From positions 248,001-312,000 of the forward strand of contig NZ_PVZF01000006.1 in the NCBI RefSeq assembly GCF_003002055.1: DNA of 64,000 nucleotides, read 5' to 3'. Below the pieces are notes generated by a model. The model had not been told where the DNA came from and ran no database searches. It worked only from the letters and a program-made list of their open reading frames with translations. Positions 1 to 64,000 of this stretch are shown piece by piece. Numbering within the stretch: position 1 is the first letter of the stretch; every line of letters begins with the position of its first letter. Source of the DNA: Kineococcus rhizosphaerae. GTDB taxonomy: Bacteria > Actinomycetota > Actinomycetes > Actinomycetales > Kineococcaceae. The translations under genes and the position numbers were made by a program.

Positions 1-304
1 CGGGGTACCCGTCCGCCTCCAGGCCCGCGACGGCCTGCTCGACCGCGGCGGGGTCGGTGACGTCGAACGCGCGGGCGACGGTGCGGCCCGGCCCGAGCGC
101 GGCGAGCCCGGCCGCGACCTGCTCGGCGACCTGCGGGTCGCGGCCGTTGACGACCACGGTCGCCCCGGCCCGCACCAGCCCGGAGGCCAGCGCGTGACCG
201 ATCCCGCGGGTGGAGCCGGTGACGAGGGCGACGCGCCCGGTGACGTCGAACAGCCGCGCGGGGTCCGGGGCGGGCGGACGGGACTCCTGGGGGGCGGTGG
301 TCAT
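1..304 (-). CDS. SDR-family oxidoreductase, gluconate 5-dehydrogenase-like (3' end outside window)
   Basis: The first 101 codons of a short-chain dehydrogenase are visible; the rest lies beyond the window edge. The nucleotide-binding motif TGSTRGIG sits near residues 29-36 after a beta strand (VALVTG). A second strand ends in NGRDP, where the Arg after the strand favours NADP(H), and DVTD follows near residue 78. The LFDVTGRVALVTG opening resembles gluconate 5-dehydrogenases, so a polyol or sugar-acid redox role is likely, but the catalytic Ser-Tyr-Lys region is not in view. The ATG at 304 is the first start in frame. The gene is divergent from the TetR gene at 385, and the 80-bp gap would hold both promoters. 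Confidence 0.85.
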   Translation of the reverse strand, partial: MTTAPQESRPPAPDPARLFDVTGRVALVTGSTRGIGHALASGLVRAGATVVVNGRDPQVAEQVAAGLAALGPGRTVARAFDVTDPAAVEQAVAGLEADGYP

Positions 305-384
305 GTCCCCATCCTGGTGACGGCCGGGAGCGGGCGCACACTCGGCCCTTCCCTCTCGTACGGACGTTCTGATAGCTTCCGGTC

Positions 385-939
385 GTGGCCCGCCGCACCG
401 ACCCCGACCGCCGGGACCGCATCGTCGAGACCGTCCTGGACGTCATCGCCGAGAAGGGCACCGCGGGGGCGACGTACCGCACCGTCGCCGAGGCCGCCGA
501 CGTCCCCCTGGGGTCGATGACCTACCACTTCCCCACCCGCGACGGCATGCTGCTCGCGGCGTTCACCCGGCTGGCCGACACCATGCACGCGCGGTTCGAG
601 CGCGTCCTGGCCGAACTGCCCCCCGGCTCCGACCCCCGCGAGGGCGTCGTGCAGATCATCGCGGGGGAAGGCATCGAGCACCGGCGGGACATGGTGCTGC
701 AGACGGAGCTGTGGGCCCTGGCCGTCCGCGACGAGCGCTACCGCGAACTCGTCCAGCAGTGGATGCACCGCTCGCGGACCTCCCTGTCGCGGTACTTCCC
801 CCCCGACCTCGCCCCCATGATCGACGCCCTGCTCGAAGGGTTGATCCTGCACAGCTGGATCTCCGTCGAGGGTTTCGACCTCGACCGCGTCCGCGCCGCC
901 GTCCGGCGGCTCACCGGCCCCCTGGAAGGTTTCGCGTGA
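385..939 (+). CDS. TetR-family transcriptional regulator
   Basis: A 184-residue regulator with an N-terminal TetR helix-turn-helix at about residues 10-57 (IVETVLDVIAEKG, then TVAEAADVPLGSMTYHF, the typical recognition helix ending in YxHF). The remaining 120 residues are a helical ligand-binding domain I cannot assign to a ligand. GTG is the start; a TGATAG hexamer at 370-375 ends only nine bases before it, so the transcript may be nearly leaderless. Its stop overlaps the MFS start by 4 nt (GTGA), so it probably controls that efflux gene and possibly the divergent SDR. Confidence 0.9.
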   Translation: MARRTDPDRRDRIVETVLDVIAEKGTAGATYRTVAEAADVPLGSMTYHFPTRDGMLLAAFTRLADTMHARFERVLAELPPGSDPREGVVQIIAGEGIEHRRDMVLQTELWALAVRDERYRELVQQWMHRSRTSLSRYFPPDLAPMIDALLEGLILHSWISVEGFDLDRVRAAVRRLTGPLEGFA

Positions 940-2138
940 CCCCCACCCCGTTCCGCGTGCGCGCCGCGCTGACGACGGCGTTCGCCTGCACCGGACTGAC
1001 GATGGCGACGTGGGTCTCGCGGACCCCCGCCATCCGCGACCTCACCCACTCCAGCACCGCGCAGATGGGGCTGGTGATCGCCGGGCTGTCGGCCGGTTCC
1101 ATGGTCGGCATCGCGGTCGGCGGGACGTACGTCGCCCGCACCGGCGCGCGCTCGGTCGTGCGCACCGGGATGCTCGCCATCGCCCTCGGGTCGGTCGTCG
1201 TCGCGGCCGGCGCCGGCCTGGGGCACGCCCCGCTGGTGGCCCTGGGCCTGGCGTTCCTGGGGTTCGGGATGGGTTCGGGGGAGATCGCCCTGAACGTCGA
1301 AGGCGTTGCGCTGGAGTCGGTCGTGGGACGCACCGTGGTCCCGAGCCTGCACGGTGCCTACAGCGCGGGGTTGTGCGCCGGGGCGCTGCTGGGTCTGGCC
1401 GCGAACGCGACGCACCTGCCCGTCCCGGTCCACCTGCTCGCCGTCGCGGGCCTCACCGCGGGCGCCACGGGCTGGCTGGTCCGCAACCTCGCCACCGGCA
1501 CCGGCCGGGAGCAGCAGCGCCGCACGCGCGTACCGCTGCGCGAGACCGTCACGGGTTTCCTGTCGGTGTGGCGCGAGAGGCGGACCCTGGCGATCGGCGT
1601 CGTCGTCCTGGGCATGGCGCTGGCCGAGGGTTCGGCGGGCGACTGGCTGCCGCTCATCGTCGTCGACGGGTTCGGCCTGACCGCCACGACGGGTTCCCTC
1701 GTCTACGCGTTCTTCGGCGCCGCCATGGCGACGGGGCGCTTCGCGGGCGGGCCCCTCCTCGACCGGTACGGCCGCGCACCGGTGCTGCTGACGTCGGCCG
1801 GGGCGGCGGTCGTCGGCATCGCCCTCGTCTCCTTCGCCCCCGGCATCGCGCTCGCCGTCGTCGGCGTCCTGCTGTGGGGTCTGGGCGCCGCGCTCGGGTT
1901 CCCCGTCGCGCTGTCCGCCGCGGGCGACGACCCCGTCGGCGCCGCGCGGCGGGTCAGCGCCGTCGCGACGATGGGCTACCTCGCGTTCCTCGTCGGCCCG
2001 CCCGTCCTGGGGTTCGTCGGCGAGCACGTCGGCCTGCGCGGCGCCATCCTGCTCGTCCTCGTCGTCGTGACCGTCTCGGGCTCCTTCTCCCGGGCCGTCG
2101 CCAAACCCTCCCCGCAACCGACCCGAGAGGCAGTGTGA
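936..2138 (+). CDS. MFS transporter, YbjJ-like
   Basis: About 400 residues of alternating hydrophobic segments, consistent with the 12-helix major facilitator fold, with the loop-2 region GGTYVARTGARSVVRTG. The N-terminus (RVRAALTTAFACTGLTMATW) resembles the YbjJ/FHS-like branch, whose substrates are poorly known. The GTG at 936 overlaps the TetR stop by 4 nt; a longer upstream reading frame exists but would run back through the TetR gene and is not used. Co-transcription with a TetR gene suggests drug or metabolite export, which is inference. Confidence 0.85.
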   Translation: MTPTPFRVRAALTTAFACTGLTMATWVSRTPAIRDLTHSSTAQMGLVIAGLSAGSMVGIAVGGTYVARTGARSVVRTGMLAIALGSVVVAAGAGLGHAPLVALGLAFLGFGMGSGEIALNVEGVALESVVGRTVVPSLHGAYSAGLCAGALLGLAANATHLPVPVHLLAVAGLTAGATGWLVRNLATGTGREQQRRTRVPLRETVTGFLSVWRERRTLAIGVVVLGMALAEGSAGDWLPLIVVDGFGLTATTGSLVYAFFGAAMATGRFAGGPLLDRYGRAPVLLTSAGAAVVGIALVSFAPGIALAVVGVLLWGLGAALGFPVALSAAGDDPVGAARRVSAVATMGYLAFLVGPPVLGFVGEHVGLRGAILLVLVVVTVSGSFSRAVAKPSPQPTREAV

Positions 2139-3148
2139 GACCCGTGACCGAACCCGAGACCGGACCCGAGACCGAACCCGTGGACCACCCCACCAGCAGC
2201 GGCGGCAGCGGCGTCGGGGTGGTCCTGCCCCGCGACCTGCCCGCCGCCGACGTCCTCCCCTTCGCCCGCCGGGCCGACGAGCTCGGGTTCGCGAGCCTGT
2301 GGGTCATCGAGGACCTCGGGTTCCGCGGCGGGTTCGCCCAGGCCGCCGCCGCCCTGGCCGTGACCGGACAGGTCCACGTCGGCCTGGGGATCGCCCCGGC
2401 CGCCGGTCGCAACCCCGCCTTCACCGCGATGGAGGCCGCGACGCTGGCCGAGCAGTTCCCGGGCCGGTTCACCCTCGGCCTCGGCCACGGGGTCCCCGGC
2501 TGGATGCGGCAGGTCGGGTCCTGGGGCCGCAGCCCGCTGACCTCGCTGTCCGAGCACCTCGAGGCGGTGCGCCGCCTGCTGCACGGCGAGACCGTGACGC
2601 TGCAGGGCCAGTACGTCCACCTCGACGGCATCCGCCTCGAGAACCCGCCCGCGCAGCCGCCGCGCGTCGTGGCCGGCGTGCGCGGGCCGAAGTCCCTGGC
2701 CCTGTCCGGACGGCTCGTCGACGGGACCCTGCTCGCCGAACCCGTCCCAGCCGACTACGCGCGCACCGCGCGCGAGCAGACCGGCGCCGGGCACGCGCTC
2801 ATCGGCTACGAGCTCGCGGTCGTCTCCGACGACCCCGCGCAGGCCCGCGAGCAGGTGCGCGAGGGCCTGGTGTGGGTCGGCACGCCGGACGCCGCCGCGC
2901 ACACGGCGAGCTCCCCCTACGCGCGCGAGCTGCAGGAACTGCGCGAGCAGGTCCCCGACGCCCTGGAGTTCACCCGGCGGATGCCGGACGCGTGGGTCGA
3001 CGACCTGACCCTGACGGGGACGCCCGACGCGGTGCGCGCCCGGATCGCCGAGCTGCGCGCGGCGGGGCTGGACGAGGTCGTCCTGTTCCCCGTCGGTGAC
3101 GACCGGCTCGGCGCGCTGGAGTCGCTGGCCCGCGTGCTGCCCGCCTGA
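2135..3148 (+). CDS. LLM-class (luciferase-like) flavin/F420-dependent oxidoreductase
   Basis: The protein has the luciferase-like TIM-barrel signature: VVLPRDLPAADVLPFARRADELGF near the N-terminus, FTLGLGHGVPGWMRQVG in the middle, and a C-terminal LTLTGTPDAVRARIAELRAAGLDEVVLFP typical of F420- or FMN-using family members. Substrate is unknown. The GTG at 2135 overlaps the MFS stop (GTGA); a second GTG at 2144 is equally possible. The first 25 residues are a Pro/Glu-rich tail that may be dispensable. It is the third gene of the TetR-MFS-LLM unit. Confidence 0.85.
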   Translation: MRPVTEPETGPETEPVDHPTSSGGSGVGVVLPRDLPAADVLPFARRADELGFASLWVIEDLGFRGGFAQAAAALAVTGQVHVGLGIAPAAGRNPAFTAMEAATLAEQFPGRFTLGLGHGVPGWMRQVGSWGRSPLTSLSEHLEAVRRLLHGETVTLQGQYVHLDGIRLENPPAQPPRVVAGVRGPKSLALSGRLVDGTLLAEPVPADYARTAREQTGAGHALIGYELAVVSDDPAQAREQVREGLVWVGTPDAAAHTASSPYARELQELREQVPDALEFTRRMPDAWVDDLTLTGTPDAVRARIAELRAAGLDEVVLFPVGDDRLGALESLARVLPA

Positions 3149-3178
3149 CCTCACCCACCGCGACCGAGGACCACCCGG

Positions 3179-3265
3179 CCGCGATCAAGGACCGCGAAGG
3201 CTCGAGTTCCTTGATCGCGGGGATGCAGTCCTTGATCGCGGGGGCGCGGTCCTTGATCGCGGGGG
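3179..3265. terminator. Hairpin plus three 21-bp tandem repeats between convergent genes
   Basis: A perfect 13-bp inverted repeat (CCGCGATCAAGGA at 3179-3191 with TCCTTGATCGCGG at 3208-3220, loop of 16) lies between two convergent genes. The right arm is repeated in tandem with an exact 21-bp period: the 15-base core TCCTTGATCGCGGGG starts at 3208, 3229 and 3250. The left arm can therefore pair with any of three right arms. There is no U-tract, as is common in GC-rich actinobacteria. A bidirectional terminator is the likeliest role; a protein-binding array is an alternative. Confidence 0.65.
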
Positions 3266-4438
3266 TCAGCTGAAGCCGAACTCGCCGGCCAGGACGAGGG
3301 CGGCGGCCCCCTGCAGGACGCCGTTCTCCCCCAGGCGGCCCAGGCGCAGGCGCACGGACGGGCCGGTCGTCGGCAGGAGCGTCCCCTCGACCGTGGAGGT
3401 GGCGGCGTCGAGCAGCGGGCCGTCGAGGAGGTCGCCGGGGCCCACGAGGAGCACCTCCTCGAGGTCGAGGGCGGCGACGACGGGGGCCAGCACGGCCCCC
3501 AGCCGCCGGCCGGCGTCGCGCAGGGCGACGCGGCGCCGCGCCGGGGTGCGCCCCTCGAGCGTCCGCGCCAGGTACGTGGGGGCGACGATCGTCTCCAGGC
3601 ACCCGCGCCGGCCGCACTCGCAGGGCTCACCCCGCGGATCCACCGTCAGGTGTCCGATCTCGCCCGCCGCGAGCCGGTGCCCGCGCACGAGGTGGCCGTC
3701 GAGCACGATCCCGGCCCCGACGCCCTGGCCGACGACGACGGCCATGAACCCCGACGCGGACGCCCCGGCGTACGTGAACTCGGCCAGCGCCGCCGCGTCG
3801 GCGTCGTTGGCGACGTGGACCCCGACCCCCAGCCGGGTGGTCAGGGTCTCGGCCAGCGGCAGGTCCTTCCAGCCGAGCCGCACGGACTCCACGATCCCGC
3901 CCGCGGCGTCCACGATGCCCGGCGTCCCGACGCCGACCCCGACGACCCGTTGCACCGCTGCCCCGATCGCCTCGCGGCAGACGCGCTCGACCGCGTCGAC
4001 CGCCTCCTGACCCCGCACCCCGGAGAAGTCCTCGGTGCGCTCGCTGACGACGGCGCCCGCGAGGTCGAGGACGGCGACGCGCGCCACGGGCAGCCGCTGC
4101 AGGTCGACGGCGACGATGTGGTGCTCGGTCGAACGCAGACCGACCATCATCGCGGGCTTGCCGACGCGCCCCTCCGGGCGCAGCCCGAGCTCGGCGACGA
4201 GGCCGTCGGCGAGCAGCTCCCCCACGATCTCCGAGACGGTCACCCGGGTCAGGCCCGTCGCCCGCGCCAGGTCGGCGCGCGAGACGGGGCCGGAGTGGAA
4301 GAGCAGCCCGAGGACGACGGCCCGGTTGTGGGCCCGGGCCTGCGTCGGCAGCACCTTGGCGCTGGGCCGCAGTCCCCGCGTGGAGGTGCGCCACGGCGTG
4401 GGGTGGGGCCGGGCGGCGGGGGCGGTCGGGCTGGTCAC
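3266..4438 (-). CDS. ROK-family transcriptional repressor (NagC/XylR-like)
   Basis: A 390-residue ROK protein. An N-terminal winged helix lies at about residues 36-95 (LLFHSGPVSRADLARATGLTRVTVSEIVGELLADGLV), followed by a sugar-kinase-like fold with the ROK zinc motif GHLTVDPRGEPCECGRRGCLE. It lacks a clear ATP-binding DxGGT motif (AVDLQRL replaces it), as expected for a regulator and not a kinase. It is divergent from the sugar ABC operon at 4656 and most likely represses it until an amino sugar or its phosphate binds. Confidence 0.9.
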   Translation of the reverse strand: MTSPTAPAARPHPTPWRTSTRGLRPSAKVLPTQARAHNRAVVLGLLFHSGPVSRADLARATGLTRVTVSEIVGELLADGLVAELGLRPEGRVGKPAMMVGLRSTEHHIVAVDLQRLPVARVAVLDLAGAVVSERTEDFSGVRGQEAVDAVERVCREAIGAAVQRVVGVGVGTPGIVDAAGGIVESVRLGWKDLPLAETLTTRLGVGVHVANDADAAALAEFTYAGASASGFMAVVVGQGVGAGIVLDGHLVRGHRLAAGEIGHLTVDPRGEPCECGRRGCLETIVAPTYLARTLEGRTPARRRVALRDAGRRLGAVLAPVVAALDLEEVLLVGPGDLLDGPLLDAATSTVEGTLLPTTGPSVRLRLGRLGENGVLQGAAALVLAGEFGFS

Positions 4439-4655
4439 ACGGATTAGTTTCCCTCACCTACGAATCGTCGGCAAGACCCCTTCCGGAGATGGGAAGGAAG
4501 GGTTACATTCCTGTTAAGCAGACGTCCTGACCCTTGTCACACGTCGCTGGCAGTGCGAAGACTCATCGCCGAGTCCCCCCGCTCCAGCACCCGCAGGGCA
4601 CCGCACCACAGCTCGTCCCCCAGCACCGTCGCACCGGACCGAAAGGCTGTCAGTC
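4439..4655. promoter_or_regulatory. Divergent control region of ROK repressor and sugar ABC operon
   Basis: This 217-bp gap separates the ROK repressor and the solute-binding protein. It holds an inverted repeat CCTTCC-N7-GGAAGG at 4479-4497 with an extra GGAAGG-like half at 4496-4502. An AT-richer stretch (GGTTACATTCCTGTTAAG, 4501-4518) stands out from the background and may contain the -10 element of the rightward promoter. The inverted repeat is the best operator candidate for the ROK protein. I see no copy of the streptomycete DasR element. Confidence 0.45.
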
Positions 4656-5954
4656 ATGAACCTCACCCGCCGATCCCTCCTCGCCAGCGCCTCCGGTGCC
4701 GCCGTCCTCGGCGGCCTGGGCGCCTGCGGGAACGACACGTCCTCCTCCTCGGGCAGCGGAGGCAGCGGCGGTGGTGGCTCGAAGAAGATCACCGTCTGGT
4801 TCATGCAGGACTCGGTGCCGGACTCGACCCAGGCGAACCTCAAGAAGACCTTCGAGGAGCAGAACGCCGGTGCCACCCTCGACATCCAGGTCCAGCAGTG
4901 GGACGGCATCGTCTCCAAGCTGCAGACCAGCCTGGCCAGCAAGGACCAGAGCCCCGACGTGGTCGAGTTCGGCAACACCCAGGTCGCCCTGTTCTCCTCC
5001 GTCGGCGCCCTCCTGGACATCTCCGACATGGAGGACGCGCTCGGCGGCAGTGACCTCATCCAGAGCTTCATCGACGCGGGAACCTGGGAGAGCAAGCTCT
5101 ACGCCACCCCGATGTACGCCGGGGCCCGCGTGTACTACTACCGCAAGGACCTGTTCGCCGCGGCCGGCATCGCCGAGCCCACCAGCCTCGACGAGCTCGT
5201 GGCCGCGGCCAAGAAGCTCGACGCGGCCAACCCCGAGAAGAACCCGAACTTCTCCGGCATCTACTTCCCGGGCGCCGACCCGCACACCAACGAGGGGTGG
5301 CTGTTCACCCACGGCGGGCAGTACGCCGAGCAGTCCGGCAAGACCTGGGCGGGCAAGCTGTCCAGCACCGAGTCGCAGGCCGCCCTCGCCCAGGTGCAGG
5401 ACCTCATGCTGCACGCCACCAAGTACGCGCTGGACTCCAACGAGAACGTCCAGGCCGCCTACCAGCTCTTCAACGACGGCAAGATCGGGATGTACAGCGC
5501 CCTCAACGTCGCCTCCGGCAAGATCGACCAGGCCATGTGGGACGCCGGCAAGGTCGGCGTCCTGGCCCTGCCGGGCCTGACGCCGGGCAGCGTCGGGCAC
5601 ACGTTCTCGGGCGGTTCGAGCCTGGGCATCTCCGCGAACAACCACAACCTCGACCTGTCGAAGAAGCTCATGGAACTCCTCTACGGCGACGACTTCATGA
5701 CCGACATGGCCAAGGTCGGCGGCTGGATCCCCGGCCGGACGTCCTTCGCGTCGGCCCTCACCGGCCCCGCCGGGTCCATCGCGCAGAAGGTCATCGAGAA
5801 CTCGGTCCTCACCCCGAACTCCCCGCAGTGGGGCGTCCTCGACGGGAACAACGTCCCCCGCGACTTCTGGGTCCGCATCGCCAAGGGCGAGGACGTGAAG
5901 ACCGTCGCCGCCGACGTGGACAAGACCATCGCCGACGCCCTCAACAAGGGCTGA
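4656..5954 (+). CDS. ABC sugar transporter solute-binding lipoprotein
   Basis: A 432-residue family-1 extracellular solute-binding protein. The N-terminus has a twin-arginine signal (RRS at 5-7) ending in a lipobox LGAC with Cys24, so it is a Tat-exported lipoprotein. A Ser/Gly linker follows, then the periplasmic-binding fold (KKITVWFMQDS, TPMYAGARVYYYRKDLF, DGKIGMYSALN). Genes downstream encode two permeases, a hexosaminidase and a ROK kinase, so its ligand is probably an N-acetylglucosamine-containing oligosaccharide such as chitobiose (compare NgcE/DasA). Ligand identity is inferred only from context. Confidence 0.9.
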   Translation: MNLTRRSLLASASGAAVLGGLGACGNDTSSSSGSGGSGGGGSKKITVWFMQDSVPDSTQANLKKTFEEQNAGATLDIQVQQWDGIVSKLQTSLASKDQSPDVVEFGNTQVALFSSVGALLDISDMEDALGGSDLIQSFIDAGTWESKLYATPMYAGARVYYYRKDLFAAAGIAEPTSLDELVAAAKKLDAANPEKNPNFSGIYFPGADPHTNEGWLFTHGGQYAEQSGKTWAGKLSSTESQAALAQVQDLMLHATKYALDSNENVQAAYQLFNDGKIGMYSALNVASGKIDQAMWDAGKVGVLALPGLTPGSVGHTFSGGSSLGISANNHNLDLSKKLMELLYGDDFMTDMAKVGGWIPGRTSFASALTGPAGSIAQKVIENSVLTPNSPQWGVLDGNNVPRDFWVRIAKGEDVKTVAADVDKTIADALNKG

Positions 5955-5998
5955 CCCGGATCCGCCCCGTCAGCACGACGACCCAGCAGGAGGAGAAC

Positions 5999-6985
5999 GT
6001 GGTGTCCGACCAGCTCAGCGCCGGAGTGGGCGGCGCTCCCGCACTCACCGCGGGGGCGGCCCCACCGCGGACGCGCACCGGGAACCGCCGCAGCCGGCGA
6101 TCGCTCCTCGTCCCCTACCTCCTGCTGGTGCTGCCGGTGGGCCTGGTGTGCGTGTCGCTGGGCTACCCGATGGTCAAGCAGTTCATCATGTCGTTCCAGG
6201 AGTTCGGGCTCGCCCAGCAGTTCGGGCGCCCCCCGGAGTGGATCGGCCTGAAGAACTACACCACGGTCCTCACCGACTCCTACTTCTGGGTCGTCGTCGC
6301 CCGGTCGGTGGCGTTCTGCGCCGTCAGCGCCGTGCTGACCATGGTCGTCGGCGTCGCCCTGGCCGTCCTGCTGCAGCAGCTGTCGGTCGTCCCGCGCGTC
6401 CTGCTGCAGGTCGCGCTCGTGCTGGCGTGGGCGATGCCGCCGCTGGCGGCCCTCACGGTCTACACCTGGCTCGTCGAACCCCGCTACGGGCTGGTGAACT
6501 GGATCCTCACGAGCGTGGGCTTCGAGCAGTTCCGGGCCTACTCCTGGCTGGCCGGCAGCCAGTGGACGTTCTTCGCGATCGCCGCCCTCACCGTCATCTG
6601 GACGTCGGTCCCGCTGGTCACCCTGTCGTCGTACGCCGCGCTGAACCAGGTCGACGACGCGATCCTGGAGGCGGCCCAGCTCGACGGCGCCGGCGGCTGG
6701 ACGCGACTGCGGACCGTCGTCCTGCCGATCATCCAGCCCGTGATCCTGCTGCTGTTCATGCTCGAGATCATCTGGGACCTGAAGGTCTTCACCCAGATCA
6801 AGGTGCTGCAGTCCAGCGCCGGGAACAACGAGGCCACGAACCTGCTGGGGACGTACGTCTACGAGACGGGCATCGGCGGCGGGAACTACGGCGTCGCCTC
6901 GGCGCTGGCCACCGTCATGCTGCTGCTCGTCCTCGTCCTGACCTTCCGGTACATGCGGACCCTCATGAAGCAGGGAGACCTCTGA
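5999..6985 (+). CDS. ABC sugar transporter permease 1 (MalF-type)
   Basis: About 328 residues with a basic N-terminal tail (RTRTGNRRSRRS) followed by six membrane segments and the cytoplasmic EAA loop EAAQLDGAGGWTRLRTVVLP, which docks on the transport ATPase. A strong AGGAGG at 5988-5993 precedes two adjacent GTG codons at 5999 and 6002; either could be the start. It pairs with the permease that begins on its stop codon. Confidence 0.9.
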   Translation: MVSDQLSAGVGGAPALTAGAAPPRTRTGNRRSRRSLLVPYLLLVLPVGLVCVSLGYPMVKQFIMSFQEFGLAQQFGRPPEWIGLKNYTTVLTDSYFWVVVARSVAFCAVSAVLTMVVGVALAVLLQQLSVVPRVLLQVALVLAWAMPPLAALTVYTWLVEPRYGLVNWILTSVGFEQFRAYSWLAGSQWTFFAIAALTVIWTSVPLVTLSSYAALNQVDDAILEAAQLDGAGGWTRLRTVVLPIIQPVILLLFMLEIIWDLKVFTQIKVLQSSAGNNEATNLLGTYVYETGIGGGNYGVASALATVMLLLVLVLTFRYMRTLMKQGDL

Positions 6986-7893
6986 TGGCCACCACCACCG
7001 CGACGTCGGGGACCGCCGGGGGAACCACGAAGGGCACCGGTGGGCTGTTCGACACGACCCGCTCCCCGCGCAACCGGCACCGCAAGGTGTGGAACGTCGT
7101 GGCGATCGTCCTCGCCGCGCTGTGGGCGTTCCCCATCTACTGGATGATCAACTCGTCCCTCATGCCGGCCGACCGGCTGCGCTCGACCCCTCCCCTGCTG
7201 GCACCGATCCACCCGAGCACGCACGCGTTCGGCCAGATCTTCCACGACGCGCTGTTCTGGCGCTCGCTCGGGTTCAGCGCGGCCGTCACGTCCCTGGCCG
7301 TCGCGGTCTCCCTGCTGTCCGCCGTGCTGGGCGCGGTCGCCCTCAGCCGCTTCGCCTTCCTCGGCCGGCGCGCCGTCCTCGTGGCCGTGCTCGTCGTCCA
7401 GATGATCCCCGCCGAGGCGCTGTTCATCTCCCAGTACCGCATGCTCGACGGGTGGGGCCTGCTGGGCACCGTCCCCGGGCTGTCGCTGCTGTACGTCGGG
7501 CTCATCGTCCCCTTCACCGTGTGGATGCTGAAGGGGTTCGTCGACGGCGTGCCCGTCGAGCTTGAGGAGGCCGCCATGATGGACGGCTGCTCGCGGTTCG
7601 GGGCGTTCTTCCGCGTCACCGTGCCCCTGCTGGGCCCCGGGCTCGTCGCCACCGGCGTCTTCGGCTTCCTCGTGGCGTGGAACGAGTTCACCCTCGCCTT
7701 CGTCGTCCTCGCCTCCGGTGACCGCCTCACCCTGCCCGTGTGGCTGCGGACGTTCTCCTCCAACCTGCAGGAGACCGACTGGGCCGGCGTCATGGCCGGG
7801 TCCACCCTCGTCGCCGTCCCCGTCCTCGTCGTCTTCATCCTCGTCCAGAACACCATGGCCAAGGGCATGGTCGCCGGCGCCGTCAAGGGCTGA
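6985..7893 (+). CDS. ABC sugar transporter permease 2 (MalG-type)
   Basis: A 302-residue permease whose ATG overlaps the preceding stop by one base (TGATG). It has six membrane helices and the EAA loop EEAAMMDGCSRFGAFFRVTVPLLGP. No ATP-binding subunit is encoded in this operon, matching actinobacterial carbohydrate-uptake-1 importers that borrow a shared MsiK-type ATPase encoded elsewhere. Confidence 0.9.
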   Translation: MATTTATSGTAGGTTKGTGGLFDTTRSPRNRHRKVWNVVAIVLAALWAFPIYWMINSSLMPADRLRSTPPLLAPIHPSTHAFGQIFHDALFWRSLGFSAAVTSLAVAVSLLSAVLGAVALSRFAFLGRRAVLVAVLVVQMIPAEALFISQYRMLDGWGLLGTVPGLSLLYVGLIVPFTVWMLKGFVDGVPVELEEAAMMDGCSRFGAFFRVTVPLLGPGLVATGVFGFLVAWNEFTLAFVVLASGDRLTLPVWLRTFSSNLQETDWAGVMAGSTLVAVPVLVVFILVQNTMAKGMVAGAVKG

Positions 7894-7927
7894 GACCTCC
7901 CCCCGCACCGAACCTGGAGTCACCCCC

Positions 7928-9721
7928 GTGCCTGTCACGCCGTTCCCCCGCCCGAAGTCGATCGCCAGCACGACCGGCAGCGGCCCCGCCCCCGACGCGC
8001 CCGTGCGCGTCGTGTTGGACCCGGCCACCCCGGCCCAGGGTTTCCGCCTGCAGACGTCGCCGGAGGGCATCACCGTCACCCACGCCGACGCCGCCGGGCT
8101 GCGCTACGCCCTGGCCACGCTCGACCAGCTGCGCGCCGACCGGGACTTCGCCACCACCAGCTACGACGTCAGCGACCACCCCGACTTCGGCGTCCGCGGG
8201 TTCATGCTCGACATCAGCCGCGACCGCGTCCCCACCCGGCGCACCCTGGCCCGCTGGGTCGAGGTCCTGGAGCTGGCCCGCATCAACTCCCTCGAGCTCT
8301 ACACCGAGCACACCTTCGCCTTCCGCGGCGAGCAGGCCGTCTGGCAGGACGCCTCGCCGCTGACCCCCGCCGACCTGCAGTGGCTCGACGCGCTGTGCGC
8401 CTCGCGGGGCATCGACCTGGTCTGCAACCAGAACACCCTCGGTCACATGGAACGCTTCCTCAAGCACCCCGACCACGCCAAGCGCGCCGAGAACGAGGAC
8501 GGGTTCACCATTCGCGGGCAGCACCGCCCGCCCAGCACGGTCGAGCCGAGCCGGGAGAACGCCGAGTTCGTGCAGGGTCTGCTCGAGGACGTCGTCCCGA
8601 ACTTCCGGACCAAGCGCCTCAACATCGGCGCCGACGAACCCTGGGAGCTCGGCACCGGCAAGAGCGCCCAGCGCGCCGAGGAGGTGGGCCTGGGCACGGT
8701 CTACTTCGAGTACGTCACGCAGGTCATGCAGCCGTGGCTGGACCGCGGGTACACCGTGGAGTTCTGGGCCGACGTCTTCGGCGACCACCCCGAGCTCATG
8801 GACAAGGTGCCGGCCGGGGCGGTCCCGGTGGTCTGGCAGTACGACTCCCCCGCCCTGCTGGCCGAGGTCGTCGACTCCGCCTCCCCCGGTCAGGTGCAGG
8901 AGTGGCGTTCCCTCGGCGTCGACGTCACGGCGCTGCGCGACGGCTTCCGCGACCGGGCGAAGCTGCTGCTGGACGCGGGCATCCCGTTCTGGGTGGCGCC
9001 GGGGGCCAGCAACTGGAACTCGCTGCTGGGCCGTTGGGACAACGCCGTCGCGAACATGGTCGACGCCGCCGAGGTGGGCCTGGAGAACTCCGCCCAGGGC
9101 TACCTGAACACCTCCTGGGGCGACCACGGCCACTGGGACCCCCCGTCGGTCGCCTTCGGGCCCGTCCTGTTCGGCGGGGCGGTCTCGTGGTCGCTGGAGG
9201 ACAACCGCGACGTCGACGTCGCGGCCGTCCTGAACGACGCGCTGCTGCTGGACCCGACCGGGGTCGTCGGCGACGTCCTGGTCCGGGCCGGGAAGGTGTG
9301 CCAGCGCCTCGGGGCACCGCTGCTGAACGCCTCGCCGCTGTGCCTGGTGCTGCGCGAACCCGACCAGCTCAAGCCCTGGGCCGTCCCGGCGCCTGAGGCC
9401 CTGGCCGCGGTGCACGACGAACTCCTCTCCTGCCTCGCCGACCTGCGCGGCGCCGACCCGGCCGCGGCCGACGGCGACGCCGTCGTCCGCGAGCTCACGC
9501 AGGCGCTGCGGTTGAGCGACCTCGCCGTGCGCGCCCTGCAGGCGCGGGCGCAGGACGGTTCCTTCGCCGCCGACGCGGCCCCGCGCCTGCTCGCCGAGCT
9601 CGACGACCTGCTGGAGGAGCAGCGGGCCTGCTGGCTGCTGCGGTCGCGCCCGGGCGGTCTGGCCGACAGCGTCGCGGAGTTCGGCCGGTTGCGGCACGCG
9701 CTCGTGCGCGCCGCGAGCTGA
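7928..9721 (+). CDS. Glycoside hydrolase family 20, beta-N-acetylhexosaminidase-like
   Basis: A 597-residue protein with an N-terminal GH20b-like alpha/beta domain (residues 1-80) and a TIM barrel (DFGVRGFMLDISRDRVPTRRTLARWVEVLELARINSLELYTEHTF). The catalytic Asp-Glu pair is D236-E237 in NIGADEPWELG, a variant of the usual H-x-GGDE context. There is no signal peptide, so it should act in the cytoplasm on imported oligosaccharides, releasing terminal GlcNAc (or GalNAc). The GTG at 7928 lies 34 bp after the permease stop, and the gene is followed 3 bp later by a ROK kinase. Confidence 0.85.
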   Translation: MPVTPFPRPKSIASTTGSGPAPDAPVRVVLDPATPAQGFRLQTSPEGITVTHADAAGLRYALATLDQLRADRDFATTSYDVSDHPDFGVRGFMLDISRDRVPTRRTLARWVEVLELARINSLELYTEHTFAFRGEQAVWQDASPLTPADLQWLDALCASRGIDLVCNQNTLGHMERFLKHPDHAKRAENEDGFTIRGQHRPPSTVEPSRENAEFVQGLLEDVVPNFRTKRLNIGADEPWELGTGKSAQRAEEVGLGTVYFEYVTQVMQPWLDRGYTVEFWADVFGDHPELMDKVPAGAVPVVWQYDSPALLAEVVDSASPGQVQEWRSLGVDVTALRDGFRDRAKLLLDAGIPFWVAPGASNWNSLLGRWDNAVANMVDAAEVGLENSAQGYLNTSWGDHGHWDPPSVAFGPVLFGGAVSWSLEDNRDVDVAAVLNDALLLDPTGVVGDVLVRAGKVCQRLGAPLLNASPLCLVLREPDQLKPWAVPAPEALAAVHDELLSCLADLRGADPAAADGDAVVRELTQALRLSDLAVRALQARAQDGSFAADAAPRLLAELDDLLEEQRACWLLRSRPGGLADSVAEFGRLRHALVRAAS

Positions 9722-9724
9722 GCA

Positions 9725-10687
9725 GTGGCCGTGCTGACGTCCACCCGGACCGTGCGCATCGGTCTGGACATCGGCGGCACGAAGATCGACGCCGTGGCCC
9801 TGGGCGCGGGGGGCGAGGTGCTGGCCACCGACCGGCGCCCCACCCCCACCGGGGTCCTCGACGTGGTCTCCACCGCCTCCGCGGTCGTCACCGGTCTCGT
9901 CGGCGGGCTGGGCGGCCCGGTCCACCTCGACGGGATCGGCATCGGGATCCCGGGCCTGGTGGACCCCGTCGACGGGACCGTCCGCAACGCCGTGAACCTG
10001 GGTCTGGGCCCGGACCCGGTGGACCTGGCCGACCTGCTGAGCACGGCGGTCGGCGGGGTCCCCGTCGTGGTCGAGAACGACGTCAAGGCCACGACCTGGG
10101 GGGCGTACACGCTGCTGGCGCCCCCCGGCGACCTCGCCCTGCTCTCCCTCGGGACGGGCCTGGCCGCCGGGCTCGTCGTGAACGGCGAGCTCCTGCGGGG
10201 GGCGGGGTCGGCGGCCGGCGAGATCGGCCACCTGGCCCTCGACCCGCGCGGGCACGTCTGCAACTGCGGGCAGCGCGGCTGCCTGGAGACCCTCGCGGCG
10301 GGGTCGGCCCTGCAGCGCGACTGGCCGCACGGGGACGAGGGACGCTCGGCCGACCACCTCTTCGCCGCCGCGGACGCGGGCGACCCCCGCGCCGGGGCGG
10401 TGCTCGAGCGGTGGTTGGCGGGGGTCGCCCTCGCCGTCCGCACCCTCGGCCTGACGTGCGACCCGTCGGTGATCGTCCTGGCCGGCGGCGTCGCCGGTGT
10501 CGGCGAACCGCTGCACCGCAGCGTGTCCCAGGCACTGCGCCGGCAGGCGCGGGGATCGGCGTTCCTGACGGGCCTGGCCCTCGACGAGCGGTTGGCCCTG
10601 CTGCCGACCGACCGGCCCGTGGCGGCGATCGGGGCCGCCGCGACGGCGGCCCGAACCCACCCCGGGGCGTTCACTCCGGGACGGTGA
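9725..10687 (+). CDS. ROK-family sugar kinase (glucokinase / N-acetylglucosamine kinase-like)
   Basis: A 320-residue ROK kinase with the N-terminal phosphate motif IGLDIGGTKIDAVAL, the catalytic Asp in VENDVKATTWGAY, the sugar-binding EIGHLALD, the zinc site GHVCNCGQRGCLE, and the adenosine motif VLAGGVAG. Unlike the ROK protein at 3266 it has no helix-turn-helix and an intact DxGGT, so it is an enzyme. Its place right after the hexosaminidase suggests it phosphorylates the released amino sugar. Its 3' end overlaps the convergent response-regulator gene by 17 nt. Confidence 0.88.
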   Translation: MAVLTSTRTVRIGLDIGGTKIDAVALGAGGEVLATDRRPTPTGVLDVVSTASAVVTGLVGGLGGPVHLDGIGIGIPGLVDPVDGTVRNAVNLGLGPDPVDLADLLSTAVGGVPVVVENDVKATTWGAYTLLAPPGDLALLSLGTGLAAGLVVNGELLRGAGSAAGEIGHLALDPRGHVCNCGQRGCLETLAAGSALQRDWPHGDEGRSADHLFAAADAGDPRAGAVLERWLAGVALAVRTLGLTCDPSVIVLAGGVAGVGEPLHRSVSQALRRQARGSAFLTGLALDERLALLPTDRPVAAIGAAATAARTHPGAFTPGR

Positions 10688-11336
10688 CGATGCGGTTCTG
10701 GTAGGCCCACACCACGGCCTGCAACCGCGACCGCACCCCGAGCTTGGGCAGCATCCGGGCCAGGTGCGACTTCACGGTCGAGACCTCGACGACGAGTTCG
10801 GCGGCGATCTCCTCGTTCGACATCCCCTGGGCGAGCAGCGCGAGGACGTCGCGCTCGCGGGCGGTCAGGAGATCGCCGCCGTCGGTGACCCGGACCGGCT
10901 GCAGGCGGCGGCGGGAGACGAACTCGCGCAGCACGCGCCGGGTCAGGGCCTGGTCGATGGTCCCGCCGCCGGCCGCGACCTGCCGGACCGCTTCCACGAT
11001 GGTGTCCGGGTCGGCGTCCTTGAGCAGGAAACCCGACGCCCCGGCCTCCAGGGCGCCGAACACGTAGTCGTCGAGGTCGAACGTCGTCAGCACCAGGACG
11101 GGGACCGCGGGGTCGGCGTCGGGTCCGCACAACTGCCGGGCGACGTCGATCCCGTCGCGCACGGGCATCCGGATGTCGAGGCACGCGACGTCGGGCGCGG
11201 TCTGGCGCGCCAGGTCCAGCGCCTGCCCGCCGTCGACGGCGACCCCGACGACGGTGATGTCCGGTTCGGCCTCCAGCAGCGCGGAGATGCCGGCCCGCAC
11301 GAGGGGCTGGTCGTCCGCGACGAGGACCCTGATCAC
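10671..11336 (-). CDS. NarL/LuxR-family response regulator
   Basis: A 221-residue two-domain regulator. The receiver domain has the acidic pair in VLVADDQPLVRAG, the phospho-acceptor Asp in CLDIRMPVRDG (about residue 54) and the switch Lys in FLLKDAD. The C-terminal LuxR helix-turn-helix is LTARERDVLALLAQGMSNEEIAAELVVEVSTVKSHL. The GTG at 11336 overlaps the kinase stop (GTGA), so the pair is translationally coupled. The long open frame upstream of this GTG runs through the kinase gene and is not real. Confidence 0.93.
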   Translation of the reverse strand: MIRVLVADDQPLVRAGISALLEAEPDITVVGVAVDGGQALDLARQTAPDVACLDIRMPVRDGIDVARQLCGPDADPAVPVLVLTTFDLDDYVFGALEAGASGFLLKDADPDTIVEAVRQVAAGGGTIDQALTRRVLREFVSRRRLQPVRVTDGGDLLTARERDVLALLAQGMSNEEIAAELVVEVSTVKSHLARMLPKLGVRSRLQAVVWAYQNRIVTVPE

Positions 11337-12529
11337 GTGAGCTCCTGCCGTTCGAGGCCGAGTTCGACCTGCCACCCACCGTCCGGCGTGGGCCCGTACC
11401 GCAACGAGGCGCCGACGAGGTCGGCGCGTTCCTGCATGCCGCGCAACCCGAAACCCCCCGAGGACCGCTCGGGGCGGACCGCCGGGGCGCCGTTGCGGAC
11501 CCGCACGACGAGCCGGGCCGGGTCGCGGTCGTCGACCTCCACGCAGCAGTCGGCCCCGGGGGCGTGCAGCGCGGCGTTCGACAACGCCTCCTGCACGGCC
11601 CGGTGCACGGCGAGCTGCGCGAGCGGACCGACCCCGTGCGCGAGGTCGAAACCCTCCCGCCGCTGCGTGCGCAGGGCCACCGGGCGGGGGCTGCGGGCGA
11701 CGAGGTCGGCGATGGTCGCGACGGATTCCACGGACCGCTCGGCCTCCACGTCCTCGCGCAGCAACCCCACGAGGCGCCGCAGGTCGTCGAGGACGCTCGT
11801 GCTCTGGGCCCGGATCTGCCGGGCCCCCTCGTGCGCGCGGGCGGGGTCGGTGTCGATCTGCCGGTCCACCACGGCGGCCATGAGGGCGATGCCGGACAGG
11901 TGGTGCGCGGCGATGTCGTGCAGTTCGCGGGCCATCGCCGTGCGCTCCCGGGACACGGCCGCGGCCACGAGCGCGTCCCGTTCGCCCAGCACGGCCCGGT
12001 GGACGTCGCGGCGGGAACGGACGACGAGCCCGCCGAGCGCCGGCAGGCCCACGAGCGCCACGCCCTGCACGAGCGCCGCGGGCGCGGGCGTGCCGGCGGC
12101 GAGTTCGCCGCCGGCGATCGCGAGGACGGCCAGGACGAGCACCGGCCAGTCCCGCCACACCGCGCGGGACGAGGAGGAGGACGAGGAGCGGGTGACCGCG
12201 ACCGCCACGGCGACGACGACGGCCGGGCCGCCCAGGCCGTGCAGGCTCTGCGGGCCCAGGGCGGTCGTGGCGGCAGCCAGCACCGCCACGGCGAGGACCG
12301 TGGCGCGGGGCGCGGGGCGCACCGCCAGCAGGGCCGCGGCCTGCACGAGGAACAGGACCGCCAGGAGCGACCACCGCCCGGACAGGACCGGCGGCACCGT
12401 CCGGGCCGCAGCGGGTTCCTCGCCCGCCAGGAGGAACGGCACGAGCAGCAGGAGGGAGAGGGTCACGGCCGCGGTGCCCGCCGCGACGAGGACGTCACGG
12501 CGGGCGGGACGAACCCCGCGGGCGACCAT
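11333..12529 (-). CDS. Sensor histidine kinase (HisKA_3 / NarX-DesK type)
   Basis: A 398-residue kinase with about four to six N-terminal membrane segments and a short run of seven serines (TRSSSSSSSRAVW). The H-box is SRERTAMARELHDIAAHHLSGI, with the phospho-His in ELHD, and the ATPase domain contains VQEALSNAALHAPGA and a glycine box GGFGLRGMQERADLVG. No extracellular sensor domain is visible, so it likely senses the membrane or the adjacent CPBP protein. Start ATG at 12529 overlaps the CPBP stop (TGATG). Confidence 0.9.
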   Translation of the reverse strand: MVARGVRPARRDVLVAAGTAAVTLSLLLLVPFLLAGEEPAAARTVPPVLSGRWSLLAVLFLVQAAALLAVRPAPRATVLAVAVLAAATTALGPQSLHGLGGPAVVVAVAVAVTRSSSSSSSRAVWRDWPVLVLAVLAIAGGELAAGTPAPAALVQGVALVGLPALGGLVVRSRRDVHRAVLGERDALVAAAVSRERTAMARELHDIAAHHLSGIALMAAVVDRQIDTDPARAHEGARQIRAQSTSVLDDLRRLVGLLREDVEAERSVESVATIADLVARSPRPVALRTQRREGFDLAHGVGPLAQLAVHRAVQEALSNAALHAPGADCCVEVDDRDPARLVVRVRNGAPAVRPERSSGGFGLRGMQERADLVGASLRYGPTPDGGWQVELGLERQELT

Positions 12530-13431
12530 CAGCGCAGTGTACGGTCCGGGCCGCGGTACCCCAGGCGGCCGCGGGTCACGACGAGCAGCGCGGTGGCGGC
12601 GACGGCCGACACGACGCACAGCCCCACCATCAGGCGGTCGGCGGGGATCTGCGGGTACATGTCGGTCCACAGCACCGACACGGTGTTGTTCACGCCGACG
12701 TGCACGAGGGTCGCCACGGGCAGGCTCTCGCCCGTCCGGTTGAAGACCCAGGCGATGACGACGTTGAACGTCGCGGCGAAACCGGCGAACCACGCCACCT
12801 GCGTCCACGTCACGTCGGGCCAGCCGCCCCAGTCGGTGAGGAACAGCGGCAGGTGCCACAGGGCCCACAGCGGCCCGAGGACCGCGACGGCACCGGCGGG
12901 ACCGAAGCGCGCCTGCAGGCGGGGCAGGGCGAAGTCGCGCCAGCCGGGTTCCTCGGCCAGGCCCGTCGTGAACACCTGCACGACCAGACCCGGCACGAGG
13001 GCGGCCAGGACCAGCGCCGAGGGGGCGTGGACGAGGCCGCCGGAGAACGGCAGACCGGAGGCCACGACGAACGCCGGGACCCCCAGCAGGGCCAGGGCGT
13101 ACCACCGGCCCGGGACGCGCCAGCGCCACAGCCGTCCCACCCACCGGCGCAACCCCGGCCGCCCGTCGGCGAGGGCGGTGACGAGGAAACCACCCCCGAG
13201 CGGTCCCAGGAGGGCACCGGGCAGGATCCCGGAGAACTGCGCCGTGCCGAGCAGCTCGGGGAAGCGGACGTGCCACAGCCCCAGGCCGTTGTCGGACAGC
13301 ACGTACGGCGTCCAGGCCAGCCAGCTCGCCCCGAGGGCGAACACGAAGAACGCGACGAGCGGGTGGCGGATCACGAGGGCCCGGGCGGCGCCTCGCGGTG
13401 CTTCCTTCTCGATGAGTTGAGTCACGTCCAC
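12529..13431 (-). CDS. CPBP-family intramembrane glutamic endopeptidase (CAAX protease-like)
   Basis: A 300-residue polytopic membrane protein with the abortive-infection/CAAX signature: motif 1 EEPGWRDF, motif 2 ALWHLPLFL, and a third His in LVHVGVNN. Together these form the glutamate-type intramembrane protease site. It is the first gene of a three-gene operon with a histidine kinase and response regulator. One plausible arrangement is that the protease acts in, or is controlled by, the signalling pathway. The substrate is unknown. Confidence 0.85.
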   Translation of the reverse strand: MDVTQLIEKEAPRGAARALVIRHPLVAFFVFALGASWLAWTPYVLSDNGLGLWHVRFPELLGTAQFSGILPGALLGPLGGGFLVTALADGRPGLRRWVGRLWRWRVPGRWYALALLGVPAFVVASGLPFSGGLVHAPSALVLAALVPGLVVQVFTTGLAEEPGWRDFALPRLQARFGPAGAVAVLGPLWALWHLPLFLTDWGGWPDVTWTQVAWFAGFAATFNVVIAWVFNRTGESLPVATLVHVGVNNTVSVLWTDMYPQIPADRLMVGLCVVSAVAATALLVVTRGRLGYRGPDRTLR

Positions 13432-13509
13432 GACGCTAGGGAGCAGGCCCCTCCCGTCGCGCCGTGCGGGCGGAGGAACTCCTCCGCTTGCATCGAAGGG
13501 TGCAAGCCG

Positions 13510-14223
13510 TCAGGCGGCGAGCAGCTGGGCGATGAGGGCGTACAACTCCTCCGGGTCCCCGGCGAGCATCTTCTTCACCAGGACGGTCTGCTCGTCGGCG
13601 ATGACCTCGTAGGCGTCGCGCTCGACCCCGTCGAGGGTCGCGCGGGCCACGTCGGCCGGGTCGGTCTTGTCGAACGCGAAACCCGCGCCCATGTCGGTGT
13701 CGGCGACACCGAGGTGGACCGAGACGACCGAGGTTCCCTGGGCGGCGAGCTCGTGCCGCAGCGCGTTGCTCAGGTTCCACACCGCGGCCTTGGTCACGGC
13801 GTAGGCGGTCGCCCCGGGAACGGCCAGCCACGAGGCGCTGGAGGCGACGTTCACGACCGTCCCGCCGCCGTTGCGGGCCAGCACGGGGGCGAACGCGCGC
13901 ACGACGGCCAGCGTCCCCCAGAGGTTGGTGTCCATCTCGGCGTGGGCCGCGCCCAGGTCCTCGCCCAGCAGCGTGGCGCCCGTGGCGATGCCGGCGTTGT
14001 TGACGAGGAGGTCCACGTCGGTCGCCACCGCGGCGGCGTGCGCGACGGACGCGGGGTCGGTGATGTCGAGCGCGAGGGTCCGCACGCCGTCGAGGTCGAT
14101 GAGCTCGGGACGGCGGGCGGTGGCCCACACCGTCGCGCCGCGCTCGACGAGCTGGGCGGCGAGGTGACGGCCGATGCCGCGGTTGGTGCCGGTGACGAGG
14201 GCGGTGGCTCCGTTGATCTGCAT
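13510..14223 (-). CDS. SDR-family oxidoreductase
   Basis: A 237-residue classical SDR: TGTNRGIG cofactor motif near residues 10-17, NNAG at about 80, catalytic Ser in NVASSAS, and YAVTK as the Tyr-x-x-x-Lys pair. TARRPE after beta-2 suggests NADP(H). I chose ATG 14223 over an in-frame start at 14262, because the SDR fold begins at once and a MerR-type promoter (14232-14262) would place the transcription start almost at this ATG. It is probably activated by the MerR protein at 14726. Confidence 0.9.
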   Translation of the reverse strand: MQINGATALVTGTNRGIGRHLAAQLVERGATVWATARRPELIDLDGVRTLALDITDPASVAHAAAVATDVDLLVNNAGIATGATLLGEDLGAAHAEMDTNLWGTLAVVRAFAPVLARNGGGTVVNVASSASWLAVPGATAYAVTKAAVWNLSNALRHELAAQGTSVVSVHLGVADTDMGAGFAFDKTDPADVARATLDGVERDAYEVIADEQTVLVKKMLAGDPEELYALIAQLLAA

Positions 14224-14231
14224 GCCGGGGA

Positions 14232-14262
14232 CGCTAGGACCTGACACTCGTGTCAGGTTCAA
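14232..14262 (-). promoter_or_regulatory. MerR-type promoter and operator for the SDR gene
   Basis: Read on the minus strand, a -35 box TTGAAC (14262-14257) and a -10 box CTAGCG (14237-14232) are separated by 19 bp. The spacer region carries a perfect 9-bp inverted repeat ACCTGACAC-N2-GTGTCAGGT at 14239-14258. The overlong spacer with a central palindrome is the hallmark of MerR-activated promoters. The -10 ends 8 bases before the SDR ATG, predicting a leaderless or very short-leader mRNA. The palindrome lies inside the last codons of the VOC gene. Confidence 0.75.
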
Positions 14263-14677
14263 GTCGGGACGACGGGTTCATCCACACGACCTGCCAGCCG
14301 TGGCCGTCGAGGTCGAAGAAGCTGCGCGTCACCATGAACCCGAGGTCCTCGAGCCCGTCCGCCTCGCGACCACCCGCGGCCACGGCCTGCGCGGCGACGG
14401 AGTCGACCTCCTCGCGGGTGGCGACGCTGAAGGAGAACAGGGCCAGGGCGTGGGTCCGGGGATCACCCACCGGCACGTGGGAGAACTCGGCGAAGCGCTC
14501 CCGGCTGAGGATCATGACGTGGGTGCCGTCCCCGACGCTCAGGCAGGCGGAACCGTCGCCGTCCATCGCCGGGTCGAAGGGGAAGCCGAGACGGGTGAAG
14601 AAGGCCTTGCTCCTCTGGACGTCCACGACGGGGACGGTCACGAAGAACGGGCGCTGGGGCGTGCTGGTCGCAGTCAT
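14234..14677 (-). CDS. VOC-family (glyoxalase/bleomycin-resistance-like) protein
   Basis: A 147-residue vicinal-oxygen-chelate protein: FFVTVPVVDVQRSKAFFTRLGF is the typical first beta-alpha-beta module, and FMVTRSFFDLDGHGWQVVWMNPS the last strand pair with the DxDGHxWxV motif of YaeR/PhnB-like lactoylglutathione-lyase relatives. Reaction unknown. It is divergent from the MerR gene and ends 10 bp before the SDR start. Its final nine codons double as the SDR operator, which explains the palindromic run there. Confidence 0.85.
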   Translation of the reverse strand: MTATSTPQRPFFVTVPVVDVQRSKAFFTRLGFPFDPAMDGDGSACLSVGDGTHVMILSRERFAEFSHVPVGDPRTHALALFSFSVATREEVDSVAAQAVAAGGREADGLEDLGFMVTRSFFDLDGHGWQVVWMNPSSRLEPDTSVRS

Positions 14678-14725
14678 GCCCGGTGGACCCGACCGCGGGC
14701 GAGAACTCATCGTTAGGCTGCGCAG

Positions 14726-15121
14726 GTGCGCATCGGTGAGCTCGCACGGCGGGCCGGGGTCAGCGTCCGGTCGCTGCGGTACTACGAGCAGCAGGGGCTC
14801 GTCCCGGCGGACCGGACGAGCGGTGGGCACCGCGAGTACGCCGAGTCCGACGTCCCGCGGGTCAGGTTCGTCCAGCTGCTGTTCTCCGCGGGGTTGCCCA
14901 GCCGGACCGTCGTGCAGATCCTGCCGTTCCTCGACACGGGCGTCGCGACCCCACGGATGCGCGGGCACCTCGACGACGAGCACGCCCGACTGCAGGCCCG
15001 GATCGACGAGCTCACCGCCGCCCGGGACCGGTTGGCGGACCTGCGGGAGATCGCCGCGCAGGCGGCGGCGGGCCGGGCACCGGAGCAGTGCGCGCTGGAG
15101 GCGCGGGTCGCCGCCGGGTGA
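14726..15121 (+). CDS. MerR-family transcriptional regulator
   Basis: A 131-residue regulator with a canonical MerR N-terminus: MRIGELARRAGVSVRSLRYYEQQGLV with the second wing TSGGHREYAESDVPRV, then a dimerisation helix (DDEHARLQARIDELTAARDRLADLRE). No conserved metal-binding cysteine cluster follows, so it is likely a small-molecule sensor. It starts at GTG. The nearest MerR-style operator is at 14239-14258, in front of the SDR gene, making that its probable target. Confidence 0.92.
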   Translation: MRIGELARRAGVSVRSLRYYEQQGLVPADRTSGGHREYAESDVPRVRFVQLLFSAGLPSRTVVQILPFLDTGVATPRMRGHLDDEHARLQARIDELTAARDRLADLREIAAQAAAGRAPEQCALEARVAAG

Positions 15122-15308
15122 GGGGCCGACCGGGTTCCCCGGCGCGGCGGAACTCCCGTCCACGCCCGGGTCGGCGGTGCCGGGCGGACCCCGACCGCGG
15201 GAGGCCACGGCGGCGCGGGAGTCGGCTGGACGACGCGCGAGCGCTCCGGTCCGCCGCGTTCCGCGATTGTCCTGAGATCGTTCCCAGGATGCCCCTACAG
15301 TGTGCCGG

Positions 15309-16610
15309 ATGGACGAGCTGCTGCCGACGACGCTGGTGGACGACCTCACGGAACAGGTGACCCGGCGGGCCGGTGACCGGGTGGGGGCGATCTTCGCGCG
15401 CGCCCTGCGGGAGACGGTCGAACGCACCCCCACGGTCCGCCCCGACGGGTCGGTGTTCGTCGTCACGGGCGACATCCCCGCGATGTGGCTGCGCGACTCC
15501 ACGGCGCAGTGGCAGACGTACCTGCTGCTGCTCGAGCGCGCCCCCGCGCTCACGGGCGTCGTCGCGGGCGTCCTGCGCACCCAGTTCGCCTCGATCCGGC
15601 ACGACGCCTACGCGAACGCGTTCAACGACGGCCCCACGGGCCGCTGCCACGAACCGGGCGACAACAGCGACGACCCGTGGCTGTGGGAGCGCAAGTACGA
15701 GGTCGACTCCCTGGCGTTCCCGGTGCTGCTGGCCCACCGGCTGCGGCGCGCGATCGACCGCGACGCGGAGCTGCCCGGGCTGCTCGGTCCCGACGCGCAC
15801 CCGGCGATGCGCCGGGTCGTGGACCTGTGGCGCCTGGAGCAGGACCACGAGGAACGCTCCCCCTACCGCTTCGTGCGGCCCACCGACCTGCGCAGCGAGA
15901 CCCTCGACCGCGACGGCCTCGGCACGCCCGTGGCCCGCACCGGCATGACGTGGTCGGGTTTCCGGCCCAGCGACGACGCGTGCGAGTACGGCTACAACGT
16001 CCCGGCGAACCTGTTCGCCGCCCGCGCCCTGGACCACGTCGCCACCTTCGCCCGCGACCTGTTCGACGACGCGGGACTGGCCGCCGACGCCGGGTCGCTG
16101 GCCGCGGAACTGCGCGCGGCCGTCGCCGCCCACGGCGTCGTGGACCACCCCGAGCACGGCCGGGTCTGGGCCTACGAGGTCGACGGCCTCGGCGGCGTCC
16201 TGCTGGCCGACGACGCGAACGTGCCGAGCCTGCTGTCCCTGCCGCTGCTGGGGGCCTGCGCCGCGGACGACCCGCTGTACGTCGCGACCCGCCGGCTGGT
16301 GCTGTCGGAGACCAACCCGTGGTTCCACCGCGGGAAGGCGGCGACCGGCATCGGCAGCCCGCACACCCCCGACCGCTACGTGTGGCCCATCGCCCTGTGC
16401 GTGCAGGCCCTGACGTCGGGCGACGAGGACGAGGCCGTCCGGACGCTGCGGCTCGTCGCCGACACCGACGACGGCACGCTGCACGTCCACGAGGGCTTCG
16501 ACGTCGACGACCCGTCGTGCTGGACGCGGGAGTGGTTCTCGTGGGCGGACTCCACGTTCTGCGAACTCGCGCTGTCGCTGCTCGGCGAGCGGGTCACCGA
16601 CCTCGACTGA
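15309..16610 (+). CDS. Glycoside hydrolase family 125, exo-alpha-1,6-mannosidase
   Basis: A 433-residue protein matching GH125 along its whole length: GDIPAMWLRDSTAQ near the N-terminus, YANAFNDGPTG, KYEVDSLAFPVLLA, TGMTWSGFRPSDDAC, DDANVPSLLSLPLLG and WPIALCVQAL. The family removes non-reducing alpha-1,6-mannose by inversion. No signal peptide is seen, so it should act inside the cell on imported mannosides. ATG 15309 is preceded by TACAGT at 15296-15301, which could be a -10 box giving a leaderless transcript. The 3' end overlaps the convergent TetR gene by 17 nt. Confidence 0.9.
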   Translation: MDELLPTTLVDDLTEQVTRRAGDRVGAIFARALRETVERTPTVRPDGSVFVVTGDIPAMWLRDSTAQWQTYLLLLERAPALTGVVAGVLRTQFASIRHDAYANAFNDGPTGRCHEPGDNSDDPWLWERKYEVDSLAFPVLLAHRLRRAIDRDAELPGLLGPDAHPAMRRVVDLWRLEQDHEERSPYRFVRPTDLRSETLDRDGLGTPVARTGMTWSGFRPSDDACEYGYNVPANLFAARALDHVATFARDLFDDAGLAADAGSLAAELRAAVAAHGVVDHPEHGRVWAYEVDGLGGVLLADDANVPSLLSLPLLGACAADDPLYVATRRLVLSETNPWFHRGKAATGIGSPHTPDRYVWPIALCVQALTSGDEDEAVRTLRLVADTDDGTLHVHEGFDVDDPSCWTREWFSWADSTFCELALSLLGERVTDLD

Positions 16611-17154
16611 ACCCGGCCAGCACCGCGGCCGCCTCCCGCAGGGCCGCGGTGAACCCCGTCCCGCCGCTCACCGCGCGCTGCAGGGCGGAGTCGAACACCG
16701 CGGCCGACACACCGGCCAGCAGGCGGGCGTCGGCGGGCGGGACCCCCCGCCCGCCCAGGGCGCGGGCGAGGGCGTCGGTGATCTCCGCGGCCTTGGTGCG
16801 CTCGCGTTCGCGCAGTTCCTCGCTGCCGGCGATGACCGCGGCGCGGACGGCCTGGTGCGTCGTGACGCGCAGCAGTTCCTCGCCCACCTCGGCCAGCGCC
16901 GCGAGGACGGCCTCGGGCGCCGGGACCGCAGCGTCGGCGGCCGCGACGCGTTCCTCGAGCGCGACGGGCAGGCGTTCGGAACCGGCGAACAGGACCTCGC
17001 GCTTGTCCTTGAAGTGGCGGAAGAACGTGCGCCGCCCCAGGCCGGCGCGGTCGGTGATGGCGTTCACCGTCACGGCGTCGTAGCCGTGCTCGGCGAACAG
17101 CTCCAGGGCCGCGACCCGCAGGCGGTCCGCGCTGCCCGGTTCCCAACGTGGCAC
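16594..17154 (-). CDS. TetR-family transcriptional regulator
   Basis: A 186-residue regulator with the N-terminal HTH at residues 8-55 (RVAALELFAEHGYDAVTVNAITDRAGLGRRTFFRHFKDKREVLF). The C-terminal domain gives no ligand clue. I chose GTG 17154 over an upstream ATG at 17187, because the longer start would put the coding region through a 21-bp quasi-palindrome (17169-17189) that looks like its own operator. It is divergent from the oxidoreductase at 17218, the obvious regulated gene. Confidence 0.88.
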   Translation of the reverse strand: MPRWEPGSADRLRVAALELFAEHGYDAVTVNAITDRAGLGRRTFFRHFKDKREVLFAGSERLPVALEERVAAADAAVPAPEAVLAALAEVGEELLRVTTHQAVRAAVIAGSEELRERERTKAAEITDALARALGGRGVPPADARLLAGVSAAVFDSALQRAVSGGTGFTAALREAAAVLAGFSRGR

Positions 17155-17168
17155 GGCCCAGGGTACCG

Positions 17169-17189
17169 TGACGACACTCAGTGCCATCA
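17169..17189. promoter_or_regulatory. Candidate TetR operator
   Basis: A 21-bp quasi-palindrome centred on C17179 with the perfect core CACTCAGTG (17175-17183). Eight of the ten symmetric pairs match. It lies between the divergent TetR gene (start 17154) and the oxidoreductase (start 17218), the standard place for a site that controls both promoters. Confidence 0.5.
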
Positions 17190-17217
17190 AGGTGCTGCCA
17201 CCTGGACGGAGAACGTC

Positions 17218-18315
17218 GTGCCCCTCCCCCGCACGGGCATCTGGATCGCCGGCGCCACCGGCCGCACCGGCCGGGCCCTCACCCGCCGCCTGCTGGAGAC
17301 CACCGACCACGAGATCACCCTGCTCGGCCGCGACGCCGGCCGCCTGGAGCGCGCGAGCGCGGACCTGCCCCGCCCCGTGCGGACCGCGGTGCACCCCGAC
17401 CTGGCCGCCGCGGCCGAGGCCGTGCGCCACGGGCGGCCGCTCGTCCTCGTGAACCTGGCCGGCGACTACCGGGGCTCGACGGTCCCGCTGGCCCGGGCGA
17501 CGCTGCCCGGCGGGCACTACGTGGACCTCGCCAACGACCTCCGGGTGCTGGAGGAGCTGCGCACCCTCGACGCCGACGCCCGGGCGGCGGGCAGCACCCT
17601 CGTGACGGGCGCGGGTTTCGGCGTGCTCGCCACCGAGGCGCTCGTCGTGCGGCTGACCCGGGGACTGCCCACGCCCGCGTCCGTCCAGGTCGACGCCCTG
17701 GGGTCCTCCGCCACGCAGGACGGCGAGACCGGTGAGGCCTTCGCCGCCAGCGTCGTCGACGTCCTCACGACGGGCGGACGGGAGTTCCGCGGCGGCGAGC
17801 TCGTCCGCACCCGGCTGGCGGCCCGCGCCGAACGGTTCACCCTGCCCGACGGCACGACCGTCGCGTCCGCCTCGGCGCCGTCGGCCGAACTGCTCGCGGC
17901 GCACCTGGCCAGCGGGGCACCGGACGTCGTAGCCACCTCCGGACTCGTTCCGGCGCAACGGGTCGTGCGGGCCCTGCTGCCGCTCGCCGGTCGCGCGCTG
18001 TCGATCCCCGCCCTGCGCCGGGCGGCGGTCTCCCGGCTCGCGCGGACCAGGACGCAGGCCGCGGCCCGGCCCCGCCCGCACTCGTGGGGTCGCGCCGTGG
18101 TCGTCTGGCCCGACGGGTCCCGGCGCGAGGGCTGGCTGCGGGCCGGCGACGCGATGGAGTTCACCGGCGAGGTCCTGCTCGCCGTCACCCGCCGGGTCGC
18201 CGACGGTCGCACGGACCCCGGGGTCCACACCCCGGCGGGCGCCTGCGGCCCGGACGTGGCCGAGGAGGCGGGGGCGAGGCTCAGTCCTGCTGAGCCCGCA
18301 CCGCCGCGTCGATGA
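17218..18315 (+). CDS. Saccharopine dehydrogenase-like NAD(P)-binding oxidoreductase
   Basis: A 365-residue protein with an N-terminal Rossmann motif GIWIAGATGRTGRALTRRLL and the Sacchrp_dh_NADP layout (LLGRDAGRLERA, VLVNLAGDYRGSTVPLARA, HYVDLANDLRVLEELRTLDADARAAGSTLVTGAGFGVL). These are features of trans-acting enoyl-reductase and saccharopine-dehydrogenase-like proteins; the substrate is unknown. The GTG at 17218 has a GGACGGAG-like ribosome site at 17205-17212. It is probably repressed by the divergent TetR protein. Its end overlaps the convergent MarR gene by 35 nt. Confidence 0.8.
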   Translation: MPLPRTGIWIAGATGRTGRALTRRLLETTDHEITLLGRDAGRLERASADLPRPVRTAVHPDLAAAAEAVRHGRPLVLVNLAGDYRGSTVPLARATLPGGHYVDLANDLRVLEELRTLDADARAAGSTLVTGAGFGVLATEALVVRLTRGLPTPASVQVDALGSSATQDGETGEAFAASVVDVLTTGGREFRGGELVRTRLAARAERFTLPDGTTVASASAPSAELLAAHLASGAPDVVATSGLVPAQRVVRALLPLAGRALSIPALRRAAVSRLARTRTQAAARPRPHSWGRAVVVWPDGSRREGWLRAGDAMEFTGEVLLAVTRRVADGRTDPGVHTPAGACGPDVAEEAGARLSPAEPAPPRR

Positions 18316-18736
18316 CGTGGGACAGCCCGTCCCGCAGCCGTTCGAGCTCGGCGAGGTCCATGCCGAGCCGGGTCACGATCTGCCCGGGGACCTCCAGCGC
18401 CCGCTCGCGCAACGCCCACCCCGCGTCGGTGAGCGTGACGGCGAGGCTGCGCTGGTCCTCGGGCAGGCGCTTGCGCTCGAGCAGGCCGTTCGCCTCGAGG
18501 CGCTTGAGCAGCGGGGACAGGGTGGGCGGGTCGAGCTGCAGCGCCTCGCTGAGCTCCTTGACGGACATCGGCTCGCGCCCCCACAGCGCGAGCATCACGA
18601 GGTACTGCGGGTGGGTGAGGCCGAGGGGCTCCAGGACGGGCCGGTAGACCGACAGGACCGTGCGGGCGGCCACGACGAGCGCGAAGCAGACCTGACGCTC
18701 CAGGGCGAGCGGGTCGGTCGTCTCCGTGGTCGTCAT
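18281..18736 (-). CDS. MarR-family regulator, OhrR-like
   Basis: A 151-residue winged-helix regulator. The opening LERQVCFALVVAARTVLSVYRPVLEPLGLTHPQYLVMLALW matches the OhrR branch, including a Cys at residue 17 in the position of the peroxide-sensing cysteine. HTH and wing are MSVKELSEALQLDPPTLSPLLKRLEANGLLERKR and DQRSLAVTLT. ATG 18736 is preferred over a longer frame starting at 18826, whose extra residues come from a DNA tandem repeat. No ohr gene is adjacent, so an organic-hydroperoxide role is only suggested. Confidence 0.87.
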   Translation of the reverse strand: MTTTETTDPLALERQVCFALVVAARTVLSVYRPVLEPLGLTHPQYLVMLALWGREPMSVKELSEALQLDPPTLSPLLKRLEANGLLERKRLPEDQRSLAVTLTDAGWALRERALEVPGQIVTRLGMDLAELERLRDGLSHVIDAAVRAQQD

Positions 18737-18750
18737 GGACGCCAGGTTAC

Positions 18751-18768
18751 CGGTTAACGCATTAACCG
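18751..18768. promoter_or_regulatory. Candidate OhrR/MarR operator
   Basis: A perfect 7-bp inverted repeat CGGTTAA-CGCA-TTAACCG, 15 bp upstream of the MarR start. It is AT-rich in a very GC-rich background and placed for autoregulation; MarR-family sites are typically palindromes of this size. Confidence 0.6.
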
Positions 18769-18791
18769 TTAGCGCGCCATCGTCGGCGAGC

Positions 18792-18833
18792 GCGCCGTCC
18801 ACCGCGCCGTCCACCGCGCCGTCCACCGCGCCG
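18792..18833. repeat. 12-bp tandem repeat, 3.5 copies
   Basis: The unit GCGCCGTCCACC occurs three times in a row (18792, 18804, 18816) and is followed by a half copy at 18828-18833. It lies between the MarR operator and the leader of the LacI-type gene. The period is a multiple of three, so it creates a repetitive Asp-Gly-Ala-Val reading on the minus strand. It may simply be slippage-prone DNA. Confidence 0.85.
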
Positions 18834-18871
18834 GGCCCGGGGCCGCCCCGGGCACCGCTTAGATTCGGGGC

Positions 18872-18937
18872 GTGGTGGAGATCGACGACCTGGACCGGTG
18901 GGACCCGGCCGACCCGCTGCCGGTGGTGGCGGGGTGA
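18872..18937 (+). CDS. Possible 21-residue leader peptide coupled to the LacI-type gene
   Basis: An ORF starting at GTG 18872 (or GTG 18875) encodes an acidic 21-residue peptide, [21 protein letters not shown], whose TGA overlaps the GTG of the downstream regulator (GTGA at 18934-18937). A -10-like TAGATT at 18860-18865 lies six bases before the first GTG, so it could be translated from a leaderless mRNA. It may be a leader that couples translation into the regulator, or a chance ORF. I know no homolog. Confidence 0.35.
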   Translation: MVEIDDLDRWDPADPLPVVAG

Positions 18938-19974
18938 GCGTGCGCCGCAAGTTCAGCGTCCGCGACATCGCGGTGCAGGCGGGGTTGTCGGAGGCGACGG
19001 TCGACCGGGTGCTGCACGAACGGCCCGGGGTCCGGGCCGCCACCGTGGAACAGGTGCGCCGGGCCGTCGAGGACCTCGAACGCCAGCAGTCGCAGGTGCG
19101 GCTCAGCGGCCGGACGGTGATGTTCGACGTGGTGATGGCCGCGCCCCGCCGGTTCGCCGACGCCGTCCGCGCGGCGCTGGAGGTCGAGCTGCCGGCGCTG
19201 CACCCCGCGACGGTCCGCGCCCGGTTCCACACGTCCTCCGGCGCCGGCGGCGCCTGGGTGGCCGCCGAGCTGGACCGGGTGCTGCGCACCGGGTCCAACG
19301 GCGTGGTGCTGCAGTCCCCCGACCTGCCCGAGGTGCGGGCCGCGGTCCAGCGGCTGGCCGACGCGCAGGTCCCCGTCGTCACCCTGGCCAGCGACCTGCC
19401 GGGCAGCCGCCGGCGCGGGTACGTGGGCGCCGACAACCGCGGGGCCGGCGCCACCGCGGCGTACCTGCTGACGCAGTGGGTCCCCGACCCCGCCGAGACC
19501 GTCCTGGTCGTGGGCAGCCGTCAGCCGCAGGACTCCGAACGCAGCCGCCGCAAGGGTTTCGAGGCGGCGCTGGCCCAGTTGGAAGGGTCGGTGCGCCCGG
19601 TGCTCGGCGTCGTCGACGACGACCAGGACCCCGCGGTCCTGGAGGAGGCCGTCGTGGCCGCCCTCGCCGGGCGGCCGACGCTGCGGGCGGTGTACTCGAT
19701 GTGCGCGGGGGCCGGCGGCAACGCGGCCGTGGTCCGGGCCTTCGAACGGGCCGGCACCCGCCCCGTCGCGTTCGTCGCGCACGACCTGGACGGGGAGAAC
19801 GCCGACCTGCTGCGGCACGGCGACCTGTCCGTCGTGCTGCACCACGACCTGCGCAGCGACTGCCGGCAGGCGTGCCGGATGCTGCTGCAGGCCCCCTACA
19901 CCCGTTCCGAGCTGCCCGGCACGGCCTCCCCGATCCAGATCCTCACGCCGTTCAACGTGCCTCCGGGCGCCTGA
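18934..19974 (+). CDS. LacI-type transcriptional regulator with periplasmic-binding-like domain
   Basis: A 346-residue protein. The N-terminal LacI helix-turn-helix is [42 protein letters not shown] (residues 6-47). The effector domain resembles sugar-binding proteins ([56 protein letters not shown]). No ligand can be named. The GTG at 18934 overlaps the stop of a tiny upstream ORF. Its 3' end overlaps the convergent GH13 gene by 23 nt, and the shared sugar theme hints at a link with that enzyme. Confidence 0.88.
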
Positions 19975-22258
19975 CGTCCTCGTCCTCGGGCTCGTTCGCC
20001 TTCAGCAGCAACGACATCCCGGCGTAGGGCGCGAGCCACACGCCGAAGCTCTTGAGGTCGTCGACCCAGCCGATCTCCCCGCCGTTCGACAGGTCGACGA
20101 CGGGGACCCGGGGGGTGAAGAACTCCGAGCGCACCGACCCCTCGATCGTCTCGGCGCCGAAGTTCAGCACCGTGACCTGCAGGGTGGCGCGGCCGTCGTG
20201 GGCGGCGGGGTCGAGCTCGTGCACCATCACCAGCATGCTCGGGTGCGCGACGGCCGGGATGTCGATCTGTCGGGCCGTGGCGATGCGGTTGTCCCGGCGC
20301 ACCTGCAGGACCTCCCGCAGCTTGTTCGCGAACGAGTTCTCGTCCTCGAGCTGCTGCGGCACGTTGCCGTACAGGGACCGTCCCACCGGGATCCCGGACG
20401 CCGACATCGTGGCCTCGGGTGCGACGCCCATGAGGTCGTGCGCGGCGCGTTCGATCCAGCGGGTGTCGCCGGAGCTGAGCAGGGGTTTCACGGCCTCCAC
20501 CGGCAGCGGCAGCATCCCCAGCAGGTCCCAGCCGGAGAGCGCGAAGACGCCGGGCTGCCAGGCGTTGAACATCGCCATCAGCAGGTGGGCGCGCTTGATC
20601 TGCTCGACGTCCTCCTGGGTCAGGTCGTCCAGGACGCGGTGCCCGCGGCTGGCGGCAATGACGCTCGCGCTCGTGCAGGCGATCCCGTTCGTCGTGAAGA
20701 CGAGGTTGTAGGGGCCGTTGTCCCCCGTGAGGCGCTCGACGAGGTCGGCCCGGATGGTCTCGGCGAGAGCTGCGCCGGTGGTGGTCGAGCCGCGGAACTC
20801 GTACTCGTCCTCGGCGTGCCGGGTGGCCCAGTGGACGAGTTCGTAGGTGAGCTCGTCGTGGTTCTGCAGGGCATGGACCAGCGAGGCCGGGTCGACGCCG
20901 AGCGCCAGCGCCTGCCGCAGGCACAACCGCAGGAACTCGGTGTCCCCGGTGGCGACGGCGTGCTGGACCCCGGGCCGGGTGATGAAGTCGTAGGAAAGGT
21001 CCGCGCCGACCTCGGAGGTGTCGCGGATGTCCTCGATGGTGAGGTTCAGCTCCTGGAAGGTGAACCCGCCGACCTTGCGCACCATGCCTGCGATGAGGTG
21101 GTTCGCCGCCTCCGACAGCGGGTGCCCCTCGGACCACGCGGGACCCTCGACGGTCTTCTCGACGCCGAGGAACCCGTTGGCGTCCAGGCGCAGTGCGCTC
21201 GTCCCCAGGTCGCCGAGGGAGTGCAGGGCGTCGCCGATGACGAGTTTCATCCCGGCGAAGGACGGGTCGAGCCAGTTCACCGACGGCTGCCCCTGCTTGA
21301 AGTAGTGCAGGTACACCCAGCGCCGGACGACGCCGTCGACGCCCTCGACCTCGCGGGTGGCCGACCAGTTCGTCTCCTTGATGCCGGGGGCGTAGAAGAT
21401 GACGCGCTGGAGCTGGCCGATGATGAAACCGCGTTCGGACAGGGCGGCCTCGGCCGCGGCGTCGAGGTTCGCCGCGTCGTGCCCGGGCGGGACGTCGGGC
21501 AGCAGTTCCCAGCACTCCGGGGGGATCTCGACCATGTGGTAGATGCCGGGGTAGTCCTGGAAGGCCATCTCGGCGAGGCGGAAGTCCGCCCCCTTGCCGG
21601 TGTGCCCGGGGACGATGTCGTCGATGACGCTGCCGTCGTGCTCGGCCGCGACCTCGCACAGGTGCCGGAACTCGCCCTCGGTGCCGAACATGGGGTCGAT
21701 CTCGGTGGAGATGCGGTCGAAGTGGCCGTCGACGCTCGGGGTCTGCCGCCAGCCGTCGAGCCCGCCGGCGGACTTGACCGGGCCGGTGTGGACGGCGTCG
21801 ATGCCGATGCGCTGGAACGCCTGCCACAGCTCGGGGTCGCCGAGCGAGCCGAGGAACGAGCGGCCCTGCCGGGTGACGAGCGAGATGGGGTACGCGGTGA
21901 ACCAGACGGCGGCGGTGTCGACGGCGCGCCGGGGGTCGGGCTTGGCGTAGGGGTTCTGCCACATGCTCGACTTGCCGGAGAACTGCCGGCTGATCTTCTG
22001 GGCGTCGGCGAGCATGGACTGCGCCAGCAGCCACCGGACGTACTCGGGGTTGGACCCGTCCGCGGCCCCCTCCCCGGCCGCCGGGCGCGGGGGCGCGTCG
22101 GTGCCGCGCAGTCGCGCCTGCGGGCGGGGGCGGCGCAGGGATCGAGGCCTGGCCGGGTAGCGCTGCTCGTCGTAGGTGATCTCACTCGGCTCGTGCTCGA
22201 CCAGCTCGACCAGCTCGGCGGTCACGTCGGTCACGTCGGTCTCGTCCACGGACCTCAC
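19952..22258 (-). CDS. GH13 alpha-amylase-family protein, trehalose-synthase-like, subfamily uncertain
   Basis: A protein of roughly 768 residues with the four GH13 regions: DDIVPGHTG (region I), [11 protein letters not shown] with the nucleophile Asp (II), FTFQELNLT with the acid/base Glu (III), and LQNHDELT (IV). All three catalytic acids are present. Region I departs from the usual DxVxNH: it reads VPGH followed by TGKG. A C-terminal beta domain ([17 protein letters not shown]) follows. Possible starts are 22285, 22258 and 22249; I used 22258. Maltose/trehalose interconversion or an amylase activity are both possible. Confidence 0.75.
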
Positions 22259-22308
22259 CCCACCACAGTCCGGCCCGCTTCTCATCCGGAGATCGCGCAC
22301 AGGTTTTC

Positions 22309-22323
22309 CGATAACGATTCTCA
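22309..22323. promoter_or_regulatory. Zur-like box upstream of aztD
   Basis: The 15-mer CGATAACGATTCTCA has the partial dyad GAnAA-N3-TTnTC and differs from the actinobacterial Zur consensus TGAAAATGATTTTCA at about four positions. It is the AT-richest spot in a divergent promoter region and lies 52 bp before the aztD start. The two genes that follow encode zinc-handling proteins, so zinc-responsive repression is the natural reading. Confidence 0.65.
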
Positions 22324-22374
22324 CTCGTGCTACGGTCCTGCCGTTCACAGCTCCCGACCAGGTTGGACCTCCCC

Positions 22375-23649
22375 GTGCGCCGCAGCCCCCTGCTCGTCCT
22401 GACCGCCCTGCCCCTCTCCCTGACCCTGCTCGCCGCCTGCGGCGGCAGCTCCGCCGAGACCCCTGCTGCCCCGACCGCCACCTCCGGGGACGGCCACAGC
22501 GCCAGGACCGCGGCCACCGAGGTCGGCGCCGCCAAGGCCCGCGTCGCCGTGACCTACGACGGCGGCGTCCAGGTCCTCGACGCCGCCACCTTCGAGGTGC
22601 TGGCCGACCTGCCGTTCGACGGCTTCACCCGTCTCAACCCCGCCGGCGACGGCCGGCACGTGATGGTCTCCGCGGCCGGCGGCTTCCACGTCGTCGACGC
22701 CGGCGCGTGGAGCGAACCGCACGGCGACCACTCGCACTACTACACGGGTGAGCCGCACGACACCGGCGTCGTGCACGAGGCCGACAAACCCGGTCACGTC
22801 GTGCGCCACGCCGGGAGGACGACCCTCTTCGACGACGGCACCGGCCACATCGTGTCCTTCGGATCCGAGCACGTCGGCCACGACGCCGTGCAGGAGGGCG
22901 AGGTCCGCGAGTACACGACCCCCTCGGCCCACCACGGGGTCGCCGTCGAACGCAGCGACGGGACGCTGGTCGTCACCGAGGGCACCGAGGAGGCCCGGAC
23001 GGGCATCCGCGTCCTCGACGCGGACAACGCCGAGATCGCCGCGAACGACCAGTGCCCGAACACCCACGGCGAGACCGTCGCCGCGGACGAGACCGTCGTC
23101 ATCGGCTGCAGCGACGGCGTCCTCGTCGTCGAGGGCGACCAGATCACCAAGGTCCAGAGCCCCGACGCCTACGGCCGCATCGGCAACCAGTGGGGCACCG
23201 ACGAGTCCCCGATCGTGCTCGGCGACTACAAGTCGAACCCCGACGCCGAGATCGACCTCACCACGCGCGTCTCGCTCATCGACACCACCACCGCGACCCT
23301 GCGCCTCGTGGAACTGCCCGGCGGGACCTCCTACTGGTACCGCTCCCTCGGGCGCGGCGAGAACGGCGAGGGCGTCGTGCTCGGTACCGACGGGCAGCTG
23401 CACCTCGTCGACACCGCCGCCGGCACCGTCACCCGGTCCACCCCGGTCGTCGACCCGTGGGAGGTCCAGGAGGACTGGCAGGCCCCGCAGCCGCAGGTGT
23501 TCACCCTGGACGGCACCGCGTACGTCACCGAACCCGCCACGAAGGAGATCCACGCGGTCGACATCGAGACCGGCGAGGTCTACGCCAGCGGCACGCTGAC
23601 GGTGACCCCGAACGAGCTCACCGCCGTCCCCGGTGAGGTCACCGAGTGA
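22375..23649 (+). CDS. aztD: AztD-like zinc metallochaperone lipoprotein
   Basis: A 424-residue secreted protein with a signal peptide ending in the lipobox LAAC, then a repetitive beta-strand pattern of a propeller ([46 protein letters not shown]). A histidine-rich stretch ([28 protein letters not shown]) resembles the zinc sites of AztD, the chaperone that loads zinc onto AztC. It overlaps the AztC-like gene by 4 nt. The GTG at 22375 is chosen because it directly begins the signal peptide; the frame is open further upstream to 22327. Confidence 0.85.
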
Positions 23650-24494
23650 GGTTCGCCCTCCCGGTGGCCGGCGCCGCCCTCGTCCTGCTCGCCGGCTGCG
23701 GTGCCCCCGCGACCGGCGAGCAGGACGGGCGGCTGTCGGTCGTGACGACCTCGCACCCGCTGGAGTTCGTCGCGGCCGCCGTGGCGGGCGGGCGCGCGGA
23801 CGTCGCCAACACCGTCACCCCCGGCGCCGACAGCCACGACGCCGACCTCTCGACCCGGCAGCTGGCCGACCTCGTGGACGCCGACGTGGTGGTGCACCTG
23901 TCCTCGATGCAGCCCGCCGTCGACGCCGCCCTGTCCTCCCGGCCCCCCGAGCACCTCGTCGACGCCGCGGCCTACGCCGACCTCGACCGGGACCCGCACT
24001 TCTGGCTCGACCCGACGCTGATGGCCGACCTCGGCGACGACGTCGCCGACGAGGTCACCGAGGTCGACCCCGCCGGCGAGCAGGACTACCGGGCCGGCGC
24101 GGCGGCCCTGCGGCAGCGGATGACGGACCTCGACGCCGACTACGCCGACGCCCTGGCCCCGTGCCGCGGGGCCGCCCTGGTCACCTCGCACGAGGCGTTC
24201 GGGTACCTCGCGGACCGCTACGGCCTGCGCCAGGTCGGGATCGCCGGGATCGACCCTTCCGTCGAACCCTCCCCGGCCCGCGTCCGCGACGTCCTGGCCG
24301 TGGCCCGGGAGAACTCCGTGCAGACCATCTACTTCGAGGCGAGCGCCAACCCGGCCGTGGCCGAGAAACTGGCCACCGAGCTGGGCGTGCGGACCGCCGT
24401 GCTGCACCCCGTCGAGCGGGTGGACGAGGGCGAGGACTACCTGGGCCTCATGCGGCAGAACCTGGCGGCCCTGCGGGACGGGCTCACCTGCTGA
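23646..24494 (+). CDS. aztC: AztC/ZnuA-like zinc ABC solute-binding lipoprotein
   Basis: A 282-residue cluster A-I metal-binding protein with lipobox LAGC. Candidate zinc ligands are His in VTTSHPLEF, His in PGADSHDADLS, His in RDPHFWLDP or TSHEAFGYLADRYGL, and an acidic residue in YFEASANPAVAEKLATELG. It lacks the long His-rich loop of ZnuA, as in AztC, which depends on a chaperone. Translationally coupled to aztD. No aztA (ATPase) or aztB (permease) gene follows; the next gene is convergent and overlaps by 11 nt. Confidence 0.85.
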   Translation: MRFALPVAGAALVLLAGCGAPATGEQDGRLSVVTTSHPLEFVAAAVAGGRADVANTVTPGADSHDADLSTRQLADLVDADVVVHLSSMQPAVDAALSSRPPEHLVDAAAYADLDRDPHFWLDPTLMADLGDDVADEVTEVDPAGEQDYRAGAAALRQRMTDLDADYADALAPCRGAALVTSHEAFGYLADRYGLRQVGIAGIDPSVEPSPARVRDVLAVARENSVQTIYFEASANPAVAEKLATELGVRTAVLHPVERVDEGEDYLGLMRQNLAALRDGLTC

Positions 24495-25425
24495 CGGAGG
24501 CGACCTCCAGCAGTTCGCGCGCCGGACCCGGGGGCATCCGCGCCGCACCGGTCCACACCGCTCGCAGGGTCCGGCTCAGGTCCAGACCCCGCACCGCGAC
24601 GACCCGCAGCCGTCCCGCGTCGACGTCGTCGGCCACCGCGAGGCGGGACAGGACGGCGACCCCGGTCCCGGCGCGCACGGCCTCGCGCACGCTCGTGGCG
24701 GTGCTGAGCTCGACGGCGGGCGCGACGGGGCGCAGACCCAGGACGGCGAGCGCCCGTTCGAGGACGTCGCGGGTGCCGGAGCCGACCTCGCGGGCCACCA
24801 GGGGGGTGGCGGCGAGCTCGGCGGCGTCGACGGGCCGGCGCCGCCGGGTCCAGGGGTGGCCGGGGGCCACGACGACCACGAGGTGGTCGGCCAGCAGTTC
24901 GCGGCTGCGGACGGTCCCCGGGACGTCGGTGCCCTCGACGAACCCGAGGTCGACGTCCCCGTCCTCGACCGCGGCCAGGACGCGGACGCTGTTGGTGGCC
25001 AGGAGCTCGACGGCCGGTGGTGGTGTCCCGGAGGCCTCGGCGCGCTGGCGCAGGACGAGCAGCCACCGCGGAACGAGGTGCTCGGCGATGGTCATGCTCG
25101 ACGCGACGCGCAGACGGGCGGTGCGGTCGGCGCGCAGGGTGGCGATGCCCTCGGCGACCTCGGCGGCGACCTCGAGCAGGCGGGTGGCCCAGCCGGCCAG
25201 GACGGTGCCGGCCTCGGTCGGGGTCGAGCCCTGCCGGGTGCGGTGCAGGAGGGTGACGCCGACCTGGGACTCCATGGCGCGCAGGCGGTCCGAGGCGGCC
25301 TGCTGGGTCAGACCGACGGTCCGGGCGGCGCGGCCGATGGACCCGGCCTCGACGACCGCGACGAGCAGGCGCAGCGAGGTGAGGTCGGGGACGCGCTCGA
25401 GGGACACCCGCAGGAGGCTAGCCAC
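24484..25425 (-). CDS. LysR-family transcriptional regulator
   Basis: A 313-residue LysR protein. The N-terminal HTH (SLRLLVAVVEAGSIGRAARTVGLTQQAASDRLRAMESQVGVTLLHRT) covers about residues 16-64 and the LysR substrate-binding domain begins at LRVASSMTIAEHLVP. The domain with VARELLADHLVVVVAPGHPW-like and VGSGTRDVLERAL segments resembles CysL/CbbR-type regulators of sulfur or carbon metabolism. The target is unknown; the divergent neighbour at 25446 is a hypothetical protein. GTG 25425 is used as the start, though an internal GTG at about 25407 is possible. Confidence 0.88.
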   Translation of the reverse strand: MASLLRVSLERVPDLTSLRLLVAVVEAGSIGRAARTVGLTQQAASDRLRAMESQVGVTLLHRTRQGSTPTEAGTVLAGWATRLLEVAAEVAEGIATLRADRTARLRVASSMTIAEHLVPRWLLVLRQRAEASGTPPPAVELLATNSVRVLAAVEDGDVDLGFVEGTDVPGTVRSRELLADHLVVVVAPGHPWTRRRRPVDAAELAATPLVAREVGSGTRDVLERALAVLGLRPVAPAVELSTATSVREAVRAGTGVAVLSRLAVADDVDAGRLRVVAVRGLDLSRTLRAVWTGAARMPPGPARELLEVASVSR

Positions 25426-25445
25426 GCACGGGCGATGATGGGCCG

Positions 25446-25904
25446 GTGAGCTCCGCCGACCCCACGACGCTGGTCCGTCTCGTCACGCGCGCCGTGGAGG
25501 CGGTGGGCGACGCGCCGGCCTTCGCGGCGGCGAGCGCCGACCTGGCCCGGTTCGACGCCGAACAGGCGCGGGTGGTGCTGGGCTGGGTGCTGCGGCAGGC
25601 GCTGGAGGAACGCCACCCGGACGGCCTGGACGCCGACGACGTGCGGGACGCGGTCGCGGCGACGGCGCGGGCGGCGGCCTGGTTCGAGGCCCTGGACCCG
25701 CGGATCCTCGTGGTGGTGCTCGTGGCGGCCCTGGGTGAGCACCCCGACCCCGAGGAGATCCCCCGGCTCGGTCACGAGCTCGTGCTGCAGCACTCCCTGC
25801 TGCTGGTGCACGACGTGGCGACCGGGCCGGGGCGCCCCCTGCGCCGGGCGCTGGAGGCCGCGCTGGGCGAGGTGCGCCGGGCCGAGACGATGGAGATGCC
25901 CTGA
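25446..25904 (+). CDS. Hypothetical protein, 152 residues
   Basis: No family recognised. The sequence is Ala/Val/Leu-rich and mostly helical by eye (ADPTTLVRLVTRAVEAVGDAPAFAAASADLARFDAEQARVVLGWVLRQALEE-type helices, discussed by position only). It has a hydrophobic stretch at about residues 86-98 (RILVVVLVAALGE) that is more likely a buried helix than a membrane segment. The start is 20 bp from the divergent LysR gene, so LysR control is possible. Strong third-position GC supports it as a real gene. Confidence 0.6.
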   Translation: MSSADPTTLVRLVTRAVEAVGDAPAFAAASADLARFDAEQARVVLGWVLRQALEERHPDGLDADDVRDAVAATARAAAWFEALDPRILVVVLVAALGEHPDPEEIPRLGHELVLQHSLLLVHDVATGPGRPLRRALEAALGEVRRAETMEMP

Positions 25905-25921
25905 GCCGCAGCGCCGCCGGT

Positions 25922-26278
25922 TCAGCCGGCGCGCTTGACCGGGTAGAAGGAGTTGCGGGTCGGTTTGCGCAGCACGGCCGGACGCCCGTCGTCCTCCACG
26001 GCGGCGTGGGCCGCGCGCACGACCGCGGCGCTGCGGGCGTCGAGGTCGCGTTCGACGGCGCTCGCGTCGACGTGCGCGTGCCACTCGCGGTGCTCGCCGA
26101 GCTGGTCGTTGCGCCCCTCCTCGGCGGCGACGGGCAGCCCGTGGCGCGCGGCCAGGCCGTAGAGCGACAGGACCCCCTCGCCGTTTCGGCGGGCGTAGGA
26201 GTCCAGGAACGACGGGGTGAGCGTCCCCCGGTGGGCGGCGAGCTCGAGGTCGCGCAGGACCTGGTGCAGCGGCTTCAC
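25922..26278 (-). CDS. Conserved-looking hypothetical protein, 118 residues
   Basis: The protein begins MKPLHQVLRDLELAAHRG and has a composition unlike a shadow frame (His, Asn, Tyr and Phe spread along it, for example RNGEGVLSLYGLAARHG and RKPTRNSFYPVKRAG). GTG 26278 is preceded by GAGGAGGAA on the minus strand, a strong ribosome site, which fixes the start. The same frame is open far upstream through the GGDEF and P450 genes, but that extension is spurious. Function unknown. Confidence 0.65.
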   Translation of the reverse strand: MKPLHQVLRDLELAAHRGTLTPSFLDSYARRNGEGVLSLYGLAARHGLPVAAEEGRNDQLGEHREWHAHVDASAVERDLDARSAAVVRAAHAAVEDDGRPAVLRKPTRNSFYPVKRAG

Positions 26279-26370
26279 GGCTTCCTCCTCGAAGACCGGA
26301 CGCGGGTCCCGGTGGACCCTGGTGGTCCGTCGGCACCCGCGGGCCGGGACCTGAGCCCTCGCGGCGCGGT

Positions 26371-27780
26371 TCACCCGGTCGGAGCAGCGACGCACACGCG
26401 GTCGCGCCCGGCCGCCTTGGCCCGGTAGAGCTCGGCGTCGGCGCGCGCCAGCAGCTGCGCGGTGTCCTCCCCGGGCAGGCGGCGGGCCAGGCCGATCGAG
26501 ACGGTCTGCGGTGCGGGGCAGGCCCGCAGGAGCCGTTCGGCGACGACACCGGCGCGGGCGACGAGGTCGCCGCCCAGGAGCAGGGCGAACTCCTCGCCGC
26601 CGTGCCGGGCCAGGAACGCCCCCTCGGGCAGCGCAGCGCGCCAGTTCGCGGCGGCGGTCCGCAGGACGCGGTCGCCCTCGGCGTGGCCGTGGGTGTCGTT
26701 GAGGCGCTTGAAGTGGTCGAGGTCGAGCAGGGCGACGGCGACGTCCTGGTCGCTGGCGAGCGCCCGGTGCAGTTCGGCGTCCCAGCTGCGCCGGTTGGGC
26801 AGCCGGGTCAGCTCGTCGGTGCGGGCCTGACCGGCGAGGTCGTCGGCGGTGCGCTGGACGCGGACGAGGGCGTGGTGGACCCGGCCGACGCCCAGCAGCG
26901 ACATGACCAGGGCCCCGGCCCCGGTGACGAGCCAGTCGACGGCCCCGCCGGCGGCGCCCTGGACGAGCAGCACGACCGAGGGCACGCACGAGGCGCCCCC
27001 GACGACGACCCAGTGCGCGGTCGACCAGGCGCGCGTGCGCCCCGGGCCCAGGCCGACCTCGCCGGACCGCGGGTGGGCGACGGCCGCGGCCACCAGGAGC
27101 AGCGCGACTTGGAAGGGCAGCCCGAACCAGGGCCGCAGGTCCACCGGCGCCACCTCGACGAGGGCGCCGACGGCGGAGTCCCCGAAGAGCACGCACCCGA
27201 ACGCGCCGGCGAAGAGGGCCGCCGGTCCGGACGGCACCCGGCGGGCCAGCCACAACCGCAGGACCAGGGCCAGGTTCGCCAGGTCCAGCGCCGGGTAGGC
27301 CGCCGTGAGCACGACCGCGAGCACGCCCGGCTGGTCCGCGAGCGCCGGCCGCACGAGCAGGGCGGTGACGGCGACCCAGAGGCCGGTGACGGCGATCGCG
27401 GCGTCGGCCGTGGCGCCGCGGTCCCGCACCCCGCGGTTGAGCAGGACACCGGCGGCCACGACGAGGGCCCCGCCGGTGAGGAAGAAGACGTCGGCCGGGA
27501 GGGGGTAGCCGGGAGGCAGACCGGCCAGCAGCCCGAGGTGGAACAGGGGGTAGCCGGCGGTGGTCACCAGGAGCCCCGCGGCCTGCACGGCCCAGGCCCG
27601 GCGACGCGCGGCAGGCCGGGTGCGCAACCGGACGACGGCGACGAGGGTGGCGACGATCCCGGGGACGGTGGCGGCGGCGGCCTGCAGGACGGGCCCGCCG
27701 ACGCCGTCGACGAGGACGAGGACGGCGAGGGCCGCGACGGCGGCGAGCCCGCCGGCCGCCGGTGCTCGACGTGACCTCAC
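26371..27780 (-). CDS. Membrane diguanylate cyclase (GGDEF)
   Basis: A 469-residue protein with about eight to ten N-terminal membrane segments (residues 10-300) followed by a GGDEF domain (TDELTRLPNRRSWDAELHRAL, LLDLDHFKRLNDTHGHAEGDRVL, ARHGGEEFALLLGG, SIGLARRLPGEDTAQLLARADAELYRAKAAGRD). The active loop is GGEEF, which is catalytically competent for c-di-GMP synthesis. The inhibitory RxxD site expected five residues upstream is absent (PEGA is there), so feedback inhibition by this site is not expected. The membrane region may be the sensor. Confidence 0.9.
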   Translation of the reverse strand: MRSRRAPAAGGLAAVAALAVLVLVDGVGGPVLQAAAATVPGIVATLVAVVRLRTRPAARRRAWAVQAAGLLVTTAGYPLFHLGLLAGLPPGYPLPADVFFLTGGALVVAAGVLLNRGVRDRGATADAAIAVTGLWVAVTALLVRPALADQPGVLAVVLTAAYPALDLANLALVLRLWLARRVPSGPAALFAGAFGCVLFGDSAVGALVEVAPVDLRPWFGLPFQVALLLVAAAVAHPRSGEVGLGPGRTRAWSTAHWVVVGGASCVPSVVLLVQGAAGGAVDWLVTGAGALVMSLLGVGRVHHALVRVQRTADDLAGQARTDELTRLPNRRSWDAELHRALASDQDVAVALLDLDHFKRLNDTHGHAEGDRVLRTAAANWRAALPEGAFLARHGGEEFALLLGGDLVARAGVVAERLLRACPAPQTVSIGLARRLPGEDTAQLLARADAELYRAKAAGRDRVCVAAPTG

Positions 27781-27846
27781 CCGCTGCCCATCGGCACGGG
27801 CGCGAGGGTCCTTGATCCCTGCCCGGGTCCCGGACGGGACCGGCCG

Positions 27847-29211
27847 CTACCGGCGCTCGACGTGCAGACGCAGACCGCCGCGGGGGCGCAGGGTCACGAG
27901 GGCGTCCACGCGCGGCGGCGGGCCGGGCACGGGCCGCAGGGTGCGGGTGCGCAGCAGGGTGGCCAGGACGAGGACCTCCTCGACGAGGGCGAGGTCGCGC
28001 CCGATGCACAGGCGGGGACCGGCCCCGAAGGGGACGTAGTCGTCGCGCCGGCGCTCGGCGGCGTCCAGGAAGCGCTCCGGCCGGAAGAGCCCGGGCTCCT
28101 CCCAGCGGCCGGGGTCGCGGTGCAGGGCCCAGGTGCAGACGATGACGAGCGTCCCGGCGGGCACGTCGACGACGGTCCCGGCGACGTCGAGGCGGTCGGG
28201 GGCCAGGGCCTTGCGGGTGATCACCCACGCGGGCGGGTACAACCGCAGCGCCTCGTCGACGCAGGCCCGCAGGTACGGCAGCTGCGGGACGTCGTCCCAG
28301 GTGGGGTCGGCGGGCAGGCCGTCGAGCTCGGCGTGGACGGCCGCGAGCGCGGACGGGTTGCGCGACAGCAGGTCCAGCGTCCACGTCAGGGAGCTGGCCA
28401 CGGTCTCGTGGCCGGCGACGACGAAGGTGACGAGCTCGTCGCGGATCTGCCGGTCGTCCATGCCGGCGGCGAGCATGAGCCCGACCAGGTCGTGCGGGTC
28501 GTCCAGGGGCCGGGCCGCGCGGTCGGCGAGGATGCGCGCGCACAGGTCGTCGACGGTGGCGACCTCGCGGGCGAGACGGCGCCGGGAGGGGGTGGGCCAG
28601 GAGGCCGGGACCGGGCTCGCGGCGCGCCGCACGACGAGTTCGAGGGCGCGGCCGACGGCACCGACCAGGGCGGGAGCGTCGCCGCTGAGGTCCGCGGCGG
28701 CCAGGGTGTGGCCCACGACCTCCAGCCCGGCGCGGGAGGTGGCGTCCAGGACGTCGATCGGGGCACCGCCGGCCGCGTCGGCCTCGACGGCCAGCCGCTG
28801 CCCGGCGTGGACGGCGTGGACGGCGACGTCGCGCAGGCCGGAGTGGTGGAAGGCGGGCTGGACGACGCGGCGGTGGGTCCGCCACCGCGTCCCGTCCCCG
28901 GCGAGCAGCCCCGGTCCGGTCACGGTGGCCAGCGCGGAGTACTGGATCGTCGCCTTGCCGTAGTCGCGGGCGTTGTCGACGAGCACCCGCCGGACCCCGT
29001 CGGGGTCGGCGAGGACCAGGACGGGGGTGCGGGGCATCGGGATCGCCGCCGCCGGCCCGTGCCGGGTGGTGACGTCGGTGAGGAACAGGTGCGGAGCCCG
29101 CACGATCGCCGGGATCGAGCGGACCATGTCCCCGGGCAGCGGGCCCGCGACCTGCAGCGGGGAGTACTTGTTCCTCAGAGCGTGCTCAGAGGTAGAGCCC
29201 GGTGCCGCCAC
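27847..29211 (-). CDS. Cytochrome P450
   Basis: A 454-residue soluble P450. Visible signatures are the I-helix oxygen motif VVAGHETVASSLTW, the K-helix ExxR in DEALRLYPP, the PERF-like FRPERFLDAAERRRDDYVPF, and the heme loop FGAGPRLCIGRDLALVE with its ligand Cys. The FGAGPRxCIG pattern and length resemble CYP102/CYP4-like class rather than short streptomycete P450s. Its substrate is unknown and no ferredoxin gene is adjacent. GTG 29211 overlaps the GroES-like gene by 26 nt; ATG further inside (about 29127) is an alternative. Confidence 0.92.
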   Translation of the reverse strand: MAAPGSTSEHALRNKYSPLQVAGPLPGDMVRSIPAIVRAPHLFLTDVTTRHGPAAAIPMPRTPVLVLADPDGVRRVLVDNARDYGKATIQYSALATVTGPGLLAGDGTRWRTHRRVVQPAFHHSGLRDVAVHAVHAGQRLAVEADAAGGAPIDVLDATSRAGLEVVGHTLAAADLSGDAPALVGAVGRALELVVRRAASPVPASWPTPSRRRLAREVATVDDLCARILADRAARPLDDPHDLVGLMLAAGMDDRQIRDELVTFVVAGHETVASSLTWTLDLLSRNPSALAAVHAELDGLPADPTWDDVPQLPYLRACVDEALRLYPPAWVITRKALAPDRLDVAGTVVDVPAGTLVIVCTWALHRDPGRWEEPGLFRPERFLDAAERRRDDYVPFGAGPRLCIGRDLALVEEVLVLATLLRTRTLRPVPGPPPRVDALVTLRPRGGLRLHVERR

Positions 29212-29509
29212 CGGAGTCGCCCGGGGCGGCCACGGCGTGCAGGTCGCGTTCGCGCAGCAGCGTGTACCCCTTGCCGTGCAGCTCGACCTCGGCCTTGTCC
29301 TCGGGGTCGAACAGGACCTTGTCGCCCGTGGCGACCTGCCGGACGTGCGGCCCGACGGCCACGACGGCGGCCCAGCTGAGCCGCTTGCCGACGGCCGCGG
29401 TGGCCGGGATGAGGATGCCCGCCGAGGACTTGCGCTCGGCCGCGTCGTCCGGGAGGACCAGGACGCGGTCGTGCAGCATCCGCACGGGCAGCTGCTCGGG
29501 GTCGGCCAC
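29186..29509 (-). CDS. GroES-like co-chaperonin (solitary paralog)
   Basis: A 107-residue GroES-fold protein: RMLHDRVLVLPDDAAERKSSAGILIPATA contains the mobile loop position (the GGIxLP analog is AGILIP), and ATGDKVLFDPEDKAEVELHGKGYTLLRERDLHAV forms the last strands. It differs from a standard GroES in the roof loop and has a Gly-rich C-tail. No groEL gene is nearby, and it sits between a DUF3618 protein and a P450, so it is probably a second, specialised co-chaperonin. GTG 29509 starts just 2 bp after the DUF3618 stop. Confidence 0.75.
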   Translation of the reverse strand: MADPEQLPVRMLHDRVLVLPDDAAERKSSAGILIPATAAVGKRLSWAAVVAVGPHVRQVATGDKVLFDPEDKAEVELHGKGYTLLRERDLHAVAAPGDSGGGTGLYL

Positions 29510-29511
29510 GG

Positions 29512-29808
29512 TCAGCGGCGCTTGCGGACGGCGCGGACCACGAGGAACGCGGTGATCCCCAGGACGGCGACACCGACGGCGGCGACGCGTTCGACCCGCA
29601 GGCCGCCGCGGTGGTCGAAGGCGAAGTCGTTCACCTTGCCGCGCGCGTCCGCGAGGGACCGCTGGGCGATCGAGGCCGGGGCCAGCCGGGACGTCAGCTC
29701 GTCGATGGTGCCCGCGAGCTGGGCGCGGCGCGCCTCCACCTCGCGCTCGAGGGCACGGGGGTCGCTGATCGTGATCTCGGCCTTGCCGTCGCTGGCCGCC
29801 ACGGCCAC
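29512..29808 (-). CDS. DUF3618 membrane-anchored protein
   Basis: A 98-residue protein with a coiled-coil-like segment EREVEARRAQLAGTIDELTSRLAPASIAQRSL typical of DUF3618, and a C-terminal membrane helix (VERVAAVGVAVLGITAFLVVRAV) ending in KRR. Such proteins are common in actinobacteria next to small envelope-stress genes; the function is not known. It is the first gene of the DUF3618-GroES-like-P450 set. Confidence 0.8.
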   Translation of the reverse strand: MAVAASDGKAEITISDPRALEREVEARRAQLAGTIDELTSRLAPASIAQRSLADARGKVNDFAFDHRGGLRVERVAAVGVAVLGITAFLVVRAVRKRR

Positions 29809-29898
29809 CTCCTGTGTTCTGCTCGACGTCCCCGGAACCGTACCGGAGAGGAGGCCCCGTCTCCTGGCGGGGTCTTCGCCGGGTCCTCACCGGGTCTT

Positions 29899-29940
29899 CG
29901 CGGTGTCCCGGCGGGGTCTCGCGGTGTCCCGGCGAGGTCT
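29899..29940. repeat. 21-bp tandem duplication upstream of peroxiredoxin gene
   Basis: Two adjacent 21-bp copies (29899-29919 and 29920-29940) begin CGCGGTGTCCCGGCG and differ at one base. Two looser copies of their GGGTCT core precede them from about 29865. They fill the space just before the peroxiredoxin ATG at 29954, where the promoter would be expected. Confidence 0.75.
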
Positions 29941-29953
29941 ATCGTCGGCGCCC

Positions 29954-30433
29954 ATGACGCGACTGGTGCCCGGCGACCTCGCCCCCGACTTCACGCTGAC
30001 CGCCCACGACGGCTCCACGGTCACGCTGAAGGAATTGCTGGCCGACTCCGGCGAGCACGTCGTCGTGTACTTCTACCCCGCGGCCATGACCCCCGGCTGC
30101 ACGACCCAGGCCTGCGACTTCCGCGACTCCCTCGACGCCCTGAACGCCTCCGGCTACACGGTCGTCGGGATCTCCAAGGACCCCGTCGACAAGCTCGCGG
30201 CGTTCGCCGAGCGCGACGGCCTCACCTTCCCCCTGCTGTCCGACCCCGACCACGCCGTCCTGGAGGCGTACGGGGCGTGGGGCGAGAAGACCAACTACGG
30301 CCGCACGTCCGTGGGGGTCGTCCGCTCCACCGTCGTCGTCGACCCCCAGGGCGTCGTGGAGCTCGCGCAGTACAACGTGCGGGCCAAGGGGCACGTCGCC
30401 AAGCTCCGCAAGGATCTCGGCCTGGACCAGTAG
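29954..30433 (+). CDS. bcp: Peroxiredoxin, thioredoxin-dependent thiol peroxidase (BCP/PrxQ)
   Basis: A 159-residue AhpC/TSA-family enzyme that reduces peroxides in the cytoplasm. The active site is PAAMTPGCTTQACDFRD: the peroxidatic Cys is followed five residues later by the resolving Cys (C-x4-C), defining the BCP/PrxQ class. LVPGDLAPDFTLTAHDGSTVTL and VVGISKDPVDKLAAFAERDGLTFPLLSDP are standard. The ATG at 29954 is the first start that gives the family's usual N-terminus. Confidence 0.93.
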   Translation: MTRLVPGDLAPDFTLTAHDGSTVTLKELLADSGEHVVVYFYPAAMTPGCTTQACDFRDSLDALNASGYTVVGISKDPVDKLAAFAERDGLTFPLLSDPDHAVLEAYGAWGEKTNYGRTSVGVVRSTVVVDPQGVVELAQYNVRAKGHVAKLRKDLGLDQ

Positions 30434-30445
30434 GCTGGCGCCTGA

Positions 30446-30527
30446 GCGGGAGTGGTGTAACTGGCAGCCACGCAGGATTTAGGTTCCTGTGCCTCCGGGC
30501 GTGAGGGTTCGAGTCCCTTCTCCCGCA
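30446..30527 (+). tRNA. tRNA-Leu (anticodon UAG)
   Basis: An 82-nt tRNA with acceptor GCGGGAG (30446-30452) pairing with CTCCCGC (30520-30526), followed by discriminator A. The anticodon arm is CAGGA-TTTAGGT-TCCTG with anticodon TAG. The long variable arm (class II) and the T arm GAGGG-TTCGAGT-CCCTT are typical of tRNA-Leu. The CCA end is not encoded. Confidence 0.95.
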
Positions 30528-30545
30528 CTCTGCTTCAATCGGGGC

Positions 30546-31184
30546 GTGGCCTCGCTCAACGAACTGATCGAGATCCGGCGCCGGTGGTTGGAGTCGCGCG
30601 AACGCGTCCGCGCCGCGCACGCCGCCCGGCTGGCCGAGGCCGCCGAGCGCGACCGCGCCGCGGCCCGCCAGCGCGACCGGACCTGGCGTTCGGACGGCCC
30701 CCGCCACGGCGACGTCTGGGAGATCGCCTACGACGTCCAGCAGCGGACGCTGGGGCTGCGCGACATCGCGACCGTCACCGTCGCCGAGGCGCTGCTGCCC
30801 TTCGAGGGCTGGACGGTCCGGGACGTGATGTGGGCCCTGGAACGGCTGCCGGACGGCTCCGAGCAGACGTGGCTGGCCGGTTCCAGCAGCGCCGAACTGC
30901 GCCTGACCCGCCGGCTGGCCCCGTGGAAGGGGCTGGACGGCCCGCACGGCGAGTACGTCGCCCGCGTGCTGCGGGAGAAGGAGGAGTCCGCCGAGCGCCG
31001 GGCGCTGCGCCGGACCATGGACGAGATCGAACGCCGCGACGCCGTCCCGGTGCCGGAGGAGGTGCGCGCGCTGCGCGAGGAGCTACGCACCCGCCGGCGC
31101 GCGCGGACCGTCCCGCGGACCAACCCCGTCGGGGACCTGCGCGGGGAACGGAAGTGGATCAACCCGAACGTCGACCGGCCGTAG
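30546..31184 (+). CDS. Hypothetical protein, charged/helical, 212 residues
   Basis: No known domain recognised. The protein is rich in Arg and Glu with long helical stretches at both ends (LIEIRRRWLESRERVRAAHAARLAEAAERDRAAARQRDRTW near residues 6-46; VLREKEESAERRALRRTMDEIERRD later), suggesting coiled coil. A middle part (GDVWEIAYDVQQRTLGLRDIATVTVAEALLPFEGWTVRDVMWALERLPDG) looks like a small folded domain. GTG 30546 is taken as the start because an upstream ATG would lie inside the tRNA. Confidence 0.6.
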   Translation: MASLNELIEIRRRWLESRERVRAAHAARLAEAAERDRAAARQRDRTWRSDGPRHGDVWEIAYDVQQRTLGLRDIATVTVAEALLPFEGWTVRDVMWALERLPDGSEQTWLAGSSSAELRLTRRLAPWKGLDGPHGEYVARVLREKEESAERRALRRTMDEIERRDAVPVPEEVRALREELRTRRRARTVPRTNPVGDLRGERKWINPNVDRP

Positions 31185-31199
31185 CCGGCCCGGCGAGCC

Positions 31200-31976
31200 T
31201 CACACCGCGAGCGGCGTGAACACCACCGGGGTCGTCGTGGGCTGCTGGGAACCCCCCGCCGGTTCCACCGAGATCCCCACGCCCGTCGCCCGTCCCGCGT
31301 CGACGACCGTGGCGGAACCGCCTGCGGCGGAGACGGTCAGCATGCCCGCCGAGGTCAGCGTGTCCCCCGTCGCCAGCCACAGCTGGTAGCCGCGACCGGT
31401 CCCGGCCACGGGCAGGTCCGACGTGAGGACACCGATCCGGCCCTCGGCCCGCACGAGCGTGGCGGTGCCCCCGCCGGTCACCGCGACCGTCGAGACCGTC
31501 GCCCCCGGCGCGGTGAGGAGGTCGCCGACCTGCTGGCGCGCGAGCTGCTGCGCGCTCGGGGCCGGCGCCTCGTCCGGCTGGGCGGCCAGCCCGAACCCCA
31601 CCCCCGCAGCGGCGACCAGGATCCCGGCCGCGGCGACCAGCACGCTCCAGCGGGAGGGCCCGCGGCGCGGCGCGCGGCGCTCGCGCGCGGCGGTGAGGTC
31701 GACGACGGGCGGTCCCGGCGCGCGGTGCCCCTGCGGCTGGTCCTGCGGCTGGTCCTGGGGGGTCGCCGCGATCGCGTCGAGGATCGAGGCACGCAGCCGC
31801 GCGGGCGGTTCGACGCCGACGGCGAGCCGGGACGCGGTCTCGCGCAACGCCTCAGCGTCCGCGCGTTCTTCCGGGTGGGCGGCCAGACGCTCCTCGTACG
31901 CGGCGCGTTCGTCGTCGTCGAGCGCGTCCAGCGCCCAGGCAGCGGCGAGCAAGGGGTCCTCCTGCGGTGCGGTCAC
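31200..31976 (-). CDS. rskA: Anti-sigma-K factor (RskA family)
   Basis: A 258-residue single-pass membrane protein. The cytoplasmic N-terminal RskA sigma-binding part is LLAAAWALDALDDDERAAYEERLAAHPEERADAEALRETASRLA. A membrane helix lies at about residues 109-130 (SVLVAAAGILVAAAGVGFGLA), followed by an extracytoplasmic beta-rich domain (GYQLWLATGDTLTSAGMLTV). It inactivates SigK at the membrane until regulated proteolysis releases it. The GTG at 31976 overlaps the sigma stop by 4 nt. Confidence 0.88.
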   Translation of the reverse strand: MTAPQEDPLLAAAWALDALDDDERAAYEERLAAHPEERADAEALRETASRLAVGVEPPARLRASILDAIAATPQDQPQDQPQGHRAPGPPVVDLTAARERRAPRRGPSRWSVLVAAAGILVAAAGVGFGLAAQPDEAPAPSAQQLARQQVGDLLTAPGATVSTVAVTGGGTATLVRAEGRIGVLTSDLPVAGTGRGYQLWLATGDTLTSAGMLTVSAAGGSATVVDAGRATGVGISVEPAGGSQQPTTTPVVFTPLAV

Positions 31977-32521
31977 GGGGCCATCACCCCCATGACGTCG
32001 CGCAGCCGGATCAGGCCGTCGCGCAGACGCGTCTTGACGGTGCCCAGCGGCACCTGGAGGTCGTCGGAGATCTGGCGGTGGGTGCGGCCGCCGAAGTAGG
32101 CGAGGTCGATGGCCTCGCGCTGCAGCGGGGTCAGCGCGGACAACGCCCGGCGCACCTCGTCGGTCTCGAGCATCACCTGCACCTCCTCGCTGACGGTGTC
32201 GTACGGGGGCACCTCCTGGTACCCCACCTTCTCCTCGCGCAGGCTGCTGGCCTGCGCCGCGCGCACGCGGTCCACGGCGCGCCGGTGGGCCATGGTGACG
32301 ACCCAGCCCTTCGCGCTGCCCCGCTCGGGGTCGAAGCGCGCCGCGGTCCGCCACGCCTCCAGGAAGACCTCCTGGACGACCTCCTCGGACTGCGCCGGGT
32401 CGCGCAGCACGCGCAGGACGGTGCCGTGCACGGCCGCCGCGGTCGCGTCGTAGAAGCCCGCGAAGGCGCTCTGGTCACCGCGCGCGGCGGCGACCAGGGA
32501 CTCCTCGGCGGTGAACGTCAT
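31973..32521 (-). CDS. sigK: ECF sigma factor SigK
   Basis: A 182-residue ECF sigma factor: region 2 is FAGFYDATAAAVHGTVLRVLRDPAQSEEVVQEVFLEAWRTAARFDPERGSAKGWVVTMAHRRAVDRVR and region 4 is ALSALTPLQREAIDLAYFGGRTHRQISDDLQVPLGTVKTRLRDGLIRLR. Pairing with an RskA-type anti-sigma identifies it as SigK. ATG 32521 is preferred to a longer frame. The upstream gap contains TGTGTC-N7-GACACA at 32531-32549 as a possible regulatory dyad; I could not identify a SigK-type autoregulated promoter there. Confidence 0.9.
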   Translation of the reverse strand: MTFTAEESLVAAARGDQSAFAGFYDATAAAVHGTVLRVLRDPAQSEEVVQEVFLEAWRTAARFDPERGSAKGWVVTMAHRRAVDRVRAAQASSLREEKVGYQEVPPYDTVSEEVQVMLETDEVRRALSALTPLQREAIDLAYFGGRTHRQISDDLQVPLGTVKTRLRDGLIRLRDVMGVMAP

Positions 32522-32746
32522 CACGGTCACTGTGTCACCCCACGACACACCCGGCACACCCGGCACCACCTCGCGGACACCGGGACGGGACCCGCGGGGC
32601 GGGCCGTGGCGCCGGCCGTGGCGCCAACTGTGCGGACCGGGCCGCACCGGACCCGGTGGCGGTGACGGCGACGAGGGTCCCGGTGCGTCTCACGTCAGGG
32701 GTTCGGCACCGCGACCCGCTCGGATTGGTCTGCGGGGCAGGCTTCT

Positions 32747-34357
32747 TCAGACGACCGTGACCGTGATCGAGTCGTAGCCGGTGGCCCCGTCGGGGACGGG
32801 CCCGACGACCACGTCGGTCTGCGGGGTCCCCGTGCCGTCGGTGGCACGGACCTGGATCGAGTGGGTCCCGGGTTCGCTCGCGTCCCAGTCGTAGACCCAC
32901 TGGCACCACGTGTCGGCCGAGACCGACGGCAGGACCAGCGCCTCGTCCCACTCCCCTTCGTCGACCCGGACCTCGACCCGGGAAACCCCCCGGTGCTGGG
33001 CCCACGCGACCCCCGCGACGGGGACCCGCCCGGCGCGGACCTTCGCGAACGACCTCGGGACGTCGACGCGGGACGCGGTCTTGACCGGGCCCTTCGCCGC
33101 CCACCCGCGGTCGGTCCAGTACGCGGTCTTCTCCGCGAACGTCGTGACCTCGAGGTCGGTGACCCACTTGCACGCCGAGACGTACCCGTACAGGCCGGGG
33201 ATCACCATGCGGACGGGGAACCCGTGCTCGCGGGGCAGGGGCCGGCCGTCCATCCCGACGACCAGCATCGCGTCGCGGCCGTCGGTGGCCTCGGCCAGCG
33301 GGGCGGACAGGGTGAACCCGTCGGTGCTGGTGGCGAACAGCATGTCCGCGCCGTCGGTGACCCCGACCTCGGCGAGCAGGTCCTGCAACGGGTACCCGAG
33401 CCAGCGGGCGTTGCCGACGTAAGACCCGCCGACCTCGTTGCTCACGCACGTCAGGGTGATCCAGCGCTCGCGCAGGGGTTTGGCCAGCAGGGTGGCGAAG
33501 TCGAGCGTGAGCTCGCGCTCGACGCGGCCGTGGATCCGCAGCGACCACCGCTCGGCCGTGACGTCGGGCACGACGAGGGCGGTGTCGACGCGGTAGAAGT
33601 CCGCGCTCCCCGTCGCGTAGGTGGTGAGCCCGCTCGCGACGGCGTCGGCGGGGTCCAGCCCGGCCGGCAGCGCGGGCGCCGGGTCGGCGGGCTCGGGCAG
33701 CACCACGCGGGCGCGCGACTCCTCCGCGCTGCGGGTGCTGACGAGGAACTGGCCCGCTCCCCCGCTGACCAGGGCCGCCGCCGCGGTGCTCCCGAGCAGC
33801 ACCCCGCGCCGGGGCGGGCCGGTGGGTGGGCCGCCGGCCGCGCCTCGACCCGGGGAAGGATCCCCCGGTCCTCGCGACGGCCGGCGGGTGAGGCGGCGGG
33901 TGAGCACCACCAGCGCGTACGTCCCCGCCGCCGCCCCGAGGGCCGACGGCAGGGGCGAGAACGTGGTGGCGTCGGGCCGGCTGGCTGCAGCCGCGACACC
34001 CACCGCGCCGAGGACACCGACCACCCCGACGCCGAGCGCGAGACGCCGGCGCGCCAGGACCCCCGCCAGGACGGCGAGGAGCGCGACGACGACCGCGATC
34101 GTCGTGAGCAGCACGGTCTTGTCGTGCGACCCGAAGGCACGGATCGCGGTGTCCTTCAACCACGCGGGGACCCGGTCCACCACCGCGTCACCGACGACGA
34201 CGAGGGGCGCGCTCGACGGGGAGACGATCCCCGCGACCAGTTGCCCCACGCCCAGCGTCAGCGCCGCGGCCAGCAGACCCGCGAGCGCGTGCCACCGGCG
34301 GTTCCCCTCCACAGCGCCGGCACCCCCGCTCGTCCTCGTGTCCGTGGTCGTCCTCAC
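32747..34357 (-). CDS. Membrane-anchored molybdopterin-dependent oxidoreductase (sulfite oxidase family)
   Basis: A 536-residue protein with about four to five N-terminal membrane helices, a signal-like Arg-rich segment (PPRRGVLLGSTAAAALVSGG) and then the Mo-binding sulfite-oxidase domain. The molybdenum-ligating Cys lies in ITLTCVSNEVGGSYVGNARW; MVIPGLYGYVSACKWVTDLEV and the C-terminal Mo-co dimerisation domain (VEVRVDEGEWDEALV) follow. Such enzymes reduce or oxidise small substrates outside the membrane; the substrate is not known. GTG 34357 is chosen 22 bp after rdgB. Near sigK-rskA, it may be part of that stress regulon. Confidence 0.85.
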   Translation of the reverse strand: MRTTTDTRTSGGAGAVEGNRRWHALAGLLAAALTLGVGQLVAGIVSPSSAPLVVVGDAVVDRVPAWLKDTAIRAFGSHDKTVLLTTIAVVVALLAVLAGVLARRRLALGVGVVGVLGAVGVAAAASRPDATTFSPLPSALGAAAGTYALVVLTRRLTRRPSRGPGDPSPGRGAAGGPPTGPPRRGVLLGSTAAAALVSGGAGQFLVSTRSAEESRARVVLPEPADPAPALPAGLDPADAVASGLTTYATGSADFYRVDTALVVPDVTAERWSLRIHGRVERELTLDFATLLAKPLRERWITLTCVSNEVGGSYVGNARWLGYPLQDLLAEVGVTDGADMLFATSTDGFTLSAPLAEATDGRDAMLVVGMDGRPLPREHGFPVRMVIPGLYGYVSACKWVTDLEVTTFAEKTAYWTDRGWAAKGPVKTASRVDVPRSFAKVRAGRVPVAGVAWAQHRGVSRVEVRVDEGEWDEALVLPSVSADTWCQWVYDWDASEPGTHSIQVRATDGTGTPQTDVVVGPVPDGATGYDSITVTVV

Positions 34358-34379
34358 ATCCCCCGGGTTCGGAGCCGGG

Positions 34380-34997
34380 TCAGTCGTGGATGGGTCGGCC
34401 GGCGAGCGCGTCGACGACGACGGGCGCCAGGGCCCGGAACGCCGCCCCGCGGTGGCTGATCGCGTTCTTCTCCTGCGCCGTGTGCTCGGCCAGGGTCCGG
34501 TCGGCCCCGACGGGCACGAAGACCGGGTCGTAGCCGAACCCGCCACCGCCGGTGGGCGCCGTCGTGACCGTCCCGCGCAGCTCACCCAGGCGCACCGCGC
34601 TCGTGCCGTCGGGCAGCGCGATCGCGGCGGCGCACACGAAGGCGCCCCCGCGGTGCTCGGCGGGGACGTCGGCGATCTGGGCCAGCAGCAGCTCCAGGTT
34701 GGCGACGTCGTCACCGTGCCGGCCGGCCCAGCGGGCCGAGAAGACACCGGGCGAGCCGCCGAGGACGTCGACGGCGATGCCGGAGTCGTCGGCGACGGCC
34801 GGCACGCCCGTGGCGCGGGCGACGGCGTGCGCCTTCAGCAGCGCGTTGCCCGCGAACGTCACCTCGGTCTCGGCGACCTCGGGGACCCCCTCGAACGCGT
34901 CGACGGTCAGCACCTCCACGCCGGGCAGCAGGGGCTCCAGGACGGCCTGCAGCTCACCGACCTTGTGCGCGTTGCGGGTGGCCAGGACGATCCTCAC
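34380..34997 (-). CDS. rdgB: RdgB/HAM1 non-canonical purine NTP pyrophosphatase
   Basis: A 205-residue enzyme that hydrolyses dITP/XTP to monophosphates, cleaning the nucleotide pool. Signatures are [17 protein letters not shown] (SxNxxK-like nucleotide site), [25 protein letters not shown] with catalytic acids, [12 protein letters not shown] and [13 protein letters not shown] 34997 overlaps the rph stop by 4 nt, so the two are coupled, the usual actinobacterial order. Confidence 0.95.
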
Positions 34998-35722
34998 CGG
35001 GCCAGCGCCTCCGCCTGCAGGGCGGCGAGCGTCGCCGTGCCGCCCAGGGCCAGGTCGAGCAGGGCGTCGAGCTCGGCGCGGTCGAACGGCGCGCCCTCGG
35101 CGGTGCCCTGGACCTCCACGAACCTCCCGTCGCCGGTGACGACGACGTTCATGTCCGTCTCGGCGGCGACGTCCTCGACGTAGGGCAGGTCCAGCACCGG
35201 CACACCCCCGACGACCCCGACGCTGATGGCGCTGACGCTGCCGGTCAGCGGCTGCTTCGACGCCTTGACGATGCCCTTGCCGCGCGCCCAGGAGATCGCG
35301 TCGGCGAGCGCCACGTAGGCGCCGGTGATCGCGGCGGTGCGGGTGCCGCCGTCGGCCTGCAGGACGTCGCAGTCGAGCACGATCGTGTTCTCGCCGAGCT
35401 GGGCGGTGTCCACGACGGCGCGCAGGCTGCGGCCGATGAGGCGGGAGATCTCGTGGGTGCGCCCGCCGATCTTGCCCTTGACCGACTCGCGGTCGCTGCG
35501 GGTGTTCGTCGAGCGCGGCAGCATGGCGTACTCGGCGGTGACCCAGCCCTGACCCGAGCCCTTGCGCCAGCGCGGCACGCCCTCGGTGAAGGAGGCGGCG
35601 CACAGGACGCGGGTGCGGCCGAACTCCACCAGGACGCTGCCCTCGGCGTGGTCGAGCCAGTTGCGGGTGATGGTCACGGGGCGCAGCTCGTCGGCGGCGC
35701 GGCCGTCAGCTCGTTCAGTCAC
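34994..35722 (-). CDS. rph: Ribonuclease PH
   Basis: A 242-residue phosphorolytic 3'-5' exoribonuclease for tRNA 3'-end trimming. Family motifs include [85 protein letters not shown] and [32 protein letters not shown]. The protein starts five bases after the murI stop. Confidence 0.96.
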
Positions 35723-35726
35723 GGCC

Positions 35727-36572
35727 TCACCCTAGGGCGCCCAGGTACAACGGCCCGGTCTCGTCGACGTCGACCAGCTGCGGCCCGAACTGCGGCCCCA
35801 GGAACCGTTGGGCCAGGGCGCGGAAGGTCCGCTCGTCGCCGGTCGAGGTGAAGCGGTGGCGCGGCTGCGGCAGGTCGTCGGGGCGCAGCAGCTCGCGCGC
35901 GGCGAGCTCGCGGTAGACGTCGAAGGCGGTCTCCTCGGCGCTGGAGACGAGCGTGACGTCGTCGCCCACGACGCTGCGCAGCACGGCCATCAGCAGGGGG
36001 TAGTGGGTGCAGCCGAGCACGAGGGTGTCCACGTCCGCGGCGATCGCGGGGGCCAGGTACTCCCGGGCCGCGGTCAGCAGCTCCGGCCCGCTGGTCACCC
36101 CGCGCTCGACGAACTCGACGAACGCCGGGCACGCGGCCGTCGTCAGGGCCAGGTGGGGGGCGGCGGCGAAGGCGTCCTCGTAGGCGCGCGAGGAGATCGT
36201 GGCGCGCGTCCCGATGACCCCGACCCGGCCGTTGCGGGTGGCCCGCACGGCGCGGCGCACGGCGGGCTGGATGACCTCGACGACGGGCACGTCGTAGCGC
36301 TCGCGGGCGTCGCGCAGCATGGCCGCCGAGGCGGAGTTGCACGCGATGACGAGCATCTTCACGCCCGACTCCACGACCCGGTCCAGCACGTCCAGGGCCA
36401 GCCGGCGGACCTCGGCGATGGGCTTGGGGCCGTACGGGGAGTGCGCGGTGTCCCCGACGTAGTGGATCGCCTCGTGCGGCAGCTGGTCCAGGACCGCGCG
36501 GGCGACGGTCAGGCCGCCGACGCCGGAGTCGAAGATGCCGATGGGCAGTTCCCGGTCGCGGGCGGCACTCAC
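35727..36572 (-). CDS. murI: Glutamate racemase
   Basis: A 281-residue cytoplasmic enzyme making D-glutamate for peptidoglycan. The two catalytic cysteines are in [11 protein letters not shown] and [11 protein letters not shown]. The N-terminal [23 protein letters not shown] and the substrate loop [11 protein letters not shown] are intact. GTG 36572 overlaps the DUF2017 stop by 4 nt. It sits in the conserved actinobacterial set clpS-DUF2017-murI-rph-rdgB. Confidence 0.96.
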
Positions 36573-37162
36573 AGCAAGGACCTCACGAGCGTCTCCTGGA
36601 GGTGGGTGGTGAAGTCGTACACGGCCCACGCCCAGCGGGCCGGGTCGTCCTCGGCGAGCTCGAGGTAGGGGTCGGTGCCGTCCTCGCGCACGCCCAGCCG
36701 GGTGCCGAGGGCGAGGCGGATGTCGTTGAGCGCGGCCAGCCACGTCCGGGCCCCGTCGCCGTCGAGCTGCACGCGCCCGCCCTGGCCGAGGACGGGGTCG
36801 AGGGTCGCCAGCAGGCCCCGGGCGACCGCGGCCTTGCGCTCGCGCAGACCGCGCTCGGTGAACCGGCGGAAGTCGGCGGAGGCCTGCGGGTCGTCGGCGG
36901 CGTAGGCGTCCGGCAGGAGGCGTTGCAGGACCTCGTCCTCGGGCGGGACGACGGGGCCGTCGGCGCCCAGCTCGGGGACGTCGAACGCGGGCAGGTCGGT
37001 CAGCCCCAGCTCGGCGGCCAGCGGGTCGACCGGGCGCGCGGGCGGTTCGGGGACCTCCAGCAGCTCCACGACCTCGCGCGCCAGGGACGCCAGCAGGTCC
37101 GCCTCGGAGGCGTGCAGGGTGATCGAGTACAGGCCGTGCCGGGACTTGCGGAAGGTGGCCAC
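36569..37162 (-). CDS. DUF2017 family protein
   Basis: A 197-residue protein of the actinobacterial DUF2017 family, always found beside clpS. It has an acidic middle part ([26 protein letters not shown]) and a C-terminal segment with [12 protein letters not shown] and [21 protein letters not shown] 37162 immediately follows the clpS stop with no gap. Function unknown; a link to Clp proteolysis is only suggested by gene order. Confidence 0.9.
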
Positions 37163-37462
37163 TCACTCGTCCTTCTGCAACGTGGCCCACAGCCCGTAGC
37201 CGTGCATGGCCTCGACGTCGCGTTCCATCGACTCGCGGGTGCCCGAGCTCACGACGGCCCGGCCCTTGGAGTGCACGTCCATCATGAGCGCCTCCGCCTT
37301 GGCCTCGGAGTAGCCGAAGTGGGTGCGGAACACGTACGTCACGTAGGACATCAGGTTCACCGGGTCGTTCCAGACGAGGGTGACCCACGGGGTGTCCGGG
37401 GAGGTGACGAGATCGGTCTCCGGACGCTCGAGCTCGGTGGGAGCGGTCAGGACGACAGGCAC
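37163..37462 (-). CDS. clpS: ATP-dependent Clp protease adaptor ClpS
   Basis: A 99-residue adaptor that delivers N-degron substrates to ClpC/ClpA. Key elements are [27 protein letters not shown], with the Asn-Asp pair that binds the substrate N-terminus, and [37 protein letters not shown]. It is divergent from pncB with 41 bp between starts. Confidence 0.95.
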
Positions 37463-37503
37463 CCCGGCAGTCTAGGCGGGCCGGTCCTGGCTAGATTCGC
37501 TGC

Positions 37504-38811
37504 ATGGTGAGCCACCACAGCGGCAGCACGGCCCTGCTGACCGACCACTACGAGCTGACGATGCTCCAGGCGGCCCTCTCGGACGGGACGGGCGAGCGGG
37601 CCTGCACCTTCGAGGTCTTCGGCCGCCGGCTGCCCGAGGGGCGCCGCTACGGCGTCGTCGCCGGCACCGGGCGCGTCCTGGACGCCGTGCGCGACTTCAC
37701 CTTCGACCCCGAGCTGCTCGCCGGCCTGCGCGGGGTGCTCGACGAGCGGACGCTGGACTGGCTGGCCGGGTACCGCTTCGGCGGGTCCATCGAAGGCTAC
37801 GCCGAGGGCGAGCTGTGGTTCCCCGGCTCGCCCATCCTCACGGTGACGGGCACCTTCGCCGAGGCGGTGATCCTGGAGACGGTCGTCCTGTCGATCCTCA
37901 ACCACGACTGCGCGATCGCGGCGGCGGCCTCGCGGATGGTCCAGGCCGCCGGTGACCGGCCCCTGATCGAGATGGGCTCGCGCCGCACGCACGAGGACGC
38001 CGCCGTCGCCGCCTCCCGCGCCGCCTACCTGGCCGGGTTCACCTCGACGTCGAACCTGCAGGCCGGCGCCTCCTACGGCATACCGACGTCGGGGACGTCC
38101 GCGCACGCCTTCACCCTGCTGCACGACACCGAGGCGCAGGCCTTCGCCGCGCAGGTCGCCGCCCTCGGCGTCGGCACCACCCTGCTCGTCGACACGTACG
38201 ACATCACCGCCGGCATCGCCACGGCCGTCGAGGTCGCCGGGCCGCAGCTGGGGGCGGTGCGCATCGACTCCGGGGACCTGGAGGTCCTCGCCGTCCAGGC
38301 CCGCGCCCAGCTCGACTCCCTGGGGGCCACCGGCACCCGCATCGTCGTCTCCGGGGACCTCGACGAGTACGCGCTCGCCGCGCTGCGCGCCGCCCCCGTC
38401 GACGGCTACGGCGTCGGGACGTCCCTGGTGACGGGGTCCGGCGCGCCCACCGCGGGCCTGGTCTACAAGCTCGTCGAGGTCGAGGGCCGGCCCGTCGCCA
38501 AGCGCTCCACCTCCAAGGTCACCCAGGGCGGGCGCAAGGTCGCCGTCCGCCGCCACCGCCCGACCGGCACCGCCACCGACGAGGTCCTCGGCGTCGGGTC
38601 CACCCCGCCGCGGGAGCCGAACGACCGGCCGCTGCAGGTGCCGCTGGTGCGCGAGGGGGAACGCGTCGCGGACCTGCCCGACCTCGCCGCCTCCCGCGAG
38701 CACCTGCGCCGCGCCCTGGTGACCCTGCCCTGGGACGGGCTGGCGCTGTCCAAGGGCGAACCGGCCATCCCCACGACGGTGCTGACCCCCGAGCGGGGGG
38801 TCGTGCGGTGA
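37504..38811 (+). CDS. pncB: Nicotinate phosphoribosyltransferase
   Basis: A 435-residue enzyme that converts nicotinate, PRPP and ATP to nicotinate mononucleotide for NAD salvage. Typical segments are TDHYELTMLQAAL at the N-terminus, GSRRTHEDAAVAASRAAYLAGFTSTSNLQAG, YGIPTSGTSAHAF and RIDSGDL with YGVGTSLVTG for the phosphate site. Its TGA overlaps the first of two repeat-encoded small ORFs that link it to pncA. Confidence 0.95.
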   Translation: MVSHHSGSTALLTDHYELTMLQAALSDGTGERACTFEVFGRRLPEGRRYGVVAGTGRVLDAVRDFTFDPELLAGLRGVLDERTLDWLAGYRFGGSIEGYAEGELWFPGSPILTVTGTFAEAVILETVVLSILNHDCAIAAAASRMVQAAGDRPLIEMGSRRTHEDAAVAASRAAYLAGFTSTSNLQAGASYGIPTSGTSAHAFTLLHDTEAQAFAAQVAALGVGTTLLVDTYDITAGIATAVEVAGPQLGAVRIDSGDLEVLAVQARAQLDSLGATGTRIVVSGDLDEYALAALRAAPVDGYGVGTSLVTGSGAPTAGLVYKLVEVEGRPVAKRSTSKVTQGGRKVAVRRHRPTGTATDEVLGVGSTPPREPNDRPLQVPLVREGERVADLPDLAASREHLRRALVTLPWDGLALSKGEPAIPTTVLTPERGVVR

Positions 38812-38930
38812 GCGACGCGCGGCGCGACGCCGCCTGGACGCAGGGAACGCGCCGACGGAGTCGCCGCGCGGTCCCGGAGGAAGGCGGCGTCACCGGCGCC
38901 GCGACGGAGCGAACCCAGGAGACACGGTGA
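38808..38930 (+). CDS. Repeat-encoded small ORF 1 (40 residues)
   Basis: An ORF from GTG 38808 (overlapping the pncB stop as GTGA) to TGA at 38928-38930. The peptide starts VSDARRDAAWTQGTRRRSRR and ends in TQETR; it is Arg-rich and basic. It is the first unit of a 119-bp direct repeat, and its TGA overlaps the start of the second unit. A CCAGGAGA ribosome site belongs to the end of each unit. It may be a translated coupling peptide or a by-product of repeat insertion. Confidence 0.4.
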   Translation: MSDARRDAAWTQGTRRRSRRAVPEEGGVTGAATERTQETR

Positions 38931-39045
38931 GCGACGCGCGGCGCGACGCCGCCTGGACGCAGGGAACGCGCCGACGGAGTCGCTGCGCGGTCCCGGAGGA
39001 AGGCGGCGTCACCGGCGCCGCGACGGAGCGAACCCAGGAGACATC
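38808..39045 (+). repeat. 119-bp direct repeat, two tandem copies, between pncB and pncA
   Basis: Copies at 38808-38926 and 38927-39045 are nearly identical: one internal C/T change (38863 versus 38984 region) and a two-base change just before the final start codon. GTG codons at 38808, 38927 and 39046 (pncA) are spaced exactly 119 bp. Each copy contains a hairpin: 38818-38835 pairs with 38882-38903, 18 base pairs with a 4-nt bulge (CGCGGCGC, GACGCCGCCT and their complements). The period is not a multiple of three, so each copy is a self-contained ORF. Confidence 0.9.
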
Positions 39046-39049
39046 GTGA
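38927..39049 (+). CDS. Repeat-encoded small ORF 2 (40 residues)
   Basis: The second unit's ORF, from GTG 38927 to TGA at 39047-39049, encodes almost the same 40-residue basic peptide as ORF 1, ending in TQETS. Its stop overlaps the pncA GTG (GTGA), so ribosomes could pass from pncB through both small ORFs into pncA by termination-reinitiation. No homolog known to me. Confidence 0.4.
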   Translation: MSDARRDAAWTQGTRRRSRCAVPEEGGVTGAATERTQETS

Positions 39050-39663
39050 GCAGGGCGCTCGTGGTCGTGGACGTGCAGAACGACTTCTGCCCCGGCGGCT
39101 CCCTGGCCGTCGCCGGCGGGGACGAGGTCGCCCGGGCGATCAGCGCCCTGCTGGCCGTGGACACCTCCACGGGCCGGGGCATCGCGTACGACCACGTCGT
39201 GGCCACGCAGGACTTCCACATCGACCCCGGTGCGCACTTCTCCGACACGCCCGACTTCGTCGACTCCTGGCCGGTGCACTGCCGCGCCGGCACGACCGGC
39301 GCCCGGCTGCACGACGACCTGGTGACCGACCGCGTCGAGGCCGTGTTCCGCAAGGGCCAGTACGCCGCCGCGTACTCGGGGTTCGAGGGGGTCAGCACGA
39401 CCGTCACCGCCGAGGGCGGCGAACTCGACACCGGACTCGCGGACTGGTTGCGGGACAGGGGGGTCGACGAGGTCCACGTGGTGGGGATCGCCACCGACCA
39501 CTGCGTGCGGGCCACCGCGCTCGACGCCGCGCGCCTGGGCCTTCGCACCACCGTGCTCCTGGGGCTGACCGCCGGGATCTCCGCGGCCACGGTCGAGGCG
39601 GCGCTGGCCGAACTGCGCGCGAACGGGGTCACCCTCATCGGTGACCCCGTCCTGGCGGGCTGA
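39046..39663 (+). CDS. pncA: Nicotinamidase
   Basis: A 205-residue isochorismatase-fold amidase converting nicotinamide to nicotinate, the substrate of PncB. The catalytic triad can be seen: Asp9 in VVVDVQNDF, the Lys in VFRKGQYAAAYSGFEG, and the Cys in ATDHCVRAT. Metal ligands are in QDFHIDPGAHF. The GTG at 39046 has CCAGGAGA just upstream, contributed by the 119-bp repeat. Pairing with pncB completes a nicotinamide salvage operon. Confidence 0.95.
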   Translation: MSRALVVVDVQNDFCPGGSLAVAGGDEVARAISALLAVDTSTGRGIAYDHVVATQDFHIDPGAHFSDTPDFVDSWPVHCRAGTTGARLHDDLVTDRVEAVFRKGQYAAAYSGFEGVSTTVTAEGGELDTGLADWLRDRGVDEVHVVGIATDHCVRATALDAARLGLRTTVLLGLTAGISAATVEAALAELRANGVTLIGDPVLAG

Positions 39664-39682
39664 ACGGGAGGGCTGAACGGGA
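39657..39682. repeat. 13-bp tandem duplication at the pncA 3' end
   Basis: GGGCTGAACGGGA occurs twice in a row (39657-39669, 39670-39682). The first copy contains the pncA stop, and the duplicate places a second TGA just downstream. It lies between convergent genes. Confidence 0.8.
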
Positions 39683-39689
39683 GGGCCGG

Positions 39690-40397
39690 TCAGCGGCGCT
39701 TGACGACGACCGTGCGGGCGAGCTTGTCGTGGATCGCCTGCCGGCGCTGGTCCCACGTCGGCCACAGGAAGTCGATCAGGTACCAGAGCCCGACGATCGA
39801 GCCGAGCATGTCGCTGCCGATCCAGCGCACGGCGGCCTGCCCCGTCGTCGGCAGCCCGGGGCGCTCCCAGTCGCGCACCCGCAGCCCGCACAGCGCCTTG
39901 CCGGGTGTCGCGCCGTAGAACCGGGTCGTGAGGATCGTGTAGACGGCGCTGACGACGACGAGGATCAGCGTCAGCTCGCGCGAGGCCGCGCTGTACGACG
40001 CGTTGGCGACGAGGTCGGAGACGGCCGCGGAGTCCCCGGCCACCACCCGGTCCAGGGTGGTCTGCGTCAGGGACGTCATGACCTGCAGCGCGGACCGGCC
40101 GGCGAGGGCGGCGACGACGGTGATGACGATCGCGTCCACGACGCGCGCCAGCAGGCGCAGGCCGAGGTTGCCCAGGGCCTGGCCGTCGGGCGTCGCGATG
40201 GCCCGCACCCCGGGGGCCGGGTACTGCGAGGGTGGGTACGGCGAGGGCGCCGGGGCCGGGTACTGACCCGCCGGCGGTTTCACCAGGGACGGCTGCTGAC
40301 GGTGGACGTGCTCGGTCCACCCCGACCCGTCCCACCACCGCAGGTGGCTGCGGGTGGGGTCGGACGGGTCGGGGTACCACCCGGGCGTCGTGCTCAT
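39690..40397 (-). CDS. RDD-family membrane protein with DUF2510 domain
   Basis: A 235-residue protein. The N-terminal DUF2510 motif (PGWYPDPSDPTRSHLRWWDGSGWTEHV) is followed by a Pro/Tyr-rich linker and a C-terminal RDD domain with three membrane helices (LGNLGLRLLARVVDAIVITVV, ATPGKALCGLRVRDWER, DKLARTVVVKR). RDD proteins are membrane proteins of broad and mostly unknown function. ATG 40397 is chosen over an upstream frame that runs into the next gene. Confidence 0.88.
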   Translation of the reverse strand: MSTTPGWYPDPSDPTRSHLRWWDGSGWTEHVHRQQPSLVKPPAGQYPAPAPSPYPPSQYPAPGVRAIATPDGQALGNLGLRLLARVVDAIVITVVAALAGRSALQVMTSLTQTTLDRVVAGDSAAVSDLVANASYSAASRELTLILVVVSAVYTILTTRFYGATPGKALCGLRVRDWERPGLPTTGQAAVRWIGSDMLGSIVGLWYLIDFLWPTWDQRRQAIHDKLARTVVVKRR

Positions 40398-40432
40398 GAG
40401 GGGCAAGCCTGCCAGTTCGTCGGGGACGTGCT

Positions 40433-40891
40433 TCAGGCGACGCCGAACTCGGACGGGTCGATGCCCACGGCCTGGCAGATCTCGCGCACGGCCTTGCGCT
40501 CGTCGGGGTCGAAGTCCCCGTCGGCACCGCCGATGACGACGCCGACTCCGACGACGGCGCGGGCCTGGTCGGGCTTGCCGCGCAGCTTCCCGACGGCCTG
40601 CAGCGCCTCGATCTTGCCGAAGTCGTAGTCCGCGGTCAGCTTGCCGCACCACTTGTCGAACGACTCGCGCAGGTCACCGGCGTTGAAGACCGACAGGACG
40701 TCGTTGCTGGCGATGAACGCGGCCGTCTTGGCGCGTTCCTCCGGCTCGACGCTGCCGTCGGCCGCGGCGATGAGCGCGCACGTCGCCATGCTCGCCTCGG
40801 CGAAGTCCTTGCTCTTGAACTGGCCGACCTTCGTCTTGAGCTGGTCGCCCGCGAGCAGGCCCTTGTTCTTCAGGTTGTCCAGGAATCCCAT
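40433..40891 (-). CDS. TerB-like tellurite-resistance family protein
   Basis: A 152-residue, mostly helical TerB-fold protein. Two acidic repeat motifs mark the metal-binding regions: IAAADGSVEPEERAKTAAFI and IGGADGDFDPDERKAVREICQAVGID. The opening FLDNLKNKGLLAGDQLKTKVGQFKSKDF is typical of the actinobacterial stand-alone version. No terC or terD genes are nearby, so it probably has a general stress or membrane-associated role and is not part of a tellurite operon. Confidence 0.85.
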   Translation of the reverse strand: MGFLDNLKNKGLLAGDQLKTKVGQFKSKDFAEASMATCALIAAADGSVEPEERAKTAAFIASNDVLSVFNAGDLRESFDKWCGKLTADYDFGKIEALQAVGKLRGKPDQARAVVGVGVVIGGADGDFDPDERKAVREICQAVGIDPSEFGVA

Positions 40892-40934
40892 GCCGGGGCA
40901 ACGGGTCCGGGCCGGGACGGGTTCCCGGGGGCGG

Positions 40935-41390
40935 TCAGCTGAAGCGCCGCACGATCTCGGAGTTGCGGTCGGCCAGCAGCTGCCGCAGGGTCCGGCGGAC
41001 GAACAGGACGTCGGCCAGGCGGCCGAGGACGCCGTACGGGGACCGCCACGACATCCGGTCGGTCATGATCGTCATCTTCGGGCCCTCGGTCTCGAACGTG
41101 TGCTCGTGCCGGAACCGCTCGAACGCGCCGGACTCCATCTCGTCGACGAACCGCGTGGGGTGGTCCAGCTCGACGATGTGCGAGGTGTGGGTGAGGGGGA
41201 ACCCGAGGATGCGCAGCCGCCACTGCACCTTCTCGTCGAGGGCGATGCGGCCCGTGGTGCGCCCGGCGCCCTCGACGGCGCGGACCTTGTACCGCTTGCC
41301 CGCGACGCGTTCGACGTCGAGGTCGAGGGACATGTCGAACACCTCGGACAAGGGCGCTCTGACCATGGTCCGCTGGACGATCTCGGGCAT
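40935..41390 (-). CDS. SRPBCC (START-like) domain protein
   Basis: A 151-residue helix-grip protein. IVQRTMVRAPLSEVFDMSLDLDVERVAG is the first strand and helix, GFPLTHTSHIVELDHPTRFVDEMESGAFERFRHEHTFE forms the sheet, and a long C-terminal helix closes the pocket (LADVLFVRRTLRQLLADRN). Such proteins bind small hydrophobic ligands or act as cyclases; none can be named. Confidence 0.75.
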   Translation of the reverse strand: MPEIVQRTMVRAPLSEVFDMSLDLDVERVAGKRYKVRAVEGAGRTTGRIALDEKVQWRLRILGFPLTHTSHIVELDHPTRFVDEMESGAFERFRHEHTFETEGPKMTIMTDRMSWRSPYGVLGRLADVLFVRRTLRQLLADRNSEIVRRFS

Positions 41391-41399
41391 CTTGGCAAC

Positions 41400-43211
41400 C
41401 TAGACCATCGACAGCAGGTGGTCGCGGCGCCGGCGCAGGACGTCGACGGACGCCGAGGCCGACGGCGGCCCGGGCACGGCCTTGCGCAGGGTCGAGTACA
41501 CCGTCGCGTGCGGCATGGCCCGGCCCGCGGCGACCCGGCCGACGAGCCCGTGGATCTCCTTGCGCAGCAACGCCGCCGTGTGCCAGGCGGCGTCCTCCTG
41601 CTCGGGTTCGGCGGGCTCCGGCCCGGGCTCCTCGACGGGCCGGGACACCGCGGTGCGCTTGCGGATCTCGGCGTCGCGCTGGGACAGCAGGGCCGCGGTC
41701 TGCTCGGGCGAGAGCAGCCCGGGCAGGCCCAGGTAGTCGGCCTCCTCGACGCTGACCGGCGGCAGTTCCCCCCCGGTGACGGCCTTGCCGCCGTGCAGGA
41801 CGTGGGCGAACTCGGCCTGGGCCTCCAGCGCCTCGTACTCCTTCTTCTCCCCCGGTTCGCGCTCCGGCGGCGGCAGCAGGTCCAGGCCCCCCTCGTCGAC
41901 CTCGTCGGAGGACACCGACGCCGGCGGCGGGATGACGTGGTTGCGGTCGGTCTCCATCTCCGCGGCCAGCGCCAGCAGCGGCCGGACGGCCGGCAGGAAG
42001 ACCGTGGCGGACTCCCCCGGCGCGCGCGAGCGGACGACGCGGCCGACGGCCTGGGCGAAGAACAGCGGCGTCCGGTAGGACGTCATCCACGCCAGGCACG
42101 CCGCGCGCGGCACGTCGACGCCCTCGGAGATCATCCGGACGCAGACGACGAACCGCTGGTCGGACTCGGCGAACTCGGAGATCTTCTGCGAGGCCTTGGG
42201 GTCGTCGGACAGGATGAGCGCGGGTTTCTCCCCCGTGACGCGCTGGACGATCTTGGCGTAGGCGCGGGCGTCGTCCTGGTCGGAGGCCAGCACCAGCCCG
42301 GCGGCGTCGTGCATGCCGTGCTCGCGCAGGTGGTTCAGCCGTTCGTCCATGGCGGCGATGACGTGCGGGACCCAGTCGCCGCGGGGGTCCAGCGCGGTCT
42401 TCCAGGCCAGCGACTCCACCGACTTCGTCGTGGCGTCGGTCAGGGAGGCGGCCACGACCTCGCCGGCGGAGTTCCGCCAGCGCGAGACACCGGTGTAGGC
42501 GGCGAAGACGACGGGCCGCACGACGCCGTCACCGAGGGCGTCCTTGTAGCCGTAGGTGAAGTCGGCCGCGCTGCGCAGGCCGCCCTCGGACTCCGGGGAG
42601 TCGTCCTCGACGTAGGCGACGAACGGGATGCGCTCGTCGGCCTTGGTGCGGAACGGGGTCCCGGTCAGGGACAGCCGGCGGCGGGCGTCGGCGAAGGCCT
42701 CGAAGACCGCCTCGCCCCAGGACAGCCCGTCCCCGGCGTGGTGGATCTCATCCATGATCACGAGGGACTTCCGCGCGGTGGCGCGGGCCCGGTGCAGCAT
42801 CGGATGCCCGGCGACCTGGGCGTACGTCGTGACGTAGCCCTTCATGTCCGGCCGCACGGGCCCGACGGCGTTGGTCATCGTCGGGTCGAGCTCGATCCCG
42901 GCGCGGTGGGCGGCCTCGGCCCACTGGGTGCGCAGGTGGTCGGTCGGGGCCACGACGACGACGCGGTCGACGCGCCGGCTGTCGAGCAGGCGCCGTGCCA
43001 GCGCCAGCGCGAACGTCGTCTTGCCCGCGCCCGGCGTCGCCGTCACGAGGTAGTCGGCCGGTTCCTCGCGCGCGGGGTCGAAGTACTTCTCCAGGGCCGC
43101 GTTCTGCCACGCGCGCAGCGGCCGGGCCGCGGGTACGCCGGGGGCGTCGACCACGGGGCCGGAGATCGTGTCGGCCAGGGCCAGCTGGGGTTCGTGCTCG
43201 GTCGTGCTCAT
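41400..43211 (-). CDS. Superfamily 2 DEAD/DEAH helicase
   Basis: A 603-residue helicase. Motifs: Q-like PLRAWQNAALEKYF, Walker A TATPGAGKTTFA, Ib/TTYAQVAG, Walker B IMDEIHHAGD, motif III LTGTPFRT, motif V FVVCVRMISEGVDVPRAACLAWMTSYRTPLFF and motif VI QAVGRVVRSR. The C-terminal 180 residues are specific to the actinobacterial version (LSPEQTAALLSQRDAEI and an acidic linker) and end in a helical region (VYSTLRKAVPGPPSASASVDVLRRRRDHLL). ATG 43211 begins MSTTEHEPQ. Role in DNA or RNA repair unknown. Confidence 0.9.
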   Translation of the reverse strand: MSTTEHEPQLALADTISGPVVDAPGVPAARPLRAWQNAALEKYFDPAREEPADYLVTATPGAGKTTFALALARRLLDSRRVDRVVVVAPTDHLRTQWAEAAHRAGIELDPTMTNAVGPVRPDMKGYVTTYAQVAGHPMLHRARATARKSLVIMDEIHHAGDGLSWGEAVFEAFADARRRLSLTGTPFRTKADERIPFVAYVEDDSPESEGGLRSAADFTYGYKDALGDGVVRPVVFAAYTGVSRWRNSAGEVVAASLTDATTKSVESLAWKTALDPRGDWVPHVIAAMDERLNHLREHGMHDAAGLVLASDQDDARAYAKIVQRVTGEKPALILSDDPKASQKISEFAESDQRFVVCVRMISEGVDVPRAACLAWMTSYRTPLFFAQAVGRVVRSRAPGESATVFLPAVRPLLALAAEMETDRNHVIPPPASVSSDEVDEGGLDLLPPPEREPGEKKEYEALEAQAEFAHVLHGGKAVTGGELPPVSVEEADYLGLPGLLSPEQTAALLSQRDAEIRKRTAVSRPVEEPGPEPAEPEQEDAAWHTAALLRKEIHGLVGRVAAGRAMPHATVYSTLRKAVPGPPSASASVDVLRRRRDHLLSMV

Positions 43212-43270
43212 GGGTCCAACCACCGTAGACGACTCCCGGACGTGCTCCGGCGCGGCGACGCGCCGGGGGT

Positions 43271-43588
43271 TCAGTCCTTGTCGTCGCCGCCCTTGCCGCC
43301 ACCCGACAGGCTCTCGTAGATCTCCTTGCAGGTGGGGCAGACGGGGAAGCGCTTGGGGTCGCGACCGGGGACCCAGACCTTGCCGCACAGCGCGATCACA
43401 GGGTCGCCCGAGAGGGCGGACTCCATGATCTTCTCCTTCTTCACGTAGTGCGCGAAGCGCTCGTGGTCGCCGGGGGCCGCCTCCTCCTGGACCTGCTCCT
43501 CGCGGTCCAGGACCGCGGTGCGCGACGGGGCCGTGGGCGCCTCGGGCTGCGGCTGCGGGCGGAACGGGTCGTCGGTCGGCGAGCTCAT
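43271..43588 (-). CDS. DUF3039 domain-containing protein
   Basis: A 105-residue protein with DHERFAHYVKKEKIMESALSGDPVIALCGKVWVPGRDPKRFPVCPTCKEIYESL. The Cys in ALCGKVW and the CPTC pair form a zinc-ribbon typical of the actinobacterial DUF3039 family. The N-terminus is disordered and Pro-rich. Function unknown. Confidence 0.88.
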   Translation of the reverse strand: MSSPTDDPFRPQPQPEAPTAPSRTAVLDREEQVQEEAAPGDHERFAHYVKKEKIMESALSGDPVIALCGKVWVPGRDPKRFPVCPTCKEIYESLSGGGKGGDDKD

Positions 43589-43619
43589 GCGGCGATCGTA
43601 CGACGGCCGGCAGGCGCCC

Positions 43620-44216
43620 TCAGTTCATCGAGACGTCGCTGGGGAAGCTGGCGACGAGGGCCAGGTCGCCGCCCTGACGGCGCAGGACGTCGCCCCACAG
43701 GTCGTGCGGGCTGTCGCTGAAGGCGTCGCGCGCCTCGGCGTCCAGGACGAACCAGGCGCCTTCGGCGATCTCGCCCTCCAGCTGCCCGGCGCTCCAGCCG
43801 GCGTACCCGGCGAAGATCCGCAGGCCCGACAGCTCGGCGCTGATGGTCTCCGGCGGGGTGTCGAGGTCGACCAGCCCCACCGACCCCAGCCCGACGGAGG
43901 CGAAGACGCGGCGCACGCCCTGCGGGTCGGGGTGGTCGCCGGGCACGGCGACCAGCCCCAGCGCGGAGTCCAGGGCCACCGGGCCGCCCTGGAAGAGCTT
44001 GCCGGGCGCCGTCGCGAACGGCTGCCAGTCGGGCAGCACGGCGGCGACGTCGACGTCGAGGGGGCGGTTGACGACGACGCCGAGCGCCCCGTCGTCGTCG
44101 TGGTTGAGCACGAGGACGACGGAGCGCGCGAAGTTGGCGTCGGTCAGCGCGGGCGTGGCCAGCAGCAACCGTCCCGTCAGGCTCCCTTCCACCGGCCCAT
44201 CATGGCGTGCGCTCAC
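43620..44216 (-). CDS. YqgE/AlgH family (UPF0301) protein
   Basis: A 198-residue protein: LTGRLLLATPALTDANFARSVVLVLNHDDDGALGVVVNRPLDVDV and RIFAGYAGWSAGQLEGEIAEGAWFVLDA are the family hallmarks (NRP and GWxxGQLExEI). The family is widespread and uncharacterised, with a flavin-reductase-like fold. It overlaps the next upstream gene's stop by 4 nt. Confidence 0.92.
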   Translation of the reverse strand: MSARHDGPVEGSLTGRLLLATPALTDANFARSVVLVLNHDDDGALGVVVNRPLDVDVAAVLPDWQPFATAPGKLFQGGPVALDSALGLVAVPGDHPDPQGVRRVFASVGLGSVGLVDLDTPPETISAELSGLRIFAGYAGWSAGQLEGEIAEGAWFVLDAEARDAFSDSPHDLWGDVLRRQGGDLALVASFPSDVSMN

Positions 44217-45331
44217 TCACCCGTGCGAGCGAAGGGGCGCGAGAGCGGCACGGTGTCGCGGGTGGCGCGCACGTACTGGGCGGGCCAGGGCAGGCGGTCG
44301 GTGTCGTGCAGGGCCACGGCCGCGCGCTGCGGCCAGCGCGGGTCGGCCAGCAGGGGCCGGGCCAGGAAGACGGCGTCGGCGTCGCCGCTGACGAGGAGCT
44401 GCTCGGCCTGGGTGGGGTCGAGGATGAGCCCGACGGCGGCGACGGGGACGCCGGCCTCGCGCCGGACCCGGGCCGCGTTGGGCACCTGGTAGCCGGGGCC
44501 GACGGGGATCTGCTGACGGGGGTCGTTGCCGCCGGAGCTGGCGTCGACGAGGTCGGCGCCGTGCTCGGCGAGCAGCCGCGCGAGCCGGACCGAGTCCTCG
44601 ACGTCCCAGCCGCCCTCGACCCAGTCGGAGGTGCTGATCCGGACCAGGAGGGGCCCGGCCCAGACGGCGCGGACCGCGTCGAGGGTCTCCAGCAGCAGCC
44701 GCGCGCGGTTCTCGAAGGAGCCGCCGTGGGCGTCGGTGCGGTGGTTGGACAGCGGGGACAGGAACTGGTGCAGCAGGTAGCCGTGGGCGGCGTGCAGCTC
44801 GACGACGTCGAACCCGGCGTCCGCGGCGCGGCGGGCGGCGTCGGCGAAGGCCCGCACGAGGGCGGCGATCCCGTCGGCGTCCAGCGCGCGGGGGGTCGCG
44901 TACCCGTCGAAGGGGACGGCGCTGGGCCCGACGGTCTCCCAGCCGTGCTCCCCGGCGGGCACGCTGCCGGTGGCCTCGGCCCAGGGCCGGTAGGTGCTGG
45001 CCTTGCGGCCGGCGTGGGCGAGCTGGACGCCGGCGGCGCAGCCCTGGGCGTGCAGGAAGTCGACGACGCGGGTCCACGCGGCGGTCTGCTCGTCGTTCCA
45101 CAGCCCGGCGTCCTGCGGGCTGATGCGGCCCTCGGGGACGACGGCGGCGGCCTCGGTGAGGACCAGGCCCGCTCCCCCGAGGGCGAACTGGCCGAGGTGG
45201 ACCAGGTGCCAGTCGGTCGGGACGCCCGGGGCCTGGACGGGGTCGCAGGAGTACTGGCACATGGGCGAGACCCAGACGCGGTTCGGGATCGTCGTGCCGC
45301 GCAGGGTGATCGGTTCGAAGAGTCGACTCAC
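44213..45331 (-). CDS. NADH:flavin oxidoreductase, Old Yellow Enzyme class II (YqjM-like)
   Basis: A 372-residue FMN-dependent enoate reductase. VWVSPMCQYSCDP carries the conserved redox-tuning Cys of YqjM-type OYEs, VQLAHAGRKAS and ELHAAHGYLLHQFLSPLSNHRTDAHGGSFENRARLLLET hold the FMN and substrate His residues, and VPVAAVGLILDPTQAEQLL and DAVFLARPLLADP bind the FMN phosphate. It reduces electron-poor alkenes with NAD(P)H. Coupled to yqgE by 4-nt overlap. Confidence 0.93.
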   Translation of the reverse strand: MSRLFEPITLRGTTIPNRVWVSPMCQYSCDPVQAPGVPTDWHLVHLGQFALGGAGLVLTEAAAVVPEGRISPQDAGLWNDEQTAAWTRVVDFLHAQGCAAGVQLAHAGRKASTYRPWAEATGSVPAGEHGWETVGPSAVPFDGYATPRALDADGIAALVRAFADAARRAADAGFDVVELHAAHGYLLHQFLSPLSNHRTDAHGGSFENRARLLLETLDAVRAVWAGPLLVRISTSDWVEGGWDVEDSVRLARLLAEHGADLVDASSGGNDPRQQIPVGPGYQVPNAARVRREAGVPVAAVGLILDPTQAEQLLVSGDADAVFLARPLLADPRWPQRAAVALHDTDRLPWPAQYVRATRDTVPLSRPFARTGE

Positions 45332-45391
45332 GCGCTCACGCTACGCGCCCGCTTCCCGAGAAGCGTTCTCCCCGGCGGCGCGGGCGGGAGG

Positions 45392-46237
45392 TCAGCCGTC
45401 GCGGTGGCGGCGCTTGTCCTCGTACATGTGCCGGTCGGCGCGGGCCAGCACCGCGGCGGTGGACTCGGACGGGTCGTCGACCACCAGGCCCACGCTGCAG
45501 CGCACGAGCCGGCGCGAGCCGTCGGGCAGGTCGACGGGGACCGCGGAGACGGCCTCGCGCAACCGGCCGGTCAGCGCCTGCGGGTCCACCTCGGCCGAGG
45601 AGTCGACCAGCACGATGAACTCGTCGCCCCCGAAGCGGGCCACGGTGTCCTCGGCGCGCGAGACGGCGACGAGGCGTTCGGCGACGGCGACCAGCGCGTG
45701 GTCGCCCACGAGGTGCCCGTGCTCGTCGTTCAGCTGCTTCAGCTCGTCGACGTCGCAGAAGGCCACGACGGGCACGTCCCCCGTGCGGCGCGCCCGCGCC
45801 CGGGCCTGGGCCCAGCGGTCCTCGAGCAGCCCCCGGTCGGGCAGGCCGGTGAGGAGGTCGTGCGTCGCGCGGTGGGTGAGGTCGCGGGCGCGTTCGACGT
45901 GCCGGGTGACGTCCCAGCACGACAGCGTCAGCACACCGGGCCCGCGACCGGCTTCGCCGAGGAGCACCTCGACGGTGACCACCTCGCCCGCACCGGCCAG
46001 GAACCGCCACTCGTGGGCGGTCCGGCCGTCGCTCACGCCCCGGCCCAGCACCTCGCGGGCGTCCTGGACGTCCTCGGCGTGGACGAGGTCGGCGAGCGTG
46101 CCGGGGGTGCGCCCACCGAGCAGCTCGACGGCGGCGGCGTTCAGCCACGTGGTGCGCCAGTCGTCGTCACCTCGTTCGACGAGGACCGTGGCCAGCGGAG
46201 AGTCCTCCACGAGGCGCCGGAAGTCGGCGTCCTGCAC
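45392..46237 (-). CDS. PAS-GGDEF diguanylate cyclase
   Basis: A 281-residue cytoplasmic protein. An N-terminal PAS domain (FRRLVEDSPLATVLVERGDDDWRTTWLNAAAVELLGG, VHAEDVQDAREVL) senses a signal. The GGDEF domain includes THDLLTGLPDRGLLEDRW, FCDVDELKQLNDEHGHLVGDHAL and the active site FGGDEF. Upstream is an RxxD inhibitory site, RAED, five residues before GGDEF, so product feedback is expected. Contrast with the membrane cyclase at 26371, which lacks it. Confidence 0.9.
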   Translation of the reverse strand: MQDADFRRLVEDSPLATVLVERGDDDWRTTWLNAAAVELLGGRTPGTLADLVHAEDVQDAREVLGRGVSDGRTAHEWRFLAGAGEVVTVEVLLGEAGRGPGVLTLSCWDVTRHVERARDLTHRATHDLLTGLPDRGLLEDRWAQARARARRTGDVPVVAFCDVDELKQLNDEHGHLVGDHALVAVAERLVAVSRAEDTVARFGGDEFIVLVDSSAEVDPQALTGRLREAVSAVPVDLPDGSRRLVRCSVGLVVDDPSESTAAVLARADRHMYEDKRRHRDG

Positions 46238-46377
46238 TGCTCCCCCTCGCGTCCCCGGGTGAGCGGTTCACCCGGTGTCCGCCGACCGTACGAGGGGTGG
46301 AGCACGGATCACGGGTCGAGTGCCGGAATGTCGCTGACCCGGCGGACACGGTGCGACACGGCGTGTCCGGATGTGAC

Positions 46378-47706
46378 TCAACGAGAGGTCGCGCAGGACT
46401 GGAGCAGCGGGCGGCTGGCCCGGGAGGCCAGCAGCACGAGACCGGCGCCGGCGAGGGCGCAGCCGGCGAACCACAGCACGCCGACGGGCGCCGCCTGCAG
46501 CAGCCCCAGGACCGGGGAGACGATCAGCAGCGACAGGGCGGCGGCCCCACCCATCGTCACCACCAGGGGGATCCACGTCTCACGCGCCCGGGCCCGGTGC
46601 AGGACGGCCACGTCGGTCCCGGACAGGTGCAGCGCCCGGTAGCGGCCGCGGGAGTCCAGCACGCGCGAGGCCTGGGTGACGCCCGTCGAGACCGCGGCCA
46701 GCACCGCGGAGATGACGAGCGTGACGGCCGCGCCCGTCCCGATGTCGGCGAACAGCTCCTCGCCCGCGCCGCCGTCCGTCAGGCCGGGGGTGACGCTGAG
46801 GCACCCGGCGACGAAGGTCACGAGCGAGACCCCGCCGACGCTGCGCCACACGCTGCGCGGGTCCTCGCTCATCCGCCGCGCGGCCAGCAGGGTCTCCACG
46901 CTGCGGGCGCGGGCCCCCAGGAGACGGCCGAGCACGGACACGAACAGCGGCCCGACGAGGTTGAACACCGCGAACGCCCCGCCGAGGAGCACGACGAGCA
47001 CGAGCGCCCCCACGGCGGTCCCGAACCCGAAGAGGACGCTGCCGGCGTTGAACGCCGCCACGAACGCGACCCCGAGCAGCAGCACGGGAAGGACGCGGGT
47101 CCAGCTCAGCCCCTTCTGCGGCAGCCGTCGGGCCACGCCCAGCGGGCTGATGGCGACGCGGCGCAGGCTGACGAGGCAGGAGACGACGGCGACCAGCACG
47201 ACGGCCGAGGACACCGCCAGGACCGGTCCGGGCCCGAGCCGGATCTCCGCGACGTCGAACGCGCGGCCCTGGAAGCGCAGCCGCGCGACGGCCGGCAGGG
47301 CCAGGAGGTCGAGGGCGGTCCCGAGCAGGGCACCGGCGAGCGCCTGGGCCACGGCGTCGAGCAGGGCGATCACCCCGACCTGCCCCGAGGTCGCGCCCGC
47401 GAGCCGCAGCCGGGCCAGGCGCTCGTCGCGGCGGGCGATCGTCAGCCGGGCCGCGGCCGCCCCCAGCGTCGCCGTCGGCACGACGAGCAGGGCGACGGCG
47501 ATCCACGACAGGAACGGGTAGGTGCTCGCCTCGGCCGGCGCTCCCGGCGCCTGCGCCCGGGCCTGGAAGGCCTGCACTCCCCCGGCGACGGTGAGGACGG
47601 ACCAGGTCGTGACCGCGAAGGCGGTGACCGCCAGCGACGTCGGCAGCCGGGACTCGGCGTTCACGTGCCGGGTCAGCGACCACCACAGCCTCGTCGTCGC
47701 GCTCAC
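46378..47706 (-). CDS. ABC transporter permease, FtsX-like/MacB-type
   Basis: A 442-residue protein with eight to ten membrane helices in two halves, each with an FtsX-like region (DERLARLRLAGATSGQVGVIALLDAVAQALAGALLG and GRYRALHLSGTDVAVLHRARARETWIPL). These are signatures of exporters and mechanotransmitters of the MacB/LolCDE type. It is coupled to the ATPase gene by a 4-nt overlap (GTG 47706). Possible role: antimicrobial peptide or lipid export; the substrate is unknown. Confidence 0.85.
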   Translation of the reverse strand: MSATTRLWWSLTRHVNAESRLPTSLAVTAFAVTTWSVLTVAGGVQAFQARAQAPGAPAEASTYPFLSWIAVALLVVPTATLGAAAARLTIARRDERLARLRLAGATSGQVGVIALLDAVAQALAGALLGTALDLLALPAVARLRFQGRAFDVAEIRLGPGPVLAVSSAVVLVAVVSCLVSLRRVAISPLGVARRLPQKGLSWTRVLPVLLLGVAFVAAFNAGSVLFGFGTAVGALVLVVLLGGAFAVFNLVGPLFVSVLGRLLGARARSVETLLAARRMSEDPRSVWRSVGGVSLVTFVAGCLSVTPGLTDGGAGEELFADIGTGAAVTLVISAVLAAVSTGVTQASRVLDSRGRYRALHLSGTDVAVLHRARARETWIPLVVTMGGAAALSLLIVSPVLGLLQAAPVGVLWFAGCALAGAGLVLLASRASRPLLQSCATSR

Positions 47707-48392
47707 CGGAGCGCTCCGGCGGGTGCGGTGAACTCGCTGACGACGCGGCCGTCGCGCATGGCCAGCGTGCGGTCGCACCAGCGGGCGACCCCCGCGTCGT
47801 GGGTGACGACGACCAGCGCGGCACCGTTCTCCCGGGCCACCGACGTCAGCAGGTCGAGCACCTCGCGGCCGGTGGCCTGGTCCAGGGCGCCGGTGGGCTC
47901 GTCGGCGAAGACCACCTTCGGGTGGCCCACCAGGGCGCGGGCGATGGCGACGCGCTGCGCCTGGCCACCGGACAGCTCACCGGGGCGGCGGCGTTCCGTC
48001 CCGGCCAGGCCGAGGCGGGCCAGGAGGTCGCGCGCGCGGGCCGTGGCCGCGGCCCGGGACTGCCCGCCCAGCAGGAGCGGCAGGGCCGCGTTCTCCTCGG
48101 CAGGCAGCTCCGAGAGCAGCTGACCGGACTGGAAGACGAACCCGAAGTCCTCGCGGCGCAGCCGGGTGCGCTGCGCGTCGCCGAGGGAGACGAGGTCGGC
48201 CCCGGCGAGGGCGACGGTGCCCGACGTGGGCCGCACGATGCCGGCCAGGACGTGCAGGAGGGTGGTCTTGCCGGAGCCGGAGGGCCCCATGACGGCGACC
48301 GACTCCCCGGCCCGGACCGAGACGTCGACGCCGTCGAGGGCGCGGGTGGTGCCGTAGGTCATGACGAGACCACGGGCGGTGAGGATGTCCAT
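47703..48392 (-). CDS. ABC transporter ATP-binding protein (MacB/LolD-type)
   Basis: A 229-residue ATPase: Walker A MGPSGSGKTTLLHVLAG, Q-loop VFQSGQLLSELPAEEN, signature [15 protein letters not shown], Walker B KVVFADEPTGALD and H-loop VVTHDAGVARWCD. ATG 48392 (MDILTARGLVMTYG) is used; a longer frame to 48503 adds a non-conserved extension. It powers the permease at 46378. The 328-bp gap upstream to ssrA contains the palindrome described below and nothing else I recognise in 48393-48561. Confidence 0.93.
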   Translation of the reverse strand: MDILTARGLVMTYGTTRALDGVDVSVRAGESVAVMGPSGSGKTTLLHVLAGIVRPTSGTVALAGADLVSLGDAQRTRLRREDFGFVFQSGQLLSELPAEENAALPLLLGGQSRAAATARARDLLARLGLAGTERRRPGELSGGQAQRVAIARALVGHPKVVFADEPTGALDQATGREVLDLLTSVARENGAALVVVTHDAGVARWCDRTLAMRDGRVVSEFTAPAGALR

Positions 48393-48561
48393 GCCCCGAG
48401 CGTTCCGCGCCGAGGGGGTCGCGGTCGTCGCCGCAGGGACGGAACCGGGGACGTCCACGTCCACCCGCAGACCTACGCCCGCCCGGTGACGGCGTGCGAC
48501 CACTCCCCGGCGGCCCGCGGTGACAGGGCGCGGCCGGTCTCCCCGCGGTCAGCCGACGCCC

Positions 48562-48713
48562 GGGTCTCGCAGGAAGAGCGGGGCGTCCGCGCCCACGCGG
48601 CCGGAAACGACGGAAGCGCCCCCGCCCGGAGGTGAGACACCTCGAGCAGGAGCGCTTCCGTCGTTTCCGGCCGCGTGGGCGCGGACCAGAGCCCCGCTCG
48701 CTCTGCGAGACCC
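48562..48713. repeat. 152-bp near-perfect palindrome next to ssrA
   Basis: Arms 48562-48651 and 48652-48713 contain three paired blocks: an 11-bp terminal pair (GGGTCTCGCAG with CTGCGAGACCC, 48562-48572 and 48703-48713), an 8-bp pair (AGCGGGGC, 48577-48584, with GCCCCGCT, 48691-48698), and a perfect 35-bp inner stem (48585-48619 with 48652-48686). The loop is 32 nt (48620-48651). A hairpin of this size is far longer than a normal terminator. It ends 8 bp from the 3' end of ssrA. It could be a MITE-like element, an extreme terminator, or a structured RNA. Confidence 0.85.
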
Positions 48714-48720
48714 CATGTCG

Positions 48721-49083
48721 TGGAGATGGCGGGAATCGAACCCGCGTCCGTCAGCGTGGTACCAGGGCTTCTCCGGGTGCATCCTGTTCAGCGGTCTGCT
48801 CGGCCCCGATGCTCATACAGGCATGTCATCGCCGGGCCCAGCCGCGTTGCGTGTCCCTCTCACCTACGCGACCTCGGTGAGAGGTGAGCTCCCTAGTCGA
48901 TGCCAGGACCCGGGGCGGGAGCGCACCCGGGCTGACAGAGTCGCGCTCGCTCAGGCGGCGAGGGCGAACTCGGTGCGCTTGGAATCGGCACCTATTGGTT
49001 TGCATGGATCGTTGACGAGATGACCATGCATCCTCGACCCGCTTCCCCTGGCTCGACGACCAACGTCGAAACCTGTCATCCCC
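48721..49083 (-). ncRNA. ssrA: tmRNA
   Basis: A 363-nt transfer-messenger RNA that rescues stalled ribosomes. The 5' end GGGGATGACAGGTTTCGACG pairs with the 3' acceptor CATCTCCA; the T arm CGGGTTCGATTCCCG is intact, and CCA is not encoded. The resume codon is GCC at 48989-48987 and the tag reads ADSKRTEFALAA, followed by TGA (48953-48951). The downstream partner smpB lies upstream in transcription terms and on the same strand. Confidence 0.95.
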
Positions 49084-49137
49084 GTGTTGAGTTGTGCGGT
49101 GCAGCATACCCCTCAACGGCGCGTGCGTCGTTCGCAT

Positions 49138-49168
49138 TCCCTCCCGGACGGCACCACGCCGGGAGGGA
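49138..49168 (-). terminator. Rho-independent-type hairpin after smpB
   Basis: A perfect 10-bp stem (TCCCTCCCGG with CCGGGAGGGA) around an 11-nt loop, 12 bp beyond the smpB stop. It would end the smpB transcript before ssrA. No U-run follows, as usual in this genome. Confidence 0.65.
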
Positions 49169-49179
49169 CGCCGGGGCGG

Positions 49180-49650
49180 TCAGCGCTCGCGGCGCTGCGA
49201 CATGGCGCGGTCGGCCTCGTGCTTGTCCTGCTTCTCGCGCAGGGTCTGCCGCTTGTCGTAGTTCTTCTTGCCCCGGGCCAGGCCGATCTCGACCTTGACG
49301 CGGCCGTCGACGAAGTACAGGGCCAGCGGCACGATCGTGAGGCCGGACTCGCGGACCTTGCCCGCCCACTTGTCGATCTCCTCGCGGTGCAGCAGGAGCT
49401 TGCGCTTGCGGCGCGGGGTGTGGTTGGTCCAGGTGCCCTGGACGTACTCGGGGATGTGCACCCCTTCGAGCCACATCTCGCCGCGGTCGATGTGGGCGAA
49501 GCCGTCGACGAGGGAGGCCCGGCCCATCCGCAGGGCCTTGACCTCGGTGCCCATGAGGCTGATGCCGGCCTCGTAGGTGTCGTCGATGAAGTAGTCGTGG
49601 CGCGCCTTGCGGTTGCTGGCGATGTTCTTGCGCCCGGTTTCGCGCGGCAC
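49180..49650 (-). CDS. smpB: SsrA-binding protein
   Basis: A 156-residue protein that delivers tmRNA to stalled ribosomes. Signatures: [99 protein letters not shown] and the basic C-terminal tail. Its ATG follows GAGGAGGGA. It lies upstream of ssrA, the classic arrangement. Confidence 0.96.
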
Positions 49651-49720
49651 GTCGTCCCTCCTCGTTGCTGGCTGAGCGCTCGAGTCTAGGCGCCCGGGGA
49701 CGCCGTCCGCACGGCGGTTC

Positions 49721-50626
49721 TCACACCTTCAGCCACCGGCGGAGGCTGACCAGGGACGCGATGATCGCGAAGACGACCCCGACGCCGACCATGACCGGGC
49801 CGGTCTGGGTCAGGACGTCGTGGGTGTCGATGAGCCGGGTGGTGAACCCGGGCCGGTTCTGCAGCCGCGAGACGCCGAACTCGACCATGGCCCACAGCGC
49901 GCCGGAGGCCAGGACGCCGCCGATGAGGCTCGCGATGACGCCCTCGAGGACGAAGGGGAGCTGGATGAGGGCGCGGGAGGCCCCGACGAGCCGCATGATC
50001 GTCGTCTCGCGGCGGCGGCTGAAGGCCGTCAGCCGGATGGTGGTGGACACCAGCATCATCGAGCAGAGCAGCATGAGCGCGGCCAGGCCCAGGGCGATGT
50101 TGGTGGCGACGTCGAGCACCGTGAACAACGGCTGCAGGATGGCCCGCAGGTCGGGGACGTCCTCGACGCCGGCGACGTCCCGGTAGTCGTCGCTGACCGT
50201 CTGGTAGACCTGCGGGTCCTTGAGCCGGACGCGGAACGACTCGGGCAGCTGGTCGGCCGTCACCTTGTCGGTGATCGAGGAGTCGTTCGTCTCCTTGAAG
50301 TTCTGGTAGGCCTGCGCCTTGGACTCGTAGAACACGCGGTCGACGCGCGGGTCGGCCTGCAGCTGGTCGCGCAGGGCCGTGCGCTGGGCGTCGGTGATCT
50401 CCCCGCCGGGGCACAGGTTGGCCGGTGAGTCGCTGCCGCACATGAAGATCGAGACCTGGACGCGGTCGTACCACTCGCCCTTGAGGATCCCGACCTGCTT
50501 CTGGACGAGCAGCCCGGTCCCGAAGAAGAACAGCGACACCATGGTCACGAGGACGACGGCGACCGTCATCGTGAAGTTGCGGCGCAGCCCCTGGAACATC
50601 TCGCCGACGACGAACCCGATGCGCAT
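49721..50626 (-). CDS. ftsX: Cell division ABC transporter permease FtsX
   Basis: A 301-residue protein with one N-terminal and three C-terminal membrane helices and an extracellular loop. [57 protein letters not shown] and [36 protein letters not shown] are characteristic. With FtsE it regulates septal peptidoglycan hydrolases. It starts one base into the ftsE stop (ATG overlapping TGA). Confidence 0.96.
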
Positions 50627-51315
50627 CAGCGGCCCGATCCGTAGACGCCGCGGTCCTCGTCGCGCACGACGCGACCGTCCCGGAGTTCCACGACGCGCTT
50701 GCGCATCTGGTCGACGATGTCGTCGTCGTGCGTGGCCATGACGATGGTGGTCCCCGTGCGGTTGATGCGGTCGAGCAGTTTCATGATCCCGACGCTGGTC
50801 TCGGGGTCGAGGTTGCCGGTCGGCTCGTCGGCCAGCAGGATCGCGGGCCGGTTGACGAACGCGCGCGCGATGGCGACGCGCTGCTGCTCGCCGCCGGACA
50901 GCTCGTGCGGGCGGCGCTTCTCCTTGCCGCCGAGCCCGACGAGCCCGAGGGTCTCGGGCACGGTCTGGGCGATGACGTGCCGGGGCTTGCCGAGGACCTG
51001 CAGCGCGAACGCGACGTTCTCGTAGACCGTCTTGTCCGCCAGCAGGCGGAAGTCCTGGAAGACGACGCCGATCTGGCGGCGCAGCTGCGGCACCTTCCAG
51101 GACCGCATCCGGCCCACGTCGCGGCCGTTGACCTGGACGCTGCCGCCGGAGGCCTTCTCCTCCTTCAGCACCAGGCGCAGGAACGTCGACTTGCCCGAGC
51201 CCGAGGGGCCCACGAGGAAGACGAAGTCGCCCTTGTCGATCTGCAGGGTCACCTCGGCGAGCGCGGGGCGGTGTCCCTCCCCGTAGCTCTTGCTGACGTG
51301 CTCGAAGGTGATCAT
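50626..51315 (-). CDS. ftsE: Cell division ABC transporter ATP-binding protein FtsE
   Basis: A 229-residue ATPase: [13 protein letters not shown], Walker [15 protein letters not shown]-loop [19 protein letters not shown], signature [20 protein letters not shown], Walker [13 protein letters not shown] and H-loop [14 protein letters not shown] 51315 is the preferred start; an upstream frame to 51324 adds three residues. Confidence 0.96.
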
Positions 51316-51351
51316 CACTCCCACCCTACGGTCTGTGGCTGAGCGTGAGCG

Positions 51352-52455
51352 TCAGCCCTCGCGCTGCTTGCGCCAGCGGATGCCGGCGTCGAGGAAGCTG
51401 TCGATCTCGCCGTCGAAGACGCCGTCGGTGTTCCCGACCTCGAAGTTCGTGCGCAGGTCCTTGACCATCTTGTACGGCTGCAGGACGTAGGAGCGCATCT
51501 GGTTGCCCCACGACCCGGAGTCCTCGCCCTTGAGCGCGTCCAGCTCGGCCTGCCGGTCCTGGCGGGCCTTCTCCAGCAGCTTGGCCTGCAGGACGCGCAT
51601 GGCCGCGGCCTTGTTCTGCAGCTGCGACTTCTCGTTCTGGCAGGTGACGACGATGCCCGTCGGCAGGTGCGTCAGGCGCACCGCGGAGTCGGTCGTGTTG
51701 ACCGACTGCCCACCCGGGCCCGAGGAGCGGTAGACGTCGACGCGCACGTCGTTCTCGGGGATCTCGATGTGGTCGGTCTCGGCCACCACCGGCAGCACCT
51801 CCACGCCCGCGAACGACGTCTGCCGGCGGCCCTGGTTGTCGAAGGGCGAGATGCGCACGAGGCGGTGGGTGCCCTGCTCGACGCTGAGGGTGCCGTAGGC
51901 GTAGGGCGCGGCGACCTTGAACGTCGCCGACTTGATGCCCGCCTCCTCGGCGTAGGACGTGTCGTACAGCTCCGTCTTGAAGTGCTTGCGCTCGGCCCAG
52001 CGCAGGTACATGCGCATGAGCATCTGCGCGAAGTCGGCGGCGTCGACGCCCCCGGCCTCGGAGCGGATCGTCACGAGCGCCTCGCGGGCGTCGTACTCCC
52101 CCGACAGCAGGGTGCGGATCTCCAGCTCCTCGAGGGACCCCTTGATGGCCTCGAGCTCCTCCTCGGCCTCGGTGACGGAGTCGGCGTCCCCCTCGGCCTC
52201 GGCGAGCTCGACGAGCACCTCGAGGTCGTCGATGCGCCCGCCCATCTTCTCGATGCGCTCCAGCTCGGCCTGCACGTAGGACAGGCGGCTCGTCACGCCC
52301 TGGGCGGTCTCGGGGTCGTCCCACAGGTCCGGCGCGGCGGCCTGCTCGTTGAGGTCGGCCAGTTCCGTGCGCAGGCCCTCGAGGTCCGACACCTCCCGGA
52401 TGGACGCGTACGTCGTGCGGAGGGCGGAGATCTCGGCGGGGAAGTCGATGGCCAC
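51352..52455 (-). CDS. prfB: Peptide chain release factor 2
   Basis: A 367-residue RF2 that terminates at UGA and UAA. The recognition motif SPF is in [15 protein letters not shown] and the peptidyl hydrolysis GGQ in [20 protein letters not shown]. The ORF is continuous, so the in-frame UGA and +1 frameshift of many bacterial prfB genes is absent here, as in other actinobacteria. prfB-ftsE-ftsX-smpB-ssrA is the conserved actinobacterial order. Confidence 0.97.
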
Positions 52456-52466
52456 GACCGACGAGT

Positions 52467-53141
52467 CTACGTGCGTCGCGCGAAGGCCTCCGCGCTCAGT
52501 TCCCGCTCCCCGTCGGTCACGGCCCGCAGCACCCGCTCGGCCACCTCGGCCGGCGCCAGCCCCTGCGGCAGCCGCGGGGCGGTCCCGGCCACCGGGCGGG
52601 TCGCCAGCCCCGTCTCGGTGTGCGGGGGCCGCACGTCGAGGACCCGGACGCGGGAGCGTTCCTCGCGGGCCAGGGCCGTGACGAAGGCGGACAGCGCGGC
52701 CTTGGCCGCGGAGTAGGGGGCCATCCCGGCCTGCGGGCGCTCGGCGACGACGCCGGTCAGCACCACCGCGAACGGATCGCGGCCCTCCCGCAGGTGCGGC
52801 AGGGCCGCGCGCAGCAGCCGGATGGGGCCGATCGCGTCGGCCAGGAACAGCTCGTCGAGCAGGTCGTCGTCGGCGTCGGCGGCCGGGCCGAAGGCCACCA
52901 CCCCGGCGGCGTGCACGAGCCCGTCGAGCCGGCCCAGGTGCGCCACCGCCTCGTCCACGAGGCGCTCGGGCTCACCCGGCAGCCGCAGGTCGGCGGCCAC
53001 GGCGTGCGTGCCGGCGACCTCAGGCGCGCTGCGGCTGCTCGTGACCACCCGGGCCCCGGCGGCCAGCAGCCCCTCGACCAGCGGGCGTCCCAGCCCCCCG
53101 CCGGCCCCGGTCACCAGCACGGCCGCGTCGCGTAGCTCCAC
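52467..53141 (-). CDS. SDR-family oxidoreductase
   Basis: A 224-residue short-chain dehydrogenase with TGAGGGLG cofactor motif, DLRLPGE in place of the usual DVxD, HAAG for NNAG, a Ser-like SITE in [14 protein letters not shown] and YSAAK as the Tyr-x-x-x-Lys pair. TSSRSAPE after beta-2 suggests NADP(H). Substrate unknown. It precedes prfB in the same direction and may be co-transcribed. Confidence 0.85.
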
Positions 53142-53159
53142 GCGCTCACCGTGGCACGC

Positions 53160-53609
53160 TCAGCGCAGCTCCGCCTCCGCGCTGGAGCGGGCCGTGATCC
53201 GCACCCGCGCGAACCGCTCGGGCACGAACGCCGTGAACGGTGGCGCGGTCACGACCACCAGCTCCACGTCGGCGCGCCGGCCGTCGGGGGTCCCGGTGCC
53301 CGCGCCCACGACGACGCCCGCGACGTCGGCGTGCTCGCGCACGTACCCCTCGACGCTGCCGCGGACCGAGGCGTCGGTGAGCAGGACGCGTCCCCCGGAG
53401 TAGTAGGACCGCCCGTCGAGGGCGTCGGCGGCGTCGCGGGCGGCGGCGTCGGCCACGGCGTAGAGGCGCTTGCGCTGCAGGTGCACCGCCGAGGCGGAGA
53501 CGACGACGAGGACGAGGACCACGGCCAGCAGCCCGAAGGCCAGGGACAGCAGGGCGATGCGCCCCTCGTCGCGCGGGGCCCCCACCGCGACGTCCGCACG
53601 GCCCCTCAC
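53160..53609 (-). CDS. Rv3654c-like TadG/E pilus-assembly protein
   Basis: A 149-residue protein with a short N-terminal basic part (DEGRIALLSLAFGLLAVVLVLVVVSASAVHL) forming one membrane helix, followed by a periplasmic domain (RKRLYAVADAAARDAADALDGR, RADVELVVVTAPPF). The GRIALL sequence lacks the Glu5 of TadE prepilin-like signals and matches Rv3654c-type proteins. It is the last Tad gene; GTG 53609 overlaps the previous stop (GTGA). Confidence 0.8.
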   Translation of the reverse strand: MRGRADVAVGAPRDEGRIALLSLAFGLLAVVLVLVVVSASAVHLQRKRLYAVADAAARDAADALDGRSYYSGGRVLLTDASVRGSVEGYVREHADVAGVVVGAGTGTPDGRRADVELVVVTAPPFTAFVPERFARVRITARSSAEAELR

Positions 53610-54025
53610 GCCGCGAACCGGTCGACGACGGCCACCCGGCGGACCTGCACGGGCACGTGCAGCGGGACCGCACCGGCCAGGAACGCCGGGACGAGCGGCA
53701 GTTGAACGTCCAGGCGCACCGTCGCGGCGACCTCGGCCTGCGGCGTGCGGCACGGGTCCGTCGAGCAGGCGACGTCCAGCGTCGCCGTCCGCGGGTCCAG
53801 GTGCTGGTCGGTGACGGCCAGCGCCACCGCCGCCTCGGCCTCGCGCGCCGGGGTGCCGGTGGCGACGAGCCGCGACGCCTCCCCCGCCCCGGACTCGACG
53901 GCGAACGTCGCGGCCTGGACCCGGCCCAGGGCCAGCACGAGGTACGCGACCGGGACGAGCAGCAGCAGACCGACGGCCAGGAACTCCACGGCCGCGCTCC
54001 CCTCGTCCCGGGTGGGCGGGTTCAC
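53606..54025 (-). CDS. TadE-like pseudopilin
   Basis: A 139-residue protein with a TadE-type leader DEGSAAVEFLAVGLLLLVPVAYLVLALGRVQAATFAVESGAGEASRL, where Gly-Ser-Ala-Ala-Val-Glu places the Glu at +5 of a prepilin peptidase site. It carries one disulfide candidate pair (CSTDPC). Probably a minor Tad pilin assembled at the membrane. Confidence 0.85.
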   Translation of the reverse strand: MNPPTRDEGSAAVEFLAVGLLLLVPVAYLVLALGRVQAATFAVESGAGEASRLVATGTPAREAEAAVALAVTDQHLDPRTATLDVACSTDPCRTPQAEVAATVRLDVQLPLVPAFLAGAVPLHVPVQVRRVAVVDRFAA

Positions 54026-54414
54026 GGCTGCGTCGCCGGTTCGGCCAGGGCGTGGCCCTGCACGTGCAGCAGCCGCGGCCCGAGGAACGCCACGACGGGC
54101 AGCGGGGCGCGGACGTCGACCTCCACGACGGGCGTCCCGGCGACCCGGGTCGTCCCGGCGCTGACCTCGCGCGCGAAGGCCGGGGACAGCGACGTGGCGA
54201 GGAGTTCACGGGTGCGGGCGGCCCCGTCGGCGGGTGAGTTGCCGCGCAACGCCCCGAACCGCGCGCCCTCCCCCGCGCAGTCGGCGGCCGTCGCCCGCAC
54301 GTGCTGCACGACGGCCAGCTGCACGACGGCCGCGAACAGCAGCGCGAGCAGCCCGGCGACGGCGGCGAACTCCGCGACCGCCGACCCCTCGTCCCGTCCG
54401 GACCCGCGCGTCAC
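54022..54414 (-). CDS. TadE-like pseudopilin
   Basis: A 130-residue protein with the leader DEGSAVAEFAAVAGLLALLFAAVVQLAVVQHVRATAADCAGEGARFGALRGNSPADGAARTREL; Glu5 follows Gly as required for prepilin peptidase. Coupled by 4-nt overlaps to the genes on both sides. Confidence 0.85.
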   Translation of the reverse strand: MTRGSGRDEGSAVAEFAAVAGLLALLFAAVVQLAVVQHVRATAADCAGEGARFGALRGNSPADGAARTRELLATSLSPAFAREVSAGTTRVAGTPVVEVDVRAPLPVVAFLGPRLLHVQGHALAEPATQP

Positions 54415-54584
54415 AACTGCCCGACGACCGCGTCCATGGCCGCGGTGAACAGGGCCGCCAGGCGCGGGCCGGCCACGGCCCACAGACCGACGACCAGACC
54501 CGCCGTCATGATGGTCACCAGGACCCAGCCGGGGACGTCGCCGCGGTCGTCGGTCCTCAGTCCTTCGAGCAGTTCCTCGAGCAC
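54411..54584 (-). CDS. Small Flp/DUF4244-like membrane protein (57 residues)
   Basis: Too short for most ORF lists. The peptide begins VLEELLEGLRTDDRGDVPGW and continues into a hydrophobic helix (VLVTIMTAGLVVGLWAVAGPRL). It takes the position of the Flp pilin in actinobacterial Tad operons and fits their small Flp/DUF4244 proteins, but lacks the Glu-Tyr pilin motif. GTG 54584 follows GGAGAGAGCAC; its stop overlaps the TadE start. Confidence 0.75.
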   Translation of the reverse strand: MLEELLEGLRTDDRGDVPGWVLVTIMTAGLVVGLWAVAGPRLAALFTAAMDAVVGQL

Positions 54585-54596
54585 GTGCTCTCTCCT

Positions 54597-55469
54597 TCAG
54601 TTCGTGAGTTGCAGTTGGGCGAGGCCGGGGTAGACGGCGAAGACCACGACGGTCGGCAGGATCCCGAAGACGACGGGCACCATCATCCGGACCTCCTGGT
54701 GCCCACCGGTCTCGGTGAGCCGGCGGTGCTCGGCGTCGCGGGCGTCGGCGGCCTGCGCGCGCAGGACGTCGGCGAGCGGGCTGCCCGCCTCGACGGCGAC
54801 CACGAGGGCGTCGACGAAACGGGTGAAGGGCGGCACCTGCCACCGCCCCGCCAGGTCGGTGAGGGCCTCCAGGAGCGGTGTCCCCGTCCGGACCCGGCCC
54901 AGCGCCCCCCGCAACCCGGCGCACAGCGGACCGTGGCCGGTGGCGACCCGTTCGAGGGCGGCGGCGACGTTCTCCCCCGCCGCCACCGACAGGGCGAGCA
55001 GTTCGGCCACGGCGGGCAGGTCCGCGACGAGTTCGGTACGGCGCCGGGTCACCGCCCGGGCCAGGAGCTCGTCGCGCGCCAGGGCACCCGCGAGCGCGCC
55101 GACGACCATCGCGGCGACGATCGCGACAGGGTCGAACCCCGCCCCCAGCCACACCCCGGCCAGGGCGAGCCCCGTCCCGGCGCAGGACCACACGACCTGC
55201 TCGGCGCGGTGGGCGGCCAGCCCGGCCGCCCCGTCGGCGTCGGGGTCCAGGACGAGCAGCCGGTCGGTGACGGCCCGCCCCGACCCCAGCCGCGTCCCCA
55301 CCGCCGTCCCCACGCGGCGCAGGAGTTCGCGCGTCCGGCGCGTCGGGGCCGGCGCGAGGTACGGCAGGACCCGCGCGTCCAGCGACGGTGCGCGGCGCAG
55401 CGGGAACCCCGCGACCACGAGCAGCGCACCGGTGCCGGCGAGCAGCCCCAGGCACACCCCGGCGATCAC
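54597..55469 (-). CDS. tadC: Type II/IV secretion inner-membrane protein TadC
   Basis: A 290-residue protein of the GspF/TadC family with about four membrane helices (for example CAGTGLALAGVWLGAGFDPVAIVAAMVVGALAGAL and VVFGILPTVVVFAVYPGLAQLQL). The core has ELVADLPAVAELLALSVAAGENVAAALERVA and GGHQEVRMMVPVVF. It forms the pilus platform with TadB. GTG 55469 overlaps the tadB stop. Confidence 0.85.
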   Translation of the reverse strand: MIAGVCLGLLAGTGALLVVAGFPLRRAPSLDARVLPYLAPAPTRRTRELLRRVGTAVGTRLGSGRAVTDRLLVLDPDADGAAGLAAHRAEQVVWSCAGTGLALAGVWLGAGFDPVAIVAAMVVGALAGALARDELLARAVTRRRTELVADLPAVAELLALSVAAGENVAAALERVATGHGPLCAGLRGALGRVRTGTPLLEALTDLAGRWQVPPFTRFVDALVVAVEAGSPLADVLRAQAADARDAEHRRLTETGGHQEVRMMVPVVFGILPTVVVFAVYPGLAQLQLTN

Positions 55470-56320
55470 GACAGCACCCGGCGGGGCGCGGGCAGGCGCC
55501 CGAGCCGCAGCATGAGCCGGTAGGAGCCGAACGTGACGACCGCCCCCACCGCCAGGACGGTGGCACCCGTCGCGTCCCCGTACGCCGCGAGGGTTCCCGG
55601 CCGGGTGGCGAGCAGGCCCAGGACGACCCACGGGGCGGCGACGGCGAGCCGGGCCGCGGACACGGTCCAGCTCTGCCGGGCCAGGAGTTCCCCACGGGTC
55701 CGGCGGTCCTCGCGCAGGTACCCCGACAACGTCCGCAGGGTCGAGCCCAGGTCGCTGCCGCCGACCTGGCGCGTCATGCGCAACGTCGCGGCCAGCCGGT
55801 CGAACACGGGGTCGGCCAGTTCCGCCCGCAGGTCCTCCAGCTCGGCCTCGAACGCCCCGCTCGCGCGGTGCGCGGCGGCGAACCGCGCGAACGCGGGCCG
55901 GAACTGCCGCGGTCCCCGCGTGGCCAGGCCGCAGACGGCGTCGGGCAGCGAGGACCCGGCACGCACCGCGGCCGCGAGGGAGTCGACGGCGTCGGGCCAC
56001 TGCGCCGCGGAGTCCTCGCGGCGCCGGTCCCCGCGCGAACGGGCCAGGGCCGTGGGCCCGTACCCCGCCGACAGGGCCGCCCCGACGCCCAGCACGGGCA
56101 GCCGGGTGAGGGCCAGGACGAGGGCGGCGGCGGCGACGGCCGCGAGCACCGAGCCGGCGACGAACACGACGGCGGGGACGTCGGACCACCCGGCCGCGTC
56201 CAGCACGGCGCGCACGGGCCGGCGACGGGCCGGGCGCCGGCGCGGCGTCGTGCCCCAGCACGACCACCAGACGCAGAACACCCCCAGCCCGAGCAGCGCC
56301 CCCGCGGCCACACCCGTCAC
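55466..56320 (-). CDS. tadB: Type II/IV secretion inner-membrane protein TadB
   Basis: A 284-residue GspF-family protein with N-terminal membrane helices, then DSAAQWPDAVDSLAAAVRAGSSLPDAVCGLATRGPRQFRPAFARFAAAHRASGAFEAELEDLRAELADPVFDRLAATLRMTRQVGGSDLGSTLRTLSGYL-type helical core (positions about 112-210) and two C-terminal helices. GTG 56320 overlaps the tadA stop. Confidence 0.85.
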   Translation of the reverse strand: MTGVAAGALLGLGVFCVWWSCWGTTPRRRPARRRPVRAVLDAAGWSDVPAVVFVAGSVLAAVAAAALVLALTRLPVLGVGAALSAGYGPTALARSRGDRRREDSAAQWPDAVDSLAAAVRAGSSLPDAVCGLATRGPRQFRPAFARFAAAHRASGAFEAELEDLRAELADPVFDRLAATLRMTRQVGGSDLGSTLRTLSGYLREDRRTRGELLARQSWTVSAARLAVAAPWVVLGLLATRPGTLAAYGDATGATVLAVGAVVTFGSYRLMLRLGRLPAPRRVLS

Positions 56321-57549
56321 GGCCGCTCCCCGAGCAGCGCGGGCAGGTCGAAACCGGCGCGGGCGAACCGTTCGCGGTGCGGGGGCCACCCGCTGCCACG
56401 GACCAGTTCGCCGGCGCGGGTGGTGAACACGTCCGCCGTCTCCACGACCCCACCCTCGCTGCGCCCGGTCACCGCCACGACCTCGCGGACCCGGCGGCGA
56501 CCGTCGACGTCGAGTTCGGCGTGGACGACGAGGTCGAGGCTGGCCGCCACGGCGGGGACCACGAAACCGCTCGTGACGTTCTCGCCCGCCAGCAGCGGCA
56601 GGGTGCACATCTTCGCGACGGCGTCGGCGGCGGAGTTCGCGTGGACGGTGGCCGCGCCGGGTAGACCGCTGTTGAGGGCGATGAGCAGGTCCAGGCTCTC
56701 GGCCTGACGCACCTCCCCGACCACGAGGCGGTCCGGGCGCATCCGCAGCGCCTCCTTCACGAGGCGGCGCAGGGGGATCTCCCCCCGGCCCTCGAGGTTC
56801 GGCTGCCGGCACTGCATCGCGACGACGTCACGGTTCTGCAGCTGCAGCTCGAACACCTCCTCGCACGTGATGACGCGCTGGTGGGCCGGGACCGCCGCCA
56901 GCAGGCAGTTCAGGAGCGCGGTCTTCCCCGCCTGCGTCGCTCCAGAGACCAGGAGGTTCAACCCGGCGGCCACCGCCGCGCTCAGGAACCGGGCCGCGGG
57001 AGCGGTGAGCGAGCCGAGTTCCACGAGGTCCTCGAGCCGGCGCGCGCGGGCCACGAAACGCCGCACGTTGACGGCCCAGTGCCGGCGGGTGACGTCGGGG
57101 ATGACGACGTGCACGCGGGAACCGTCGGGCAGCGACGCGTCGACGAACGGGCTGGACAGGTCGACCCGGCGGCCCGTCGTGGCCAGCATGCGCTCGACGA
57201 GTTCGGCGACGGTGTCCTCGTCGAGGATCGTGGTGGTGAGCTCGGGGACCCCGGCGCGGGCCACGAACACCTTGCCCGGTTCGTTGATCCAGATCTCCTC
57301 GACCGCGGGGTCGTCGAAGTAGCGCTGCAGCGGACCGAAACCCGAGACGGCGGCGACGACCTCGCGGACGGCGTCGTCGCGGTCCCCCAGGCCCGGCAGC
57401 GAGCCGTCGAGGGAGCGCAGGTCGTAGTCGAGGACGACGGCGTCGACGAGGGAGCGCAGTTCGGCGGCCTCGCCGCGGAAACTCCCCGCCGCGATGCGGC
57501 GACGCACCTGCGCCCGCACCTCGTCCTCCACCAGGCGGACAGCGTCCAC
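56317..57549 (-). CDS. tadA: TadA/CpaF-family secretion ATPase
   Basis: A 410-residue cytoplasmic ATPase that powers Tad pilus assembly. Walker A is VSGATQAGKTALLNCLL (GATQAGKT), the Asp box CEEVFELQLQNRDVVAMQCRQPNLEGRGEIPLRRLV, Walker B MRPDRLVVGEVRQAESLDLLIAL and the His box PGAATVHANSAADAV. First gene of the operon; divergent from the FHA/FtsK ATPase with 113 bp between. Confidence 0.93.
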   Translation of the reverse strand: MDAVRLVEDEVRAQVRRRIAAGSFRGEAAELRSLVDAVVLDYDLRSLDGSLPGLGDRDDAVREVVAAVSGFGPLQRYFDDPAVEEIWINEPGKVFVARAGVPELTTTILDEDTVAELVERMLATTGRRVDLSSPFVDASLPDGSRVHVVIPDVTRRHWAVNVRRFVARARRLEDLVELGSLTAPAARFLSAAVAAGLNLLVSGATQAGKTALLNCLLAAVPAHQRVITCEEVFELQLQNRDVVAMQCRQPNLEGRGEIPLRRLVKEALRMRPDRLVVGEVRQAESLDLLIALNSGLPGAATVHANSAADAVAKMCTLPLLAGENVTSGFVVPAVAASLDLVVHAELDVDGRRRVREVVAVTGRSEGGVVETADVFTTRAGELVRGSGWPPHRERFARAGFDLPALLGERP

Positions 57550-57662
57550 CGCACACCTCCTCCGAACTCGTGTCCGGCGACGGTAGTGCAGGACCGCACC
57601 CGCTGTCCGGGGCCTGTGGACGACTCCGGGGAGCGCCCGGCGACCCGTGCCACGATCCGTTC

Positions 57663-60600
57663 GTGCCGTTCCGGATGACCGTGCTGGGGACCGACGTGGA
57701 GATCGAGGTCCCTCCCGGAACCACCCTGTCCGGTGCCCGGGAGGCGTTCGAGGAGGTCACCGGCCCGTGGCCCGGGGACTGGACCGGCTGGGTGCCCGGC
57801 GGCCCCGGCGCGGTCCTGGGCCTGCCCCCGTTGCTGGCCGGTTCCTCGTTGCCGCCCAACGACTCCGGCGAGGGAGAACTCGTCGTGGTCGCCGGTCCGG
57901 TCGCCGGGGAACGTTTCTCCCTGATGCCGGGTCGTCACGTGGTGGGCCGTCCCGGGGAGGGTTCGGTGACGGTCGCGGTCGCCGACCCGTCGGTGTCGCG
58001 CCGGCACGCCGAACTCGAACTCTCCCCCTCCGGCGCGTTCACGGTGCGCGACCTCGGCTCGCTCAACGGAACCGCGGTGCTGCACGCAGGTGAACGGGAG
58101 GTGGTTCGCCGAAGCACCCAGATTCCCCCGGACGCCGAGTTCAGCATCGGCCACTCGGTGCTTCGACGTGGAACCCCTCCGGTCGCGGCGGCCGTCGTGC
58201 ACCCCGACGGCGCCGGGCACCTCCTGCTGAACCGCGCACCCCGGTTGCTGCCCACCCCCGGGGCGCGGCGGTGGACCTGGCCCGTCGCCGACCCCCTGCC
58301 GGAGGGACCGGGGTTCCCGTGGCTGGGGCTGCTCGTCCCTCTCGCGGTCGCCGTGGTGCTGGCCGTGGTGTGGACGCCGGTCTCCCTGCTGCTGGGGGTG
58401 AGCTCCCCGGTCGTCGCGGCCGGGCAGTGGGCCGGGCAGCGTCGACGGCACCGACGGCTCACCGCGCGGCGCACCGCCGACGTCGCGGCCGAACGGGCCC
58501 GGGTGCGGGCCGAGGTCGACGACGCCGCCCGGCGCGAGCACGCCGGCCGGCACGCCCTGCACCCCGGCGCGCAGCACCTCGCCGCGCAGGTGACGTCCCG
58601 CGGCGACCGCCTGTTCACCCGCAGCCCCGGCGACGTGGACCACCTCAGCGCCCGGCTCGGGCTGGGCGACCTGCCCGCGGACACGGCCTCGCTGCAGGGC
58701 GGGCCCGGAACCCCCGTCCTGGCCGGGGTCCCGGTGACGGTGGCCCTCGACGCCGGTCCCGTCGGGTTCTGCGGTCCGGCGGTGGGCGTCGTCCGTCTCG
58801 TCGTGGCGCAGCTCGCCGGCTGGCAGTCCCCCGCCGACGTCCGCCTCGTCACCGGCCCGGGGTGGGAGTGGGCCCGGTGGCTGCCGCACCACGTGGAGGT
58901 CGCCGACGGGGACCTGCTCGGGTTCCCCGTCGCCGAGCTGCGGCGACGGCGGGACCGGCGCGAGGCCGCGCGCGAACCCGCCGTGGTCGTCGTGCTGGAC
59001 CCCGTGGGCTGGTGGCGCGGCGACGCCCGGCTGGTCGAGCTGCTCACCGACGGTCCCGCGCTGGGCGTCCACACGATCTGCCTCGGTGACGGGCGGGCCG
59101 ACCTGCCCGCGCAGTGCCGGACGGTCGTGGACGCGGCGGCCGGCCGGGTCCTGACGGCCCAGGACCGGCTGCCGGTGCGCCTGGACGCCGTCAGCGAGGA
59201 GTGGGCCGAGCACCTCGCCCGGGGGCTGGCACCCGTGCTCGACGCGGCCGCCGCGTCCGGCGGCGCCGTCCCGGCCGACGTCCGGCTGCTGGACCTCCTC
59301 GGTCCGCCCACGGTGGAGTCCCTGCAGCGCAGCTGGTCGCGGTCCACCGGTCTGCCGGCGGTGCTGGGCGCCGAGGCGTCGGGGGTCTGCGCGGTGGACC
59401 TGGTGCGCGACGGCCCGCACGCGCTGCTGGCGGGTACGACGGGGTCGGGCAAGTCGGTCCTGCTGACGACGCTGGTGGTCTCGCTGGCGCTGGCCCGCGC
59501 GCCCGAGCACCTGCAGTTCGTCCTCGTCGACTACAAGGGCGGGGCGGCGTTCGGGGAGTGCACCCGGTTGCCGCACGTGGCGGGTCTGGTGACCGACCTC
59601 GACGACCAGCTGGCGGACCGGGTGCTGCGCAGCCTGCGGGCGGAGGTGTCGCGCCGGGAGCGGGTCCTGGCCGCGGCGGGGGTCGGCGACGTGCGGGACC
59701 TGCCCGCGGGGCGGCTCGCCCGGCTGGTGGTGGTGGTCGACGAGTTCCGGGTGCTGTCCCAGGAGGTGCCGGAGTTCGTCGACGGGCTGGTGCGGCTGGC
59801 GTCGGTGGGGCGCTCGCTGGGGGTGCACCTGGTACTGGCGACGCAGCGGCCGGCGGGTGTGGTGAGCCCGGAGATCCGGGCGAACACCGACCTGCGGATC
59901 GCGCTGCGGGTGCAGGACCGGGCCGACGCGGACGACGTGGTGGGCGATCCGCGGCCGGCGGGTTTCACCGTCCCGGGGCGGGCGGTGCTGCGCGGGGTGG
60001 CGGGACTGCGCGAGTTCCAGACCGCCCGGTTGCGCGGCCCGGCCGGTGGGAGCGGTGTGCGGGTGCGCGTCGTGGGCGACCCGGCGCCGGCCGGCGACGT
60101 CGACGACCTGCCGGCGGTGGTGGAGGTCGTGCGGGCCGCCGCCGCGGGACGGCCCCGGCCCCCGGCTCCCTGGTTGCCGCCGCTGCCCCGGTCGGTGCCG
60201 GCGCGGGACGTCCCCGCCGGTTCCGGCACCCGGCTCGTGTGGGGCGTCCTGGACCTCCCCGACGTCCAGGCGCGCGCGAGCGCCGGGTGGGACCTGGCGG
60301 CCGGCCACCACCTGCTGGTCGTCGGCGGGGTGCGCAGCGGGCGGACCACCGCGTTGCGGCGGATCGTCACCGAGGCCGCCGGGGTGGCGGACGTCGAGGT
60401 CCACGTGCTGGACGCCGGGGGCGGTCTGCTCGACCTGGCCGGGACGGGGGCGACGGGGTCGGTCGTCACGCCGCAGGAGCCGTGGCGGGCGGCCCGGCTG
60501 CTGGAGCGCGTGCAGGAGGAGGTGGACCGGCGGCGGGCGCAGCGGGCGTGGTCGGGCCACCTCCTGGTCGTGGTCGACGGCTGGGAGGCGTGGTCGGCGG

Positions 60601-61490
60601 CGTTGACGGCAGCCGACCCGGCGGCGGGCGTGGACCCGCTGCTGCGGCTGCTGCGCGAGGGGTCGGCGACGGGAGTGCGCGTCGTCGTCGCCGGGGACCG
60701 GCAGGCGCTGACGGGCGCGGTGTCGTCGACGGTGGGGGCGGTGGTGCTGCTGCGCACGGCCGACCGCACCGACACGACCCTGCTGGGGGTGCGACCGGCG
60801 GCGTTCCCGCGCGACGCGCCCCCGGGGCGGGGGCTGTTCGTCGTGGACGGGGTCGGGCACGAGGTGCAGGTGGTGCTGCCCGGGGAGCCCGGCGAGCGGG
60901 CCGGGCGCGTCCCGCGCTGCGCGGTCGCTCCGCTGCCCGAGCGGGTGGCCGGGCTCACCGGTCCCGCGGTGGGTCGCGGTGGGGACACCGGCGGGCCCGT
61001 GGTGGTCGAGGTCGACGGCGTCGTCCTGGTGACGGGTCCGCCCGGCAGCGGCCGCACCAGCGCCCTGCGGGCCTTCGCCGCGGCCGAGGCGCGAAGCGGC
61101 GGCCGGGTGGTGTGGGCGCGCGAGGAGGAACCCGCGGTCGTGGGCGAGGTCCTCGCGAGTGGCGGTCTCGTGCTGCTCGACGACATGCACCGCCCGCTGC
61201 CGCCGGCCGTGGAGGACGTCGTGACGGCCGCCCTCCTGGGGCCGCGCGGGCCGCGGTTCGTCGTCGCGGGGGACGGGGCGGAGCTCGTCGCGGCGTTCCG
61301 GGGCCCGGCGGCGACGGTCCGGGCGGCGGCGCGGACGGTCGTGCTGCTCGGCCGTGACGGCCGGGTGCCCGCGGAGGTCGTCTCCCGCCGTCCGGTGGTG
61401 AGCCCGGGACCGGGACCGGGGGCGGGTTTCGTCGTGCGCGACGGACGGTGGACGAGCGTGCGGATCGCTTGTCCTACCGTGGCGCCGTGA
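57663..61490 (+). CDS. FHA-domain FtsK/SpoIIIE ATPase, EssC/EccC-like (orphan)
   Basis: A 1275-residue protein with the architecture of EssC of type VII secretion: a beta-rich N-terminal domain, a canonical FHA domain (about residues 75-145: GRHVVGRPGEG, SVSRRHAEL, LNGTAV), two membrane helices (about 218-260), then three P-loop modules. ATPase 1 has a full Walker A (GTTGSGKS, about 590) and Walker B (VVVVDEF, about 690). ATPases 2 and 3 have Arg in place of the Walker Lys (GVRSGRTT about 888; GPPGSGRT about 1124). No WXG100, EccB, EccD or EccE gene is within the window. The GTG at 57663 has no strong ribosome site. Confidence 0.85.
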   Translation: MPFRMTVLGTDVEIEVPPGTTLSGAREAFEEVTGPWPGDWTGWVPGGPGAVLGLPPLLAGSSLPPNDSGEGELVVVAGPVAGERFSLMPGRHVVGRPGEGSVTVAVADPSVSRRHAELELSPSGAFTVRDLGSLNGTAVLHAGEREVVRRSTQIPPDAEFSIGHSVLRRGTPPVAAAVVHPDGAGHLLLNRAPRLLPTPGARRWTWPVADPLPEGPGFPWLGLLVPLAVAVVLAVVWTPVSLLLGVSSPVVAAGQWAGQRRRHRRLTARRTADVAAERARVRAEVDDAARREHAGRHALHPGAQHLAAQVTSRGDRLFTRSPGDVDHLSARLGLGDLPADTASLQGGPGTPVLAGVPVTVALDAGPVGFCGPAVGVVRLVVAQLAGWQSPADVRLVTGPGWEWARWLPHHVEVADGDLLGFPVAELRRRRDRREAAREPAVVVVLDPVGWWRGDARLVELLTDGPALGVHTICLGDGRADLPAQCRTVVDAAAGRVLTAQDRLPVRLDAVSEEWAEHLARGLAPVLDAAAASGGAVPADVRLLDLLGPPTVESLQRSWSRSTGLPAVLGAEASGVCAVDLVRDGPHALLAGTTGSGKSVLLTTLVVSLALARAPEHLQFVLVDYKGGAAFGECTRLPHVAGLVTDLDDQLADRVLRSLRAEVSRRERVLAAAGVGDVRDLPAGRLARLVVVVDEFRVLSQEVPEFVDGLVRLASVGRSLGVHLVLATQRPAGVVSPEIRANTDLRIALRVQDRADADDVVGDPRPAGFTVPGRAVLRGVAGLREFQTARLRGPAGGSGVRVRVVGDPAPAGDVDDLPAVVEVVRAAAAGRPRPPAPWLPPLPRSVPARDVPAGSGTRLVWGVLDLPDVQARASAGWDLAAGHHLLVVGGVRSGRTTALRRIVTEAAGVADVEVHVLDAGGGLLDLAGTGATGSVVTPQEPWRAARLLERVQEEVDRRRAQRAWSGHLLVVVDGWEAWSAALTAADPAAGVDPLLRLLREGSATGVRVVVAGDRQALTGAVSSTVGAVVLLRTADRTDTTLLGVRPAAFPRDAPPGRGLFVVDGVGHEVQVVLPGEPGERAGRVPRCAVAPLPERVAGLTGPAVGRGGDTGGPVVVEVDGVVLVTGPPGSGRTSALRAFAAAEARSGGRVVWAREEEPAVVGEVLASGGLVLLDDMHRPLPPAVEDVVTAALLGPRGPRFVVAGDGAELVAAFRGPAATVRAAARTVVLLGRDGRVPAEVVSRRPVVSPGPGPGAGFVVRDGRWTSVRIACPTVAP

Positions 61491-61993
61491 GCTCTGCGAC
61501 CCTGCGCCCCGCCACCCCCGCCGACGGGGCGGCGATCGCCGCCCTCGTGCGGGAGCTGGCCGAGTACGAACGCGAACCCGAGGCGGCGACGGCGAGCGCG
61601 GAGGACTTCGCCCGGGCCCTGGAACCGGGGACGGGGATCGGCTGCGTGCTGGCCGAGGTCGGGACCGGGGACGGTGTCGAGGTGGTGGGCATGGCGTTGT
61701 GGTTCACGACGTTCTCGACGTGGCTGGGCCGGCAGGGCATGTGGCTGGAGGACCTGTACGTGCGGCCCGCGCACCGGCGCGGCGGCATCGGGCGGGCGTT
61801 CTTCGCCGAGCTGGGACGCGTCTGCGCCGAGCGCGGGTTCGGCCGGCTGGAGTTCACGGTGCTGGACTGGAACACCCCGGCGCACGCCTTCTACCGGGCG
61901 CTGGGCGCCCGTCCCCAGGACGACTGGACGACGTGGCGCCTCGACGGGGAACGTTTGGCGGCCCTGCCGGGCGGGCACCCTCCCGTGACCTGA
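61487..61993 (+). CDS. GNAT-family N-acetyltransferase (diamine acetyltransferase-like)
   Basis: A 168-residue acetyltransferase with the acetyl-CoA motif DLYVRPAHRRGGIGRAFFAEL, and FTVLDWNTPAHAFYRALGARPQDDWTTWRL typical of the SSAT (diamine) branch. Substrate unconfirmed. GTG 61487 overlaps the preceding ATPase stop by 4 nt. Confidence 0.85.
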   Translation: MSSATLRPATPADGAAIAALVRELAEYEREPEAATASAEDFARALEPGTGIGCVLAEVGTGDGVEVVGMALWFTTFSTWLGRQGMWLEDLYVRPAHRRGGIGRAFFAELGRVCAERGFGRLEFTVLDWNTPAHAFYRALGARPQDDWTTWRLDGERLAALPGGHPPVT

Positions 61994-62061
61994 CGTGTTC
62001 GTCCGTATACGTTGAGCATCTGCGACAGTCCCCGCCACCGGCCCCGAGAGGACGAAGCCCC

Positions 62062-62508
62062 GTGTCGATCCCCACGACCGGCGAAACGACCGGCGCTCCG
62101 ACGACGGAGCCCTCGACCGACCTCGTGGAGCTGCGGGTCCCGGCCGACCCGGCGTACCTGACGGTCGTGCGGACGGCCAGCGCGGGCCTGGCCGCCCGCC
62201 TCGACCTCACACTCGACGAGATCGAGGACCTGCGGATCGCCGTCGACGAGGCGTGCACGCTCCTGCTGGGCCCCACCCCCACCGACGACGAGCTCGTCGC
62301 CACGTTCCGCCTCGGCGAGGGCACGCTGGAGGTCGAGGTCCGCGGCCCGGCCCCCGAGCTGCCGGAACGCTCCAGCTTCGCCTGGGCCGTGCTGGAGGCC
62401 CTCGTCGGGGAGGTGTTCACGGGGACGTCGGCCACCGGGGCATGGATCGTGCTGCGCCACAGCAGGACCACCGGAGCGGCGGCGTCCCTCGTGACGGGGG
62501 TCGGGTGA
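62062..62508 (+). CDS. rsbW: RsbW-family serine kinase / anti-sigma factor
   Basis: A 148-residue HATPase-fold protein. The N-box is IEDLRIAVDEACTLLL; the later Gly-containing ATP loops are weak (VRGPAPELPERSSFAW replaces the usual DxGxG box), as in UsfX-type anti-SigF factors. It binds SigF and is expected to be displaced by an anti-anti-sigma factor not found here. GTG 62062 follows GAGAGGACGAA. It overlaps sigF by 4 nt. Confidence 0.85.
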   Translation: MSIPTTGETTGAPTTEPSTDLVELRVPADPAYLTVVRTASAGLAARLDLTLDEIEDLRIAVDEACTLLLGPTPTDDELVATFRLGEGTLEVEVRGPAPELPERSSFAWAVLEALVGEVFTGTSATGAWIVLRHSRTTGAAASLVTGVG

Positions 62509-63308
62509 GCGGGGCACCCCACGGTCCCGCGAGCCCGGGACTGTCGGTGCAGCAGGGCACCGAGCCCGAGAACCCCGAGCAGGCCCTGCTCGTCCGGATG
62601 GCGGCCCTGCCCCCCGGCGACCCGGAACGGTCGCGGCTGCGCGAGGACCTGACCCGGCGGAACCTGCCGCTGGCCGAGCACCTCGCCGCCCGGTTCCTGG
62701 GCCGGGGCGAACCGCACGACGACCTCGTCCAGGTCGCCACGATCGGTCTGCTGAAGGCCCTGGACCGGTTCGACCCCGGACGCGGGGTGCCGTTCGGGGC
62801 GTACGCGGTGCCCACCATGCTGGGCGAGATCAAGCGCCACTTCCGGGACCGCGGCTGGGCGATGCGGGTGCCGCGCCGGGTCCAGGAGGCGGGCCGCGTC
62901 CTGGCCGACGCCCGCGAGTCGCTCACGCACGAGCTGGGCCGGGCCCCCACCGTCGTCGAGCTCGCGCAGCGCACCGGCCGCGAGCCCGACGACGTCGTCG
63001 AGGTGCTGGAGTCGGCGAACGCCTACTCGACCCTGCCCCTGGACACCGGGTCCCCGACGTCCCCGGTCCTGTCCCTCGGCGCGGACGACGAGGCGCTCGA
63101 GAGCGTCGAGAACCGCGAGGCGCTGCGGCCGCTGCTCGCGGCCCTGCCCCCCCGTGAGCGGCGGATCCTCGCGCTGCGCTTCGTCCGCGGGATGTCCCAG
63201 GCCCAGATCGCCGCCGAGGTCGGGATCTCGCAGATGCACGTCTCGCGGTTGCTCAGCCGGACGCTGGCCGACCTGCGGGACGGGCTCGGCGACGTCGAAG
63301 CGCCCTGA
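62505..63308 (+). CDS. sigF: General-stress sigma factor SigF (SigB/SigF family)
   Basis: A 267-residue sigma-70 family member: region 2 NLPLAEHLAARFLGRGEPHDDLVQVATIGLLKALDRFDPGRGVPFGAYAVPTMLGEIKRHFRDRGWAMRVPRRVQE, region 3 VLADARESLTHELGRAPTVVELAQRTG, region 4 LAALPPRERRILALRFVRGMSQAQIAAEVGISQMHVSRLLSRTLADLR. Pairing with RsbW marks it as SigF. GTG 62505 overlaps the rsbW stop. Confidence 0.92.
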   Translation: MSGAPHGPASPGLSVQQGTEPENPEQALLVRMAALPPGDPERSRLREDLTRRNLPLAEHLAARFLGRGEPHDDLVQVATIGLLKALDRFDPGRGVPFGAYAVPTMLGEIKRHFRDRGWAMRVPRRVQEAGRVLADARESLTHELGRAPTVVELAQRTGREPDDVVEVLESANAYSTLPLDTGSPTSPVLSLGADDEALESVENREALRPLLAALPPRERRILALRFVRGMSQAQIAAEVGISQMHVSRLLSRTLADLRDGLGDVEAP

Positions 63309-63318
63309 CGCCCTGAGC

Positions 63319-63735
63319 TCAGCGGCCCACCTGCTGCGAGACGCGGGGGGTGAACAGCCCGACGCCGACGACGACGGCGGGCAGCACGAGCACGATCCCC
63401 GTCCACGGGGACCCGCCGGAGAACGCAGGCACCCCGGCGGCGACCTGCAGGACCTGCCAGACGACGACCGGCGAGCGAGCCCAGGCCGAGCGGCGCAGCA
63501 GTCCCCAGCCGCAGAAACCGAGGCCGGCCGCGAAGAGCAGCGCCAGCGCGACGAGCGAGACGACCGCGACGGGAGCGCTGGACCCCTCGACCACGAGCCC
63601 GTGCACGAGGTAGACCGCCCCGGCCAGCAGGAGCAGCACCTCGAAGCCCACGAGGACGACGATCGCGGTCAGCAGTGGCGGACGTGGCGGGAGTGTCGGA
63701 AGCTTGGGCGGCGAGGCGGACGGCACGAGCAGCAC
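63319..63735 (-). CDS. Small hypothetical membrane protein
   Basis: A 138-residue protein with about four hydrophobic segments (LLTAIVVLVGFEVLLLLAGAVYLVHGL, APVAVVSLVALALLFAAGLGFCGWGLL, SPVVVWQVLQVAAGVP, WTGIVLVLPAVVVGVGLF) and a Pro-rich cytoplasmic N-terminus. No family recognised. It is convergent with sigF with a 10-bp gap. Confidence 0.7.
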   Translation of the reverse strand: MLLVPSASPPKLPTLPPRPPLLTAIVVLVGFEVLLLLAGAVYLVHGLVVEGSSAPVAVVSLVALALLFAAGLGFCGWGLLRRSAWARSPVVVWQVLQVAAGVPAFSGGSPWTGIVLVLPAVVVGVGLFTPRVSQQVGR

Positions 63736-64000
63736 GGTACGACGCCGTCCTCCAAGGGTGTCCCCCTCCGGGGGGACGATGTCCGGCGTGTCGAGGGCGG
63801 CACGCCGTGTGATCGCGGATTACAGGAAGGGGTCTTCCGTGTTACGCCCGTGTGACGTACTCGACACCCGTTCTCCACGATCGGAGTGGCTGTACCTCTT
63901 GTGAAAGCGCGCACGAGGTGTGAACCTGGATCCAACGCGATCCCCGACACACGTCGTCACCTGGGAAGTTGCAGGTGGTCGAGCGTTTGTCCCGGCACCG
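63736..64000. other. Window end, no gene assigned
   Basis: These 265 bases are less GC-rich and lack a confident start. A hairpin with 8 base pairs and a 2-nt bulge (ACCTC-TT-GTG with CACGAGGT, loop AAAGCGCG) lies at 63894-63919. A short open frame from GTG 63975 runs off the window end, but eight codons cannot support a call. Confidence 0.3.

Follow-up and report, generated by a model that had tools for sequence, protein, structure and literature searches.

A dispersed hairpin-forming mobile element at stop/start overlaps in Kineococcus rhizosphaerae operons, and the probable role of its mini-ORF in relinking the separated genes

Mycobacterial interspersed repetitive units (MIRUs), reportedly described by Supply et al. 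in 1997, have DTGA as their insertion target, and to our knowledge studies of how they move and why they are tolerated have drawn on mycobacterial genomes and offered little direct evidence of insertion. Rickettsia palindromic elements are mobile palindromic repeats inserted in frame within host genes, where they add a peptide segment. IS200-type insertion is not known to make a target duplication, and we know of no REP element or ordinary MITE of which insertion at a stop/start overlap together with an in-frame ORF is a feature. In the published passages on MIRUs drawn on here, the small ORF is coupled to the neighbouring gene with a spacing of -4 nt and the units are thought to insert at start codons (PMC12548453); unit length is given as 46-101 bp (PMC3914561), units of 77 bp and 53 bp lie side by side at senX3-regX3 (PMC12548453, PMC3914561, PMC4213456, PMC2453075), and MIRUs are described as restricted to M. 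leprae and the M. tuberculosis complex (PMC4213456). A literature search in which subscription papers, Supply et al. 1997 included, were mostly beyond reach did not find the Kineococcus family described below, and MIRUs were the sole precedent recognised.

The window analysed here, a stretch of 64,000 nucleotides from Kineococcus rhizosphaerae with a GC content of 74.5%, carries, as assembled, two short repeat units in the order pncB, unit 1, unit 2, pncA. The features of this locus are the following.

37504..38811, + strand: pncB, nicotinate phosphoribosyltransferase (family model, ORFs)
38806..38811, + strand: left-hand CGGTGA of the probable target duplication (sequence; 7 of 10 congener empty sites also read CGGTGA)
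38807..38915, + strand: sense-RNA hairpin of unit 1 (folding; covariation across copies)
38808..38926, + strand: mobile element unit 1, 119 bp from its GTG to the next GTG (tandem repeat, blastn, covariance model)
38808..38930, + strand: mini-ORF 1, 40 codons, its start overlapping the pncB stop and its stop the mini-ORF 2 start
38809-38811, + strand: pncB stop codon TGA, inside the GTGA that opens unit 1
38917..38922, + strand: AGGAGA ribosome-binding site of mini-ORF 2 (sequence)
38925..38930, + strand: right-hand CGGTGA of the probable target duplication, where unit 1 ends (sequence)
38927..39045, + strand: mobile element unit 2, tandem copy (tandem repeat, alignment, covariance model)
38927..39049, + strand: mini-ORF 2, 40 codons, its stop overlapping the pncA start
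39036..39041, + strand: AGGAGA ribosome-binding site of pncA (sequence)
39046..39663, + strand: pncA-type nicotinamidase gene, its GTG start inside the last GTGA (family models)

pncB matched the nicotinate phosphoribosyltransferase model above the curated cut-off (E 3e-210), and the pncA product, which scored below the cut-off of PRK11609 (E 3e-34) and above that of Pfam PF00857, is, on these models, a PncA-type nicotinamidase of the isochorismatase fold. Both units measure 119 bp and together span 38808-39045. An earlier note on this DNA had described three GTG codons 119 bp apart with GTGA overlaps, two 40-residue ORFs in a coupled layout, and overlapping junctions despite a period that is not a multiple of three. 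All of this holds: the GTGs lie at 38808, 38927 and 39046, the ORF coordinates agree, every stop TGA falls within the next GTGA (three of three junctions), and 119 is 2 mod 3. The ribosome site that the note assigned to each unit, CCAGGAGA, stands 5' of both downstream GTGs (38927 and 39046), and its estimate of about three differing bases agrees with the 3 differences found over 127 aligned bases. Tandem Repeats Finder placed the array at 38806-39051 (period 119, 97% matches, score 471), the top of its 19 rows in the window, the runner-up scoring 95. Where the note saw an 18-bp hairpin, the hairpin stands and its size does not, since nearly the whole unit folds as a single hairpin (-72.9 kcal/mol, z -3.8, 0 of 200 shuffles equally stable); in unit 1 its 3' end lies immediately 5' of the AGGAGA site for the next start. 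Unit 2 terminates in TCGTGA, as against CGGTGA for unit 1, and the pair is most simply explained by a single insertion followed by tandem duplication. Flanking this region, clpS (NCBIfam ClpS adapter; 37163-37462, - strand) is divergent from pncB with about 41 bp separating the starts, and a 13-bp tandem repeat of 2.3 copies (39657-39686) begins where pncA ends and duplicates the stop region of that gene.

The two-unit array belongs to a dispersed family, which is a non-autonomous structured mobile element. A blastn search with the unit, the check that the earlier note had proposed for other copies at GTGA junctions, returned 21 places in the K. rhizosphaerae genome, and a covariance model (R1) built on an alignment of 18 units from blastn gave 31 matches on 11 contigs (E <= 1e-3). 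Sorted by eye, these comprise 22 full units at 21 gene starts, pncA being the only one of the 21 genes with two full units at its start, and nine matches that are degenerate or related hairpins (two each at L025 and L026, one each at L027, L163, L160 and L164, and a degenerate one at L024). Besides the pnc locus there are 20 loci, 16 of them reached by blastn (71-92% identity) and four by R1 only; 18 of the 22 units were the training set of R1, and of those found by the model alone (L158, L159, L161, L162) three obey the junction and frame rule described below. Tandem units occur at 5 of the 21 loci (one genome per species).

The 20 other downstream genes were scanned as pieces of 200 to 366 residues, many of which scored below whole-protein cut-offs because the pieces are cut. 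Family models identified folD, murD, gatA, thiD, holB and folC, genes for an F420-dependent oxidoreductase, an O-succinylhomoserine sulfhydrylase, ABC transporter parts and an M50 protease, and further genes for a lyase, a glycosyltransferase, an AlkZ-like glycosylase, a response regulator and a peptide deformylase; within the limits used, no family model matched the downstream genes at L009 and L159. A regulator of the NAD salvage operon, which the earlier note had offered as one reading, is rejected on these grounds, as the element also precedes unrelated genes of folate, cell wall, tRNA amidation, thiamine, transporter, DNA polymerase III and response-regulator function. A related hairpin family, CGACGATCGGCGCG .. 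CGACGGAGTCGCTGCG .. GGCGCCGTGAGGAGTG, was seen in the same genome at L025:4048-4290, L026:3991-4234, L027, L163 and L160, by eye mostly directly 3' of stop codons and single or in tandem; its outer arms vary among copies yet pair within each copy, and these post-stop hairpins are possibly terminators or mRNA 3' ends.

The pncB-pncA junction is without insert in all ten congeners, where pncA starts with GTGA in eight, with ATGA in one and with GTGC, without overlap, in one. At 12 further loci the element is absent from all 40 orthologous congener regions (12 each from G001 and G002, 10 from G004, 6 from G009), 37 of which hold the upstream stop within RTGA; the remaining three are CTGA (murD in G002 and G004, and folC in G009, there TGATG). 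Because the junctions are empty in congeners, insertion, not loss, is the simple reading. The L013 junction is occupied in congener G001 too (copy L165). A target duplication was detected over 16 units, from which those with truncated leading units, pnc unit 2 and L161 were excluded: bases -6 to -1 before the first and the last GTGA match at 53 of 96 positions, against 33.5 in swapped pairs (permutation p ~1e-4). For bases -12 to -7 the signal is not significant in the same 16 units (p 0.10), so the length of the duplication is left unfixed. Clear cases are CAGCCAGTGA (L011), GGGGCACGGCGTGA (second copy at L018), TGCAGCGTGAGC (L019) and AGCTGTGAGC (L159). Of the 12 bases before GTGA, 11 match at L011 and 10 at L012, as against 2 at L010 and 1 at L022; the duplication may therefore reach the ribosome site in some copies and be invisible now in others.

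The layout seen at pncA recurs at nearly all loci. On the entry side, the upstream stop lies inside the unit-opening GTGA at 15 of 21 loci, and at four more (the first copy at L018, L020, L158 and L162) a truncated leading unit makes the overlap, so that a unit or truncated leading unit begins within the upstream stop at 19 of 21; the overlap has the form TGATG at L158 and GTGA at all others. On the exit side, the mini-ORF stop falls within the downstream start at 19 of 21 loci, and at L022 the mini-ORF ends 2 nt 5' of the downstream GTG. At L023 the upstream gene stops 5 nt early, without exact overlap; this kinase gene (near 4173) ends 5 nt before its counterpart in G001, which places the loss of the exact overlap at or after insertion. 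At L161, before the deformylase gene, the mini-ORF runs in frame into that gene, and the SpoIIE-type gene upstream makes no overlap, ending 18 nt earlier.

Measured from start to start, the spacing is 119 in ten units, 116 in five, 140 in four, 122 in two and 114 in L161, and is thus 2 mod 3 in 21 of 22 units; the mini-ORF, of 39-47 codons, is open in the same proportion, the fused L161 being the exception. Since units inherit their spacing, these 21 stand for far fewer independent events; the changes that look independent comprise +3 twice, +21 and -3 twice, together with the L161 exception. A seven-codon insert in the middle of the ORF is tolerated in four copies. The truncated leading units at L018, L158 and L162 have 11, 18 and 18 codons, with spacings (calculated from ORF lengths) of 32, 53 and 53 and overlaps at both ends, and that at L020 has lost its stop and forms an in-frame fusion. 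An open frame alone is weak evidence because a GC content such as that of the window makes open frames cheap, and, among the ten own copies with spacing 119, both remaining sense frames likewise contain 0-1 stops. The AT-richer copy L167 of another congener is free of stops in the ORF frame, whereas its two other sense frames contain 2 and 4.

Among the 11 genomes of the genus, only that of K. rhizosphaerae (G000) is rich in copies. G001 has the one copy in common with it (L165) and a partial copy, L166, in which the 5' part of the element (L166:4080-4202) is followed by an unrelated long palindrome. G009 has one diverged copy, the AT-richer L167:3976-4098, with the 40-codon layout between two ABC transporter ATPase genes; it shares 72 of 120 bases with L010 and keeps 18 of 40 peptide residues. 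Two weak blastn matches occur in G003, and a match in G002 (L168; R1, 36.6 bits) was dropped as chance, as no start/stop junction was seen and a second model, R2, did not find it. In samples of the order, R1 matched 4 of 297 genomes and R2 6 of 396, the latter being the own genome, G001 and G009 together with G056, G098 and G163 of another family. In that family the junction layout is found again at L169/L215 (43 codons), L173 (41), L174 (41) and L216 (44); L170 and L172, from one HK-RR locus in the genus of G056, are fused in frame to the response regulator, L171/L217, L220 and L222 have a non-junction or unclear placement, and the R2 matches L219 and L221 have, on inspection, GTGA at the left end and ATGA or GTGA at the right.

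The sample of the class (394 genomes) gave R1 matches in the own genome only, and R2 matches there and in G311, G446 and G491, whose copies retain the hairpin core. By eye, L225 ends at an apparent start codon, L224 lies just 5' of one and L223 is intergenic, and the targeting of start codons may predate the mini-ORF form. L224 (G446) and L225 (G311), from another actinobacterial family, have similar sequence on both sides of the core (near 1500-1630), and the gene downstream of L225 looks kinase-like by eye. Besides the host's own family, one other family of the order has relatives of the element, and two more families have the hairpin core; the internal loop UGGAC..GGGAAG is conserved between families. 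The absences in the large samples are soft, because stricter filters were applied there. Phage and plasmid collections contained no similar DNA at E 1e-3. Against Rfam, neither the element in the window nor the elements in L223, L224, L225, L169 and L167 scored at or close to the gathering threshold of any family.

We consider it very likely that these copies represent a mobile element of about 119 bp that targets stop/start overlaps and whose mini-ORF carries ribosomes across the insert, relinking the genes. The element enters at the GTGA (also ATGA) of a downstream gene start, nearly always one overlapping the upstream stop, and copies GTGA with at least about 6, perhaps up to 12, preceding bases. 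This duplication supplies the start codon at the element's left end and restores the GTG of the downstream gene, which in some copies comes with a ribosome site. The two target copies enclose an open frame with a start-to-start length of 2 mod 3, a spacing by which a ribosome could pass from the upstream gene to the mini-ORF and on to the downstream gene. A ribosome finishing the upstream gene would restart on the mini-ORF, opening the hairpin as it translates, and would then terminate inside the downstream GTGA and restart on the downstream gene, preserving its expression. The suggestion of the earlier note that this is a dispersed element inserting into operons is borne out by the GTGA-junction copies, the empty sites in congeners, the target duplications and the conserved frame; that the mini-ORF ferries ribosomes over the insert is the most likely reading of the junction anatomy. 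Movement would depend on an enzyme supplied in trans. The Y1 transposase (PF01797), the sole family tried as mover, was found in none of the 11 genus genomes, and neither a longer parent element nor a transposon with the same ends was present among the blastn and model matches. A wider version of this reading, in which an actinobacteria-wide class of hairpins with the UGGAC..GGGAAG loop inserts at RTGA starts and copies ribosome site and start codon, with the mini-ORF form adapted to overlapping genes, MIRUs as one branch and a trans-acting enzyme that reads the start region, possibly via RNA, is tentative and in our judgement rather improbable.

Whether the peptide or the hairpin is what persists bears on two other explanations. 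A functional small basic protein spreading via operons would account for an ORF open in all units except L161 and for the residues that the diverged L167 shares with L010, but the mini-ORF frame has a pN/pS of 0.96 in the nine own copies of equal length, within the range of the five other frames (0.67-1.41), the lowest of which is another sense frame. The orthologous pair L013/L165 differs by 7 nonsynonymous and 2 synonymous changes, the unit 1 peptide has no Pfam or NCBIfam match and that of L167 no Pfam match, and four copies accommodate the seven-codon central insert. The peptide is thus under no detectable purifying selection while the spacing is kept; it is probably without function, and the coding role that the earlier note had considered is very unlikely. 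The hairpin behaves differently. Across copies 95.8% of cells are paired, and 16 of 37 pairs have changed on both sides, where shuffles give 5.1 (0 of 500) and slid pairing partners 2-4, the tested structure being itself derived from these copies. Among imperfect pairs G-U exceeds A-C (20 versus 8, p 0.036; 13 versus 8 by distinct pair and type) and unpaired columns show the opposite bias (C>T 4, G>A 22), which suggests selection on the sense RNA, related copies not being independent. A regulatory RNA, with copies tuning operon expression through mRNA stability, attenuation or a reinitiation block, would draw on this covariation and G-U excess and on the loop shared across families, but a hairpin needed for mobility would show covariation too, and frame conservation would be left unexplained. 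Moreover, copies sit in unrelated operons and are missing from all the congener junctions examined, so there is no fixed regulatory role that has been conserved. We regard this explanation as unlikely, if better placed than a functional protein.

Two further explanations concern the origin of the copies. The near identity of the two units in a draft genome of 63 contigs could reflect a tandem duplication confined to pncB-pncA or an assembly artefact, without any mobile element, the outcome that the earlier note had named as refuting its reading. This is ruled out for the family by the dispersed copies, with the unit at 20 other loci and the 31 matches spread over 11 contigs, and by the L013 copy that a congener shares at the same place (L165), and we give it hardly any credence. 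A REP/RAYT-type element moved by a Y1 (IS200-like) transposase would agree with a short palindromic element adjoining the tetranucleotide GTGA and with the intergenic hairpin relatives in the same genome, but the transposase missing from the genus was detected in 5 of 14 control genomes, and a target duplication is present here; this origin appears highly improbable.

The mobile element with its mini-ORF is classed here as MIRU-like by its working, rather than as a MIRU by descent, a likeness drawn through published descriptions and not through sequence. Like MIRUs, it consists of short, apparently mobile units between operon genes, with tandem and shorter versions, and of a small ORF that overlaps the upstream stop and the downstream start (19 of 21 loci on each side here). 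The start-codon or DTGA target of MIRUs has its counterpart in the empty sites, where 37 of 40 regions have RTGA, as do 9 of the 10 congeners at pncA. The MIRU lengths of 77, 53 and 101 in the published passages leave a remainder of 2 on division by 3, like 119, 116, 122, 140 and 53 here and unlike the lower bound of 46. The host, in contrast, is a non-mycobacterial actinobacterium, full units of 114-140 bp exceed the 46-101 bp given for MIRUs in those passages (truncated leading units here having 32-53 bp), the units form a long covarying hairpin, and empty sites and target duplications are seen directly, evidence of a kind that the MIRU passages drawn on here do not contain. With REP, BIME and RAYT systems and MITEs the element shares a small, non-autonomous, dispersed and palindromic nature, and related hairpins follow stops here (by eye); it differs from REP/RAYT in that its genus lacks the Y1 transposase. 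With regard to MITEs, which have terminal inverted repeats, a target duplication and no transposase gene, the ends of the hairpin here pair imperfectly, a target duplication is seen, and no same-ended parent transposon appeared among the matches. Rickettsia palindromic elements, compared by description, are likewise mobile palindromic repeats tolerated by keeping a frame open, but the elements here lie between genes as separate ORFs in a coupled layout.

It is well supported, with direct evidence for insertion and for the keeping of the frame, that a known kind of mobile family exists in another actinobacterial genus. It forms a second, independent-looking system, with 22 units in a single genome, a pncB-pncA junction empty in ten congeners and 12 further loci empty in up to four, which opens direct tests, outside mycobacteria, of how the target is chosen and duplicated and of the part that the mini-ORF plays in coupling. 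Annotators should note that a small 'gene' of 39-47 codons lying between two operon partners can be a mobile spacer.
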